This document shows positions 1 through 46,299 of a DNA stretch of 46,299 nt, piece by piece. Origin of the DNA: Symploca sp. SIO2E9 (lineage in GTDB: Bacteria; Cyanobacteriota; Cyanobacteriia; Cyanobacteriales; Coleofasciculaceae); contig JAAHGS010000045.1 of the NCBI GenBank assembly GCA_010692645.1, forward strand, positions 1 to 46,299, in the 5' to 3' direction. The position numbers and the translations under genes are program-made. Numbering within the stretch: the first letter of the stretch is position 1; each line of letters starts with the position of its first letter. A model generated the notes under the pieces. The model did no database searches and was not told the DNA's origin. It saw nothing but the letters and a program-made list of their open reading frames with translations.

Positions 1-703
1 TTTCGTAACGATTACTAAACCTAGTTTTTCTTGCTAGATTTCTGTTGAGTTTCCTTAAGCGCCTCAGTCGTTTCTTTAAAGGTTTAGGCGCTTCTATCTT
101 TTCTCCGGTATCTAGAGCAGCAAAGGTTTTGATGCCGAGATCAATACCTACTGAGTTATCAGCTTGAGGTAAAACTTCTGGTTCAATCTCAACAACAAAA
201 CTGGCAAAGTATCTGCCAGCAGAATCTTTGATGATAGTTACCGATGTTGGCTCTGTCGGAAGTTCCCTTGACCAAATCACTTTGACTTCACCAATTTTCG
301 CCAGTTTAAGTCGTTGATTAACCTTGAACCCACCCTGTCTAAACCTAGCAGTTTGCTTGGCACGCCGCTTCTTAAAGCGTGGTGGTCTAACGGGTTTCCC
401 TTTCCTTTGCCCTTTGCAGGACTTAAAAAAATTCTGGTATGCTTGCTCTAAATCATTGAGAGATTGCTGGAGTGGAATGTTAGAAACTTCTGTTAACCAC
501 TGGCGCTCAAGAGTTTTCTTTGCCTGGGTTATAAACCTTTTTTGAAGTTCACTGTTTTTGGGCTTCTTTTCCCCTCTTTGATACTGCTGATTACAGAAAG
601 CTAAGGCATCGTTCCACACAACACGACAGCACCCAAACAACTTGGCTAGTGCCATTTGTTGTCCGAGTGTAGGGTAGATTCTGTAGCGGTAACGTGCTTT
701 CAT
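1..703 (-). CDS. tnpB: TnpB (OrfB) RNA-guided nuclease/transposase of an IS200/IS605-type element, partial
   Basis: The minus-strand frame is open from an ATG at 703 to the left edge, giving about 234 residues of the N-terminal part. It begins MKARYRYRIYPT, the usual TnpB start, followed by an N-terminal helix-turn-helix region with a basic stretch (KPVRPPRFKKRR). Near residue 195 it carries GIDLGIKTFAALD, which holds the first RuvC catalytic aspartate of this family. The last readable residues, NLARKTRFSNRYE, also match the family. The remaining RuvC motifs and the zinc finger lie outside the window. No tnpA is visible, so this looks like a tnpB-only element. A small RHH-like gene is transcribed divergently from 763. 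Confidence 0.93.
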   Translation of the reverse strand, partial: MKARYRYRIYPTLGQQMALAKLFGCCRVVWNDALAFCNQQYQRGEKKPKNSELQKRFITQAKKTLERQWLTEVSNIPLQQSLNDLEQAYQNFFKSCKGQRKGKPVRPPRFKKRRAKQTARFRQGGFKVNQRLKLAKIGEVKVIWSRELPTEPTSVTIIKDSAGRYFASFVVEIEPEVLPQADNSVGIDLGIKTFAALDTGEKIEAPKPLKKRLRRLRKLNRNLARKTRFSNRYE

Positions 704-762
704 CTAGCTGTCCTCCTTATTTAGATTATACTATACGTATATCTATTTGACAGGACAAAACC

Positions 763-909
763 ATGAAAACTGAGAAGATATTTTTAAGGGTTACTAAATA
801 TGAGAAACAACAGCTTATAGAGGAAGCCGTTAGACGTGACATGAATCAATCAGAGCTGATTAGAAGCTTTATCGCTAAGTTGCCAGAGCCAAATAAGAAG
901 CCGTCCTAG
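763..909 (+). CDS. Small ribbon-helix-helix-like protein divergent from tnpB
   Basis: This 48-residue frame starts MKTEKIFLRVTKYEKQQLIEEA and continues with NQSELIRSFIAKL. The pattern is a short beta strand followed by two helices with an S-E-L-I-R turn, as in CopG/Arc-type DNA-binding proteins. The ATG is 59 bases from the tnpB start on the opposite strand, so both can share one control region. The stop codon falls inside the element's terminal hairpin (901-917). By analogy it could be a repressor of tnpB or an antitoxin-like accessory protein; no target is known. Confidence 0.6.
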   Translation: MKTEKIFLRVTKYEKQQLIEEAVRRDMNQSELIRSFIAKLPEPNKKPS

Positions 910-917
910 AAGGACGG
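901..917. repeat. Terminal hairpin of the IS200/IS605-type element
   Basis: CCGTCCT and AGGACGG form a perfect 7-bp stem around the loop AGA, followed by GGCTTGAATCCCC. Subterminal hairpins of this kind mark the ends of IS200/IS605-family elements, so one boundary of the tnpB element is probably between 917 and about 935. The hairpin is 23 bases beyond the 3' end of the convergent DUF2103 gene and may also terminate it. Confidence 0.6.
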
Positions 918-939
918 GGCTTGAATCCCCTATTTTTGG

Positions 940-1245
940 TCAATGAGATTTATTAGATTTGAGGGCAATAGCGATCGCTTTCTCAAATTCCCCCTGATTT
1001 AGACTAGTAAGGACAAAAACCTCTTGAAAGGTTTTTCCCTGCCGCGCAATCAACTTAAACCCGCCGCGAATTGGCACAGATACTTTTAATTGTAATTGAG
1101 GACGATGACTTTTGGCACGCCCAATCACGGCAGGCGTGATGGTTTGAATGCCGTCGTAGTTTTTAAGTCGTTCGAGTACTCGAATCAGCCCAGGAATGTG
1201 AGTTGAGTGATTCCAAACCAGCCTGCCGCCATTGGGTTTGCCCAT
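940..1245 (-). CDS. DUF2103 family protein (predicted metal-binding)
   Basis: The 101-residue protein resembles the cyanobacterial DUF2103 family, recognisable from MGKPNGGRLVWNHSTHIPGL at the N-terminus and the SVPIRGGFKLIARQG block in the middle. The family is annotated as predicted metal-binding, but no biochemical role is known to me. Its start is 4 bases downstream of the clpS stop, so the two are almost certainly co-transcribed. An IS end lies immediately after its stop codon. Confidence 0.85.
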   Translation of the reverse strand: MGKPNGGRLVWNHSTHIPGLIRVLERLKNYDGIQTITPAVIGRAKSHRPQLQLKVSVPIRGGFKLIARQGKTFQEVFVLTSLNQGEFEKAIAIALKSNKSH

Positions 1246-1249
1246 AAGT

Positions 1250-1600
1250 CTATGCCGCCTCTAAAGGAGCCATTGTTAGCCCAGCACGACTCAGCTGTTG
1301 GTGATATAGTTCCGCCTGTTCTTGGGGACCAACCCAGACAACTGCTTGCCCCTCATAGTGAATCTGATTAGTCAGTTCCCAGGCACGATCACTCGTCATC
1401 CCAGGAATATACTTCATCAGGCATTGAGAAACGTGATCAAAGGTATTGACCTCATCGTTGAGGACAATCACCTTGTAATTGGGATAGTTCTTCGGGATAA
1501 CTTGACCAGAGCCTTCAGGAGCTTTAACTGGCGAAGTGGATATCGCTTGGAAAGCTGCTGACTTTACCATAGCCATAGGGTAATTGTCAAAATACTTCAA
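1250..1600 (-). CDS. clpS: ATP-dependent Clp protease adaptor ClpS
   Basis: ClpS binds the ClpC/ClpA N-domain and delivers N-degron substrates to the Clp protease in the cytoplasm. The conserved core is visible: YKVIVLNDEVNTFDHV (the LxNDxxTxFxxV motif with the degron-pocket Asn-Asp pair), a helix YIPGMTSDRAWELTNQIHYEGQAVVWVG, and the final AELYHQQLSRAGLTMAPLE. The 116-residue frame has a variable N-terminal extension. A second in-frame ATG eight codons in (MAMVKSAAF) is an equally plausible start. It is the first gene of a two-gene unit with the DUF2103 gene. Confidence 0.93.
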   Translation of the reverse strand: MKYFDNYPMAMVKSAAFQAISTSPVKAPEGSGQVIPKNYPNYKVIVLNDEVNTFDHVSQCLMKYIPGMTSDRAWELTNQIHYEGQAVVWVGPQEQAELYHQQLSRAGLTMAPLEAA

Positions 1601-1738
1601 GAAATGCTAAATTACCGGCATTCTAATCTAGTTTACAGAAATCAGGCAAGAACGCCAAATGGTTCATGGTTAATTGTTAATAGCTGATTGCTCATGGTTG
1701 ATTGGTAAGTATATATGATTTACTCTCTAGTTATCCTC

Positions 1739-1855
1739 ATGAACGATAACTTTGCTGTTTTTTCCAATAACTGGCAAGAATGGTTAACTGCCTTTGCCTA
1801 TATCTGCTTTGCTCTGTTTATCATGTGGCGAGTATTCAAAACCCAGCCCAAATGA
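1739..1855 (+). CDS. Small single-membrane-span protein, hypothetical
   Basis: This 38-residue frame reads MNDNFAVFSNNWQEW at the start, then a hydrophobic stretch (LTAFAYICFALFIMW) and a basic tail (RVFKTQPK). The size and layout match small thylakoid or membrane subunits of cyanobacteria, but I do not recognise the family. It is divergent from clpS with 138 bases between them. There is no strong Shine-Dalgarno sequence. The residue pattern makes it more likely than chance, but the call is tentative. Confidence 0.4.
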   Translation: MNDNFAVFSNNWQEWLTAFAYICFALFIMWRVFKTQPK

Positions 1856-1890
1856 AGTTCTTAATTCGTGATTCATGGTTACGTTAAGTA

Positions 1891-2012
1891 CCCCAACCTG
1901 CTAGGCTAGCCTAGCCTTCGGCACGCTGCGCTAACGGCACGCTGCGCTAACGGCACGCTGCGCTAACGGCACGCTGCGCTAACGGCACGCTGCGCTAACG
2001 CTGAGGTTGGGG
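1891..2012. repeat. Inverted repeat enclosing a tandem array
   Basis: CCCCAACCT at 1891-1899 is the exact reverse complement of AGGTTGGGG at 2004-2012. The right arm is followed by CTTC. Hairpins of this form occur at the ends of IS200/IS605-type elements. The loop of this one is filled by five copies of a 16-bp repeat, so the array appears to have expanded inside an older hairpin. Confidence 0.6.
1919..1998. repeat. Five tandem copies of a 16-bp repeat
   Basis: The unit CGGCACGCTGCGCTAA is repeated five times without interruption or change. There are no spacers, so it is not a CRISPR array. Identical copies imply recent expansion by slippage or unequal recombination. Confidence 0.9.
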
Positions 2013-2544
2013 CTTCCAACTACAACTCAACTCAGGGACGGTCTTATTCGTCTTCGGGATTTCCCGTCTCAACCGCCGATGCCGCCAGCAACAAGTTGCT
2101 TTTGGTCTTACTCAGCGTCCACAGGCAGCAGTCCGTCTTCCACAGACCGGATTTCTGATTTTACAGGCTCATTAGCATGGACATATGCGAGATCCAGCGG
2201 CTTTTCTGATTCCCAGAGCTCTGCCGAGTACATACTTTAATACCCGAAGGGTGGCCTGTTAGTCAGTCTGGTGGGTCAACGACCACTATTGTTATATCAT
2301 ACTTTGCGGAACGGAGTACCTCCGTTCCACCGCATACTACAGGACTTACGCAACTGGCACAGCGCGATTGGCGCGGTAGCGCCAGCACCAAAGGCGATCG
2401 CACTTTTCTAGTACACAAGTACTAAATAAAGGTAGCGTCCCCAGAGGGCATTGCTGAAATTAGTAACAGTAATCGACTGTGTTCAGTATTCTTTCTCGTC
2501 ATGAGATAATTAGTTAAGGATGCCTAAAATAAATCCTCTAGTCT
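2013..2544. other. Non-coding stretch with IS-like debris and a hairpin
   Basis: No convincing gene is present. On the minus strand a 41-residue frame from about 2232 to 2107 has plausible codon content and could be the tail of a lost transposase, but I cannot name it. A hairpin at 2308-2328 has a perfect 9-bp stem (GGAACGGAG/CTCCGTTCC) with a 3-base loop. A HIP1 site lies near 2395. The rest is featureless. Confidence 0.5.
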
Positions 2545-2682
2545 ATGAGATTGACTAAACTTAACTATTGCCAGTACTTGTTAAGTAGTCAGATTAATTA
2601 TACTCTCACAAATTTAGCAGAGCATTTAGAGCAGATTAGTCATGATAAAATTAACCGCTATAGCCGTCGCCACTATGATTAG
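2545..2682 (+). pseudogene. N-terminal fragment of an IS4/IS701-like DDE transposase
   Basis: The 45-residue frame begins MRLTKLNYCQYLLSSQ and continues INYTLTNLAEHLEQISHD, then KINRY. This is the characteristic start of a group of cyanobacterial DDE transposases whose intact proteins are several hundred residues long. After INRY the match is lost (SRRHYD) and a stop follows, so only the first tenth or so of the gene survives. The family name is from memory of the N-terminal motif; the truncation is seen directly. Confidence 0.65.
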
Positions 2683-2722
2683 GACGCTAGAGTGTAAAGT
2701 ACTCCAGTATTCGCTATGACCT

Positions 2723-3010
2723 ATGCCCATACCCTACAGCTATGACCTGCGCCGTAAAGTGATTGAGGCTATCGAACTCGATGGGATCAAACGCTGCCAA
2801 GTTAGCGAGCTCTTTAACATCAGTCGCAATACCATCAATCTATGGCTACAGCGTCAAGCTCAAACGGGTGATTTCCAAGCCAAAGAGCGGGAACACACAG
2901 GACATACTCACAAGATAACCGACTGGGAGAAATTCCGCGCATTTGCTCAACAGCACCATGACTTGACCCAGGCTGAAATGGCTCAGCTTTGGGAGGCACA
3001 GCCTGTCTGA
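2723..3010 (+). pseudogene. IS630-type transposase, N-terminal helix-turn-helix part only
   Basis: The 95-residue frame starts MPIPYSYDLRRKVIEAIE and contains a winged-helix region (CQVSELFNISRNTINLWLQR) typical of the DNA-binding half of IS630 transposases. It continues with ITDWEKFRAFAQQHHDLTQAEMAQLW, then ends at a TGA. The catalytic DDE half is absent, and downstream sequence shows only scattered coding remnants to about 3060. It sits 40 bases after another transposase fragment, so 2.5-3.0 kb is an insertion-sequence graveyard. Confidence 0.75.
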
Positions 3011-3468
3011 GACCCCCTAAAAGAGCGGCTGACTCCTCCCTCGCTGCCTCTTGGTAAACCACCTCAGAGCATGCCTGTCTCTAAATCAGTATTCAGATTT
3101 TAAGTTCTTGTCTAACTTCTCAATTTTCACTGCTCAAAACCCAGTTCAACTAGTATTCTTGATAACTGAGACATATAAATTGGTCTGTAGAAAAACTCTT
3201 TGGGAAATTAAGGAAATTAAGAATGTCGAGTCAATAACAAAATTAATCTAAGTATTACTACTCAACTCGCCTCCTGAGATTGTCGCCATCTAGGTCGATA
3301 TTGCTAAAGTTTCTGAGGCTAGAGTAAATAGGGTCAATTTATTTTGATCAGATAAAAATTGAAACTTATGGCTTGTCGTTCCCCTTTAAGTTAGGGATGA
3401 ACGTCGCAGGTTAAGATGGCAAATTTTCTCTGATGAACATGAATTGAGCTTGCCTGTGCAGTAAGTAT
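3011..3468. other. Intergenic region before the NB-ARC/WD40 gene
   Basis: The first 50 bases look like decayed IS630 sequence. The rest is AT-rich with no recognisable gene. I looked for the missing N-terminal module of the following STAND gene here and did not find it. A promoter for that gene probably lies in the last 150 bases, but no clear -35/-10 pair stands out. Confidence 0.4.
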
Positions 3469-6400
3469 GTGCACTATAACAGCAGCAAAATCATGGTCTT
3501 ATCGCCAATCAAACTTTGTACAATGGTGGACTCACCTAACCCAGAATTTACTGAAAGTTACTATTCCAGCTCGAACTGTGATCAGCGTCAAGATTGGGGA
3601 GAAGCGACTAGTGTCTCCATCTTTTATGGTCGCACAGCAGAACTCAACACACTAGAAAAATGGCTGGTGGAGGATGGCTGTCGATTAGTGACAATTCTGG
3701 GAATGGGTGGAATGGGTAAAACTACTCTGTCGGTTAAACTGGCAGAGCAGCTTCAAGAGAAATTTGATTATGTGATTTGGCGCTCACTGCGAGATGCGCC
3801 ACCAGTGCAAGAGATACTGCTTGATATCATCGAATTCCTCTGGGACGAGCAGGAAATTGAAGCTAATTTACCAGAAAACCTAGATGAGTTGATCTCGGAG
3901 TTAATTAATTATTTTTCTCAGCAGCGCTGTCTGCTAGTGCTTGATAATTGGGAATCACTCCTGCACAGTGACAGTAGCGCTGGAGAACATCGCCAAGGAT
4001 ATGAGGGGTATGGTGAACTCCTCAAACAGATAGGAGAAATAGATCATCAAAGCTGCTTGCTGCTGACGACAAGGGAAAAACCACAAGAAGTAGCTGCCCT
4101 TGAAGAGAAAGCAATGCCAGTACGTTCCTTGCGACTGAGTGGTTTTCAGGAAGGGGAAGAACAAGAAATTTTTAATGCCAAAGGACTTTCGGGCTCGCAG
4201 GAAGACTTTGCAGCTCTGGCAAGACGCTACGGAGGCAATCCCCTTGCCTTGAAAGTGGTAGCAACAACTATTCAAGATATCTTTGACGGTCAGACTTATA
4301 AATTTTTACAACAGGATACAGCTGTCTTTGGTGATATTCGTGACCTTTTAGACCAGCATTTTGAGCGGTCGCAAAAGTTAGAAAAGGAGCTAATCTACTG
4401 GTTAGCGGTTAATCGTGAGCCAGTTTCGCTGTCGGATTTGCAAGAAGACATGATTGCACCAGCAGCGCTACCTAAATTGCAGGAAGCTCTAGAATCTTTA
4501 CTGCGACGAGCGCTAATCGAAAAGCTGATCGAAAATCAGGAGACACTTTTTACACTCCAGCCAGTGGTGATGGAGTATATAACTGCTCAATTGATTGAGC
4601 AAGCCTGTGAAGAAATTGTCAGTGAAGAAATTGAGCTTTTTGGCAACCATGCTCTGATTAAAGCGACTGCTAAAGACTATATCAGGGAAACTCAAATTCG
4701 CCTGATTCTCCAACCGATGATTGATGAGCTGCTAACATTTATCAGAAGCAACAAAAAAATTGAAAAGCAGCTAGTTCAAGTTCTCAAAAGGCAGCGAGAA
4801 GAATCATCACTAAAGCCAGAATATACAGCTGGAAATATTTTCAATCTCCTGCGTCATTTAGGGACAGACTTAACTGGCTATGATTTTTCTGAGCTTTGTG
4901 TATGGCAAGCAGACCTACGAGGTGCGAGTTTGCATGATACAAATTTCCAAAATGCTAATCTGGCTAAGTCTGTTTTTACTGAAAACTTCGGTGGTATTTT
5001 ATCAGTAGCTTTTAGCCCCGATGGCAAACTTTTGGCTACCGGGGATATGAATAGTGAAATTCGCTTGTATCAAGTTGGTGATTGGCAACCACTGTTGACT
5101 CTTCGAGGTCACACAGATTGGGTAACATCAGTTACCTTCAGCCCCGATAGTAGCATACTGGCGACCAGCAGTGCGGATCAGACGATCAAGCTGTGGAACC
5201 TAAACACTGGCAAATGTCTAAGAAAGTTACAGGAACATGATCAGGGAGTCTGGGCAGTTACTTTTAGTCCCGATGGGAATCTGCTGGCTAGTGGAAGTGA
5301 TGATAAAACAATAAAGATCTGGAATACCAGTACTGGTCAATGCTTGAAAACTTTGCAAGGACATGATCTGATGGTCCGAGCTGTTGTTTTTAGTTCCGAG
5401 AGTCAAATGCTGTTTAGTGGCAGTGTTGACAAAAAGCTGAAGTTGTGGGATTTGCATACTGCTCAATGCCTCAGAACCTTTCAGGGACATGAAGAGGGTA
5501 TTTGGTCAGCCAGCCTTAGTCCTGATGGGTGCATGCTTGCTAGTGCTAGCAGCGACCAAACAGTTAAGTTGTGGGATGTCAACACTGGTCAATGTCTGAT
5601 GACCTTGCGTGGGCACTCTGGCTGGGTGACTTCAGTAGCTTTCAATCAAAATGGGCAAACCTTGGCAAGTTGTAGTTGGGATGAAACCATAAAGCTGTGG
5701 AGTCTCAATACAGGTAAGTGCCTCAAAACTTTGCAAGGACATAAAGGTTTGGTGCGAACAGTAGTCTTTAGCCCTGAGGCTCAAATGCTAGCGAGTGGTA
5801 GTGATGACCAATCGTTGAGATTGTGGGATGTTGCTACTAGCCAGTGTCTCAGAACTCTACAGGGATATAGTAATAGGGTCTGGTCAGTCACCTTAAGTCC
5901 CAATGCTCAAATATTAGCCAGTAGCAGCGATAACAAAATGGTGAAGTTGTGGAATCCTAAAACTGGTCAACACCTCAAAACTTTGCCAGGACATAGCAAT
6001 GAGGTCAAGTCAGTAGCTTTTAGTCCTGATGGTCTTACTCTGGTTAGTGGCAGTGATGACAAAACCTTGAGGGTATGGGATGTTAGTACTGGTAAATGTA
6101 GGCAAACTCTGCAAGGACACGCCAGTTGGGTCTGGTCAATTGCTTTCTCTCCTGAAGGGCAAGCACTTGCCAGCGGCAGTCATGACCAGACTATAAAACT
6201 ATGGGATATTAACACTGGTCAATGCCTCAGAACTTTGCATGAAGATAGTCATGGAGTTTTATCAATTACATTTAACCCTGAGGGGCAAGTACTTGCTAGC
6301 GGCAGTACAGATCGCACAGTAAAGATCTGGGATATTAACACTGGTCAATGCCTCAAAACTTTACAAGGACACACCGGTTGGGTTTGGTCAGTTGCTTTCT

Positions 6401-6849
6401 CTCCAGATGGACAAACTTTAAGCAGTGGCAGTCATGATCAAACAGTGAAGATTTGGGATGTAAAAACTGGTCAATGCCTTAACACTTTACAAGGACACAC
6501 TGGTTGGGTTTGGTCAGTTGCTTTCTCTCCAGATGGACAAACTTTAAGCAGTGGCAGTACGGATCAAACAGTAAAGTTATGGGATGTTAGTACTGGTCAA
6601 TGCCTCAAAACTTTACACGAACATTCTCAAGGAGTTTTATCAGTGACCTTTAGTCCCAAAGGAAATACTCTAATCAGTAGCGGTGAAGATGAAACGATTA
6701 GGATTTGGGATGTCTTGACAGGTAAATGCATCAGAAGTCTTAGAAGCAAAAGGCCTTGCGAGGGAATGAACATCACTAGTGTTAGTGGGTTAACGGAGGC
6801 AACAATTGCCACATTAAAGAATCTGGGGGCAGTTGAAAGCAAAATCTAA
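3469..6849 (+). CDS. STAND-type NTPase: NB-ARC domain with 14 WD40 repeats
   Basis: This 1126-residue cytoplasmic protein belongs to the signal-transduction ATPases with numerous domains. An NB-ARC nucleotide-binding module runs from about residue 53 to 400, with Walker A GMGGMGKTT at 78-86 and Walker B LLVLDN at 155-160. A short pentapeptide-like segment (AQADLRGASLHDTNF-type) follows near 470-500. Fourteen WD40 repeats from about 505 to 1090 are enough for two seven-blade propellers; they end in variants of KLWDVNTGQCLKTLQGH. Such proteins act as ligand-triggered oligomeric switches in cell death, defence or regulation. Relatives I know carry an N-terminal module before the QDWGEA...FYGR linker. 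Here only about 38 unrelated residues precede it, so the effector may be lost or replaced. Confidence 0.93.
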   Translation: MHYNSSKIMVLSPIKLCTMVDSPNPEFTESYYSSSNCDQRQDWGEATSVSIFYGRTAELNTLEKWLVEDGCRLVTILGMGGMGKTTLSVKLAEQLQEKFDYVIWRSLRDAPPVQEILLDIIEFLWDEQEIEANLPENLDELISELINYFSQQRCLLVLDNWESLLHSDSSAGEHRQGYEGYGELLKQIGEIDHQSCLLLTTREKPQEVAALEEKAMPVRSLRLSGFQEGEEQEIFNAKGLSGSQEDFAALARRYGGNPLALKVVATTIQDIFDGQTYKFLQQDTAVFGDIRDLLDQHFERSQKLEKELIYWLAVNREPVSLSDLQEDMIAPAALPKLQEALESLLRRALIEKLIENQETLFTLQPVVMEYITAQLIEQACEEIVSEEIELFGNHALIKATAKDYIRETQIRLILQPMIDELLTFIRSNKKIEKQLVQVLKRQREESSLKPEYTAGNIFNLLRHLGTDLTGYDFSELCVWQADLRGASLHDTNFQNANLAKSVFTENFGGILSVAFSPDGKLLATGDMNSEIRLYQVGDWQPLLTLRGHTDWVTSVTFSPDSSILATSSADQTIKLWNLNTGKCLRKLQEHDQGVWAVTFSPDGNLLASGSDDKTIKIWNTSTGQCLKTLQGHDLMVRAVVFSSESQMLFSGSVDKKLKLWDLHTAQCLRTFQGHEEGIWSASLSPDGCMLASASSDQTVKLWDVNTGQCLMTLRGHSGWVTSVAFNQNGQTLASCSWDETIKLWSLNTGKCLKTLQGHKGLVRTVVFSPEAQMLASGSDDQSLRLWDVATSQCLRTLQGYSNRVWSVTLSPNAQILASSSDNKMVKLWNPKTGQHLKTLPGHSNEVKSVAFSPDGLTLVSGSDDKTLRVWDVSTGKCRQTLQGHASWVWSIAFSPEGQALASGSHDQTIKLWDINTGQCLRTLHEDSHGVLSITFNPEGQVLASGSTDRTVKIWDINTGQCLKTLQGHTGWVWSVAFSPDGQTLSSGSHDQTVKIWDVKTGQCLNTLQGHTGWVWSVAFSPDGQTLSSGSTDQTVKLWDVSTGQCLKTLHEHSQGVLSVTFSPKGNTLISSGEDETIRIWDVLTGKCIRSLRSKRPCEGMNITSVSGLTEATIATLKNLGAVESKI

Positions 6850-6881
6850 AGAAATAGTGTACGCAGATGTGGAAGAAGCAG

Positions 6882-6902
6882 AAACCTCGCATCGCGAGGT
6901 TT
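6882..6902. terminator. Hairpin after the NB-ARC/WD40 gene (terminator or IS end)
   Basis: AAACCTCGC and GCGAGGTTT form a perfect 9-bp stem with a 3-base loop, 32 bases after the stop codon of the STAND gene. There is no long T run, so intrinsic termination is uncertain. The following AGGAATCCC resembles the GAATCCCC after the IS hairpin at 901-917, which suggests an IS200/IS605 end. Confidence 0.45.
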
Positions 6903-6917
6903 AGGAATCCCGCGCTT

Positions 6918-7489
6918 TCAGCACTGGGAGGATGTCAATAGCATGGCACCATCCCCAACGATGGCAACAGCCTTGCGATTGTGCACCAGCGTCGCACCCA
7001 AAACGCCTGTGACAAAATGCCCCATGCTGCCAAAGCCAGTACTGACTCGGTAGCGCTCCGGTTTGTTAAATCGCAGCTGATTAATTACCCAAGCAAAGGA
7101 GTTACCAACCTCAGCCATCACTACGACATTGCTATCATCAACAATCACCCGTTGAATCAAATGCATGAGTACTTGGGGCTAGTTTCCTGACAAGCCCAGC
7201 GTCCACGCTTTGGGGCGGAAGTGAAACCGGACAGCAAAATCACCTTTTCCCCCTCCCATCGGGCAGCAAACAACCCCGTCAAAGCGTTAGTGATGCCTGG
7301 ACCAGTAGTCGTAAATACTACAACTGGATTACCACTAGCAAAGTAGGTCTCAACTGCAGCAAAAGCGGCTCCTGATTCGTGACGAAAGTGAAGTATCTTA
7401 ATTGAACTTTGCTGTAGTGTATTCCATAGATTAGCGATCGCACCTCCGGAAACACCAAAGGCATATTTGACTCCCATCTGAGTCAACAT
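6918..7489 (-). pseudogene. Thiamine-diphosphate-dependent enzyme (acetolactate synthase-like), broken
   Basis: Two minus-strand frames hold opposite ends of one ThDP enzyme. The upstream piece (7489-7157) matches the N-terminal pyrimidine-binding domain: GVKYAFGVSGGAI, then FRHESGAAFAAVE with the conserved glutamate, then VVFTTTGPGITNALTG. The downstream piece (7166-6918) matches the C-terminal PP domain, ending in AVAIVGDGAML, the start of the diphosphate/Mg2+ motif. The central domain of roughly 200-300 residues is missing and the frame shifts at the joint near 7165. The 5' end is also damaged: an in-frame TAA lies ten codons before the first ATG. The product cannot be functional. Relatives include acetolactate synthase and scytonemin-pathway ScyA, but the substrate cannot be inferred. 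Confidence 0.85.
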
Positions 7490-7546
7490 CTGGACTACAA
7501 CCTCGGCAACCGAACTCGGTTATGCCACACCATCGCTAAGGTAAAG

Positions 7547-8422
7547 ATGAAAAAACTCTTAGTAACAGGCGCTAGCGGTTTCTTGGGATGGAACCTTTGT
7601 CAACTAGCAAGGCAAGAATGGGAAGTTTATGGAACCTACTTCTCCCAGTCAGTAGAGATTCCCGATGTCACCATCCTCAAGGCTGACTTGAGCAATTTTC
7701 AGGATCTCAAGCGCCTATACGGTGAAATCAAGCCAGCAGCAGTAATCCATACTGCCGCCAAATCTCGTCCCAATTTCTGTCAACTCCATCCCCAAGAATC
7801 ATACCCAATCAATGTCACAGCCTCTTGTAACCTTGCCGGTTTGAGTGCTGATTACGGTATCCCTTATCTTTTTACTTCTACTGACCTAGTTTTCGATGGT
7901 CTTAACCCTCCCTATAAGGAAACAGATCCGGTGTCTCCAGTCTGCTATTATGGTGAACAAAAGGTTATGGCTGAGCAAGGAATGTTGGAGCGCTATCAGC
8001 AAACTGCTATTTGTCGAATGCCTTTAATGTTTGGGGCTGCTCCCCCTACATCCAGTAGCTTTATCCAACCTTTTCTCAAAGCTCTTAGAGAAGGACAAGA
8101 ACTCACTTTATTCACAGATGAGTTCAGAACACCTGTAAGTGCTCAAACTGCTGTTAGGGGAATTTTATTAGCTCTAGAAAAAGCTCCAGGAATTCTGCAC
8201 TTAGGTGGTAAAGAGCGAATATCACGCTATGAATTTGGTCTTTTAATGACCAAGGTGCTTGAACTCTCCCCAGACAAGGTTAAAACTTGTCTGCAACAAG
8301 ACGTGCCCATGGCTGCTCCTAGGTCTCCTGATACCTCATTAGATAATTCAAAAGCTTTTGCTTTAGGATATCAACCCTTGTCTCTACAGGAAGAATTAGA
8401 AGCTTTGCGGGGTAAAATCTAG
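7547..8422 (+). CDS. SDR-family sugar-nucleotide reductase (RmlD-like)
   Basis: The 291-residue protein is an extended short-chain dehydrogenase/reductase. It opens with the NAD(P)-binding motif GASGFLG, has AAVIHTAAKSRPNFCQ after the fourth strand, and carries the catalytic Tyr/Lys pair in YYGEQKVMAE. The TSTDLVFDG block is typical of dTDP-4-dehydrorhamnose reductases, which reduce 4-keto sugar nucleotides in polysaccharide synthesis. No rml partner genes are adjacent, so the exact substrate is unknown. It stands alone, divergent from the ThDP pseudogene and convergent with tRNA-Leu. Length is normal for the family. Confidence 0.85.
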   Translation: MKKLLVTGASGFLGWNLCQLARQEWEVYGTYFSQSVEIPDVTILKADLSNFQDLKRLYGEIKPAAVIHTAAKSRPNFCQLHPQESYPINVTASCNLAGLSADYGIPYLFTSTDLVFDGLNPPYKETDPVSPVCYYGEQKVMAEQGMLERYQQTAICRMPLMFGAAPPTSSSFIQPFLKALREGQELTLFTDEFRTPVSAQTAVRGILLALEKAPGILHLGGKERISRYEFGLLMTKVLELSPDKVKTCLQQDVPMAAPRSPDTSLDNSKAFALGYQPLSLQEELEALRGKI

Positions 8423-8477
8423 TTGTTCATTGTTAATCGCTGATTGGAGTGGTTATGAACCGTCAGCATACAATAAT

Positions 8478-8558
8478 GCGGATGGCGAGAATCGAACTCG
8501 CAAGGCATTCGCCACACGCCCCTCAAGCGTGCGTGTCTACCAATTCCACCACATCCGC
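8478..8558 (-). tRNA. tRNA-Leu (GAG anticodon)
   Basis: The minus strand folds into a complete class II tRNA of 81 bases. The acceptor stem is GCGGATG/CATCCGC, the anticodon stem is CACGC/GCGTG around the loop TTGAGGG (anticodon GAG), a long variable arm follows, and the T arm is GCGAG-TTCGATT-CTCGC. The 3' CCA is not encoded. It reads CUC and CUU leucine codons. Confidence 0.95.
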
Positions 8559-8571
8559 TGGTGACATAACC

Positions 8572-8599
8572 CCCCACAGAATCAAAGATTGTAGTGGGG
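8572..8599. repeat. IS-type hairpin next to tRNA-Leu
   Basis: CCCCAC and GTGGGG form a 6-bp stem around a 16-base loop containing GAATCAAAGATT. A hairpin at 31095-31124 has a different stem but a loop with GAATCGAAGATT, and both are followed by CTTC within a base or two. They look like ends of related IS200/IS605-family elements. This one sits 14 bases from the tRNA gene. Confidence 0.5.
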
Positions 8600-8610
8600 A
8601 CTTCCCAATC

Positions 8611-8754
8611 TCACGACTGGGCATTCCTGGTTTTTCTCTTGAGAGATTTCGACACTTGCCTAGATTGAATTTCTCTCAATTCAACCCCCGGTAGATCGTC
8701 TGCACAGGCAGTTTCCATTCCCCTATGCTCTAGGGTACTTGACCTATCCCCACG
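8611..8754 (-). pseudogene. Possible tnpB C-terminal remnant
   Basis: A minus-strand frame open from 8754 to a TGA at 8611 encodes a basic, Arg/Lys-rich tail (for example METACADDLPGVELRE, then VSKSLKRKTRNAQS). Variable basic tails like this follow the zinc-finger/RuvC part of many TnpB proteins, and the adjacent hairpin at 8572-8599 would be its element end. No catalytic motif survives, so the identification is weak. Confidence 0.3.
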
Positions 8755-8874
8755 TTAAAACGACGAGGATTCAATTAGGTTGAAACTATTCCATTATAGC
8801 ACATTAATTTAACAAATTCCAAAGGGGATACTTTCAATCCTCGTGAGTCTCTTGATTGAGGTATTATAAGCTGC

Positions 8875-8979
8875 ATGAAGACTTTAAAGTTCAAGTTATA
8901 TACTCACAAGCGGAATCGGTATCTTAAGCGGTCTATCAGTGCCGCCGGAGTTATCTACAATCACGCAGCTGTTATATGA
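8875..8979 (+). pseudogene. tnpB N-terminal remnant overlapping the accC start
   Basis: The 34-residue frame begins [20 protein letters not shown] and continues [13 protein letters not shown], matching the first 30 or so residues of a TnpB of the IS605 group. It then hits a TGA at 8977-8979 that overlaps the accC ATG at 8976-8978 (ATGA). The rest of tnpB is gone. The left part of an element has therefore been joined directly to the accC coding sequence. Upstream, an inverted repeat (ACGAGGATT near 8763, AATCCTCGT near 8837) is probably part of the same element end. Confidence 0.75.
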
Positions 8980-10331
8980 AATTCTCCAAAATTTTGATTG
9001 CCAATCGCGGGGAAATTGCCCTGCGGATTATCCGAACCTGCGAAGAGATGGGAATCCAGACGGTTGCCGTTCACTCTACGATTGATCGGCAAGCCCTTCA
9101 CGTGCAGATGGCAGACGAAGCTGTTTGCATTGGTGAACCCGCCAGTGGTAAAAGTTACTTGAATATCCCCAATATCATGGCAGCTGCCCTGAGCCGCAAT
9201 GCCACTGCTATTCATCCAGGCTATGGTTTTTTGGCAGAAAATGCCCGCTTTGCCGAAATCTGTGCCGATCATCAAATCACCTTTATTGGTCCGACACCAG
9301 AAGCAATCCGGTCAATGGGGGATAAATCCACAGCGAAAGAAACCATGCAACGAGCCCAGGTACCGACAGTACCCGGAAGTGATGGGCTCATACTTTCTGA
9401 AAGCCAAGCCCAGGCGATCGCCAGTGAAATTGGCTATCCTGTTATGATTAAAGCCACTGCTGGCGGTGGTGGTCGCGGCATGCGCCTTGTAAAGGAGGAA
9501 AGCGAACTAAGCAGGCTCTTTCGAGCAGCCCAAGGAGAAGCAGAAGCTGCCTTTGGCAATTCTGGCGTCTATCTGGAAAAATTTATCTTGCGCCCTCGCC
9601 ACATTGAATTCCAAATTCTTGCCGACTCTCACGGCAATGTTATCCATCTCGGTGAACGAGACTGCTCAATTCAACGGCGTCACCAGAAGCTACTTGAAGA
9701 AGCTCCCAGTCCGGTAATGACCCCTCAACTGCGAGAGAAAATGGGAACAGCAGCAGTCAGAGCAGCCCAGTCTATTAATTATACTGGTGCAGGTACAGTC
9801 GAGTTTCTCCTTGATAACTCTGGTAGCTTCTACTTCATGGAAATGAACACCCGTATTCAAGTTGAGCATCCAGTTACCGAGATGATTACGGGTTTAGACT
9901 TAATTGCTGAACAAATTCGCATTGCCCAAGGTGATAAATTAAATCTGACCCAAGACCAAGTTATCCTCAAAGGTCATGCTATTGAATGTCGGATTAATGC
10001 AGAAGATCCTGATCATGGCTTTCGTCCCCACCCAGGGAGAATTAGCGCTTACCTGCCACCGGGAGGTTTAGGTGTTCGCATGGATTCCCATGTCTACACA
10101 GATTATGAAATTCCTCCCTACTACGATTCTTTGATTGGCAAGTTAATTGCTTGGGGTCCAGACCGCAATGCAGCAATCCAGCGCATGAAACGAGCCCTGA
10201 GGGAGTGTGCCATTACTGGTTTGTCAACCACAATTGGTTTCCATCAAAAAATATTAGAGACACCAGAGTTTCTTGAGGGTGATATCTATACTAACTTTGT
10301 CGAGCAGATGATGCAACAAGCAGAAGGTTAA
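8976..10331 (+). CDS. accC: Biotin carboxylase subunit of acetyl-CoA carboxylase
   Basis: The 451-residue cytoplasmic enzyme carboxylates biotin on BCCP using ATP and bicarbonate, the first half of malonyl-CoA formation for fatty acid synthesis. It starts [18 protein letters not shown], has the ATP-grasp glycine loop [12 protein letters not shown], and the active-site segment [16 protein letters not shown]. Length and all blocks are normal for AccC, so the gene is intact. The start codon overlaps the stop of a tnpB fragment, so the native upstream region has been replaced by IS sequence and expression may now depend on IS-derived signals. No accB or other acc gene is adjacent. Confidence 0.97.
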
Positions 10332-10476
10332 TCAATGGTCAGCTAGTAGATTAGGACGGAAGTTTCTTGTAGCGACTAGGGAATATAGGTGCAGAGGTGA
10401 TAGAAAAAATATTCTTTCCCCTGCTCCAATGGCACTGTCGCTTGTCATCAACAAGCAATTGCCTCAGTTGCTTTCC

Positions 10477-10764
10477 TTAATAAATCATCATTCTTAGCAA
10501 CCCCTGCTGACCAATAAGAATTTCCCGCAGCAAGCTGAAAACACCTACCCAAATGATTGGTGTAATGTCAACTCCTCCGAGGGGAGGCACAATTCTGCGT
10601 GTTGGCACCAGGAATGGTTCAGTTGGCAAGGAAATTATATTGAATGGAAAGCGATTGAGTGCTACCTGGGGATACCAAGTGAGAACGATCCGGAAGATAA
10701 ATAAGAAGATCATTAGTCCGAGTATCACACTAAGAGTCCAATTAGCAACAGTAACAGCAGTCAT
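10477..10764 (-). CDS. YggT family membrane protein (Ycf19-like)
   Basis: The 95-residue protein has two hydrophobic stretches, one near residues 10-30 and one near 68-90. Between them is the conserved segment FPFNIISLPTEPFLVPTRRIVPPLGGVDITPI, abbreviated here by its key residues P-TEP-L-P-RR-P-GG-D. YggT/Ycf19 proteins are linked to membrane organisation or cofactor assembly in plastids and cyanobacteria. It is convergent with accC and divergent from psbX, with which it shares a 187-base upstream region. Confidence 0.88.
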   Translation of the reverse strand: MTAVTVANWTLSVILGLMIFLFIFRIVLTWYPQVALNRFPFNIISLPTEPFLVPTRRIVPPLGGVDITPIIWVGVFSLLREILIGQQGLLRMMIY

Positions 10765-10951
10765 GGTTAATAGATTCTCTATTGGATTACTACAAAATTA
10801 TAAATTTTAGCTGCCGACTTCAACGGGGAATTGGCGGTTGTCCCCATCCTTCTATAGGGTTAGGCACCCTTTAATGTCTTAATTGGCTTCTCAAGAAGTA
10901 AATAGACTATTAAAATTAATATGAAGAATCTTAAAAACAGGTTGGACTTCT

Positions 10952-11071
10952 ATGACGCCTTCTTTAGCAAACTTTTTGTGGAGTCTCGTTTGGGGTAGTC
11001 TAATTGTTGTGATCCCTGCAACAGTTGCACTAATCTTTATCAGTCAGCAGGATAAAATCGAACGTTCCTAA
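10952..11071 (+). CDS. psbX: Photosystem II protein PsbX
   Basis: The 39-residue frame reads MTPSLANFLWSLVWG, then a single membrane span with VVIPATVALIFIS, and ends with QQDKIERS. This is the characteristic sequence of PsbX, a low-molecular-weight thylakoid subunit near cytochrome b559 in photosystem II. Length matches the family. Confidence 0.93.
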   Translation: MTPSLANFLWSLVWGSLIVVIPATVALIFISQQDKIERS

Positions 11072-11644
11072 AACTTGATTGCGAGTTCCGGAAACTTTAT
11101 TGAAGCGCAGGGCAGCGAGTTACTCACCTGCCTTGCTTTGTTGCGGGGAAAGTGTGCCGACGCCTCTTTGTCCTAGTTGTATAATGAGTGTATTAGCCCG
11201 CCACACCCTGAGATTATCCAAGGGGCAGTGGCGCTTAAAGCGCCAATCGTGATCACCAGCAAACAAAAACATCACGTGACTACTCCACACACTGACCCTT
11301 ATGGTAAAGAGGTGGGGCTTCTCGCCGGACAAGCTAAAGTGATGGCAGTATACAGAGGCGCGAAAAACCTCGTAAAAAACATATGGACTTGAAAGAGTAC
11401 CGACCTACAGCGAAAAGTAAGTATCAAGCCAAAAGTAGGGCAGGGTATGCCAGAACTGTAGAGGATTATTCTAGTACGCTTGTGAAGAACAGACTGCTGG
11501 GTACACTTGCTCAAGCTCGATAGCTTGTTTATAGACGCTTATTTGGTAAGAGGCTCGACAGCGCCCTTGTTGTATTAAAGTCAGTTCATAAAAACAAGAA
11601 TCCCTGTCCTGTAAGGGCAAGGAGTGTCAAGGAGGAGAACAGCA
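11072..11644. other. IS-derived, structured non-coding region (possible omega-RNA-like relic)
   Basis: No protein is convincing here. The segment 11288-11338 aligns without gaps to 31432-31482, with 43 of 51 positions identical, around GTGGGGCTTCT-GC-GGACAAGCTAAA. Upstream bases to about 11100 are GC-rich with many short inverted repeats, such as GGCGCT-TAAAGCGCC near 11228. Such a layout would fit a transposon-end structural RNA of the omega type, but that is inference. A 46-codon frame at 11383-11523 has no recognisable family. The ycf66 ribosome site (AAGGAGGAG, 11629-11637) closes the region. Confidence 0.4.
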
Positions 11645-12457
11645 ATGGTAAACGTCGGGTTTAATTCAGCCGCTATTCTAGGTATTTTTCTGGCAGTAGC
11701 AGGAGCAGGTCTCTATTTTCTGCGCTCAATACGCCCAGAACTTGCTAGAGATCAAGACATATTTTTCTCAGCGGTGGGAGTCTTATGTGGTGGCATTCTC
11801 TTGACCCAGGGTTGGAGACTCGATCCGATTCTGTTATTTGGTCAAGTTCTGCTGACTGGTTCAGCGGTGTTTTTTGCCTATGAAGCAATTAGATTGCGAG
11901 GCATTGCTACAGAGCAGGCAAAGCGAAATACGCCAATCGAGGACTATGAGCGACCTGTCAGCTCTACCTATCGAACCACACAAGATGCCCAATTGTACGA
12001 TTATGATGAGTTAGAGCCGATGGAAGAACGCTATGAGAATCGTCGGCTTCGGGGAACAGCAGAACCCCGCGAGCGTCGTGGGGTTCGTTATGAGGGAGAA
12101 GTCAGCCGCCCAAGGAGTAGGGGAACTTCAGAAAGATATAATTCAGGAGAACGCCCTCCAAGACGTCGCCCTAATCGTCGTACGAGCCGTTCCCAAGAAG
12201 AACCTGTATATAGTGGGGAAGCACGCTTAGATAGTGAATGGGATGAGCAACCATTACGCAGCAGCCGTAAAACTTCTACTCGCCCAGAAAGCAACTACTC
12301 AGAGACTGCTTCTAAGCCAAAGAGTCGTCGTTCCGCCCGAGGTAGGACATCGACATCTTCTCCTAGAGATTCTCAAAACATACCAACAGATGTCGATTAT
12401 CAACCCATTGATTCCAGGGAAGAAGATATCGATAATTCAGGTAATTTTGACTACTGA
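11645..12457 (+). CDS. ycf66: Ycf66 family protein
   Basis: The start at 11645 is chosen because a strong Shine-Dalgarno sequence, AAGGAGGAG, lies 7 bases upstream; a GTG seven codons earlier overlaps that site. The 270-residue product begins MVNVGFNSAAILGIFLAV and has three hydrophobic segments in the first 75 residues, including FFSAVGVLCGGILLTQGWRLDP, the Ycf66 signature. After residue 95 it becomes a long, charged, Arg/Ser-rich and probably disordered tail, as in other cyanobacterial members. The family is conserved in cyanobacteria and some plastids; its function is unknown. Confidence 0.9.
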   Translation: MVNVGFNSAAILGIFLAVAGAGLYFLRSIRPELARDQDIFFSAVGVLCGGILLTQGWRLDPILLFGQVLLTGSAVFFAYEAIRLRGIATEQAKRNTPIEDYERPVSSTYRTTQDAQLYDYDELEPMEERYENRRLRGTAEPRERRGVRYEGEVSRPRSRGTSERYNSGERPPRRRPNRRTSRSQEEPVYSGEARLDSEWDEQPLRSSRKTSTRPESNYSETASKPKSRRSARGRTSTSSPRDSQNIPTDVDYQPIDSREEDIDNSGNFDY

Positions 12458-12550
12458 TTTAAGTTGCCTGAGTGAGTAAGAACCTAAGAAGAAAATAGGA
12501 GTTTAGGAATCGCTTTCGAATCAATTCGTTGGTGGCTAAGGTGGTTTTTA

Positions 12551-13054
12551 GTGCTATGTCTTACAGCAATAGTTGTAGCCTGTAGCCAAGATAATTTTGT
12601 TCACGAAGCAGTTGGTCTTAACAGCCGTTACACAGATGAACAGCCTGCTTTAAGCGGCAATGGTCGTTTTCTCGCCTTCGTTTCTAACCGGGATGGTGGG
12701 CGGAAAATTTTAATGTATGATTTGCAACAGCAGCAGTTTGTTGATTTGCACCACTGGCATCAGCGCCAAGCGATCGCAGAAAGTCCCAGTCTGAGCCTTA
12801 CTGGTCGCTACCTTACCTATCTTGCTAGTAACCAAGGACGCCCAGCAGTGATACTGTATGACCGGGTAACTCAACGCTCAGAGATACTCGCCAGCAGTTA
12901 CCGTAGCTGGTTGCGAAATCCCAGAATTAGTGCAGATGGTCGCTACATTGTGTTTGAAACTAGTCGTCGCGGTCAATGGGACATTGAAGTATTAGACCGG
13001 GGACCTAATATTGAATTAGATATCTCTGATGGCAGCATAGCTGGTAAGCCGTGA
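12551..13054 (+). CDS. TolB-like beta-propeller lipoprotein, first of a pair
   Basis: The protein has PD40/TolB-type blades: QPALSGNGRFLAFVSNRDGG, SLSLTGRYLTYLASNQ and NPRISADGRYIVFETSRRG. The leading segment LCLTAIVVACS is a lipobox with Cys as the likely lipidated residue, so it is probably anchored on the periplasmic side. The GTG at 12551 gives 167 residues but leaves almost no positive n-region. The frame stays open upstream and encodes SIRWWLRWFLV, a better n-region, with AGGAG at 12498-12502 but no ATG, GTG or TTG in frame. The true start may be an unusual codon near 12509-12524. The stop overlaps the next gene by 4 bases. Confidence 0.75.
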   Translation: MLCLTAIVVACSQDNFVHEAVGLNSRYTDEQPALSGNGRFLAFVSNRDGGRKILMYDLQQQQFVDLHHWHQRQAIAESPSLSLTGRYLTYLASNQGRPAVILYDRVTQRSEILASSYRSWLRNPRISADGRYIVFETSRRGQWDIEVLDRGPNIELDISDGSIAGKP

Positions 13055-13575
13055 AGCATTATCTCTTAATCCCAGTAGCCATTGCTCTTGTTAGTTTGTT
13101 GACAAGCTGTGGTAGTCCTGGGCGTCTGTTGGATTTTCCGTTTGATCCAGGTGGGCGCGGTTTGAATAGTCCAGCCTCAGAATTAACTCCTCATTTGGCA
13201 GCGCAATATATTGTTTTTGTTTCTGATCGCAGTGGTACTCAGGATATTTATCTGTATGAAGCGACTCAAAGGCGTTTGATTGATTTACCAGGTTTAAATT
13301 CTCTAGATGTAATTGCTTCTGATCCAGCAGTTTCTGAAGACGGTCAAACTATTGTCTTTGCTGCCACACGCCAAGATCGTTCTGGAATTTACCTCTACAA
13401 TCGCCAAACCCTTCAATTAAGTAACCTCACAGGCAATCTCCAAGCTGAAGTACGCCATCCTACTATTAGTGCTGACGGCAGTAGAATTGCCTTTGAAGTA
13501 GGTCAAAATGGGCAGTGGGATATTCTAGTTTATGACCGCTCTGGAACACCCCTCGATTTGCAGACTTCTTACTAA
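13051..13575 (+). CDS. TolB-like beta-propeller lipoprotein, second of a pair
   Basis: A GTG start at 13051 overlaps the preceding TGA (GTGA), which implies translational coupling. The 174-residue protein begins MKHYLLIPVAIALVSLLTSC, a lipoprotein signal with Cys at residue 20. It then has blades such as YIVFVSDRSGTQDIYLYE, AVSEDGQTIVFAATRQ and PTISADGSRIAFEVGQNGQ. It is similar along its length to the preceding protein, so the pair probably arose by tandem duplication. A role in envelope assembly or sensing is possible but not shown. Confidence 0.85.
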   Translation: MKHYLLIPVAIALVSLLTSCGSPGRLLDFPFDPGGRGLNSPASELTPHLAAQYIVFVSDRSGTQDIYLYEATQRRLIDLPGLNSLDVIASDPAVSEDGQTIVFAATRQDRSGIYLYNRQTLQLSNLTGNLQAEVRHPTISADGSRIAFEVGQNGQWDILVYDRSGTPLDLQTSY

Positions 13576-13654
13576 GCCCCAACTCTTGGGGGAAAAATAG
13601 TTTAAGTCTCCGCCCCCCTACTCCCCTAATCCCCAGAGAGGGCCCCATGCCCCT

Positions 13655-13739
13655 GGTGAGCGAAAAAAAGAGTGAGGGAACGAGTAGGCAGACGCTCCAG
13701 ACACGGAGAATTAAAATTCCAACCAAAATTTCGCTCACC
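13655..13739. repeat. 85-bp element with 11-bp terminal inverted repeats
   Basis: GGTGAGCGAAA at 13655-13665 is the exact reverse complement of TTTCGCTCACC at 13729-13739. The 85-base unit has no coding capacity and lies between the lipoprotein pair and the sdhB 3' end. It looks like a miniature inverted-repeat element. Confidence 0.5.
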
Positions 13740-13853
13740 TCCATGCCCCCCCAAATCTGAGGGGAATTAGCAGATGCTTCGCTTTTTTACAGATGGGGAT
13801 TTAGGGGGGCAAATGCGTAAGTCCTAATGATATAAATCCTTAAATTTAAGATC

Positions 13854-13995
13854 TATAGCAACGGACATGTCGGTTAGGACATCCTATTTTGATTTAAAGG
13901 GAACAGGGAACAGGGAGCAGGGAACAGGTAACAGGGAACAGGGAGCAGGGAACAGGGAACAAGAAAGTGTCCTAACAGCTGTGGCGACTGCTATA
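13854..13995. repeat. Nine heptanucleotide repeats nested in inverted repeats
   Basis: From 13899 to 13961 the unit GGGAACA (with GGGAGCA and GGTAACA variants) occurs nine times. Such heptamers resemble the short tandem repeats known in cyanobacteria. The array is enclosed by GTTAGGACA (13873-13881) and TGTCCTAAC (13968-13976), and more distally by TATAGCA (13854-13860) and TGCTATA (13989-13995). The array thus occupies the loop of an older palindromic repeat. The whole 13576-14091 gap is otherwise non-coding. Confidence 0.8.
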
Positions 13996-14091
13996 ATACC
14001 TGACACCTAAGATTTTTCTGGTTGATTTAATCTGTCATCTATCAACCAGGACTTCAGTGGAGAGAATCTGATCAGAGGTAGTTTTGTGAAC

Positions 14092-15108
14092 TCATGAGTG
14101 CGATTTAGTCTCCTCGCCAGAGCTTCCGGATTCCAATTTTTGCACAGATTCAATCAGAGATCGCACTTGAAATACCCCAGCTGAGGGTTCAAATCCCAAA
14201 GGTAATTTGCCTCGAACTAGCATACGCAGTCCCAATGGTCCTAAACTTAGCAATCCTTTAAGGTCTCGAAAATAGTTACCCACTACTTGTAAACCAAACT
14301 TGCGCTCATCAATCCAGCCACCTTGTTTGACTAAATTAATCAGTACCTTGCGGTGGCGGATCTGGCGCGTTTCTTGGTCATCTTTACGAGCTAGAATTTC
14401 CTGTTTAATCTTACCAATTTGATCCATGGGAGCTACTTCCATTGGGCAAACGGCATTGCACATATAACAGCGGGTGCAGCCCCAGACTCCTTGAGTACCT
14501 TGGTGGTAATTCTCCAGACGAATTTCGGTGAGTCCGTCGCGAGAATCTGCCACCATGCGTTGTGCCTTTGCCAAGGCATGGGGTCCAACAAAATCTGGGT
14601 TAACCTCGCGGGCATTGCATTCAGAATAACAGGCACCGCACATAATACAGTTACCAGTTTGATTTAGACGTGATCGTTCCTCTGGGGTTTGCAAAAACTC
14701 CCGTTCAGGAACCATCCTAGCAGCAGTACTAACATAGGGTTCAACAGCTTCTAAGTTATCCCAGAAACTCTGCATATCCACCACTAAATCTTTAATTACT
14801 GGCATATTGCCCATCGGTGTGATCGTAATTTCTGGAGTTTCTGATCTAGGGTGAATAGATAGTTTTGCTAATTCATTACCTACATTTTCTTTACAGGCTA
14901 GAGCCGAACGACCATTAATACGCATAGCACAGCTACCACAAATTGTGTTGCGACAATTCTTGCGAAAAGCTAGGCTGCCATCGATTTCCCACTTAATACG
15001 ATTGAGGCATTCCAGAATCGTGTTTCCTTCCTTAACATCCAGCCTATAAGTCTGGAGAAGGGGGGATGTATTTTGAGTCTGTCGAAAGATTTTAAAGTTA
15101 ACTTGCAT
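14092..15108 (-). CDS. sdhB: Succinate dehydrogenase/fumarate reductase iron-sulfur subunit
   Basis: The 338-residue protein carries electrons from the flavoprotein subunit to quinones at the thylakoid or plasma membrane. The [2Fe-2S] ligands are in CRNTICGSCAMRINGRSALAC. The cysteine sets for the [4Fe-4S] and [3Fe-4S] clusters are CIMCGACYSEC and CTRCYMCNAVCP. It is longer than the roughly 240-residue E. coli protein because of a C-terminal extension, as seen in other cyanobacterial SdhB. No sdhA is adjacent, which is common in cyanobacteria. It is divergent from the AbrB regulator gene across 401 bases. Confidence 0.93.
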   Translation of the reverse strand: MQVNFKIFRQTQNTSPLLQTYRLDVKEGNTILECLNRIKWEIDGSLAFRKNCRNTICGSCAMRINGRSALACKENVGNELAKLSIHPRSETPEITITPMGNMPVIKDLVVDMQSFWDNLEAVEPYVSTAARMVPEREFLQTPEERSRLNQTGNCIMCGACYSECNAREVNPDFVGPHALAKAQRMVADSRDGLTEIRLENYHQGTQGVWGCTRCYMCNAVCPMEVAPMDQIGKIKQEILARKDDQETRQIRHRKVLINLVKQGGWIDERKFGLQVVGNYFRDLKGLLSLGPLGLRMLVRGKLPLGFEPSAGVFQVRSLIESVQKLESGSSGEETKSHS

Positions 15109-15509
15109 ATTGAAAAGCTCCTGATTATCGAAACAACTGCCAGAAAAATAGGCACCCTACCACTGATGACTAGCGGTTTCTTTTTCTAGGACTCTGTCAC
15201 TCTTGAGAATTGGGCTATAATTCTAGGTCACTGCTTACAGTCTAAGATACAACCTTCGTACCCTTGTACTAAAATAGCTCAGTTTTGATCTAAAACTCAG
15301 ATAATTGCCAGCCTGAGATTTGTACTGATAGAAGCTTTAATCAGTGTTTGTTAATCGAGTCTTGCCCAAATGCGTAAAGATTTAAACAAGTGAGGGATAA
15401 ATACTTGTCAATTGAGATAGATTTAGCGATATATTTTTTATAGAGCCAAAGATATTGGCCGTATAATGAAATTCACCATCCTGAAACTTAGAGGATATCT
15501 AGCACGGTT
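15109..15509. promoter_or_regulatory. Divergent sdhB/cyAbrB control region
   Basis: This 401-base AT-rich gap separates two divergent genes and must hold both promoters. A consensus -10 hexamer TATAAT lies at 15462-15467, about 43 bases before the cyAbrB ATG, with only a poor -35 match near 15439. I see no other structure. Confidence 0.45.
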
Positions 15510-15920
15510 ATGACTGAAAATGCAACTACTCCACTGACGGGGAAAGCTTTACTTCAAAAAGTAAAAGAGCTCTCCCACTTGCCTCGGCGAGAAACAGCCA
15601 AACGCTGTGGCTATTACACTACCACTAAAAATGACCAGACCCGTGTCAATTTAACCGATTTTTACGACGCAGTTTTAGCAGCTAAGGGTGTTCCTCTCGA
15701 TCCAGAGGGAACAAAAGATGGTCGTGGTCGAGAACCGACTTATCGCGTGAGCGTTCATAAAAATGGTCAAATTGTTATTGGTTCAACTTACACTCAGGCA
15801 ATGGGATTAAGCTCAGGTGATGAATTTGAAATTAAACTCGGTTATAAGCATATCCATCTTAAACAGGTGGATGCTGAAGCTGATCACGATTCTGAAGAGA
15901 GAGTAGCAGCAGCCTCATAG
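15510..15920 (+). CDS. Cyanobacterial AbrB-like transcriptional regulator (cyAbrB)
   Basis: The 136-residue protein starts with the cyAbrB-specific region LTGKALLQKVKEL, then LPRRETAKRCGYYT and VNLTDFYDAVLAAKGVPL. The AbrB-like swapped-hairpin DNA-binding part, YRVSVHKNGQIVIGSTYTQ, is at the C-terminal half. In this family it is at the C-terminus rather than the N-terminus as in Bacillus AbrB. cyAbrB proteins are abundant global regulators of carbon/nitrogen, hydrogenase and redox genes. The LPRRETAK block fits the Sll0359/CalA type rather than Sll0822, but I assign this only tentatively. Confidence 0.93.
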   Translation: MTENATTPLTGKALLQKVKELSHLPRRETAKRCGYYTTTKNDQTRVNLTDFYDAVLAAKGVPLDPEGTKDGRGREPTYRVSVHKNGQIVIGSTYTQAMGLSSGDEFEIKLGYKHIHLKQVDAEADHDSEERVAAAS

Positions 15921-16018
15921 GAGTAATCGATAACCATCGAGGATTGAGCCTAATGTTTATCGATTCTGTGCAATAGTGCCAATTATCTTTTGCTCCTCAC
16001 CACTTGCGGATTTCGCCA

Positions 16019-16888
16019 ATGGCTATCTTTGTTGAGGTAGGTAATCAGTGGTTGATGTCGCTGACGGCGTCAACTGCTCTTGTGAAAGTAGCGGCTTTTT
16101 TCGCGGCTTGGGCAGCTTTGTGGCTGCCTTTAGCAACTGCTATGGCGATGGTACTGAAGTGGCGTCCTTCTAAGCCTTTGACAACAGAGCAAAAGTTGCC
16201 TTTACTAGCATCACTTTACCTGATTGCGCCTCTGATTTTATGGGGAGTATCTTCCTGGGAGGGGGTATCTTTTTCAGATTATGGCTTGGAATGTAAATGG
16301 TCTTTTTTAGTATCTGTGGGACTAGGTTTAGGCTTGGGGGTTTTGAGCTTAATAATCACATTTACTGGGCAATGGTCACTAGGCTGGGTCAAATCCTATT
16401 GGGCAAATTGGCAGCATCTACCAAAAGTATTACTACCTGTACTATTATTGGGTATATGGATTAGTGGAACCGAAGAGTTGATCTTTCGCGGCTTTTTAAT
16501 CAATGAACTTAGGCAGGAATACTTTTTATGGGTAGCAGCGGTAATTTCTAGCGTGATTTTTGCGCTCTTGCATCTGATTTGGGAGCAGAAAAATACGCTG
16601 CCTCAGTTACCAGGACTTTGGGTGATGGGGATGGTATTAGTATTGGCTCGTTGGGCCGATAGCGATAACTTGGGTTTGGCATGGGGATTGCACACTGGTT
16701 GGATTTGGGGCTTGACTTGTCTCCAGGAAGCTGAGTTGATTGCTTATACAGGTAAAGGACCGAGTTGGATGACTGGTTGGGGTAATAATCCCTTAGCAGG
16801 GGTTATTGGTTTTCTGTGTTTGCTAGGCGTTGGATGTTTACTATTACTGCTGGGGCGCTATCAATCATTGGGAGACTTTTTAGTCTAA
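16019..16888 (+). CDS. CPBP family intramembrane metalloprotease
   Basis: The 289-residue protein has about eight hydrophobic segments and the CPBP (Abi/CAAX-protease-like) motifs. The first is EELIFRGFLINELR (EExxxR) near residue 155, then the histidine in FALLHLIWE and the third motif in LGLAWGLHTGWIWG. These residues form a metal-binding site within the membrane. Bacterial members include prenyl-protein proteases and bacteriocin-immunity proteins; the substrate is unknown. A TTG five codons upstream is also possible, but the ATG is preferred. The gene follows cyAbrB by 98 bases on the same strand. Confidence 0.85.
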   Translation: MAIFVEVGNQWLMSLTASTALVKVAAFFAAWAALWLPLATAMAMVLKWRPSKPLTTEQKLPLLASLYLIAPLILWGVSSWEGVSFSDYGLECKWSFLVSVGLGLGLGVLSLIITFTGQWSLGWVKSYWANWQHLPKVLLPVLLLGIWISGTEELIFRGFLINELRQEYFLWVAAVISSVIFALLHLIWEQKNTLPQLPGLWVMGMVLVLARWADSDNLGLAWGLHTGWIWGLTCLQEAELIAYTGKGPSWMTGWGNNPLAGVIGFLCLLGVGCLLLLLGRYQSLGDFLV

Positions 16889-16908
16889 ATTAGTTTTCCA
16901 CAGGCCTG

Positions 16909-17048
16909 TCTCGAGATCCTATCGAAAAACACAATATTATTGACCAGTTCTTTGTGAAATTAGTCTTGTCAGGAGCTATGGACATAGATAAACAAGGATA
17001 TTTCCTTAAATTTACGACCACTAGAGGATTTTTCCGATAGGTTCTAGA
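16909..17048. mobile_element. 140-bp MITE-like element with imperfect terminal inverted repeats
   Basis: TCTCGAGATCCTATCGAAAAA at the left end is written here only as its core, CCTATCGAAAAA (16918-16929). It pairs with TTTTTCCGATAGG (17029-17041) at the right end with one extra base, and the flanking TCT...AGA also pairs. The 140-base unit has no credible gene inside; a minus-strand 62-codon frame is an artefact of its sequence. It resembles a non-autonomous derivative of a DDE transposon inserted 3' of the CPBP gene. Confidence 0.6.
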
Positions 17049-17182
17049 ACTGAGGTTGATCGAGGCAAGTACTCTCATCCTGGTGAAATCAAGGATAGGG
17101 TTACCTGGTTCAATGATTCAAAAACAGCCTCTAACTCTAAAATCAACCAAGAGAAAATCCGTTTGGAATTAGGGAATATCCT

Positions 17183-18496
17183 ATGTCAACTTCAACTGTT
17201 TATCAATCTCTTGACTCATCGCACACTCATGAATTTGCCCAGACAAGCAAGAGTCTCTCTCACCAAATCGTCATCGTTGGTGGTGGTGCGGCAGGCATAA
17301 CTACAGCTTCACAGCTCTTGACAAGAGATTCATCTTTAGATATTGCTATTATTGAACCTTCCGAGCAGCATTACTATCAGCCTGGTTGGACACTAGTAGG
17401 AGGCGGTGTATTTAAGCTGGAGGATACCCTCAAGAAGGAAAAAGATTGCATTCCCAAAGGAACTACTTGGATTAAAGACTATGTAACCCAGTTAGATCCA
17501 GACCATAATGCCATAATTACTACCGGAGGCAAGCGAGTGGATTATGAATACTTGGTGTTGTCTCCAGGTATTCAGATTGATTGGCATTTAATTAAGGGGC
17601 TAAGGGAAGCGCTGGGAAAAGAAGGTGTTACCAGCATCTATTCCAAGGATTACGCTCCTTATACTTGGGAAGTTATTAAAAATTTCCAGGGCGGTACTGC
17701 CATATTTACCTTTCCAAGTACTCCAATTAAATGCGGTGGTGCTCCTCAAAAAATTATGTATATGGCGGATGACATCTTTAAAGGTAAAAGTGGGGTAGGT
17801 ACTAACTCACACGTCATATTTGCCACAGCTACTGCCAAAATGTTTCCTGTTCCAGAATATTGTGAATCACTGGAGAAGGTGGTTAAACGCCGCAATATTC
17901 AGGTGAATTTCAAGCATAATCTTAAAGAAATCAAAGCCGAGAGCAAAGAGGCAGTATTTGATGTTACCACAGCTCAGGGAGTGCAAGAAGTTAGCATCAA
18001 GTACGATATGATTCACGTCACACCGCCGATGAGTGCTCCCGACTTCGTTAAAAACAGTCCTTTGGCAATCCAAGAGGGAGCGAGTAAAGGCTGGGTGGAT
18101 GTTAATAAGCAAACGTTGCAACATCATGTTTATGCCAACGTGTTTAGTTTAGGGGATGCTTCTTCTCTACCGACATCCAAAACCGCTGCGGCGATTCGCA
18201 AACAAGCGCCAGTTTTAGTCGAAAATTTACTAGCACTGAAGACATCGAGAACACTTAATGGCAAGTACAATGGCTATACCTGTTGCCCATTAATTACTGG
18301 CTATAACCAAGTGGTGATGGCAGAGTTTGATTACGATAATAAACTTGCCTCTAGTTTTCCTTTTGATCCCAGTAAGGAGCGATATAGCATGTGGCTGCTG
18401 AAAAGACACGTTTTTCCTTGGCTTTACTGGAATCGGATGTTGAAAGGAAAGCTTTTTGAAGGCGATAGGTTGAAGTTTCTCAAAGGCAAAGCTTAA
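17183..18496 (+). CDS. sqr: Sulfide:quinone oxidoreductase
   Basis: The 437-residue flavoprotein oxidises sulfide and passes electrons to the membrane quinone pool. The FAD-binding motif VGGGAAGITTA is at residues 32-42, and HYYQPGWTLVGGG follows near 63-75. Candidate redox cysteines are C184 (PIKCGGAPQK) and C367/C368 (YTCCPLITG), in the pattern of the SQR family. A second nucleotide segment is FSLGDASSLPTSKTAAA. The C-terminal amphipathic part (RYSMWLLKRHVFPWLYWNRML) is shown by its key residues W-LL-FPW-YW-ML and probably contacts the membrane. It serves sulfide detoxification or sulfide-driven electron flow. It is monocistronic after the MITE. Confidence 0.92.
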   Translation: MSTSTVYQSLDSSHTHEFAQTSKSLSHQIVIVGGGAAGITTASQLLTRDSSLDIAIIEPSEQHYYQPGWTLVGGGVFKLEDTLKKEKDCIPKGTTWIKDYVTQLDPDHNAIITTGGKRVDYEYLVLSPGIQIDWHLIKGLREALGKEGVTSIYSKDYAPYTWEVIKNFQGGTAIFTFPSTPIKCGGAPQKIMYMADDIFKGKSGVGTNSHVIFATATAKMFPVPEYCESLEKVVKRRNIQVNFKHNLKEIKAESKEAVFDVTTAQGVQEVSIKYDMIHVTPPMSAPDFVKNSPLAIQEGASKGWVDVNKQTLQHHVYANVFSLGDASSLPTSKTAAAIRKQAPVLVENLLALKTSRTLNGKYNGYTCCPLITGYNQVVMAEFDYDNKLASSFPFDPSKERYSMWLLKRHVFPWLYWNRMLKGKLFEGDRLKFLKGKA

Positions 18497-18692
18497 GTAA
18501 GGTAATTATTCTTCCGAGATTAGGAGATGGGGAGGAGGGGTAGATTTTTGTATACATTGTTTCCTCCATTTTTCCCTCTCTTCCCCTAAGCCCTAGGTTT
18601 TTAGATGAGATTTTTCATGAGTTGTGAGAGCAGTTTGCTGAACTCCTTTTTCTTTTTAATTTCCCAGTTAATAATCTTTAGCCCTAGCTAGC

Positions 18693-19037
18693 CTAGCCAG
18701 TAGAAATATTTGTGCTTTGTTCTTGCCAGATGGCTTTGAGTCGAGAGAGTACTTCTTTGGTGTACCGTTTGGCTTCTTGCAAAATCGAATTCCAGAGGGA
18801 ATTGAGGGTGTTCAAATTCCGGCAGCTATACATCAGAGTTTGACAAACAGTAATCCATTGTTCCAATTTGCGATAACTGATAAAGTAACCTCCGATACCT
18901 TGGATATGCACCCAAAGGACGTTATGCCATTTTTCCCAGTTTAGGATGCGTTTAGGGTCAATCTTGAGAAGTTTGGCGATTTGGCGACAGGTAATAACGA
19001 AGGTTTGAGGGTTGATGCGGCGACGTAGTGGAATCAT
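18693..19037 (-). CDS. Hypothetical protein with a helix-turn-helix-like start
   Basis: This 114-residue basic protein has the segment TCRQIAKLLKIDPKRILNWE, which resembles a DNA-binding helix-turn-helix, and several tryptophans in WEKWHNVLWVHIQGIGGYF. I do not recognise a named family. It is followed by no close gene downstream and lies 63 bases after the 19101-19322 gene on the same strand, so the two may be co-transcribed. The basic, helical character suggests an accessory-element protein. Confidence 0.55.
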   Translation of the reverse strand: MIPLRRRINPQTFVITCRQIAKLLKIDPKRILNWEKWHNVLWVHIQGIGGYFISYRKLEQWITVCQTLMYSCRNLNTLNSLWNSILQEAKRYTKEVLSRLKAIWQEQSTNISTG

Positions 19038-19100
19038 ATATAGTTATGAAATAGGGAATGTAGGGGCGTATTGCTATACGCCCATAGGTTTTAAAGGGAT

Positions 19101-19322
19101 TTAAGGATTAGGTTGACATCTGATTGAAGTTTGTTCGGGAGGCTCGAAGACAATCTCAAACACAGCCTTGGGCATAAACCGATGCAACATTCTAAGATGG
19201 TCTTCTGCATCTTGGCGGTTGAAGAAACGAGCGATGGTATGGTGTTGGCAATTAGGCAAAGTACGCACTATCCTCCAAGGGCGTCTGTGGTTTTGGGGGG
19301 AGGTAATTAGTCGGTAAGTCAT
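19101..19322 (-). CDS. Small hypothetical protein (73 aa)
   Basis: The sequence MTYRLITSPQNHRRPWRIVR, then CQHHTIARFFNRQDAEDHLRMLHRFMP, has the composition of a genuine folded small protein. The FxNRQDAEDHLRxL segment resembles small cyanobacterial proteins seen in variable regions. No function is known to me. It is the upstream gene of a possible pair with 18693-19037. Confidence 0.55.
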   Translation of the reverse strand: MTYRLITSPQNHRRPWRIVRTLPNCQHHTIARFFNRQDAEDHLRMLHRFMPKAVFEIVFEPPEQTSIRCQPNP

Positions 19323-19680
19323 ATTTATCTGAAAATGGTACAGGTGTTCTCAGTTTGAGCATGAATGCGTAGCCTGTTGCTATGTTTCATGAGACTTTTA
19401 CCTCGTCTTGAGTAATCGCAGGTTTTAACATGGATAAGGTTTCCTTGTCTTTAGGGAGCCAGAAGCCAGCAGGAAGCCTGGGAAACTTGATTGCTGGCTT
19501 CAACTCGTTTGTGCGGTTTGCTGCAAAAACGATGCAGCGAAAACCCAGAAAAGAGTTAAAACTATCTACAAAAGTTAGACTAACCCAAATAGGTCAATTA
19601 ATACAAGTACCATAGTTGACCTATTTGATCCAAATTATCCAAATGCGACAATTAAGCTAATTCGCATTAATGGGGCAATT

Positions 19681-19869
19681 GTGTCAGAACAAGAAAAGAC
19701 CGTGAATTTTAGGGTTTTTTTGACAGAGTCAGAGCGAACTAGATTCAAGGTAGCCTGTGCACAGAATCGAACCACGATGAGTCAACAGGCGCTTGAATTG
19801 ATTCGTGAATGGTTGAAAACTCAGGAAAAGGACAACATCTCACCTGATAAAAAGATTAAGGGGGATTAA
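19681..19869 (+). CDS. Small ribbon-helix-helix protein (antitoxin or partition-type)
   Basis: A GTG start gives 62 residues: SEQEKTVNFRVFLTESER, then FKVACAQNRTTMSQQALELIREWLKTQ. The NFRVFL strand followed by two helices with TTMSQQALELI between them is the ribbon-helix-helix pattern. Such proteins are antitoxins, plasmid partition factors or transposon regulators. It is followed by the truncated 19998-20213 gene, and no toxin is recognisable nearby. Confidence 0.6.
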   Translation: MSEQEKTVNFRVFLTESERTRFKVACAQNRTTMSQQALELIREWLKTQEKDNISPDKKIKGD

Positions 19870-19997
19870 TTAGCTGTTATTAACACACTCACCAATGACA
19901 ATGCTTAGAATGAAAACTTTGTTGGCTTGATCAGGATTATTTTTGACAATGATAAAAACTATGGCCATCGGGTTAATCTCATAGCATACTAGTACAT

Positions 19998-20213
19998 ATG
20001 CCCCAAAGGGTAAAACTCATGGCTAGTTTTGGAATTATGAACAAGGAGCTTCTAGTGCCTCAAAACCAAGGGATTAAAAGTAAAGATATTACGATTGGTG
20101 GAATTCCTCTTCTCGTCTACATGATGCCTGATGGTGAATATCGCTGGTCAATGCGACAAGCAAGTAAAGCTGTTGGGTTCAATTTACTCGACAAGATATT
20201 CACCGAGTATTGA
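19998..20213 (+). CDS. Short protein resembling the start of a larger accessory protein
   Basis: The 71-residue frame contains ITIGGIPLLVYMMPDGEYRWSMRQASKAVGF. The MPDGEYRWS--Q-AKAVG pattern is one I associate with the N-terminal part of longer cyanobacterial proteins related to phage antirepressors. Here it ends soon after (NLLDKIFTEY), so it may be a truncated gene. An in-frame ATG at 20019 or 20037 may be the true start. It lies convergent with the hisC-like gene, 59 bases away. Confidence 0.45.
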   Translation: MPQRVKLMASFGIMNKELLVPQNQGIKSKDITIGGIPLLVYMMPDGEYRWSMRQASKAVGFNLLDKIFTEY

Positions 20214-20272
20214 ATTCAAAACAATGATTAGGAGTTGCGAAGACACAATAGAAACAAGGGAACTCAAGGACA

Positions 20273-21343
20273 CTAAAACTTAGCGATCGCATCTTTTAAA
20301 CCTAACAGCAATTGCTGATTTTCACTAGGTGTACCCACAGCTGTTCTAAAATAGTAAGCATCTAAGCCTGGTTTGAGACCAAAATCCTGCACTAAGATAT
20401 TCCTAGCTCTAAGAGCCTCGACTAATTTAGCTGAGGGAATTCCCAGGGATTGAGTTCTGATAAATAGGAAATTTGTTGCTGACGGATACACTAATAAACC
20501 CAATTTTTCCAGATTAGAGGTCAACTTAGCTCTTTCTTGACAAATTTTCTCAATATTTGAGCGCACATACTCCATATCTTCCAAAGCGGCGATCGCTGCA
20601 ACTATTGCCAATTTATTGACTGGAAACAGTTGAGCTGCCCGATATAGATAATCAATAATAGTTTCGTTAGCAATGGCATAGCCTACTCTCATACCTGCTA
20701 AGCCAAAGCTTTTAGATAAACTGCGCAAAATTATCAGATTAGGATGTTGTTCTACTAAATCTGCTACTGTTTCCTGACATATTTCGTAATAGCACTCATC
20801 TACTACTACTATGCAATTTACGTTATTGAGTACTTTAAGGATAGTATCTCGCGAAACTAGGTTAGCCGTGGGATTATTAGGATTAGCAATAAATAGAACC
20901 TTGGTTCGTGGTGTTACTTTCTGTAAGAGAGAATCAATATCAAGTCCCCAATCCTCACTTCTATTAACCAAAACCGTATTCCCACCCATGACTTGTGTAG
21001 AGTGCCAATAGACGAAAAAGGTAGGAATTGGCAGTAAGACTTCCTCTGTGGGCTTGACAAAAACTTTGATTATTAACTCGATTAGGTCATCTGAACCATT
21101 ACCGATAATAATTTGTTCTGGTTTTGCCCCAGTATAATTAGCTAGTGACTGGCGTAGGAAACCCCCCAATACTGCTGGATATCTATTTATAGTCGCAGTA
21201 GCATCAACTATGGCTTTGATGACGTGAGCAGAGGGAGGATAAGGTAACTCACCCTTATCCAGACGAATAGTATTTTCACCTTTTGGTGGTCCAGCGAGTT
21301 TGGGATTTAGGGATATAATCTGTTGGTTAACTAGATGTTCCAT
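20273..21343 (-). CDS. HisC-like aminotransferase (histidinol-phosphate aminotransferase family)
   Basis: The 356-residue class I/II PLP enzyme has ANPNNPTANLVS near residue 153, VVVDECYYEI near 179, and the PLP lysine K211 in SLSKSFGLAGMRVGYA. Overall it matches the HisC family in length and blocks, which transfers an amino group between glutamate and imidazole-acetol phosphate. It is the last gene of a minus-strand cluster; its start is 3 bases after the HAD gene stop. Because the HisD homologue upstream has altered active-site residues, the true substrate may not be histidinol phosphate. Confidence 0.88.
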   Translation of the reverse strand: MEHLVNQQIISLNPKLAGPPKGENTIRLDKGELPYPPSAHVIKAIVDATATINRYPAVLGGFLRQSLANYTGAKPEQIIIGNGSDDLIELIIKVFVKPTEEVLLPIPTFFVYWHSTQVMGGNTVLVNRSEDWGLDIDSLLQKVTPRTKVLFIANPNNPTANLVSRDTILKVLNNVNCIVVVDECYYEICQETVADLVEQHPNLIILRSLSKSFGLAGMRVGYAIANETIIDYLYRAAQLFPVNKLAIVAAIAALEDMEYVRSNIEKICQERAKLTSNLEKLGLLVYPSATNFLFIRTQSLGIPSAKLVEALRARNILVQDFGLKPGLDAYYFRTAVGTPSENQQLLLGLKDAIAKF

Positions 21344-21346
21344 ATC

Positions 21347-22543
21347 TCAATTCGATCCTTCCCTAATACCCAATAATTCTGGTAATTCAAGTACGCTGTT
21401 TAGAATAACATCACAGCCCAAGTCTGCTAGCATTTTACGCTTATTTTCTCTGTGTTTATCTCCATCAAAACCAGTCAAAACGCCAATAGCAATACATCCA
21501 GCTTGTTTAGCGGCAACCACATCACTAGCAGCATCACCAATATAGGCAGCATACTGGCGGTTTGTATTTTGAAATTCCTCTGTACAAAAGATTTCAACAT
21601 TTTGATCATGATGAATTGCCTTAAGCAGTACAAAGGGATGAGGTTTGCCCAGTTTCAGGCTTGGATGGGATGATGAGAGCATAGACTCAGCCTCTAGAAC
21701 TTCGTCATAGGTAACAATTCTCCCATGGTCAAAGTATGATAAAATGCCCAAACTATCAAGGGGTTGAATCACTTCCGCACGTGGTCTACCAGTAGCGATC
21801 GCTAAGCTGTATTGACCTGAATTATGCAAGCTTCTAAGAGCATTGTCAATGCTTGTTAAGTCTAATACTGTATCGTCATCAGGCAGAGAGTATCCTCTTT
21901 TGCCCTCATACCACTCCTGAAAATTACGATAACAAAGTTGCCAGAGTTCTCCCTTGGGTTCCAAGCAGGAAGGTAAACTCGCTCCCAGTTTTGTTGAGGT
22001 AAATGAGTTCAAATACTCAAGTACAGCTGAACCAGTAAGTGAACTAGTTTCTTGCCAAAAGCTGTCAATGATGCCATTGCTGACTTCATAGTCATACTCT
22101 GGTGCTGGTAATAGTCTTCCCAGCTGCTGTAATTTTTCAGTAATGGGTAGACTATTACTGTTGAGGATATCCAGGTAACTATCGGAGGAAGCTTGCTTTA
22201 ATTTACTTAGAATCCCAACTAGATGTAAACCAGCGACAAAGAAAGTAAGATCCCAATTCGAGTTAATGGCTCTGCTTTTGAGTTCGTAAATAAAATTATC
22301 TGGTATTACTGTTTCCCCTACCTGAAGTAATCTACTTGACAAGTCACTACCTCCACCAAAGTAGTTACTTAAGCCGAGGTAGTTTTCACTGGCAATTAGT
22401 TCCCAGACAGTTAGCCTAGCTGTATTCCAATACTTTTTTTCGCTGGTAATGACGCCATCTAAATCAAAAATTAGAAACCTCAATTGGTCTTTAATATTAG
22501 AGGGCAGTTGATTATTTCCCATCGCTGGTTGTGTCTCGCTCAA
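21347..22543 (-). CDS. HAD-superfamily phosphatase with a large cap insertion
   Basis: The 398-residue protein has all four HAD motifs. Motif I is FDLDGVIT with nucleophile D27 and acid D29, motif II is AIATGRPRAEV, motif III is the lysine in LGKPHPF, and motif IV is YIGDAASDVVAAKQAG. About 200 residues between motifs I and II form an unusually large, unfamiliar cap, so it is much longer than a HisB-type histidinol phosphatase. The likely reaction is dephosphorylation of a small metabolite. It sits between the kinase gene (35 bases) and the aminotransferase gene (3 bases), so it is firmly part of the same transcript. Confidence 0.85.
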   Translation of the reverse strand: MSETQPAMGNNQLPSNIKDQLRFLIFDLDGVITSEKKYWNTARLTVWELIASENYLGLSNYFGGGSDLSSRLLQVGETVIPDNFIYELKSRAINSNWDLTFFVAGLHLVGILSKLKQASSDSYLDILNSNSLPITEKLQQLGRLLPAPEYDYEVSNGIIDSFWQETSSLTGSAVLEYLNSFTSTKLGASLPSCLEPKGELWQLCYRNFQEWYEGKRGYSLPDDDTVLDLTSIDNALRSLHNSGQYSLAIATGRPRAEVIQPLDSLGILSYFDHGRIVTYDEVLEAESMLSSSHPSLKLGKPHPFVLLKAIHHDQNVEIFCTEEFQNTNRQYAAYIGDAASDVVAAKQAGCIAIGVLTGFDGDKHRENKRKMLADLGCDVILNSVLELPELLGIREGSN

Positions 22544-22578
22544 ATATCTTAACTCCCTGATTTATTTTCTGCCGTCAA

Positions 22579-23814
22579 CTACAATTGAGCAGCTATTGTA
22601 TCCAACTCTTGATCAAGTAGAGTTTTAAGACTATTTTGACCCCTGCTACCCATTTCCATTGATATCGCCAAACCCAATAGTGTAATTTCTGGTGGAAACC
22701 TCTGGGTGTCACTCAAATTCATCGTCAGAAAAGGACAGCAAAATAGAGCTAACTTCAGATATTCTCGCCAGTCAGTAGCAAGCCAAACTCTCGATTTTAA
22801 TTCCTTTAAAATCGGCTTGAGAACCCGATGTAGTTTTGATTTTAGAAAAGCAACTCGAACAGTAGTTGGAGCAAAATCATGTTCCACCACTAGAGTGTTA
22901 TTCGTAATTTCTAGTTTAATAGAAAGGATGCTAGCGATTTCTCTAGGGAAATACATCCAAATGGCAAAAACATTATGAAATAAAGGCTTCGTCAAATCTA
23001 GTAAGGGAGAATGACGACCAGCAAAAGCTGGATCAAAGTAGATAATAGAAGCTTGCTCCGTATCTATAAAGACATTACCATTATGGGCGTCACCATGTCC
23101 TACTATCGACGGCACCTTGCCTCGAGATGGATTCAAAAGCTTTGTAGCCAGTTGTACCAGCTCATCCAGAGTATCTTGGAATTTTACTCCATTGATGACC
23201 CACTGCATTTGAGCGAGATTATCGAAATTGATCTGCTCTGTTGGCAGAATAATATTTTTCCCTTGATAAAAGCTATTAAAGCGCCCTCCAGTTAGTCTAT
23301 GGTAAAACAGTTGATGGATCGGGGCACTAGCATGTTCCTTTGCTTCCAATTGTTGAAGAGTTTTGAGATAAATTTCCCGTAGCTCTTCGTCTGCCTGTTG
23401 TTGAATCGAAACAACTTGCTCAAGGTCTTGCCTCTGACCAGTTTCTAATTCACGGGCAACATTAAACAGTGAAGGTGAATCAAAAAATTCGTAAATTAAT
23501 AATTGCTTTCCCCATTCAGTAGAACTAAAAATGGGTTGAATCACCGGATAACCAGCCTCAGCCAGAATACTAGAATTATAATATTCATGAATGATGCTTT
23601 GAGGCTCAACATGTGTCTTGAAAAATAATTTTTTGCCATCCCCTGTAGTCAGAAATCCATTAATCGAGTTAAGAGAGACAGCTAAGGGTCTGACATTTAC
23701 CGTTTCTACCTCAAAAGGCAAATTGCTTTGAAAAAAAGCTTTCAGAAGCTTATTGGCAGCATCTATATCAGTGAACTGGAGAGTTTGGATCTTCTGCAAA
23801 TCCTGGTCAGACAA
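22579..23814 (-). CDS. Aminoglycoside phosphotransferase (APH)-fold small-molecule kinase
   Basis: The 411-residue protein has a kinase-like fold. K66 in KLFFKTH is a candidate ATP lysine, GHGDAHNGNV carries the catalytic D242, and YFDPAF carries the metal-binding D261. The APH family includes antibiotic, choline, homoserine, methylthioribose and fructosamine kinases. The family is clear but the substrate is not. The cluster context suggests it phosphorylates an intermediate handled by the neighbouring dehydrogenase, phosphatase and aminotransferase. Confidence 0.85.
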   Translation of the reverse strand: MSDQDLQKIQTLQFTDIDAANKLLKAFFQSNLPFEVETVNVRPLAVSLNSINGFLTTGDGKKLFFKTHVEPQSIIHEYYNSSILAEAGYPVIQPIFSSTEWGKQLLIYEFFDSPSLFNVARELETGQRQDLEQVVSIQQQADEELREIYLKTLQQLEAKEHASAPIHQLFYHRLTGGRFNSFYQGKNIILPTEQINFDNLAQMQWVINGVKFQDTLDELVQLATKLLNPSRGKVPSIVGHGDAHNGNVFIDTEQASIIYFDPAFAGRHSPLLDLTKPLFHNVFAIWMYFPREIASILSIKLEITNNTLVVEHDFAPTTVRVAFLKSKLHRVLKPILKELKSRVWLATDWREYLKLALFCCPFLTMNLSDTQRFPPEITLLGLAISMEMGSRGQNSLKTLLDQELDTIAAQL

Positions 23815-23937
23815 TGTTTCCTCCTCATTGGGAACAGTTATTAGGTGTTAGGTCTTAGTTTATAGAGACTTAGAGTTTAATCTGAGTTCGATGCATACTA
23901 TGCTTGAACTCTCTCAAAGCTTCTCCTCTCTCGAATT

Positions 23938-23979
23938 AAAACCTAAAACCTAAAACCTAAAAACTAAAAACTAAAAACT
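23938..23979. repeat. Six 7-bp tandem repeats overlapping the HisD-like stop codon
   Basis: AAAACCT occurs three times and AAAAACT three times, without gaps. The last two bases lie within the stop codon of the HisD-like gene (23978-23980, TAG on the minus strand). The repeat therefore fills the start of the 163-base gap before the kinase gene. Length changes here could alter the mRNA between the two genes. Confidence 0.85.
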
Positions 23980-25294
23980 AATCCAAAAGCTGATCTCGTT
24001 CTGTTATCGCCATTGCATGGGCAGGAAAACCTTCATAATCTGCCAACTTCTGCGTTATCTTTTTCAAACGCCCAAAGCCTTCTTGAGTCAGATACCCAAT
24101 GCCTGAACGTTTGAGGAAATCGAAGACTGACACTGCAGAATAGGAACGGGCGAACCCTCCTGTCGGCAGAATCGCATTCACCCCTATACAGTAGTTAGCA
24201 GTAGGAATCGGTGTGTAAGGTCCGAGCAAAATCTCACCAGCATTTTTAATTTGCCCCAAAATACTAAAAGGATCCTTAACCAAAATCTCCAAATGTTCTG
24301 GAGCATAATCATTAACAAAAGCAATGGATTCTTCCAAACTCGATGTTAGCAAGATACCGCCATAGGAGGATAGTCCCTTCTGGCAGAATTCCTGCCGCCA
24401 CTGGGGAAGCTTCTTAAGATACTGAGGAACTAACTCAGCTGCTTTGAGAGCAACCGCTTCACTATGAGTTACTAAAAGTGCCGCCGATTCAGGACCATGT
24501 TCAGCCTCAACTAGCAAATCAAGGGCTGCTAGCCGAGGATCAGTATCTTCATCAGTAAGAATAATCGACTCGCTCGGTCCAGCCGGGAGTCCCACATCAA
24601 CTGTACCGTATAATAGCCGCTTAGCTGCAGAGCCATAAACATTGCATGGACCTGTTATCTTATCCACTTTGGGAATAGTTGCTGTACCCAGAGCCATAGC
24701 AGCAATTGCCTGAATGCCCCCCAGCTTATAGATATCCTTTACACCAGCCATCTCCGCAGCCACCAGAGAAGCTGGTTCTACATTCCCATCTTGATCTGGA
24801 GGAGTACAGACAATAATTCTACTTACCCCAGCCACAGTAGCTGGTACACTTAGCATTAGCATCACAGAAGGGAAAGCACCTTTGCCCCTAGGGACATACA
24901 AACCGGCACTGGCTATAGGAGTAACTTTCTCCCCAGCGAATACTCCCCCATCAATCTCCGCCAGTTGGATTTCTTCAGGCATCTGTCGCTGGTGAACCTC
25001 TTTAATATTAGAAAATGCCTGAGCAATCGCTGATTTTAGTTCAGGATCAATCAATTTGCCAGCAGTAGCAAACTCCTGCTCACTCACCTTGAGTTTCTCA
25101 ACTTCTGCCCCAGCATAATCAAACTTTTTGACGTATTCGAGTACCCCAGCATCTCCATCCAACCTAATCTTCTCGATTACCTCTCTAGCAATCAATAGCG
25201 CCTTGTCAATATCCAACTCCGCCCGCTTTTTCAACGAGGCGAGTTGTTCAGAAGTCATATCTTTGAGTAATAGAACCCTTACCATAGCTTGCAT
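23978..25294 (-). CDS. HisD-like dehydrogenase with altered active site
   Basis: The 438-residue protein matches histidinol dehydrogenase throughout, for example SAGLYVPRGKGAFPSVMLML, KITGPCNVYGSAAKR and VDVGLPAGPSE. Compared with E. coli HisD from memory, the general bases are kept (E333/H334 for E326/H327), and H266, E421 and H426 match H262, E414 and H419. Three key positions differ: E263 replaces zinc ligand Q259, N367 replaces zinc ligand D360, and A374 replaces the substrate-binding H367. The alignment offset is constant, so these changes are real. It is probably a paralogue that oxidises another alcohol to an acid with NAD. It is the first gene of the cluster. Confidence 0.88.
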   Translation of the reverse strand: MQAMVRVLLLKDMTSEQLASLKKRAELDIDKALLIAREVIEKIRLDGDAGVLEYVKKFDYAGAEVEKLKVSEQEFATAGKLIDPELKSAIAQAFSNIKEVHQRQMPEEIQLAEIDGGVFAGEKVTPIASAGLYVPRGKGAFPSVMLMLSVPATVAGVSRIIVCTPPDQDGNVEPASLVAAEMAGVKDIYKLGGIQAIAAMALGTATIPKVDKITGPCNVYGSAAKRLLYGTVDVGLPAGPSESIILTDEDTDPRLAALDLLVEAEHGPESAALLVTHSEAVALKAAELVPQYLKKLPQWRQEFCQKGLSSYGGILLTSSLEESIAFVNDYAPEHLEILVKDPFSILGQIKNAGEILLGPYTPIPTANYCIGVNAILPTGGFARSYSAVSVFDFLKRSGIGYLTQEGFGRLKKITQKLADYEGFPAHAMAITERDQLLD

Positions 25295-25381
25295 CCTTAA
25301 GTTTGGGAGTTTAGAGTTTAGATAACAATCAGGAATAGTTCACCAAAAAGCGAAGGGGTTTAAAACTGTAACTTAATTCCT

Positions 25382-25419
25382 GTACATCTTTATACAAAGA
25401 TGTACTTTTTGTATAGATA
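25382..25419. promoter_or_regulatory. Nested palindromes upstream of the HisD-like gene
   Basis: GTACATCTTT (25382-25391) and AAAGATGTAC (25396-25405) form a perfect 10-bp dyad with a 4-base centre. A second dyad overlaps it: TATACAAA and TTTGTATA, spaced by 9 bases. The site lies about 90 bases upstream of the HisD-like start codon. It may be an operator for the cluster; the T run after the first dyad also allows a plus-strand terminator. Confidence 0.5.
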
Positions 25420-25718
25420 TGTTACCTTATAGGTTCGTGCGTAAATTGAAAACCCTAAATGTTTTCCTCCACAGACCTAATAATCTCCTTGATATAATAG
25501 CTTTCTAACCCTATCTATCCAGCTACCCTACTTGCCCTGCTTCCCTCCTACAAGGTTCCAAAAAGAAAATTTTCCTTTAATGTAGCCCAGATGTGACCAA
25601 GAGGGATAACCCTTTGATTTATATAGACTCCGGCAACAAAGTAACGTGATTGTGCGAGGAGTTGGCGGAAAATGGCTCCATTATCTTGGAGATGGGAGAG
25701 TCAAGAGGAGGAAAAACC

Positions 25719-26018
25719 ATGACAAACAAAAACTCTTCACCCAATTACACCAGTGCCGACTTAGAGAAGGCTGCACTCAGCAGGTTCAGCTCTTTGATAT
25801 CCTTCTTGCCGGAAAATTGTAAGCTATCTCGAGAACTCTGGAACCGTTCCACAGTCGTGTGTATGGATTTTGAAGATTGTCCTCACTTACTCGAAACTGC
25901 CAGGGGACAATCTTTCTTGCTTTTATTAGTTGCTAATTACTTAGGATTAGCAAACTCGGTGCTATTCAGGGTGGGCAACAAAGCCATGGGATGGATGACG
26001 ATGATTTCGACAACCTAA
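25719..26018 (+). CDS. Hypothetical protein (99 aa)
   Basis: The ATG at 25719 is chosen because AGAGGAGG lies 6 bases upstream. A longer frame from a GTG at 25650 runs through that ribosome site. The protein begins MTNKNSSPNYTSADLEKAAL, has a hydrophobic stretch (SFLLLLVANYLGLANSVLF) and ends soon after VGNKAMGWM. I do not recognise the family. The good ribosome site and composition support a real gene, but the abrupt end may reflect truncation. Confidence 0.5.
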   Translation: MTNKNSSPNYTSADLEKAALSRFSSLISFLPENCKLSRELWNRSTVVCMDFEDCPHLLETARGQSFLLLLVANYLGLANSVLFRVGNKAMGWMTMISTT

Positions 26019-26750
26019 GCTTGGTGGGTGACCGATAATTGAAAACTCTTTTGCTAATGACACCTTGTGTGAAACTTGAGGCAGGGAGGTAAACTGCGGT
26101 TCAGACAGTATTCATTCCAGATAACTTTAATCAACTCAACCACTTACCACAATTAGATCCCGCTCAAAGATGAACTCACTATAATCTGCTAAGTCATCTA
26201 GTCCAAGGAAATTGAGTGAAATTTCAACCAGCAACCACAATGCCATTTTAGCTAGGAACTTTTTCCACTTAATATTCATGAGCATTTACTTTGTTGAGGA
26301 TAACTAGGCACCGAGCTTAGTCTAGAGCCTAGCAGTCTGAGCTTTTTCAGTGATGGTAAATAAATATAACAATTTTTGTAACAGGTTCGCAACATTACTA
26401 AGAAAAAAGTAATGTCAGTTGCTCTCACAGTGTCAGTTGCTCTCAAAGAGGTAGTCATGGGTAGAGGACAACAGGGCAACTCTGTCCCACAGTCGTCGAG
26501 ATGACTCAGTTCAGTTGCTGGCGAGATTCGACCTTCAACTTATACCACTACTCAAGCCATAGCAAGACAAATTGCCATGTTTGTCTCTTGGCTCTAGAAC
26601 ATGCTGGCTGCGATTAGTCCCAAGCCCGAGCAGCAAAGCTACTCGCAAACGAGAAAATTATCGGTAATATCAAAAGTCTGCAAGCTAAGTCCTCTCAAGT
26701 TTTTGGCTTTTTGTTGACCTCAGTTACAAAATTAACAGTTTTTTTTCTGC
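26019..26750. other. Mostly non-coding stretch
   Basis: Apart from the small minus-strand gene at 26136-26279, I see no gene. A hairpin CTAGGC/GCCTAG lies near 26305-26333. A 14-base direct repeat, GTCAGTTGCTCTCA, occurs twice near 26412 and 26431. The rest is featureless, perhaps decayed sequence. Confidence 0.4.
26136..26279 (-). CDS. Small conserved-looking protein (47 aa)
   Basis: The frame reads MNIKWKKFLAKMALWLLVE, then ISLNFLGLDDLADYSEFIFE and RDLIVVSG. It has a basic start, a hydrophobic helix and an acidic LDDLADYSEF motif. This order recalls small membrane-associated proteins common in cyanobacteria, although I cannot name a family. It is short enough to be missed by routine gene finding. 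No strong ribosome site is visible. Confidence 0.55.
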   Translation of the reverse strand: MNIKWKKFLAKMALWLLVEISLNFLGLDDLADYSEFIFERDLIVVSG

Positions 26751-26780
26751 TTGACATGATAGTGAAGCGCAAGATAAGAT
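26751..26780 (+). promoter_or_regulatory. Sigma-70-type promoter for the AGE-family gene
   Basis: A perfect TTGACA at 26751-26756 and TAAGAT at 26775-26780 are separated by 18 bases, about 100 bases before the ATG at 26878. A 25-codon hydrophobic frame overlaps this promoter and is probably not a gene. Confidence 0.5.
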
Positions 26781-26877
26781 TCTTCGCGTTTGCTACTTTG
26801 CTGATATTTCTGCTCTCATTTGTAGGAAATTAGCAAAAGTATCCACACAACTCAGGTTTAGTATCAGTAGAAAACTT

Positions 26878-28455
26878 ATGTGCAGCCAAGCTTTTGTCAA
26901 AAAAGCTCTAAGCCTATGCATTTGTGTGCTCTTCTTCCTAATATCTTTGGGAGCACCAGTAGCCCAGGCATTTATCAGAATCGAATCATACCCGGTTAAC
27001 GACCCAAAGTTAATCACAGCTCTTGTCGAGACTGGAGACAGGTGGATACAGCATCTCAACGAAGATCTTCTACCTTTTTGGACAATGCCTGATGCTCTTG
27101 GTGAGGATGGAAATTTTCCCACCTATAGGTGCAATGATGGTTTTTTAATCGATCCTATGGATCCTTGCCCAGAGCTACAAAATGCGGATCCAAGTATTGT
27201 TCAACTTGACAGAGACTATGTCAGATCTAACTCCAGGCAAATATTTGCCTATGGTATAGCCTACAATCTGACCGGAGATAGTAATTACCTGCAATACGCC
27301 AAAGATGGTGTAGATTACTTGATAGCTAATGCTCTAGTTGATCAGGGCAGAGGTGGAGCCTATACCTACTTTGATCAGGATGGTAATGGTCTACCCATAC
27401 AAGAACAGCGCATTAGTCAAGATCTGACCTATGCTCTTTCTGGGTTAGCATTTTTTTACTATCTGACTAGAGATCCCGATGTCCTACAGTATCTAGTGAA
27501 TGTCAAAAATTATATTTTTGACTACTATTATGACGAACAATGGGGTCTCATGGCCTGGTCAAAAACCAGTTACACTGATGGCACCATGCAGGAAGTTGAT
27601 GAGAACCAAAGAGAATTAGTTTCTCAACTGGATCAAATCTATGCCTACATGATGCTATTGACACCTATCTTGCCCACAGATTTTAACAACGGAGTAAATC
27701 TCAAGCAAGAGTGGGAAGATGATTTAGTCCATTTGGCAACGATCATGAGTGAACAATTCTACACTCCTGATAAAAATCTCTTCTGGGGAGCAATTACCGA
27801 TTCTAGCGACAAGGACTTAGAGACACCCCATACAGATTTCGGTCACTCTATCAAAACTTTGTGGCTGATTTATGAAATTGGTAAACTAACTGGACACTAC
27901 GACTTAGTTTTGTTTGCTCAAGAAGCAGCCCCCAAAATCCTAGAAGCAGCCTATCTAGACGATCATACTTGGGGAAGCAAACCCATGCTAGATGGAACAG
28001 TAAACAAAGATAAAGAGTGGTGGATCTTGGCAGAACTAGATCAAGTTGCTGCTACTTTCGCCCTCAGAGATCCTTCTTACGCTAAGTATTTGCCAACAAC
28101 CTATGATTTCTGGCTTGAAGCCATGGTAGATCATGACAACTATGGAATGTGGCATTTGCTCAAGTATAATCCCGATACTTATGGCTATGAAGTTGATCTC
28201 AACACTCCCAAGCAACATTCCTGGAAAAATGCATTCCATTCCTTTGAACATGCAATGATTGGTTATTTAACTGGTCAAGAACTTCATGATCTCGACAGCC
28301 AACTATATTTTGCTTTCAAAGATGGGATAACTGAGCCTGCTCACACTCAAATCCGCCCTTACACCTATGCCGCTAAAGTCAAAGAAATTGAAGATCACGG
28401 TGTCTCAATTGATGGTTACGGAAAACAACTAGTAACCTTTCAAGATATCCGATAA
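26878..28455 (+). CDS. Secreted AGE-superfamily protein (N-acylglucosamine 2-epimerase-like)
   Basis: The 525-residue protein begins with a signal peptide (KKALSLCICVLFFLISLG, then APVAQA) with likely cleavage after about residue 31. The mature part has the alpha6/alpha6-barrel motifs of sugar 2-epimerases: VRSNSRQIFAYGIAY, HTDFGHSIKTLWLIYE, KEWWILAEL and WKNAFHSFEHAM. The histidines in FGHS and FHSFEH align with the catalytic pair of cellobiose/N-acylglucosamine epimerases. Most family members are cytoplasmic, so export is notable. It may act on extracellular glycans. It is convergent with the adenosine deaminase-like gene. Confidence 0.8.
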   Translation: MCSQAFVKKALSLCICVLFFLISLGAPVAQAFIRIESYPVNDPKLITALVETGDRWIQHLNEDLLPFWTMPDALGEDGNFPTYRCNDGFLIDPMDPCPELQNADPSIVQLDRDYVRSNSRQIFAYGIAYNLTGDSNYLQYAKDGVDYLIANALVDQGRGGAYTYFDQDGNGLPIQEQRISQDLTYALSGLAFFYYLTRDPDVLQYLVNVKNYIFDYYYDEQWGLMAWSKTSYTDGTMQEVDENQRELVSQLDQIYAYMMLLTPILPTDFNNGVNLKQEWEDDLVHLATIMSEQFYTPDKNLFWGAITDSSDKDLETPHTDFGHSIKTLWLIYEIGKLTGHYDLVLFAQEAAPKILEAAYLDDHTWGSKPMLDGTVNKDKEWWILAELDQVAATFALRDPSYAKYLPTTYDFWLEAMVDHDNYGMWHLLKYNPDTYGYEVDLNTPKQHSWKNAFHSFEHAMIGYLTGQELHDLDSQLYFAFKDGITEPAHTQIRPYTYAAKVKEIEDHGVSIDGYGKQLVTFQDIR

Positions 28456-28489
28456 GAAAGAAGCCATCCCCCTCTCTCCCCCGGTTTCC

Positions 28490-29536
28490 CTAATGACTGC
28501 TCACTGCCAAGGCTTCTGGTGAATCATTTTGCAGCAATCCTGTCAACAACGATTCAGGACGTTGCCCATAAGGCCAAGCAAAAGCATGACGAAAGGCTGC
28601 TTCCTGACAAGCTTGTAGCTGCCGAAAATCAATCACATCTTGAGTGAGCAGATTCTCGTACTCAAAAGGCAGGCGCACATTATGTAACCCTGCATTATCG
28701 GTACAGATGGCAATATCGACACCTGCTTCAAAACAGCGGTCAAAAACCACCTTGAGCTGATGTAGATTATCCAGAGTGCCAGTTTTAAGATAGGTAGTAG
28801 GACAGACTTCCAAGCATTGGTTAAGTTGAGCCACCTCCTTTAACAACTCTGGATACCTCAAAGGAATTTGAATCCCGTGCCCAATTCGCATCAGATAAGG
28901 CAACAGTTGGGGGTAACAGCCATCGGTAGTTTCATAGAGGTGCCCAGTAGTTTTAATATCGAGCGATCGCGCATACTTGTATAATTTGACAAATTCATCT
29001 AAGCGCTGTGCAACATGGGTATCTCCCCCTGCCAAATCCACTGCGCAGATATACTCTCGATGTTGGGCTGCTAGATCCACAATCGCCTTATTCACCTCAT
29101 AGGGCAAGCGCGTGTGCATGCAGAGAATTTGGCTAGAAACAATCTGATACTCACTTACTTGCGTAGCCTTGCCGACAATCTCGACAATTTGCCTCATCTG
29201 CTCAATTCGCTCAGACTGGCTTAACTCCTCAGATGTCCGCAGATAAGGAGTGTAACGCAGTTCCAAATAAGCCAAATTCTCAAAAATGTAAGCACCGCGA
29301 ATCAATCGGTAAATAAAGTACGGCAAAGTTTGGGCTGTTTGGACGCTTTCCACCAAAGTGTGCAGTTCTAGATATTCATTGAGACTATTGCGCTCGCGGG
29401 TATAAAACTCCTCAAATTCTGGATATTCAGGAAATCTTTGCGCCAAATCAGTGTTTTGGCGTTGGAAATAGCGCCAAAGAATACGAGGCACAACCGAACC
29501 GCCCAGATGGCGGTGTAACTCAGCATATAAAGCCAT
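28490..29536 (-). CDS. Adenosine deaminase family protein
   Basis: The 348-residue protein has the zinc-deaminase residues: ELHRHLGG (HxH), the TTGHLYE segment with metal-binding His and catalytic Glu three residues later, RIGHGI, and CTDNAG with the conserved Asp. In the last motif the usual second Asp is Asn. It probably deaminates adenosine or a related nucleoside in purine salvage. Length is normal for the family. It is divergent from purA, which makes AMP from IMP, so two opposing purine steps share a control region. Confidence 0.85.
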   Translation of the reverse strand: MALYAELHRHLGGSVVPRILWRYFQRQNTDLAQRFPEYPEFEEFYTRERNSLNEYLELHTLVESVQTAQTLPYFIYRLIRGAYIFENLAYLELRYTPYLRTSEELSQSERIEQMRQIVEIVGKATQVSEYQIVSSQILCMHTRLPYEVNKAIVDLAAQHREYICAVDLAGGDTHVAQRLDEFVKLYKYARSLDIKTTGHLYETTDGCYPQLLPYLMRIGHGIQIPLRYPELLKEVAQLNQCLEVCPTTYLKTGTLDNLHQLKVVFDRCFEAGVDIAICTDNAGLHNVRLPFEYENLLTQDVIDFRQLQACQEAAFRHAFAWPYGQRPESLLTGLLQNDSPEALAVSSH

Positions 29537-29605
29537 CCCATCTCCTTAACTCAGGGCAGACATCTTCTCAACTGTCCTTGCAGTAACTTCCTGTTAAAGG
29601 TTAAG

Positions 29606-31007
<1,402 letters not shown>

Positions 31008-31094
31008 ATCTGATCAAAATATTGACACAATTCAAATGGACTAATTAAGATGTCATCTAGGGTATATCAGATTGGCTTTAGAAGCGTGACATCT

Positions 31095-31124
31095 CCTACA
31101 CTGAATCGAAGATTACAGTGTAGG
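31095..31124. repeat. IS-type hairpin downstream of purA
   Basis: CCTACACTG (31095-31103) and CAGTGTAGG (31116-31124) form a perfect 9-bp stem with a 12-base loop containing AATCGAAGATT. It lies 87 bases after purA. It shares the loop core with the hairpin at 8572-8599, and may also act as the purA terminator. Confidence 0.55.
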
Positions 31125-31621
31125 CTTCTGGCTCCGCAAGGATTCGGTGAACTTCCTTCTAGGTACTGTTAGTGTTAGATGTAATCACTACTGGATTCCC
31201 TCTACGGCGTTTTATAGTGGGGAACATGCCCAGCCCCACTTGAATAGTATTAGTACTACTCGCCTACGTTCGGAGAAGATTTTACTTACAGGAGGTAATT
31301 TCCCTGTAAAACCCCATATCTTCAGTTGTCTAGGTGCTACGTGTAGCCAGCATTTTAGGCTTTGCTACTTGAAAACAAGTATACCAGAGGACGATTGATG
31401 TGGCTGCGCCACTCACACAGGCAATTCATCCCACGCTGACCCTCCGGGTACAGACGTGGGGCTTCTTGCAGGACAAGCTAAAAGCGAGGGTCTTCTTGCC
31501 GGAACTAGATAAACCTTCAAAGAGCAGATGGAAGAAAGCCATCAGTGAGGAGGATGTCACCAGAACAAAATTGGCAGTATATCAATTACAGTATGCCAAC
31601 TAAAGGATGATTGGTTGCTCT
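31125..31621. other. Structured IS-derived non-coding region (possible omega-RNA-like relic)
   Basis: No credible protein is encoded, although short frames exist. Several hairpins are visible, such as TTACAGG-AGGTAATT-TCCTGTAA-like near 31289-31310 and CTTG-AAAA-CAAG near 31370. The segment 31432-31482 aligns without gaps to 11288-11338 with 43 of 51 positions identical. Together with the hairpin at 31095 this looks like the end or leader RNA of an IscB/TnpB-type element whose protein gene is lost; the RNA interpretation is inference. The sigma gene of the first CHAT cassette starts immediately after. Confidence 0.45.
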
Positions 31622-32272
31622 ATGAATCAACAGGAGGAACAGCTGCGCCAACTAGTTAAACAAGCATGTAGTCATCGACCTGGCAGTGGTGAGCGCCAGA
31701 AGAACTTGACTAAGATTATTCGGCTAGTTACTGGCAAGCTGTGGAAAGAAAACACCCCTTACTATCAAGACGCCTTGCAGCAGACTTGGATCTACTTTTG
31801 CCAGAATCTCTGTGAAGGTAAAACAGGTAAAGCCTACGACTACACAAGAGGCAGTATCACTACCTGGCTTAATTTTTACCTGAAGCGGCGACTCCAAGAT
31901 TTCTACATAGAAGAGCAAAAAAGGCAAGCTAAACAAGCTACTCAACAAGTTTACATTTATGGTTCGAGTCAAACCAGTCAAAACCTTGACCCTGTAGAAA
32001 ATCTTGCAGCCCAGCCAGATGTACCTCCCCTGCTGGAAGAAGTAAAAGCTTGGATCAAAACTGATCCAGATGGTGAACTGCGCCAAACCCACATTACTAA
32101 TCGTCGGGATGTAACTTGCCAAGTTCTATTAGAGCGGCGCTTACCCCCAGAAGCTAGCTGGAAAAAACTTGCTGAAGAATTTCAACTACCAATCTCAACT
32201 TTGAGCAGTTTTTATCAACGCCAGTGTTTACCTCGCTTGCGTAAATTTGGTGAATTAGAGGGATATCTATAG
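31622..32272 (+). CDS. Sigma-70-like RNA polymerase sigma factor (cassette A)
   Basis: The 216-residue protein has a region-2-like helix pattern (YYQDALQQTWIYFCQNL and RGSITTWLNFYLKRRLQDF) and a C-terminal region-4-like helix-turn-helix (WKKLAEEFQLPISTLSSFYQ). This is the layout of small ECF-type sigma factors, although divergent. The ATG at 31622 is preferred over one five codons upstream because MNQQEEQLRQLV fits the remembered family start. It leads the first cassette, followed by DUF1822 and CHAT-CHASE2 genes on the same strand. The partners suggest it is the output of that signalling system. Confidence 0.75.
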   Translation: MNQQEEQLRQLVKQACSHRPGSGERQKNLTKIIRLVTGKLWKENTPYYQDALQQTWIYFCQNLCEGKTGKAYDYTRGSITTWLNFYLKRRLQDFYIEEQKRQAKQATQQVYIYGSSQTSQNLDPVENLAAQPDVPPLLEEVKAWIKTDPDGELRQTHITNRRDVTCQVLLERRLPPEASWKKLAEEFQLPISTLSSFYQRQCLPRLRKFGELEGYL

Positions 32273-32383
32273 TGAGGGTTCCAAATTTAGTAAGTCCCAA
32301 TACTTTCAGCTTAGCTTTTGCCCCAGGCAATCGCCTTAAATGTTAAGAAAGTTATTGACCAAGCAGTTCATTGAGTCAGTATA

Positions 32384-33376
32384 ATGAGTCACAATATCAA
32401 TGATACCCAAGGCCGCATCCTGCCACTGCCAATTACTCAGATGGCAATCAATACAGCCAAGAAGTTTGCTAGTGGGCAGCCTACGCCTAAAAAGACTGAG
32501 CAAGTTCACTTGAATACCCTCGCTGTTTGCGCAGTAAATGACTACTTGCAGATGCTCGGCATTCCTACAAATCTATCAGTAAGCGACATTTGCAACCCAG
32601 TTGTGCGCATGTGCGCTGATGTGGCTGACTTGGAAATTAATGGAATAGGTCGCTTGGAATGCCGTCCAGTCACAAATCACCAACAAATTTGTTATTTTCC
32701 ACCAGAAGTACACTCAGACAGAATTGGCTATATAGCAGTTGAGATTGATGAGACTTCTGGCGAGGCTACTTTGTTGGGATTTACCCAAACATTAACCTTA
32801 GATGAGTTCCCAATTAAACAGTTAAAACCAATTGAAGATTTCATTGATCACTATCACCAACTGTTGCAATTAGCTACTGCCACTGTCCCCGATTTGGTTG
32901 ACTCGACAAGGGTGAACTTGAGTCAATGGTTTCAGGAGGTTTTTGAGACTAGTTGGCAAGCAGTTGAAACCCTGCTAAATCCAGACCAAACTGCCCTAGC
33001 TTTTAGCTTTAGAAGCCCTGAGAGGGGAGCTGTAATCGAACCACAACTGTTTACAGCTGATGTCAGACGCGCTAGGCTGATTGACTTGGGGATGCAACTG
33101 GCTGGCAACCCTTTGGCTCTGATTGTAGAACTAAACTCAGCAACAAACCAGAAAACAGATATTACAATACAGGTACATCCTACTGGCAATCAAATTTATT
33201 TACCCCCACTAGTCCAACTTACTGTTCTCGACGAATCTGACTCTATCTTCCTGGAAGCACAATCAAGAAGTGCAGACAATTACATTCAACTGCAGTTTAG
33301 CGGTTTACCCGGAGAACTATTTAGCGTTAGGGTAACCCTTGGTGATGCGAACATTGTAGAATATTTCGCGATTTAG
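32384..33376 (+). CDS. DUF1822 family protein (cassette A)
   Basis: The 330-residue soluble protein matches DUF1822, with blocks such as NTLAVCAVNDYLQMLGI, RLECRPV and PPEVHSDRIGYIAVEID. DUF1822 is known mainly from cyanobacteria and has no assigned biochemical function. It lies 111 bases after the sigma-like gene and 177 bases before the CHAT-CHASE2 gene. A gene of the same family occupies the same place in cassette B. By position it could bind the sigma factor or be a protease substrate; this is inference. Confidence 0.8.
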   Translation: MSHNINDTQGRILPLPITQMAINTAKKFASGQPTPKKTEQVHLNTLAVCAVNDYLQMLGIPTNLSVSDICNPVVRMCADVADLEINGIGRLECRPVTNHQQICYFPPEVHSDRIGYIAVEIDETSGEATLLGFTQTLTLDEFPIKQLKPIEDFIDHYHQLLQLATATVPDLVDSTRVNLSQWFQEVFETSWQAVETLLNPDQTALAFSFRSPERGAVIEPQLFTADVRRARLIDLGMQLAGNPLALIVELNSATNQKTDITIQVHPTGNQIYLPPLVQLTVLDESDSIFLEAQSRSADNYIQLQFSGLPGELFSVRVTLGDANIVEYFAI

Positions 33377-33553
33377 ACAGCCTCAACAGATAGTAAATAT
33401 TTTTTTCTATATCTTTGGAGATTGTAGGAGGGTCGATTGCAACTGGGAATTATATTGCCCAAAATTGGACAGAGGACTGCCAGCACAGGAGCGCGTAGGG
33501 AATTATCTCTTTGAGCAATTGCTATGCCGTTAACTTGATCTGGAGAAGTTGTT

Positions 33554-35941
33554 GTGGGTAAGTTAGTTGTCCTAAAAATAGTTGATGGTACTCCTGATCA
33601 AGGTTTTACTATCACTTTGCAGATTGGAGAGGAAGGACGTAACCCATCATCCCAAATTACAGGCAGGTTACCTGCTGCCCCAGAAATTTCTCAGTACTAC
33701 AGCGGTTGGTCTAATGCTTACCGTAGCTTGGGAGCGCCCTACAGATTGGAAGCCAAACCAGCGCTGGTTACTAACGTTTCCAAAGTTGAGATTTGCTGCC
33801 AAGCAGCCCAAGCTTTAAAAGAGCGTCTCAACACTTGGCTCAAATCTGAATCTTTTCGTCCCATCAGAGAGAAATTATTAGAACAATTAATACCTACAGA
33901 TGAAATACGTCTGATTATTCAAACGGAAAACATTTGGTTGCGGCGGTTACCCTGGCATCTATGGGATATTTGCGATCGCTACCCTAAGGCTGAAATTTCC
34001 CTAAGTGTACCTGCCTATGAAAATGTAGAGCAAGTGTCAAAGCCTCAATCCCAAGTTAGAATTTTAGCGATTCTGGGTAATAGTAATGGTATTAATACCG
34101 AAGCAGACCGATTATTACTAGAACAGTTACCTGATGCTCAAGTCAGCTTTCTTGTCGAACCCCAACGTCAGGAACTAACTCAAGAACTTTGGCGGCAAGG
34201 CTGGGACATTATCTTTTTTGCTGGGCATAGTTCCAGTGGCGACAATGATCAAACAGGTCTAATTTATATCAATCAAAAAGATAGTTTAACAGTTGAGCAG
34301 TTAAAGTATGCCTTGAGAAAAGCAGTTACACAGGGCTTAAAGATTGCGATTTTCAATTCTTGTGATGGCTTAGGATTAGCGAGAAATTTAGCAGATTTGC
34401 ACATTCCACAAGTCATTGTGATGCGTGAGCCTGTACCAGATTTGGTTGCCCAGGAATTTTTGAAGTCTTTTTTAGAAAGCTTTGCTCTTGGTGAATCCTT
34501 CTATCTGGCAGTGCGGGAAGCCAGAGAAAGATTGCAAGGTTTAGAAGATAAGTTTCCTTGTGCTACCTGGCTACCGATAATCTTTCAGAATCCTGCCGCA
34601 ATACCCCCGACTTGGCAAGGATTGTTGGAAAGCTCGATTAACCAAGCATCTGCAAACTCTAACCCTAATTTACCCACAGCAGTTGCTACATCCTCATTGT
34701 TAGAGGATAAGGTCAAACTAAAGCCGCGAATCCTCAATGGTAGAATCAATTTTACTAAAGTATTATTGTTCAGTTTAGCCACTACATCTTTGCTGATGCT
34801 GGGACGGCAATTTGGTTTACTCCAAGGTTTAGAGTTGCAAGCTTTTGACCATCTAATGCGCTCAAGACCAGCTGAAATGCCAGATTCTCGCCTGTTAGTA
34901 GTGGAAGTCACTGAAGCCGACATTCAAGCCCAGAGTAAAGAACAAGGGCGTGGCTCGCTCTCAGACCACTCTCTAGCTAGACTTTTAGAGATTCTGGAGT
35001 CTCATCAACCACGAGCCATTGGCTTGGATATCTATCGTGATTTTCCTGTGAGCAAAGGCTATCCCGATTTGGCAAAGCGAATGAAATATAGCGCCCGCTT
35101 TGTGGCTGTGTGTAAAGTTAGTGACCCTAAAATGTCCAATCCTGGAGTTTTACCACCTCCGGAAGTTCCTAAAAACAAGCAAGGTTTTGCTGATGTTGTT
35201 ATTGATTCTGATGGGGTTCTCCGCCGTCATCTTTTTGCCTTAACTCCTCCTCCTACATCTGGCTGCAACCCTTCCTACGCCCTCAGTAGCAAGTTAGCAT
35301 TTCGTTATTTGGAGGCAGAGGGGATTTTGCCCGAATTTACAACAGAAAAGAACTTGAAGCTTGGCAATATAGTCTTTAAACCCTTAAATCCTCGTACTGG
35401 TGGCTACCATAACCTAGATGCTTGGGGACACCAAGTGCTGCTCAATTATCGTTATCATCAATCTCCAGAAGATTTTGTTCCGAGAGTAACTCTTACCCAA
35501 GCGCTGAGGGGTAAACTCAATCGAGAGGCAGTCAAGGACAAAATTGTTCTCATCGGCGCGACTGCACCTAGTGCTAATGATTATTTTCTAACACCCTATA
35601 GCACAGATAAGGACTCTTACCTTAAAATGCCGGGAGTGGTCGTGCAAGCACAAATGGTCTCTCAAATGATCAGTGCTGTCTTGGATCAACGACCACTTTT
35701 ATGGGTTTTGCCCGAGTGGGGAGAAGTCTTGTGGATCTGGAGTTGGTCGCTGGCAGGAGGTATAATTTTTTGGCGCTTTCAATCGTGGCAACGCTGGGGG
35801 CTAGTTGCGATCGCGCTAGGGAGTTTATATGGTCTTAGTTTGGCTATTTTTATACAAGCTGGTTGGGTTCCCTTAGTGCCGTCAGCATTGGTGTTACTCT
35901 TTGCAGGTGGTGCTGTTGTCGCTTATCGTACTCTTCGCTAA
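33554..35941 (+). CDS. CHAT protease-CHASE2 sensor membrane protein (cassette A)
   Basis: The 795-residue protein starts at a GTG with CTGGAGAAG upstream. Residues 1-370 form a CHAT domain (caspase/separase fold) with the catalytic dyad visible as H225 in IIFFAGHSSSG and C270 in IAIFNSCDG. A hydrophobic segment near 398-416 follows, then a CHASE2 domain from about 420 to 700 (RLLVVEVTEADIQAQ, PRAIGLDIYRDFPV, DKIVLIGATAPSANDYFLTPY). Three membrane spans near 720-790 end the chain. The expected topology is a cytoplasmic protease and an extracytoplasmic sensor. It probably cleaves a specific target when the sensor is triggered; neither ligand nor target is known. Confidence 0.9.
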   Translation: MGKLVVLKIVDGTPDQGFTITLQIGEEGRNPSSQITGRLPAAPEISQYYSGWSNAYRSLGAPYRLEAKPALVTNVSKVEICCQAAQALKERLNTWLKSESFRPIREKLLEQLIPTDEIRLIIQTENIWLRRLPWHLWDICDRYPKAEISLSVPAYENVEQVSKPQSQVRILAILGNSNGINTEADRLLLEQLPDAQVSFLVEPQRQELTQELWRQGWDIIFFAGHSSSGDNDQTGLIYINQKDSLTVEQLKYALRKAVTQGLKIAIFNSCDGLGLARNLADLHIPQVIVMREPVPDLVAQEFLKSFLESFALGESFYLAVREARERLQGLEDKFPCATWLPIIFQNPAAIPPTWQGLLESSINQASANSNPNLPTAVATSSLLEDKVKLKPRILNGRINFTKVLLFSLATTSLLMLGRQFGLLQGLELQAFDHLMRSRPAEMPDSRLLVVEVTEADIQAQSKEQGRGSLSDHSLARLLEILESHQPRAIGLDIYRDFPVSKGYPDLAKRMKYSARFVAVCKVSDPKMSNPGVLPPPEVPKNKQGFADVVIDSDGVLRRHLFALTPPPTSGCNPSYALSSKLAFRYLEAEGILPEFTTEKNLKLGNIVFKPLNPRTGGYHNLDAWGHQVLLNYRYHQSPEDFVPRVTLTQALRGKLNREAVKDKIVLIGATAPSANDYFLTPYSTDKDSYLKMPGVVVQAQMVSQMISAVLDQRPLLWVLPEWGEVLWIWSWSLAGGIIFWRFQSWQRWGLVAIALGSLYGLSLAIFIQAGWVPLVPSALVLLFAGGAVVAYRTLR

Positions 35942-36120
35942 TAGACTCTTGCAAAAGTCGAATTGACCAAGGCTTTTACCTTGGAAGGCTCCAGGGCAGC
36001 ACTTCGATGTGCTATTTCTACCTACAATTTTGCCTTGCTTAAGATAGCTGGGAATTATGTTACGCTGACCGGTGGCGCTGGAGTGTAAATTAGCAGTTAA
36101 ACTATTCAATACTTAAATTC

Positions 36121-36465
36121 GTGACCATATTTGAATTCTCACGCGCTAACTGCATTGCCATCTGTGCCTTTTTGGTTCCTGCAAACTTGCTTCTTACTTC
36201 GCTAACACTGGTATTGATGGGGCTAGCTCGTTCTAGTCAACTTCAGGGGCGAGTAGCTGCTGTAGTTGCTTTGCTCCCGGCTGTACTGATCATGCTTCAC
36301 GTCTATACGTGGTTTGCAATTGGGGTGGTAAAGACTCCTACTTTCGTCCTCTTGTTTCTCTCACTTACCTGCATCAGCATTAATACTTGGGCGATTGCTC
36401 ATACTCCCAGCCTGGTTTACTTGATTAGAAGCTTGTTTGGTGCCTTGAAGAAAGTGAGAGTATAG
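36121..36465 (+). CDS. Small membrane protein, three spans, unknown function
   Basis: A GTG start gives 114 residues with hydrophobic segments near 8-33, 44-68 and 75-95, and conserved-looking residues HVYTWFAIGVVKTPTF between the second and third. I recall similar proteins in other cyanobacteria but no function. It lies 179 bases after the CHAT-CHASE2 gene on the same strand and before a terminator-like hairpin, so it may close cassette A. Confidence 0.6.
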   Translation: MTIFEFSRANCIAICAFLVPANLLLTSLTLVLMGLARSSQLQGRVAAVVALLPAVLIMLHVYTWFAIGVVKTPTFVLLFLSLTCISINTWAIAHTPSLVYLIRSLFGALKKVRV

Positions 36466-36466
36466 T

Positions 36467-36512
36467 AAAGGGCGAGCTTGTGATTGAGCATAGCTCAGCA
36501 AGAGCGCCCTTT
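36467..36512 (+). terminator. Terminator-like hairpin closing cassette A
   Basis: AAAGGGCG at 36467-36474 pairs with CGCCCTTT at 36505-36512, with further partial pairing (AGCTTG with CAAGA) inside. It begins 2 bases after the stop codon of the 114-residue gene. The T run is short, so its strength is uncertain. Confidence 0.5.
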
Positions 36513-36647
36513 AGAATTTGAGAACTTCAGGATTGAGAGTTCATATCACAGCGTAATTTAGGCTGCAATCTCAAGTGCATCATTATTGATTTGTCTGTGA
36601 ACAACGTGAGTTCGACGAAGTAAAAAGAGTTGAAATCAAAGATAATT

Positions 36648-36683
36648 GGGCTATAGCGATGCGCTTGCGTATCGCTATAGCCC
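36648..36683. repeat. Perfect 13-bp stem palindrome
   Basis: GGGCTATAGCGAT (36648-36660) is the exact reverse complement of ATCGCTATAGCCC (36671-36683), with a 10-base loop. It is a strong cruciform or RNA hairpin between the two cassettes and resembles dispersed palindromic repeats of cyanobacteria. Confidence 0.75.
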
Positions 36684-36813
36684 CCTCCTTCCAAACTAAA
36701 CGGTCTAGTTTGATTGAGAAGAACAAAAATTGGCTCGTATTATCAAGACGACCAGGCAGATAATATTCCTAAGCTGATCTATTTTTATTAGGAATTATCT
36801 TAGATTATTGGTC

Positions 36814-36930
36814 ATGAATATAAATTATTCTATAGATATTACCAAAGTTTTCTGCGACTTAGATGATTTTTATCAAGCTTTTCAGCATTGTTGTGATAAT
36901 AGAAGACAAATTCATCTCAGCCAGCACTAG
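36814..36930 (+). pseudogene. Transposase N-terminal fragment (IS982/IS4-like)
   Basis: The 38-residue frame MNINYSIDITKVFCDLDDFYQAF resembles the first residues of cyanobacterial DDE transposases, which begin with a short helix ending in FC-DDF. After that it degrades and stops. It is preceded by an imperfect hairpin that may be an element end. The family assignment is tentative. Confidence 0.4.
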
Positions 36931-37201
36931 CCTGCATTATTCACCAATTGCCCAAGCCCTGATTGTGAGGACATCTCAAAAAACAGACTGTTTTTGATCA
37001 GATCGCTAGATGAACTTCGTGGCAAGGCTTTTGGGAATTTTACGAAATCCTCATCAATAATGCAAGTTACGCCATCTTGCATATGGTCAGAGTCTCCAAA
37101 TATATATAAGGGCAGCATAAGGATTCTATCTAACCTTAGATATCAGGTGGTGAACACATCGAGAACAATATCAGGGTGTTCGTGAAGCTGAGTTTGGTTA
37201 A

Positions 37202-38629
37202 ATGGCGATGTCAGCCCTGTCACAATACTGGATTCTAGTCACTATTGATGGTTTCGGTAAGTGCCGAACCTCTGAAGTTGAAGAGGCGAAAGTCTTTTTT
37301 TATCAGCAATTCCCTGCACTAGCTAATCAAGGGCAAGAGAATTTGCCACATAGAGATATCCAACGCCAGCTAGTACAGTTGCTCCAGTCAAAGGCAATAG
37401 TCTCTTTACAAGAGGATGACTGTTGGCGGATGACTAAGTGTTGTTTGCGCTGTTTTATTTCTAATCAGATGAAACAAGTATGCCTAGAATTAGAACGAAA
37501 GTTTGGAGATAAACATGACTTTAAAGGTGTTGACTTGTTACCGATGGTACTCGATCGCACCCGCAGTTTGCGAATTAATGCTACTGATGGCGTTGAGAAA
37601 GTCCCCGACTCTCTGACAACTAGGATTTTACATACTTTTGACCCTAATAAAAGTAATTTGTCCACTTGGACAACGAGAATGGTTAAAAGTGATAAGGAGG
37701 TGCGGCGCTTTTTATTGGAACATGGTATTGAGCAAGTTACTGATTGGTCAATTCTTAATCGCGTTACCTCTGGAGGTTTGGAGCGAATTTTGTCGGAGTT
37801 TTATCAGCGGACATCGGTAGAAATTGAGCAAGCTGTACAGTTGCTTGATAGCTATCATCAAGTTTATCGTGCCCAAATTCTGAAGCAGCGTCGCCAGCAA
37901 GGTAAAGCTGGAGTCAGGAGTAAGTATCCACCACCTAGTGATGAGCAATTGCGCCAAATTGCTAAGCGGTTATCAGTTAATAGTGAGCAAGAAGTTCTTC
38001 AACGGTTGCAAGAGCTAGCGAAGTTATTACGAGAATATCGTATTTATAAAAGAGGTGGAGTTGTTCCTATAGACTATCTAGATGGGTTGGGTACTCGGGT
38101 TAGGGAAGAAGCGATTAGCAGTGTAAACATAACAGAAGACAAAGATGAGCTGACAGAGGCATTGGGGAATTATCTATATCCTTGTTTGCTACAGGCAGTG
38201 GAGCAGGTAATAATTAATCGCGTTAACTATCTGCAAAACAAAAACCCTCAGAAGGCAGAAAATTTCCTTAAAGCTCTCCATCTGTTTCACTGTCAAGGTG
38301 TTGCTATGGCGGAAATTGCAACTCAATTAAGTTTCAATGCTCAGTATCAAGTAACCCGACTGCTGGAACTCAAAACTTTTCGCGCTGATATCAGACAGAA
38401 AACATTATTACACTTACGCGATCGCATTTTTGAGCTAGTTCAGAAATACCGCAATCCAGATAGCATCCTTGACTTAGAGCAAAAAGTGACGGCATTTCTT
38501 GAACCGCAAATTGACAAGGTGATTCAGGAGGCGAAGAAAGAAGCTAGCACTAGCAAAAACCGAGTCATGAACAGTCAATTGTCTCAAACGGTTTGCCAAT
38601 ATCTCGATACTAGGAGAAAAGACAAATGA
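37202..38629 (+). CDS. Sigma-like/helical regulatory protein (cassette B)
   Basis: The 475-residue protein is soluble, helical and basic. A central segment (ILHTFDPNKSNLSTWTTRM, then KEVRRFLLEHGIEQVTDWSILN) recalls sigma region 2, where a chain of residues grown from F-P-x-x-SNLSTW occurs in small cyanobacterial sigma-like proteins. A later part (FHCQGVAMAEIATQLSFN) resembles a region-4 helix-turn-helix. It is more than twice the size of the sigma factor of cassette A and has extra N- and C-terminal helices. It occupies the same position before a DUF1822 gene, and its stop overlaps that gene's start (ATGA). The function is inferred mostly from this parallel. Confidence 0.6.
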   Translation: MAMSALSQYWILVTIDGFGKCRTSEVEEAKVFFYQQFPALANQGQENLPHRDIQRQLVQLLQSKAIVSLQEDDCWRMTKCCLRCFISNQMKQVCLELERKFGDKHDFKGVDLLPMVLDRTRSLRINATDGVEKVPDSLTTRILHTFDPNKSNLSTWTTRMVKSDKEVRRFLLEHGIEQVTDWSILNRVTSGGLERILSEFYQRTSVEIEQAVQLLDSYHQVYRAQILKQRRQQGKAGVRSKYPPPSDEQLRQIAKRLSVNSEQEVLQRLQELAKLLREYRIYKRGGVVPIDYLDGLGTRVREEAISSVNITEDKDELTEALGNYLYPCLLQAVEQVIINRVNYLQNKNPQKAENFLKALHLFHCQGVAMAEIATQLSFNAQYQVTRLLELKTFRADIRQKTLLHLRDRIFELVQKYRNPDSILDLEQKVTAFLEPQIDKVIQEAKKEASTSKNRVMNSQLSQTVCQYLDTRRKDK

Positions 38630-39942
38630 CTAATTATATAATTGATGATTTGCTTGAATTTGAAGGTCTTTCTGAGGTAATTACCTTAGAATCGGAGCAT
38701 AATGACCAAGCCTTAGAACTTAGTAGTACAGCTAGAAATGAATCGCGCCAATGGCAGATATATCTCCAGGCTTTAGGGCTGATTATTTTTCAGGAATGGC
38801 TCAGAAAGCGAGAGCCAGAAATCTCTCTAAATCGAGAAGCCTGTTCAGTTTTACAGCCTCACTATGCCAATGTCATTGATGCCGTCTGTAATTTGCAAGT
38901 GGGAGAATTTAAGTTTTGTCTAATTCCTACTATCTGCTTTACGGATGAAGAGGTAATTGTCCCCAGAGCGGTAATTGATTTACCAGAATTTGCAGCCCAT
39001 TTTTATGTGGTCATTGGCATTGAAGAAGATTTAGACATTGCCGCAATTCGTGGATTTCTGCGTTATGACCAGCTATTTAATTTACACTCAGAATTACAAG
39101 CAGACAGGGATTGGAATTATCCGTTACCAATGGCTTGGTTTAATCGAGAGCCAGATGAACTGTTGCTTTATTTGCGATGTTTAGAACCACCAGCAATTCC
39201 CTTACCTGAAATCCCCAGTAATCGCCAAGCTACTCTCTCTCAGGTGCAAACTGAACTGGTGAGTTTGTTACCACAGCTGCGCAACCAGCCCTTATGGAAA
39301 GTCTTGAGTTGGGAGCAAGGAGCAGCGGTGCTTACTAGTCCAGATTTACTCCAATGGCTTTATCAGCTTCCTTCTGGAAATATAGCAACACTTACTACCC
39401 ATTTATCAGACTTATTAAAACTTCTGACTCAACAGGCAGTGGATGCCAGCCTCTGGTTACAAAATCAGATAGAGGAAGTAGTTCAGGACATGTCTTGGAA
39501 AGTATTGCCAGCACCATCGCCAATGCGAGACAGTGAGCAATCCCATGCTGAGGAATTAGAGGATATTCTCAAGGAAATCTCGGCTAGCAGCGGTATGGAA
39601 ATTCCTTCATCAGTTGGTCGCGCTTATCAAGATTTGAGCTTAGATGAAACTAAGCTCAGGCTTTATGCGCTTACTTGGTCTTTGGATGGCGATAGAGAAT
39701 GGTCTTTACTGCTGATTTTAGGAGCTAGCCCTAATAGTTTACTACCCTACGGGGTCAAATTGCGCGTTAGTGACCAGAAGGAAGTTTTATGGGAGGAGGA
39801 GTTGCAAGCTGATAGTAATGATGCCTATCTCTACACTCAGATTGAGGGTACTTATGAGGAGAAGTTTTTAGCTACGATTACTGCTGCTAATAGAGAAACG
39901 CAGACGTTGTGTTTGTTTGAGTTTAGTCGAGAGCAGCAATGA
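38626..39942 (+). CDS. DUF1822 family protein (cassette B)
   Basis: The 438-residue protein has DUF1822-type blocks such as RQWQIYLQALGLIIFQEWL, VPRAVIDLPEFAAHFYVVIGI and AAIRGFLRYDQL. It is about 100 residues longer than the cassette A member, with an additional C-terminal domain (ETKLRLYALTWSLDGDREWSL, a beta-rich pattern given by its key residues). The start overlaps the stop of the sigma-like gene, so the two proteins are translationally coupled and probably made in fixed ratio. That supports a physical complex, such as factor and inhibitor. Confidence 0.78.
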   Translation: MTNYIIDDLLEFEGLSEVITLESEHNDQALELSSTARNESRQWQIYLQALGLIIFQEWLRKREPEISLNREACSVLQPHYANVIDAVCNLQVGEFKFCLIPTICFTDEEVIVPRAVIDLPEFAAHFYVVIGIEEDLDIAAIRGFLRYDQLFNLHSELQADRDWNYPLPMAWFNREPDELLLYLRCLEPPAIPLPEIPSNRQATLSQVQTELVSLLPQLRNQPLWKVLSWEQGAAVLTSPDLLQWLYQLPSGNIATLTTHLSDLLKLLTQQAVDASLWLQNQIEEVVQDMSWKVLPAPSPMRDSEQSHAEELEDILKEISASSGMEIPSSVGRAYQDLSLDETKLRLYALTWSLDGDREWSLLLILGASPNSLLPYGVKLRVSDQKEVLWEEELQADSNDAYLYTQIEGTYEEKFLATITAANRETQTLCLFEFSREQQ

Positions 39943-39982
39943 TAACTGTTTTCATTGTGGTTAAATACAGCAATCTCAATAA

Positions 39983-40150
39983 TTTGTAGGTTGGGTTGAA
40001 CGTAGTGAAACCCAACTTGTTTCCAGAATATAGCTTGGGTTTCGTTACCTCAACCCAACCTACAAACTCGTTTTGAGGCAGAAGGCAGAAGGGAGGAGGC
40101 AGGAGTTATTTGAGGCAGGAGGCAGAAGGCAGGAGGGAGGAGGCAGGAGT
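39983..40150. repeat. Hairpin repeat plus purine-rich tandem repeats
   Basis: TTTGTAGGTTGGGTTGA at 39983-39999 pairs with TCAACCCAACCTACAAA at 40050-40066, and the inner GAAACCCAA/TTGGGTTTC also pairs, so 84 bases form a long hairpin of a type often dispersed in cyanobacteria. From about 40074 to 40150 two roughly 35-40-base units made of GAGGCAG/AAGGCAG/GGAGGAGGCAGGAGTTA follow. Both lie in the gap between DUF1822 and CHAT-CHASE2 of cassette B. Confidence 0.75.
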
Positions 40151-40182
40151 TAAATGTATTCGATTAAATCCCAAACTGCTAT

Positions 40183-42648
40183 ATGAATAGGAAAACTGTT
40201 TTTCAGCTTAGGGTTAAGCAATTCACTGAAGTTTGTGAATTTGAGTTGTCTTGGGGTTTAGGGCAAATAATCTCTGCTCAACTTAATTATCCCAACTCGG
40301 TGATGATTCTATATAAAGAGTGGCAGACAGCCTATCTCAGTTACTACAGACAGCAGCGGGGAAGGGTCAAAAACAGTGGCAGGGTTCCCGAACCTTCTAA
40401 AGACTGGCGTACAATCTTAGTTAAGGCAGAAGCACAGTTTTTAGATAAATTCCATTATTGGCTACTGAGTCCTGAGTTAGCTGAGATTCGAGGTCAAATT
40501 GCCAGTAGCACTACAGAATCAGGGAATTACTGGGTTGATGTATTCTTGACTTGCACGCCTTTAGAGTTGGCGCGGTTGCCGTGGGAAACTTGGAAAATTG
40601 GCACAGACTTGGGTGCAACAGGGAAAGTTCGTATTGCTCGTAAACCAGCTAATATTCGCTGTGAACCAGTCTATCCTATCCAAAGAAAAGCTAGAATTTT
40701 AGCAATTTTGGGAGATGATACGGGATTAGATTTTGAAGAAGATAAAATAGCAGTGCGATCGCTTTCTGCTGTGGCATCAGTGGAGTGTGTAGGTTGGAGG
40801 CAAGGGGAGGATGATGCTACAACTTTAAAGACTCGGATTTGTGAAGCGATCGCAGATCAAAGAGGCTGGGATGTATTATTTTTTGCTGGGCATAGTAATG
40901 AAACTGCTCTTACTGGTGGGCAATTGGGGATTGCACCAAAAGTCTCTCTGTTAATTAAGGAAATTGAGGAGCCTCTGAAACAGGCTAAATCTAAAGGGCT
41001 ACAGTTTGCTATCTTCAATTCTTGCAGTGGAATTAACATTGCCGAATCTTTGATTAACTTGGGGTTGTCTCAGGTGGTGGTGATGCGGGAGCCAATTCAC
41101 AATCGAGTCGCCCAGGATTTTCTCAAGCAATTGCTCAAAAGCTTGGCTGAATATAAGGATGTGCATGAGGCTTTGCTGGATGCTTGTGAGTTTCTTCAGC
41201 AACAGGAAAAATCTTTAACTAATCCCTCTGCATATTTGGTTCCGTCGCTATTTTGTCATCCAGAAGCCCAATTATTTCGGATTAAGCCCTTTGGCTTCAA
41301 GCAGCGCCTCAAACGCTGGATGCCTAGGAAGCGGGAAGCAAGGTGGTTAGGTTTTTTTCTGCTGCTTAGTCTCTTGCCGCCTGTGCAAGATTTATTGTTG
41401 GAACCACGCATTTTAGTTCAAAGCGTCTATCGTAGTGTTACTAATCAAATACCATCTAGAGGAGAGCACGAGAGTAGAGGAGTTCCAGCAGTAAGGCTAG
41501 TTCAGATTGATGCTACTTCACTTAAGGCTGATACCTACACTAGCAAGCAGATAAATCCAATTGATTATAATTATTTAGCTAAATTACTCAATCGGCTTTC
41601 ACAATTAAATGCCAAGGTTATTGGTATTGACTATATCTTAGATGACCCAAAACAAGACTATAGTCAGCTACAACAATCTGTTGGCGATGCTGTTGGTAAG
41701 GGCAGTTGGTTACTCTTTGGCTCTACGGCAGAGGGATATAGCCGAAGGGCAACAGTCAGTGAGGAGATTGCTCAACCTAACTGGAGTATGGAAGGTGAGA
41801 TTTCTTTTTCCCCTTGGTATATTGAACTGCCGCCAGCAGATATTAAAAGTTCTGAGCTTTTTCCTTTTGCTTACTTACTAGCGTTAATTCATACCCTCAA
41901 TCAGGAAACAGCTTCTGGTTTGCCGCCACCTGATTTGGAGAGTAGTACTAATTTGCAGCAATCTGTGATCGAATATCTCGGTGAGGGAAAGGAGGTTAAC
42001 CAGGCAGTTAGTTTCTTGTCTCAATTACGCCTTCACCCGATTACTAGCTATTCCCATCAGTTTATACAACAGTGGTTGCATCCGATTATTGATTTTTCCA
42101 TTCCTCCTAACCGAGTTTACGAAGGGATTTCTGCTTGTAAGTTACTGGGTTCTTGTCAAGGCAAAGGGACTATTCCGGAAAACTTCGAGCAAGAATTAGT
42201 TTTGATTGTACCTGGAGGATATCCGGAAGCTGGCCTAGAAGCAGAAGGTGAAGATAATTACGCTATTCCCCTGGCAGTTGCTTTTTGGCGCGGCAAAGAA
42301 GGTTGGGGTGAATTTTTGGCAGGAAAACGCACCTTCACTGGTGGTGAAACTCATGCTTACATGATTCACCATCTATTGACACAGCGTTTGGTGGTGCCTA
42401 TCCCTGATGTCTGGATGATTTTGTTAGCAGCTTTGTTGGGTAAAGGAGTCGCACTGGTATTCCTAGACAATCCCCGTCAGCAGAAGCAGTTGTTGATGTG
42501 GTTGGGGGGTGCAATAGCAGTTTATGGATGGATTGGATTGCAGGTTTATATCTCGGCAGAGGTATTGTTGCCTGTGGTTTTACCGTCAGTTGTCTTGTGG
42601 AATTATGTTCGCATTACTTATTACTTCAACAAGGAGAAAGTATCGTGA
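40183..42648 (+). CDS. CHAT protease-CHASE2 sensor membrane protein (cassette B)
   Basis: The 821-residue protein repeats the architecture of the cassette A protein. The CHAT domain covers about residues 20-370 with catalytic H237 (VLFFAGHSNE) and C281 (FAIFNSCSG). A hydrophobic segment near 388-405 leads into CHASE2 (VRLVQIDATSLKADT, AKVIGIDYILDDPKQDY, and near 670 ELVLIVPGGYPEAG). Three membrane spans lie near 745-815. The dyad is intact, so the protease should be active. Its stop codon overlaps the DUF928 start (GTGA), so the two are coupled. Confidence 0.9.
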   Translation: MNRKTVFQLRVKQFTEVCEFELSWGLGQIISAQLNYPNSVMILYKEWQTAYLSYYRQQRGRVKNSGRVPEPSKDWRTILVKAEAQFLDKFHYWLLSPELAEIRGQIASSTTESGNYWVDVFLTCTPLELARLPWETWKIGTDLGATGKVRIARKPANIRCEPVYPIQRKARILAILGDDTGLDFEEDKIAVRSLSAVASVECVGWRQGEDDATTLKTRICEAIADQRGWDVLFFAGHSNETALTGGQLGIAPKVSLLIKEIEEPLKQAKSKGLQFAIFNSCSGINIAESLINLGLSQVVVMREPIHNRVAQDFLKQLLKSLAEYKDVHEALLDACEFLQQQEKSLTNPSAYLVPSLFCHPEAQLFRIKPFGFKQRLKRWMPRKREARWLGFFLLLSLLPPVQDLLLEPRILVQSVYRSVTNQIPSRGEHESRGVPAVRLVQIDATSLKADTYTSKQINPIDYNYLAKLLNRLSQLNAKVIGIDYILDDPKQDYSQLQQSVGDAVGKGSWLLFGSTAEGYSRRATVSEEIAQPNWSMEGEISFSPWYIELPPADIKSSELFPFAYLLALIHTLNQETASGLPPPDLESSTNLQQSVIEYLGEGKEVNQAVSFLSQLRLHPITSYSHQFIQQWLHPIIDFSIPPNRVYEGISACKLLGSCQGKGTIPENFEQELVLIVPGGYPEAGLEAEGEDNYAIPLAVAFWRGKEGWGEFLAGKRTFTGGETHAYMIHHLLTQRLVVPIPDVWMILLAALLGKGVALVFLDNPRQQKQLLMWLGGAIAVYGWIGLQVYISAEVLLPVVLPSVVLWNYVRITYYFNKEKVS

Positions 42649-43397
42649 AAGTCAAAAGAATTGGTTCTGTGTTATTGATTACTGCTATAGGAATAGCCTC
42701 CTGTGTAGCTTTACCAATTCAGGCTGCAATTAGAGAGCAACACCGCCAGTTGGTAACAGAATTTAGAGATACATATCTGGCGCTGTCTTGGGGAGATATT
42801 TTGCGGAGTTTGCGACGCAAAAGGGGTAAAGGTGGTTCGCGAGGACCTGGGCAACCTCCCCTTTGTCTGATTGTTCCTGGTGATTTGAGTGATTTTGATG
42901 ACTCTGTTAACCAAGGAACTCTCAAAGTTTGGGATAATCGACCACTTTTCCTCTGGCAAGAAACTATCAAAGGTATTGAGGTACGCAAAAATCGCAGTTG
43001 GACTTTGATGTGGCGTCAGTCTTTAGAGGCAAATGCTCGCAGCATTATCTATGCTGGGAAGCCATTAGAGCGCGGTAAGAAATACTTTTGGCGGGAACCT
43101 GTCTCTAAGGATGAAGTCGCTAATAACGCCTATTTTGAAATCATGTCGGATGAGGAGTATGAGCTAATCAAGAAAGAACTAGAGGAGTTGGAACGTAGGC
43201 TCAGAGTATAAGGAGCTAGTGATGAGAAAATTGCCATAGAACGTATCCACTACTTTACTGAGCGTGACCTCTGGTCAGATGCATTACGGGAAATATATTC
43301 TAATCATAATTACTCTTCTGAGCTAATTGAGCAAATCCAAGCTCTTGATTTTTGTAAAGCGTCAGAAGATGAGCAAAGTGCTGCTTCGCCTCGATAG
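42645..43397 (+). pseudogene. DUF928 family protein with an in-frame stop
   Basis: The GTG at 42645 has AAGGAG 8 bases upstream and overlaps the previous stop. The product starts with a signal peptide (VKRIGSVLLITAIGIASCVA) and then shows DUF928 features: PPLCLIVPGDLSDFDD, RPLFLWQETIKGIEV, SLEANARSIIYAGKPL. A TAA at 43209-43211 ends it at 188 residues. Directly after the stop the same frame continues for 61 codons as coding-like sequence, ASDEKIAIERIHYFTERDLW then SDALREIYSNH, which is the normal DUF928 C-terminus. So one nonsense change has removed the last third of the chain's helical tail. A sequencing error or readthrough cannot be excluded. Confidence 0.8.
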
Positions 43398-43490
43398 GCA
43401 GTGTTTAGGTTTTTGCATAGGGTGTTCACCACGAAATATATGAGCTGATGAGGCAATCATATAGTCCCCTACTGTAGAAATTTTATCCCG

Positions 43491-46217
43491 ATGCGACTGA
43501 AAAGAATTACACTAATTGCGCTCACCTCTCTACTGACTACTGGCGTAGCGCCTTTACTCCCCACTTCGTCAGTTCCCTTCTTAGCTCAGCCATTGTTGGC
43601 TCAGACTTCAGTTGAGCCGAAAGCGGAAGCAGATAAACTCCTGCAGCAAGGAATTGAGCAGTATCGTACCAGTCAATTTCGAGAAGCACTCGAGTCTTGG
43701 CAACAAGCATTAGCTATCTATCGGGAAATCGGCGATAGACAGGGGGAAGCAAAATCCCTCGGTAACTTGGGAATTGCTTACTCTTCCCTCGGACAATACC
43801 AGCATGCGATCGCATTCCATCAGCAGTCCCTAGATATTTTTAGGGAAATCGGCGATATAGCAGGGCAAGCAAAATCCCTCAATAATTTGGGTAATGCTTA
43901 CGATTCCCTCGGACAATACCAGCATGCGATCGCATTCCATCAGCAGTCCCTAGATCTTTTTAAGGAAATCGGCGATATAGCAGGGGAAGCAAAATCCCTC
44001 GGTAATTTGGGTAATGTTTACTCTTTCCTCGGACAATACCAAAAGGCGATCGCATTCCATCAGCAGTCCCTAGATATTTTTAAGGAAATCGGCGATATAG
44101 CAGGGCAAGCCAAATCCCTCGGTAATTTGGGTAATACTTACGATTCCCTCCGACAATACCACCATGCGATCGCATTCCATGAGCAGTCTCTAGATATTGA
44201 TAAGGAAATCGGTGATATAGCAGGGCAAGCCAATTCCCTCGGTAATTTTGGAATTGCTTACTATCGCCTCGGACAATACCAAAAGGCGCTCACATTCCAT
44301 GAGCAGTCCCTAAATCTTGCTAAGGAAATCGGTGATCGAGCAGGGCAAGCAAATGCCCTCGGTAATTTGGGTAATGTTTACAATTCCCTCGGACAATACC
44401 AAAAGGCGCTCATATTCTATCAGCAGTCCCTAGATATTAAAAGGGAAATCGGCGATAGAGCAGGGCAAGCCAAATCCCTCAATAATTTGGGTAATGCTTA
44501 CGATTCCCTCGGACAATACCAAAAGGTGATCGCATTCTATCAGCAGTCCCTAGATCTTGCTAAGGAAATCGGCGATAGAGCAGGGCAAGCCAATTCCCTC
44601 ATGGGTTTGGGTAATGTTTACAATTCCCTCGGACAATACCACCATGCGATCGCATTCCATCAGCAGTCCCTAGATATTTTTAAGGAAATCGGCGATAGAG
44701 CAGGGCAAGCCAATTCCCTCAATAATTTTGGTAATGCTTACTCTAACCTCGGACAATACCACCATGCGATCGCATTCTATCAGCAGTCCCTAGATCTTGC
44801 TAAGGAAATCGGCAATAGAGCAGAGCAAGCAAATTCCCTCGGTAATTTGGGAATTGCTTACTCTAACCTCGGACAATACCAAAAAGCGATCGCATTCCAT
44901 CAGCAGTCCCTAGATATTGATGAGGAAATCGGCGATATAGAAGGCCAAGCAAATTCCCTCGGTAATTTGGGTAATGCTTACTATTCCCTCGGACAATACC
45001 AAAAGGCGATCACATTCTATCAGCAGTCCCTAGATATTTTTAAGGAAATCGGCTATCGAGCAGACCAAGTAAGTTCCCTCAATAATATAGGAGCAGCATA
45101 CAATGACCTAAGGCAGTATGCCGATGCTTCCACTACGCTATTAGATGCGATTGATATTTTCGAGTCTCTGCGCCCTTCTGAATTAGCTGATGCTAACAAA
45201 GTCTCCCTCTTTGACACCCAAGCTCGTACCTACCGCAATCTACAACAAGCCCTGGTTGCTCAAAATAAGACCAATCAAGCCCTAGAAATTGCCGAAAGAG
45301 CTAGAGCCAGAGCCTTTATCGAGTTATTAGCCTCACGTATATCAGATAACTCCAACAAAGTTCTACAAGACACCGTTAATCCCATCTCCACCGAACCTCC
45401 AACAATTGAGCAAATCCAGCAAATAGCACGACAACACCAAGCCACACTGGTTGAGTATTCAATTGTTTTTAATTCCCTCTACATCTGGGTAATTAAACCC
45501 ACAGGTGAAATCCCCTTCGAGCAAGTTGACCTAAAAGATAAATCCCTAGCAGACTTGGTTAAAACCACCCGTAACTCTATTGGTGTCAGGGCTCGTGGCA
45601 GCACAGAGGAGTCAGAGATAGAAGACGATAGCCAAGCTAATCGTTTACGGCAGCTCCATGATATCCTAATCCAACCTATTGCAAAGTTCCTACCCACCAA
45701 TCCAGAAGAACGTGTCATCTTCATTCCCCAAAGCTCTCTATTGCTAGCTCCTTTCCCTGCTCTGTTAGACGAAAACGATCAATATTTAATCGAAAAACAC
45801 ACAATTCAGACTGCACCCTCGATTCAAGTACTCGATTTAACCCATAAGCGTCGTCCACAAGTCCCCGCTAATGCATCTGAAGTCTTGGTGGTGGGTAATC
45901 CTACCATGCCCGAAATCGCAACCGACTTTGAGAAACCACTTGAGAAGTTAGACTCTCTACCAGGTTCAGAATGGGAAGCTAAAAATATTGCCCAAAGGTA
46001 TAATACCAAGCCTCTAATTGGTGCCCAAGCTACCAAGGCAGCGATTATGCAACAAATGCCCAAGGCGAGAATTATCCATCTAGCAACTCACGGCTTATTA
46101 GATCACTTCTTAGTTCACCAACAGATTACCAAGGGAAAGGAGGCTTGGCTCGAAGCATTAGAAGCTCCTGGTGCGATCGGTACGCCTCTAGTCGTTGATC
46201 ATACGGACAAATCTTGA
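43491..46217 (+). pseudogene. Secreted TPR-CHAT protein, C-terminus cut off by IS607
   Basis: A signal peptide (LKRITLIALTSLLTTGVAP, cleavage after about residue 38) precedes twelve or thirteen TPR units of exactly 40 residues, each like GQAKSLGNLGNAYDSLGQY followed by QKAIAFHQQSLDI. From about residue 690 a CHAT domain begins; IFIPQSSLLLAPFPALLDE and LPGSEWEAKNIAQRY are typical, and the catalytic His lies in HLATHG (863-868). The usual chain continues some 130 residues to the catalytic Cys in a SACDTG-type motif. Here it becomes GTPLVVDHTDKS after EAPGAI (about residue 895) and stops inside IS607 sequence. The protease dyad is incomplete, so the protein is probably inactive. Confidence 0.88.
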
Positions 46218-46265
46218 CAATTAATACATATTTAGCCATAGTATCGACATTATGGCTAAATATGT
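46214..46265 (+). promoter_or_regulatory. IS607 tnpA promoter with a 15-bp operator-like palindrome
   Basis: TTGACA at 46214-46219 is a perfect -35 box; TAGTAT at 46239-46244 is a possible -10 box with 19-base spacing. ACATATTTAGCCATA (46226-46240) is the exact reverse complement of TATGGCTAAATATGT (46251-46265). The palindrome spans the -10 region and the ATG at 46252, and transcription would begin at or near the ATG, giving a leaderless message. Confidence 0.6.
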
Positions 46266-46299
46266 AAAACCAAGTGAAGCAGCTGAGTCTTTGGGAGTT
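46252..46299 (+). CDS. tnpA: IS607-family serine recombinase TnpA, partial
   Basis: Only 16 codons are present: MAKYVKPSEAAESLGV. This is the start of the MerR-like DNA-binding domain found at the N-terminus of IS607 transposases, before the serine resolvase domain. A tnpB gene would be expected further downstream, outside the window. Confidence 0.75.
   Translation, partial: MAKYVKPSEAAESLGV

Follow-up and report, generated by a model that had tools for sequence, protein, structure and literature searches.

Four clustered genes in the cyanobacterium Symploca sp. SIO2E9 are, on the reading that we mildly favor, the late histidine pathway of cyanobacteria without IGPD (HisB), with an APH-type kinase standing in for that enzyme. 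The parts of this reading carry different weight: the cluster is very likely to be a late-histidine module, substitution of IGPD by the kinase is about evenly balanced, and ATP-dependent dehydration by the kinase as such is a tentative proposal. The joint claim, that the kinase is an ATP-dependent IGPD substitute (an unrelated second route through step 6 in at least ten families) and is accompanied by a new histidinol-phosphatase and a zinc-swapped HisD, falls a little short of even. Gene identities, damage to the native HisD, the failure to find IGPD and the co-inheritance of the genes come directly from computation. The window, the whole stretch of DNA that was analyzed, comprises positions 1 to 46,299 of contig JAAHGS010000045.1 (GCA_010692645.1; 46,299 nucleotides) and contains the following features.

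23978..25294, minus strand: HisD of the E/N/A type, 438 aa (TIGR00069 above cut-off, site table, tree, dN/dS 0.030 against the Symploca relative)
23815..23977, no strand: HisD-kinase gap, 163 bases
22579..23814, minus strand: APH-type small-molecule kinase, 411 aa (PF01636 22.9 bits, just below cut-off; conserved motifs)
21347..22543, minus strand: HAD phosphatase with a large helical 1qyi-type cap, 398 aa (Pfam; 1qyi by sequence and fold)
20273..21343, minus strand: HisC, histidinol-phosphate aminotransferase, 356 aa (TIGR01141 above cut-off)

The predicted composition of the cluster was confirmed at the level of open reading frames, all on the minus strand in the order HisD, kinase, HAD and HisC. 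By coordinates, the kinase-HAD and HAD-HisC gaps are 35 and 3 bases compared with 163 bases after HisD, which suggests that kinase, HAD and HisC are co-transcribed behind HisD; a promoter scan of the HisD-kinase gap gave no more promoter-like matches than shuffled sequence did. The HisD start is probably at residue 4 (25285) because the HisD of the Symploca relative starts there. The same HisD pattern is present in 19 cyanobacterial genomes including the window's own (one of them known from a fragment), and the cluster genes keep company; the pattern and its gene company are therefore not chance.

Both HisC and HisD exceed curated cut-offs. HisC scores as an ordinary HisC (325.9 bits, TIGR01141 cut-off 276.55) and is the only one above that cut-off in its genome, so that no hisC was found elsewhere by this measure; the best second candidate, L272, is a CobD and was rejected. 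HisD scored 469.6 bits against TIGR00069 (cut-off 243.8). Comparison with E. coli K-12 HisD bore out the substitutions originally predicted: E263, N367 and A374 of the window protein correspond to Q259, D360 (T in a sister clade) and H367. The zinc site, which we take to be Q259, H262, D360 and H419 (the residues themselves were confirmed in the E. coli sequence), is thus only half kept, with H262 and H419 retained. The predicted retention of the general bases E326 and H327 (E333 and H334 in the window) and of H419 (H426) also held, and E414 (E421), S237 and Y130 are conserved as well. HpsN, a DHPS 3-dehydrogenase matched in the PDB, belongs to the HisD family too and carries a sulfonate-binding His126 motif, according to partial text of PMC11382572. 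The corresponding stretch of the window protein, GLYVPRGKGAFPS, contains no His, and an HpsN-like identity was rejected for lack of a His126 equivalent.

Set against the bacterial late histidine pathway (HisB, HisC, HolPase and HisD), the cluster has homologous HisC and HisD and a phosphatase, but IGPD is not found and an APH-type kinase is present instead. To our knowledge, IGPD is commonly regarded as a universal enzyme of histidine synthesis. No protein of the cluster matches PF00475, the IGPD family, and neither does any of the 18 cluster genomes of the order, the window's own included (negative twice). Overall, 18 of the 19 cluster genomes, which represent 10 families, yielded no IGPD, and the single genome with IGPD, Pseudanabaena, lies outside the order. 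Among 16 cluster-free genomes, all from one family (f5), IGPD was present in 14; the two misses are genomes of 1.4-1.5 Mb without any HisD. The association between cluster and missing IGPD gave a Fisher p of 7e-7 with these two small genomes and 2e-8 without them. Within family f5, IGPD was present in 0/4 cluster genomes versus 14/14 cluster-free genomes (p 3e-4, or 3e-3 with the two small genomes).

The kinase fell just under the PF01636 cut-off (22.9 versus 23.2 bits), with the motifs HGDAHNGN (240-247), FDPAF (260-264) and K66 invariant in 6/6 sequences and kept in proteobacterial relatives. Because the structure model is poor (pLDDT 55.8, built from six sequences, with no fold match below E 0.001), its fold matches count as "APH-like" only. 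Phage records gave no match to the kinase. The HAD matches PF13419 and PF00702, and its motifs are conserved. Its cap, described in the original prediction as a novel region of 200 residues, is not novel: the core and large helical cap are shared with PDB 1qyi, an uncharacterized S. aureus HAD (E 1e-40 by sequence, E 1.9e-18 by fold). No histidinol-phosphatase model in NCBIfam or Pfam matched; the matches were confined to models for HAD proteins in general and for other HAD phosphatases, all below cut-off in NCBIfam. Known HolPase families are HAD-type HisB-N, PHP and IMPase-like (partial text of PMC5516325), and the 1qyi-type HAD probably replaces them as histidinol-phosphate phosphatase.

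We infer the substrates and chemistry of all four enzymes as follows. HisC would aminate imidazole-acetol phosphate, the HAD would most likely take the phosphate off histidinol phosphate, and the E/N/A HisD, with acid and amide ligands exchanged in its zinc site (Q259 to E, D360 to N), would convert histidinol to histidine. The IGPD step would fall to the kinase, acting by itself or together with the HAD: among the four enzymes it alone has no textbook role, and among the late steps only that of IGPD lacks an enzyme. In the most plausible chemistry, the kinase would use ATP to phosphorylate the hydroxyl of IGP next to the imidazole ring, and loss of the phosphate would then lead through a diazafulvene or enol to imidazole-acetol phosphate. 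A precedent is ATP-dependent NAD(P)H-hydrate dehydratase, which has a kinase fold and achieves dehydration through phosphorylation followed by elimination, although its fold is ribokinase-like and its substrate is another. If this is true, then the textbook version of a model pathway, histidine synthesis, has a second way through one step, and a role emerges for a kinase and a phosphatase that had none assigned. Histidine synthesis in organisms lacking IGPD would imply that a non-homologous enzyme replaces it, and probable natural insensitivity to inhibitors of IGPD, which is a herbicide target (partial text of PMC10978614). At the level of titles and abstract openings, the literature gave no description of a missing or replaced HisB. 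Separately, slr1848 appears in one expression list (partial text of PMC3564720).

Gene neighborhoods bear on whether the kinase belongs to the pathway. It is unlikely, in our estimate, that the cluster is a late histidine module in which IGPD is replaced by an enzyme encoded elsewhere, leaving the kinase a side role in regulation, repair or recycling of imidazole alcohols. Within the order, 17 of the 20 genomes with the HAD have the kinase, as does Pseudanabaena outside it (18/21 in total); in these it lies either between HisD and HAD (nine genomes) or adjoining one of them (nine), which speaks against a side role. In Monoglobus, an E/N/A HisD and a HAD of the cluster's type flank an IGPD homolog (PF00475, E 5e-30), at the spot frequently taken by the kinase in cyanobacteria; the function of this homolog is unsure because two manganese ligands (H74 and H145, Arabidopsis numbering) are missing. 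A replacement encoded elsewhere would, however, accommodate two genomes, G216 and G231, in which HisD and HAD are present, IGPD is also not found and the examined flanks of both genes hold no kinase. The chemistry given to the kinase is also putative, and a kinase homolog sits in a transporter/HutC locus of S. meliloti, whose genome also runs ordinary histidine synthesis (partial text of PMC5929573).

That S. meliloti locus, on pSymA (SMa0387 hisC3 to SMa0398 hisD2 and beyond), shares with the cluster an E/N/A HisD (47% identical), a kinase homolog (36%) and HisC, but it looks catabolic, with an ABC transporter, a Zn-alcohol dehydrogenase, an SDR and a HutC equivalog. Kinase and E/N/A HisD also occur together on other proteobacterial plasmids in catabolic-looking loci without the cluster's HAD, and the kinase may for this reason simply phosphorylate an imidazole alcohol.

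The original prediction had proposed a phosphorylated amino alcohol or amino acid other than histidine as the product, made with a re-tooled HisD. The altered zinc ligands and H367 would fit this, as would a second HisD in the genome and the presence of a kinase and a 1qyi-type HAD, neither of which is a textbook histidine enzyme; the failure to find IGPD in these genomes nevertheless suggests a likely position for the kinase within histidine synthesis. The original prediction had proposed looking for a canonical hisD elsewhere in the genome; the second HisD lies beside rpsT but carries H419N at a zinc ligand. We scored native HisD at six core sites and called it damaged where zinc-ligand or catalytic-base residues were lost; by this measure it is damaged in 18/19 genomes with E/N/A (N-type) HisD. 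Pseudanabaena, the cluster genome outside the order, keeps an undamaged native HisD, a second HisC and IGPD. In 35/35 relatives, no undamaged HisD was found other than a sister E/T/A (T-type) HisD (native HisD is damaged in 33/33, and of the other two genomes one has short pieces and one has none), and IGPD is present in all 11 of these tested. E/x/A HisD thus coexists with damaged native HisD in dozens of genomes. Two further genomes (G376 and G394) also have IGPD, with their HisD known only as a 67-68% match. In G226, a cluster genome in which IGPD was likewise not found, the order is HisD-kinase-HAD-HisC-HisS/HisZ-like-HisG; the neighbor of HisG passes both hisS and hisZ cut-offs but fits hisS better and was dropped as a hisZ. 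A non-histidine product is therefore improbable, and histidine is the most likely product, given the damaged native HisD, the sole undamaged T-type, the unique HisC above cut-off and hisG behind the cluster. Oxidation of histidinol by the E/N/A HisD is probable because its T-type sister is the sole undamaged HisD found in those 35 genomes.

Loss of histidine synthesis altogether, with the cluster serving to salvage histidinol or an imidazole polyol taken up from outside, perhaps in the manner of the HutC-linked rhizobial loci, is improbable to a similar degree. It would fit the missing IGPD, the company of proteobacterial HisD/kinase relatives (ABC transporters and alcohol dehydrogenases, in many cases also HutC) and the co-regulation of the S. 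meliloti locus with nitrogen scavenging genes (partial text of PMC2912261). Arguing against it, the scanned 1.20 Mb of the IGPD-less genome G408, in which the kinase adjoins HisD, still contains HisG, HisZ (L362), HisIE and HisH, each above its curated cut-off; hisS is L343, and neither HisA nor HisF turned up in that portion. A HisB-N-like match in G408 (L329) was rejected as a GmhB-type HAD under the cut-off. HisG is in line with the cluster in G226, and a Pfam scan of 20 window proteins recognized no transporter.

It is very improbable that dephosphorylation comes first, with the HAD acting on IGP, the kinase forming a new phosphate ester of imidazole glycerol in order to dehydrate it, and HisC and HisD handling intermediates that carry no phosphate. 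Kinase, HisC and HisD do occur together in loci of S. meliloti and Shinella, on plasmid records from which the cluster-type HAD is absent, as this order would predict because the HAD would only strip the phosphate brought by IGP. The fusion of HAD and HisC in Hormoscilla, however, better fits consecutive steps, and the score of the window HisC is that of an ordinary HisC.

The controls were 27 genomes for which a native-type HisD but no E/x/A sequence was available; in 18 of them the six core sites are all intact. Among the nine damaged controls, an E/x/A match is present in G443, G467, G415 and G426; in G191 and G206 a second HisD match exists but is of another type than E/x/A, and G481 (89% complete), G487 (78%) and G401 (complete) are without explanation. 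G401 has IGPD, its HisD is damaged and an E/x/A copy was not found in it; a targeted DNA search does not settle the case because a repeat in the query limited scoring to 40/726 candidates. Native HisD adjoins rpsT in the window's own genome, Symploca, Prochloraceae, Hormoscilla and 13/17 control loci; this neighbor was not seen for the f5 copies, which were called native by similarity and tree. In the window's own genome, the damage amounts to one residue and native HisD is still under purifying selection (dN/dS 0.092), so at least in this genus it is kept as a damaged yet still constrained protein.

The four open reading frames on the minus strand of the window (20273–25294), encoding HisD, an APH-type kinase, a HAD phosphatase and HisC, and the three HisD substitutions (E263, N367 and A374 for Q259, D360 and H367 of E. 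coli K-12 HisD; E/N/A, or E/x/A for any middle residue) agree with the original prediction. Catalytic motifs of the HAD protein, kinase and HisC, with the roles that we take them to have, appear intact. The HAD cap, described as novel, is not: PDB 1qyi matches in sequence (E 1e-40) and is the top fold match (E 1.9e-18) for the HAD model (five sequences, mean pLDDT 76.0). Scanning genome contigs with the HAD protein gave eight loci: Symploca SIO3C6, one Prochloraceae, four Hormoscilla contigs, Pseudanabaena lw0831 and one uncultured cyanobacterium. The order HisD-kinase-HAD-HisC is common to Symploca, Prochloraceae and Pseudanabaena, the last two having one small gene more. Hormoscilla fuses HAD to HisC in a single protein and has HisD on a separate contig; the reading frames of HisD and the kinase are broken in Hormoscilla locus L009 (genomes G197/G334), which may be sequencing error.

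L007:4966–7299, HAD-HisC fusion, Hormoscilla
L008:9968–12283, HAD-HisC fusion, Hormoscilla
L009:9968–12331, HAD-HisC fusion, Hormoscilla
L010:2456–4795, HAD-HisC fusion, Hormoscilla

The HAD gene is present in 20 of 388 Cyanobacteriales genomes. Seventeen of the 20 also showed the kinase (the count covers all but G215, 61% complete), as did Pseudanabaena, outside the order. In these 18 genomes it lies near HisD and/or HAD: between the two in nine, adjoining HisD only in four and HAD only in five; in G216 and G231 no kinase was seen near either gene. In G215 and G511 (55% complete), HAD is present and no HisD was among the matches listed. The cluster is real and conserved.

No imidazoleglycerol-phosphate dehydratase (IGPD, PF00475) was found in the 18 Cyanobacteriales genomes with the cluster that were searched (11 genera, 10 families); the window's own genome, 98.2% complete, was negative in both PF00475 searches. 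Of 16 genomes without the cluster, all from family f5, 14 have IGPD, and the two negatives (1.4–1.5 Mb) are also without HisD. Fisher tests of cluster against IGPD gave p = 7e-7 with these two misses and 2e-8 without, and inside f5 p = 3e-3 and 3e-4, respectively, although the genomes are related and so not independent draws, and the cluster-free controls come from f5 and none of the other nine families. Pseudanabaena has the cluster, IGPD, an undamaged native HisD and another HisC, as if it had acquired the cluster and were still to lose the old genes.

HisD more than 60% identical to the window's occurs in at least 59 of the 388 genomes (one copy broken, one ended by a contig end). Among 54 genomes with sequence in hand, Pseudanabaena included, 19 carry an N-type (E, N, A) and 35 a T-type (E, T, A) enzyme; HAD accompanies all 19 N-type and matched in 0 of the 35 T-type genomes. 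In a midpoint-rooted tree of 63 rows, for which the T-type, native and control sets were thinned and in which long branches were flagged, the E/x/A group has 100/100 support and T-type nests inside N-type, its exact position weakly supported. According to the HpsN work, zinc in the HisD family is surrounded by two His residues, an Asp and a Gln, and activity dropped greatly when the zinc-site Asp was changed (PMC11382572). Q259E plus D360N would be an acid/amide exchange at zinc that keeps the charge.

The native HisD, which adjoins rpsT in many cyanobacteria, was scored at six core sites (259, 262, 326, 327, 360 and 419). At least one is lost in 18 of 19 N-type genomes, Pseudanabaena being the sole exception: one site in three genomes, including the window's own, and three or more in fifteen. 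Of the T-type genomes, 33 have a copy, and every one of these has lost at least three sites; a further one has just short pieces of it and another nothing. Among 27 genomes for which no E/x/A sequence was available, the native-type enzyme is undamaged in 18 and damaged in nine. Because the own genome has lost H419 (H419N) and its close relative Symploca H262 (H262Q), these look like separate events. Comparison of these two genomes gives the E/N/A HisD a dN/dS of 0.030 and the native HisD, which in this genus is damaged yet still constrained, a dN/dS of 0.092. Near full-length damaged copies persist in dozens of cyanobacteria (L001:1429–2736, own genome, C327; L056–L064; L213–L250). In the 35 T-type genomes no HisD but the T-type was found to keep H262, E326, H327 and H419, and IGPD is present in 11 of 11 tested; we therefore read E/x/A HisD as a probable working histidinol dehydrogenase. 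One complete genome, G401 (5,842,795 bp; locus L238), is an exception: it has IGPD, its native HisD is damaged, and no HisD of the E/x/A kind was found. In family f53 (L251 in G217; places in G232, G272 and G310), HisD gives a two-piece profile match, the pieces ~70–75 bases apart in one open frame, which reads as an in-frame insertion; core sites of the G217 copy are undamaged.

Histidine is probably still made in the IGPD-less cluster genomes, judging from gene content. A search of the own genome for canonical copies found a second HisD, though the damaged one, and no other HisC over the TIGR01141 cut-off (the next best is CobD). In G226, a HisS/HisZ-like gene and then HisG directly follow the cluster. 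G408, with no IGPD found, has HisG, HisZ, HisIE and HisH each over its curated cut-off and a kinase adjoining HisD; HisA and HisF were not met within the 1.20 of 2.9 Mb scanned. Native HisD damage, the single HisC over cut-off in the own genome and HisG beside the cluster in G226 speak against the non-histidine product originally proposed. On present evidence the cluster is a variant form of late histidine synthesis that goes with the absence of IGPD. The G226 pairing (L257:2191–4732) is itself unusual: HisG has a C-terminal regulatory domain and its neighbor exceeds both hisS and hisZ cut-offs.

For the missing step we infer a kinase-driven dehydration. The kinase would phosphorylate the ring-adjacent hydroxyl of imidazoleglycerol phosphate (IGP). 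Because this would make a better leaving group, and because an ATP-dependent dehydratase of another fold exists for hydrated NAD(P)H, the kinase could be an ATP-dependent IGP dehydratase. In IGPD, loss of the hydroxyl beside the ring yields a diazafulvene (PMC4509728). The HAD protein would be the histidinol-phosphatase, and HisC and HisD would keep their usual roles; an order with dephosphorylation first is possible.

The Monoglobus order has an E/N/A HisD, a HAD of the window's type and an IGPD homologue (PF00475, E 5e-30) in the slot that the kinase holds in half of kinase-bearing cyanobacteria; this homologue is without two of the published manganese ligands (PMC4509728). Kinase homologues also occur in 106 proteobacterial plasmid records.

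L365:10320–10940, Monoglobus IGPD homologue between hisD and HAD, annotated hypothetical
L366:1021–13086, L367, L368, L369, L370 and L371, plasmid loci pairing E/N/A HisD with a kinase homologue (rhizobia, Shinella, Phyllobacterium, Paroceanicella, Klebsiella)

Five annotated plasmid loci were opened (Shinella, Phyllobacterium, Paroceanicella, Klebsiella and R. ruizarguesonis), and in each an ABC transporter, an E/N/A HisD and genes for alcohol dehydrogenases or SDR proteins accompany the kinase homologue. On S. meliloti pSymA the homologue accompanies HisC, E/N/A HisD and a HutC equivalog; HutC is present in several such loci, which may serve to break down an imidazole compound. In a S. meliloti tolC mutant, hisC3, hisD2 and transporter genes fall together with nitrogen-metabolism genes (PMC2912261). 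Given this gene company and expression, the kinase, HisC and HisD plausibly lie on a route towards histidine in both cyanobacterial and proteobacterial settings.

Elsewhere in the window, a gene pair, DUF1822 and then CHASE2/CHAT, occurs in two copies (32384–35941 and 38626–42648), and a TPR-CHAT protein (43491–46217) follows both.
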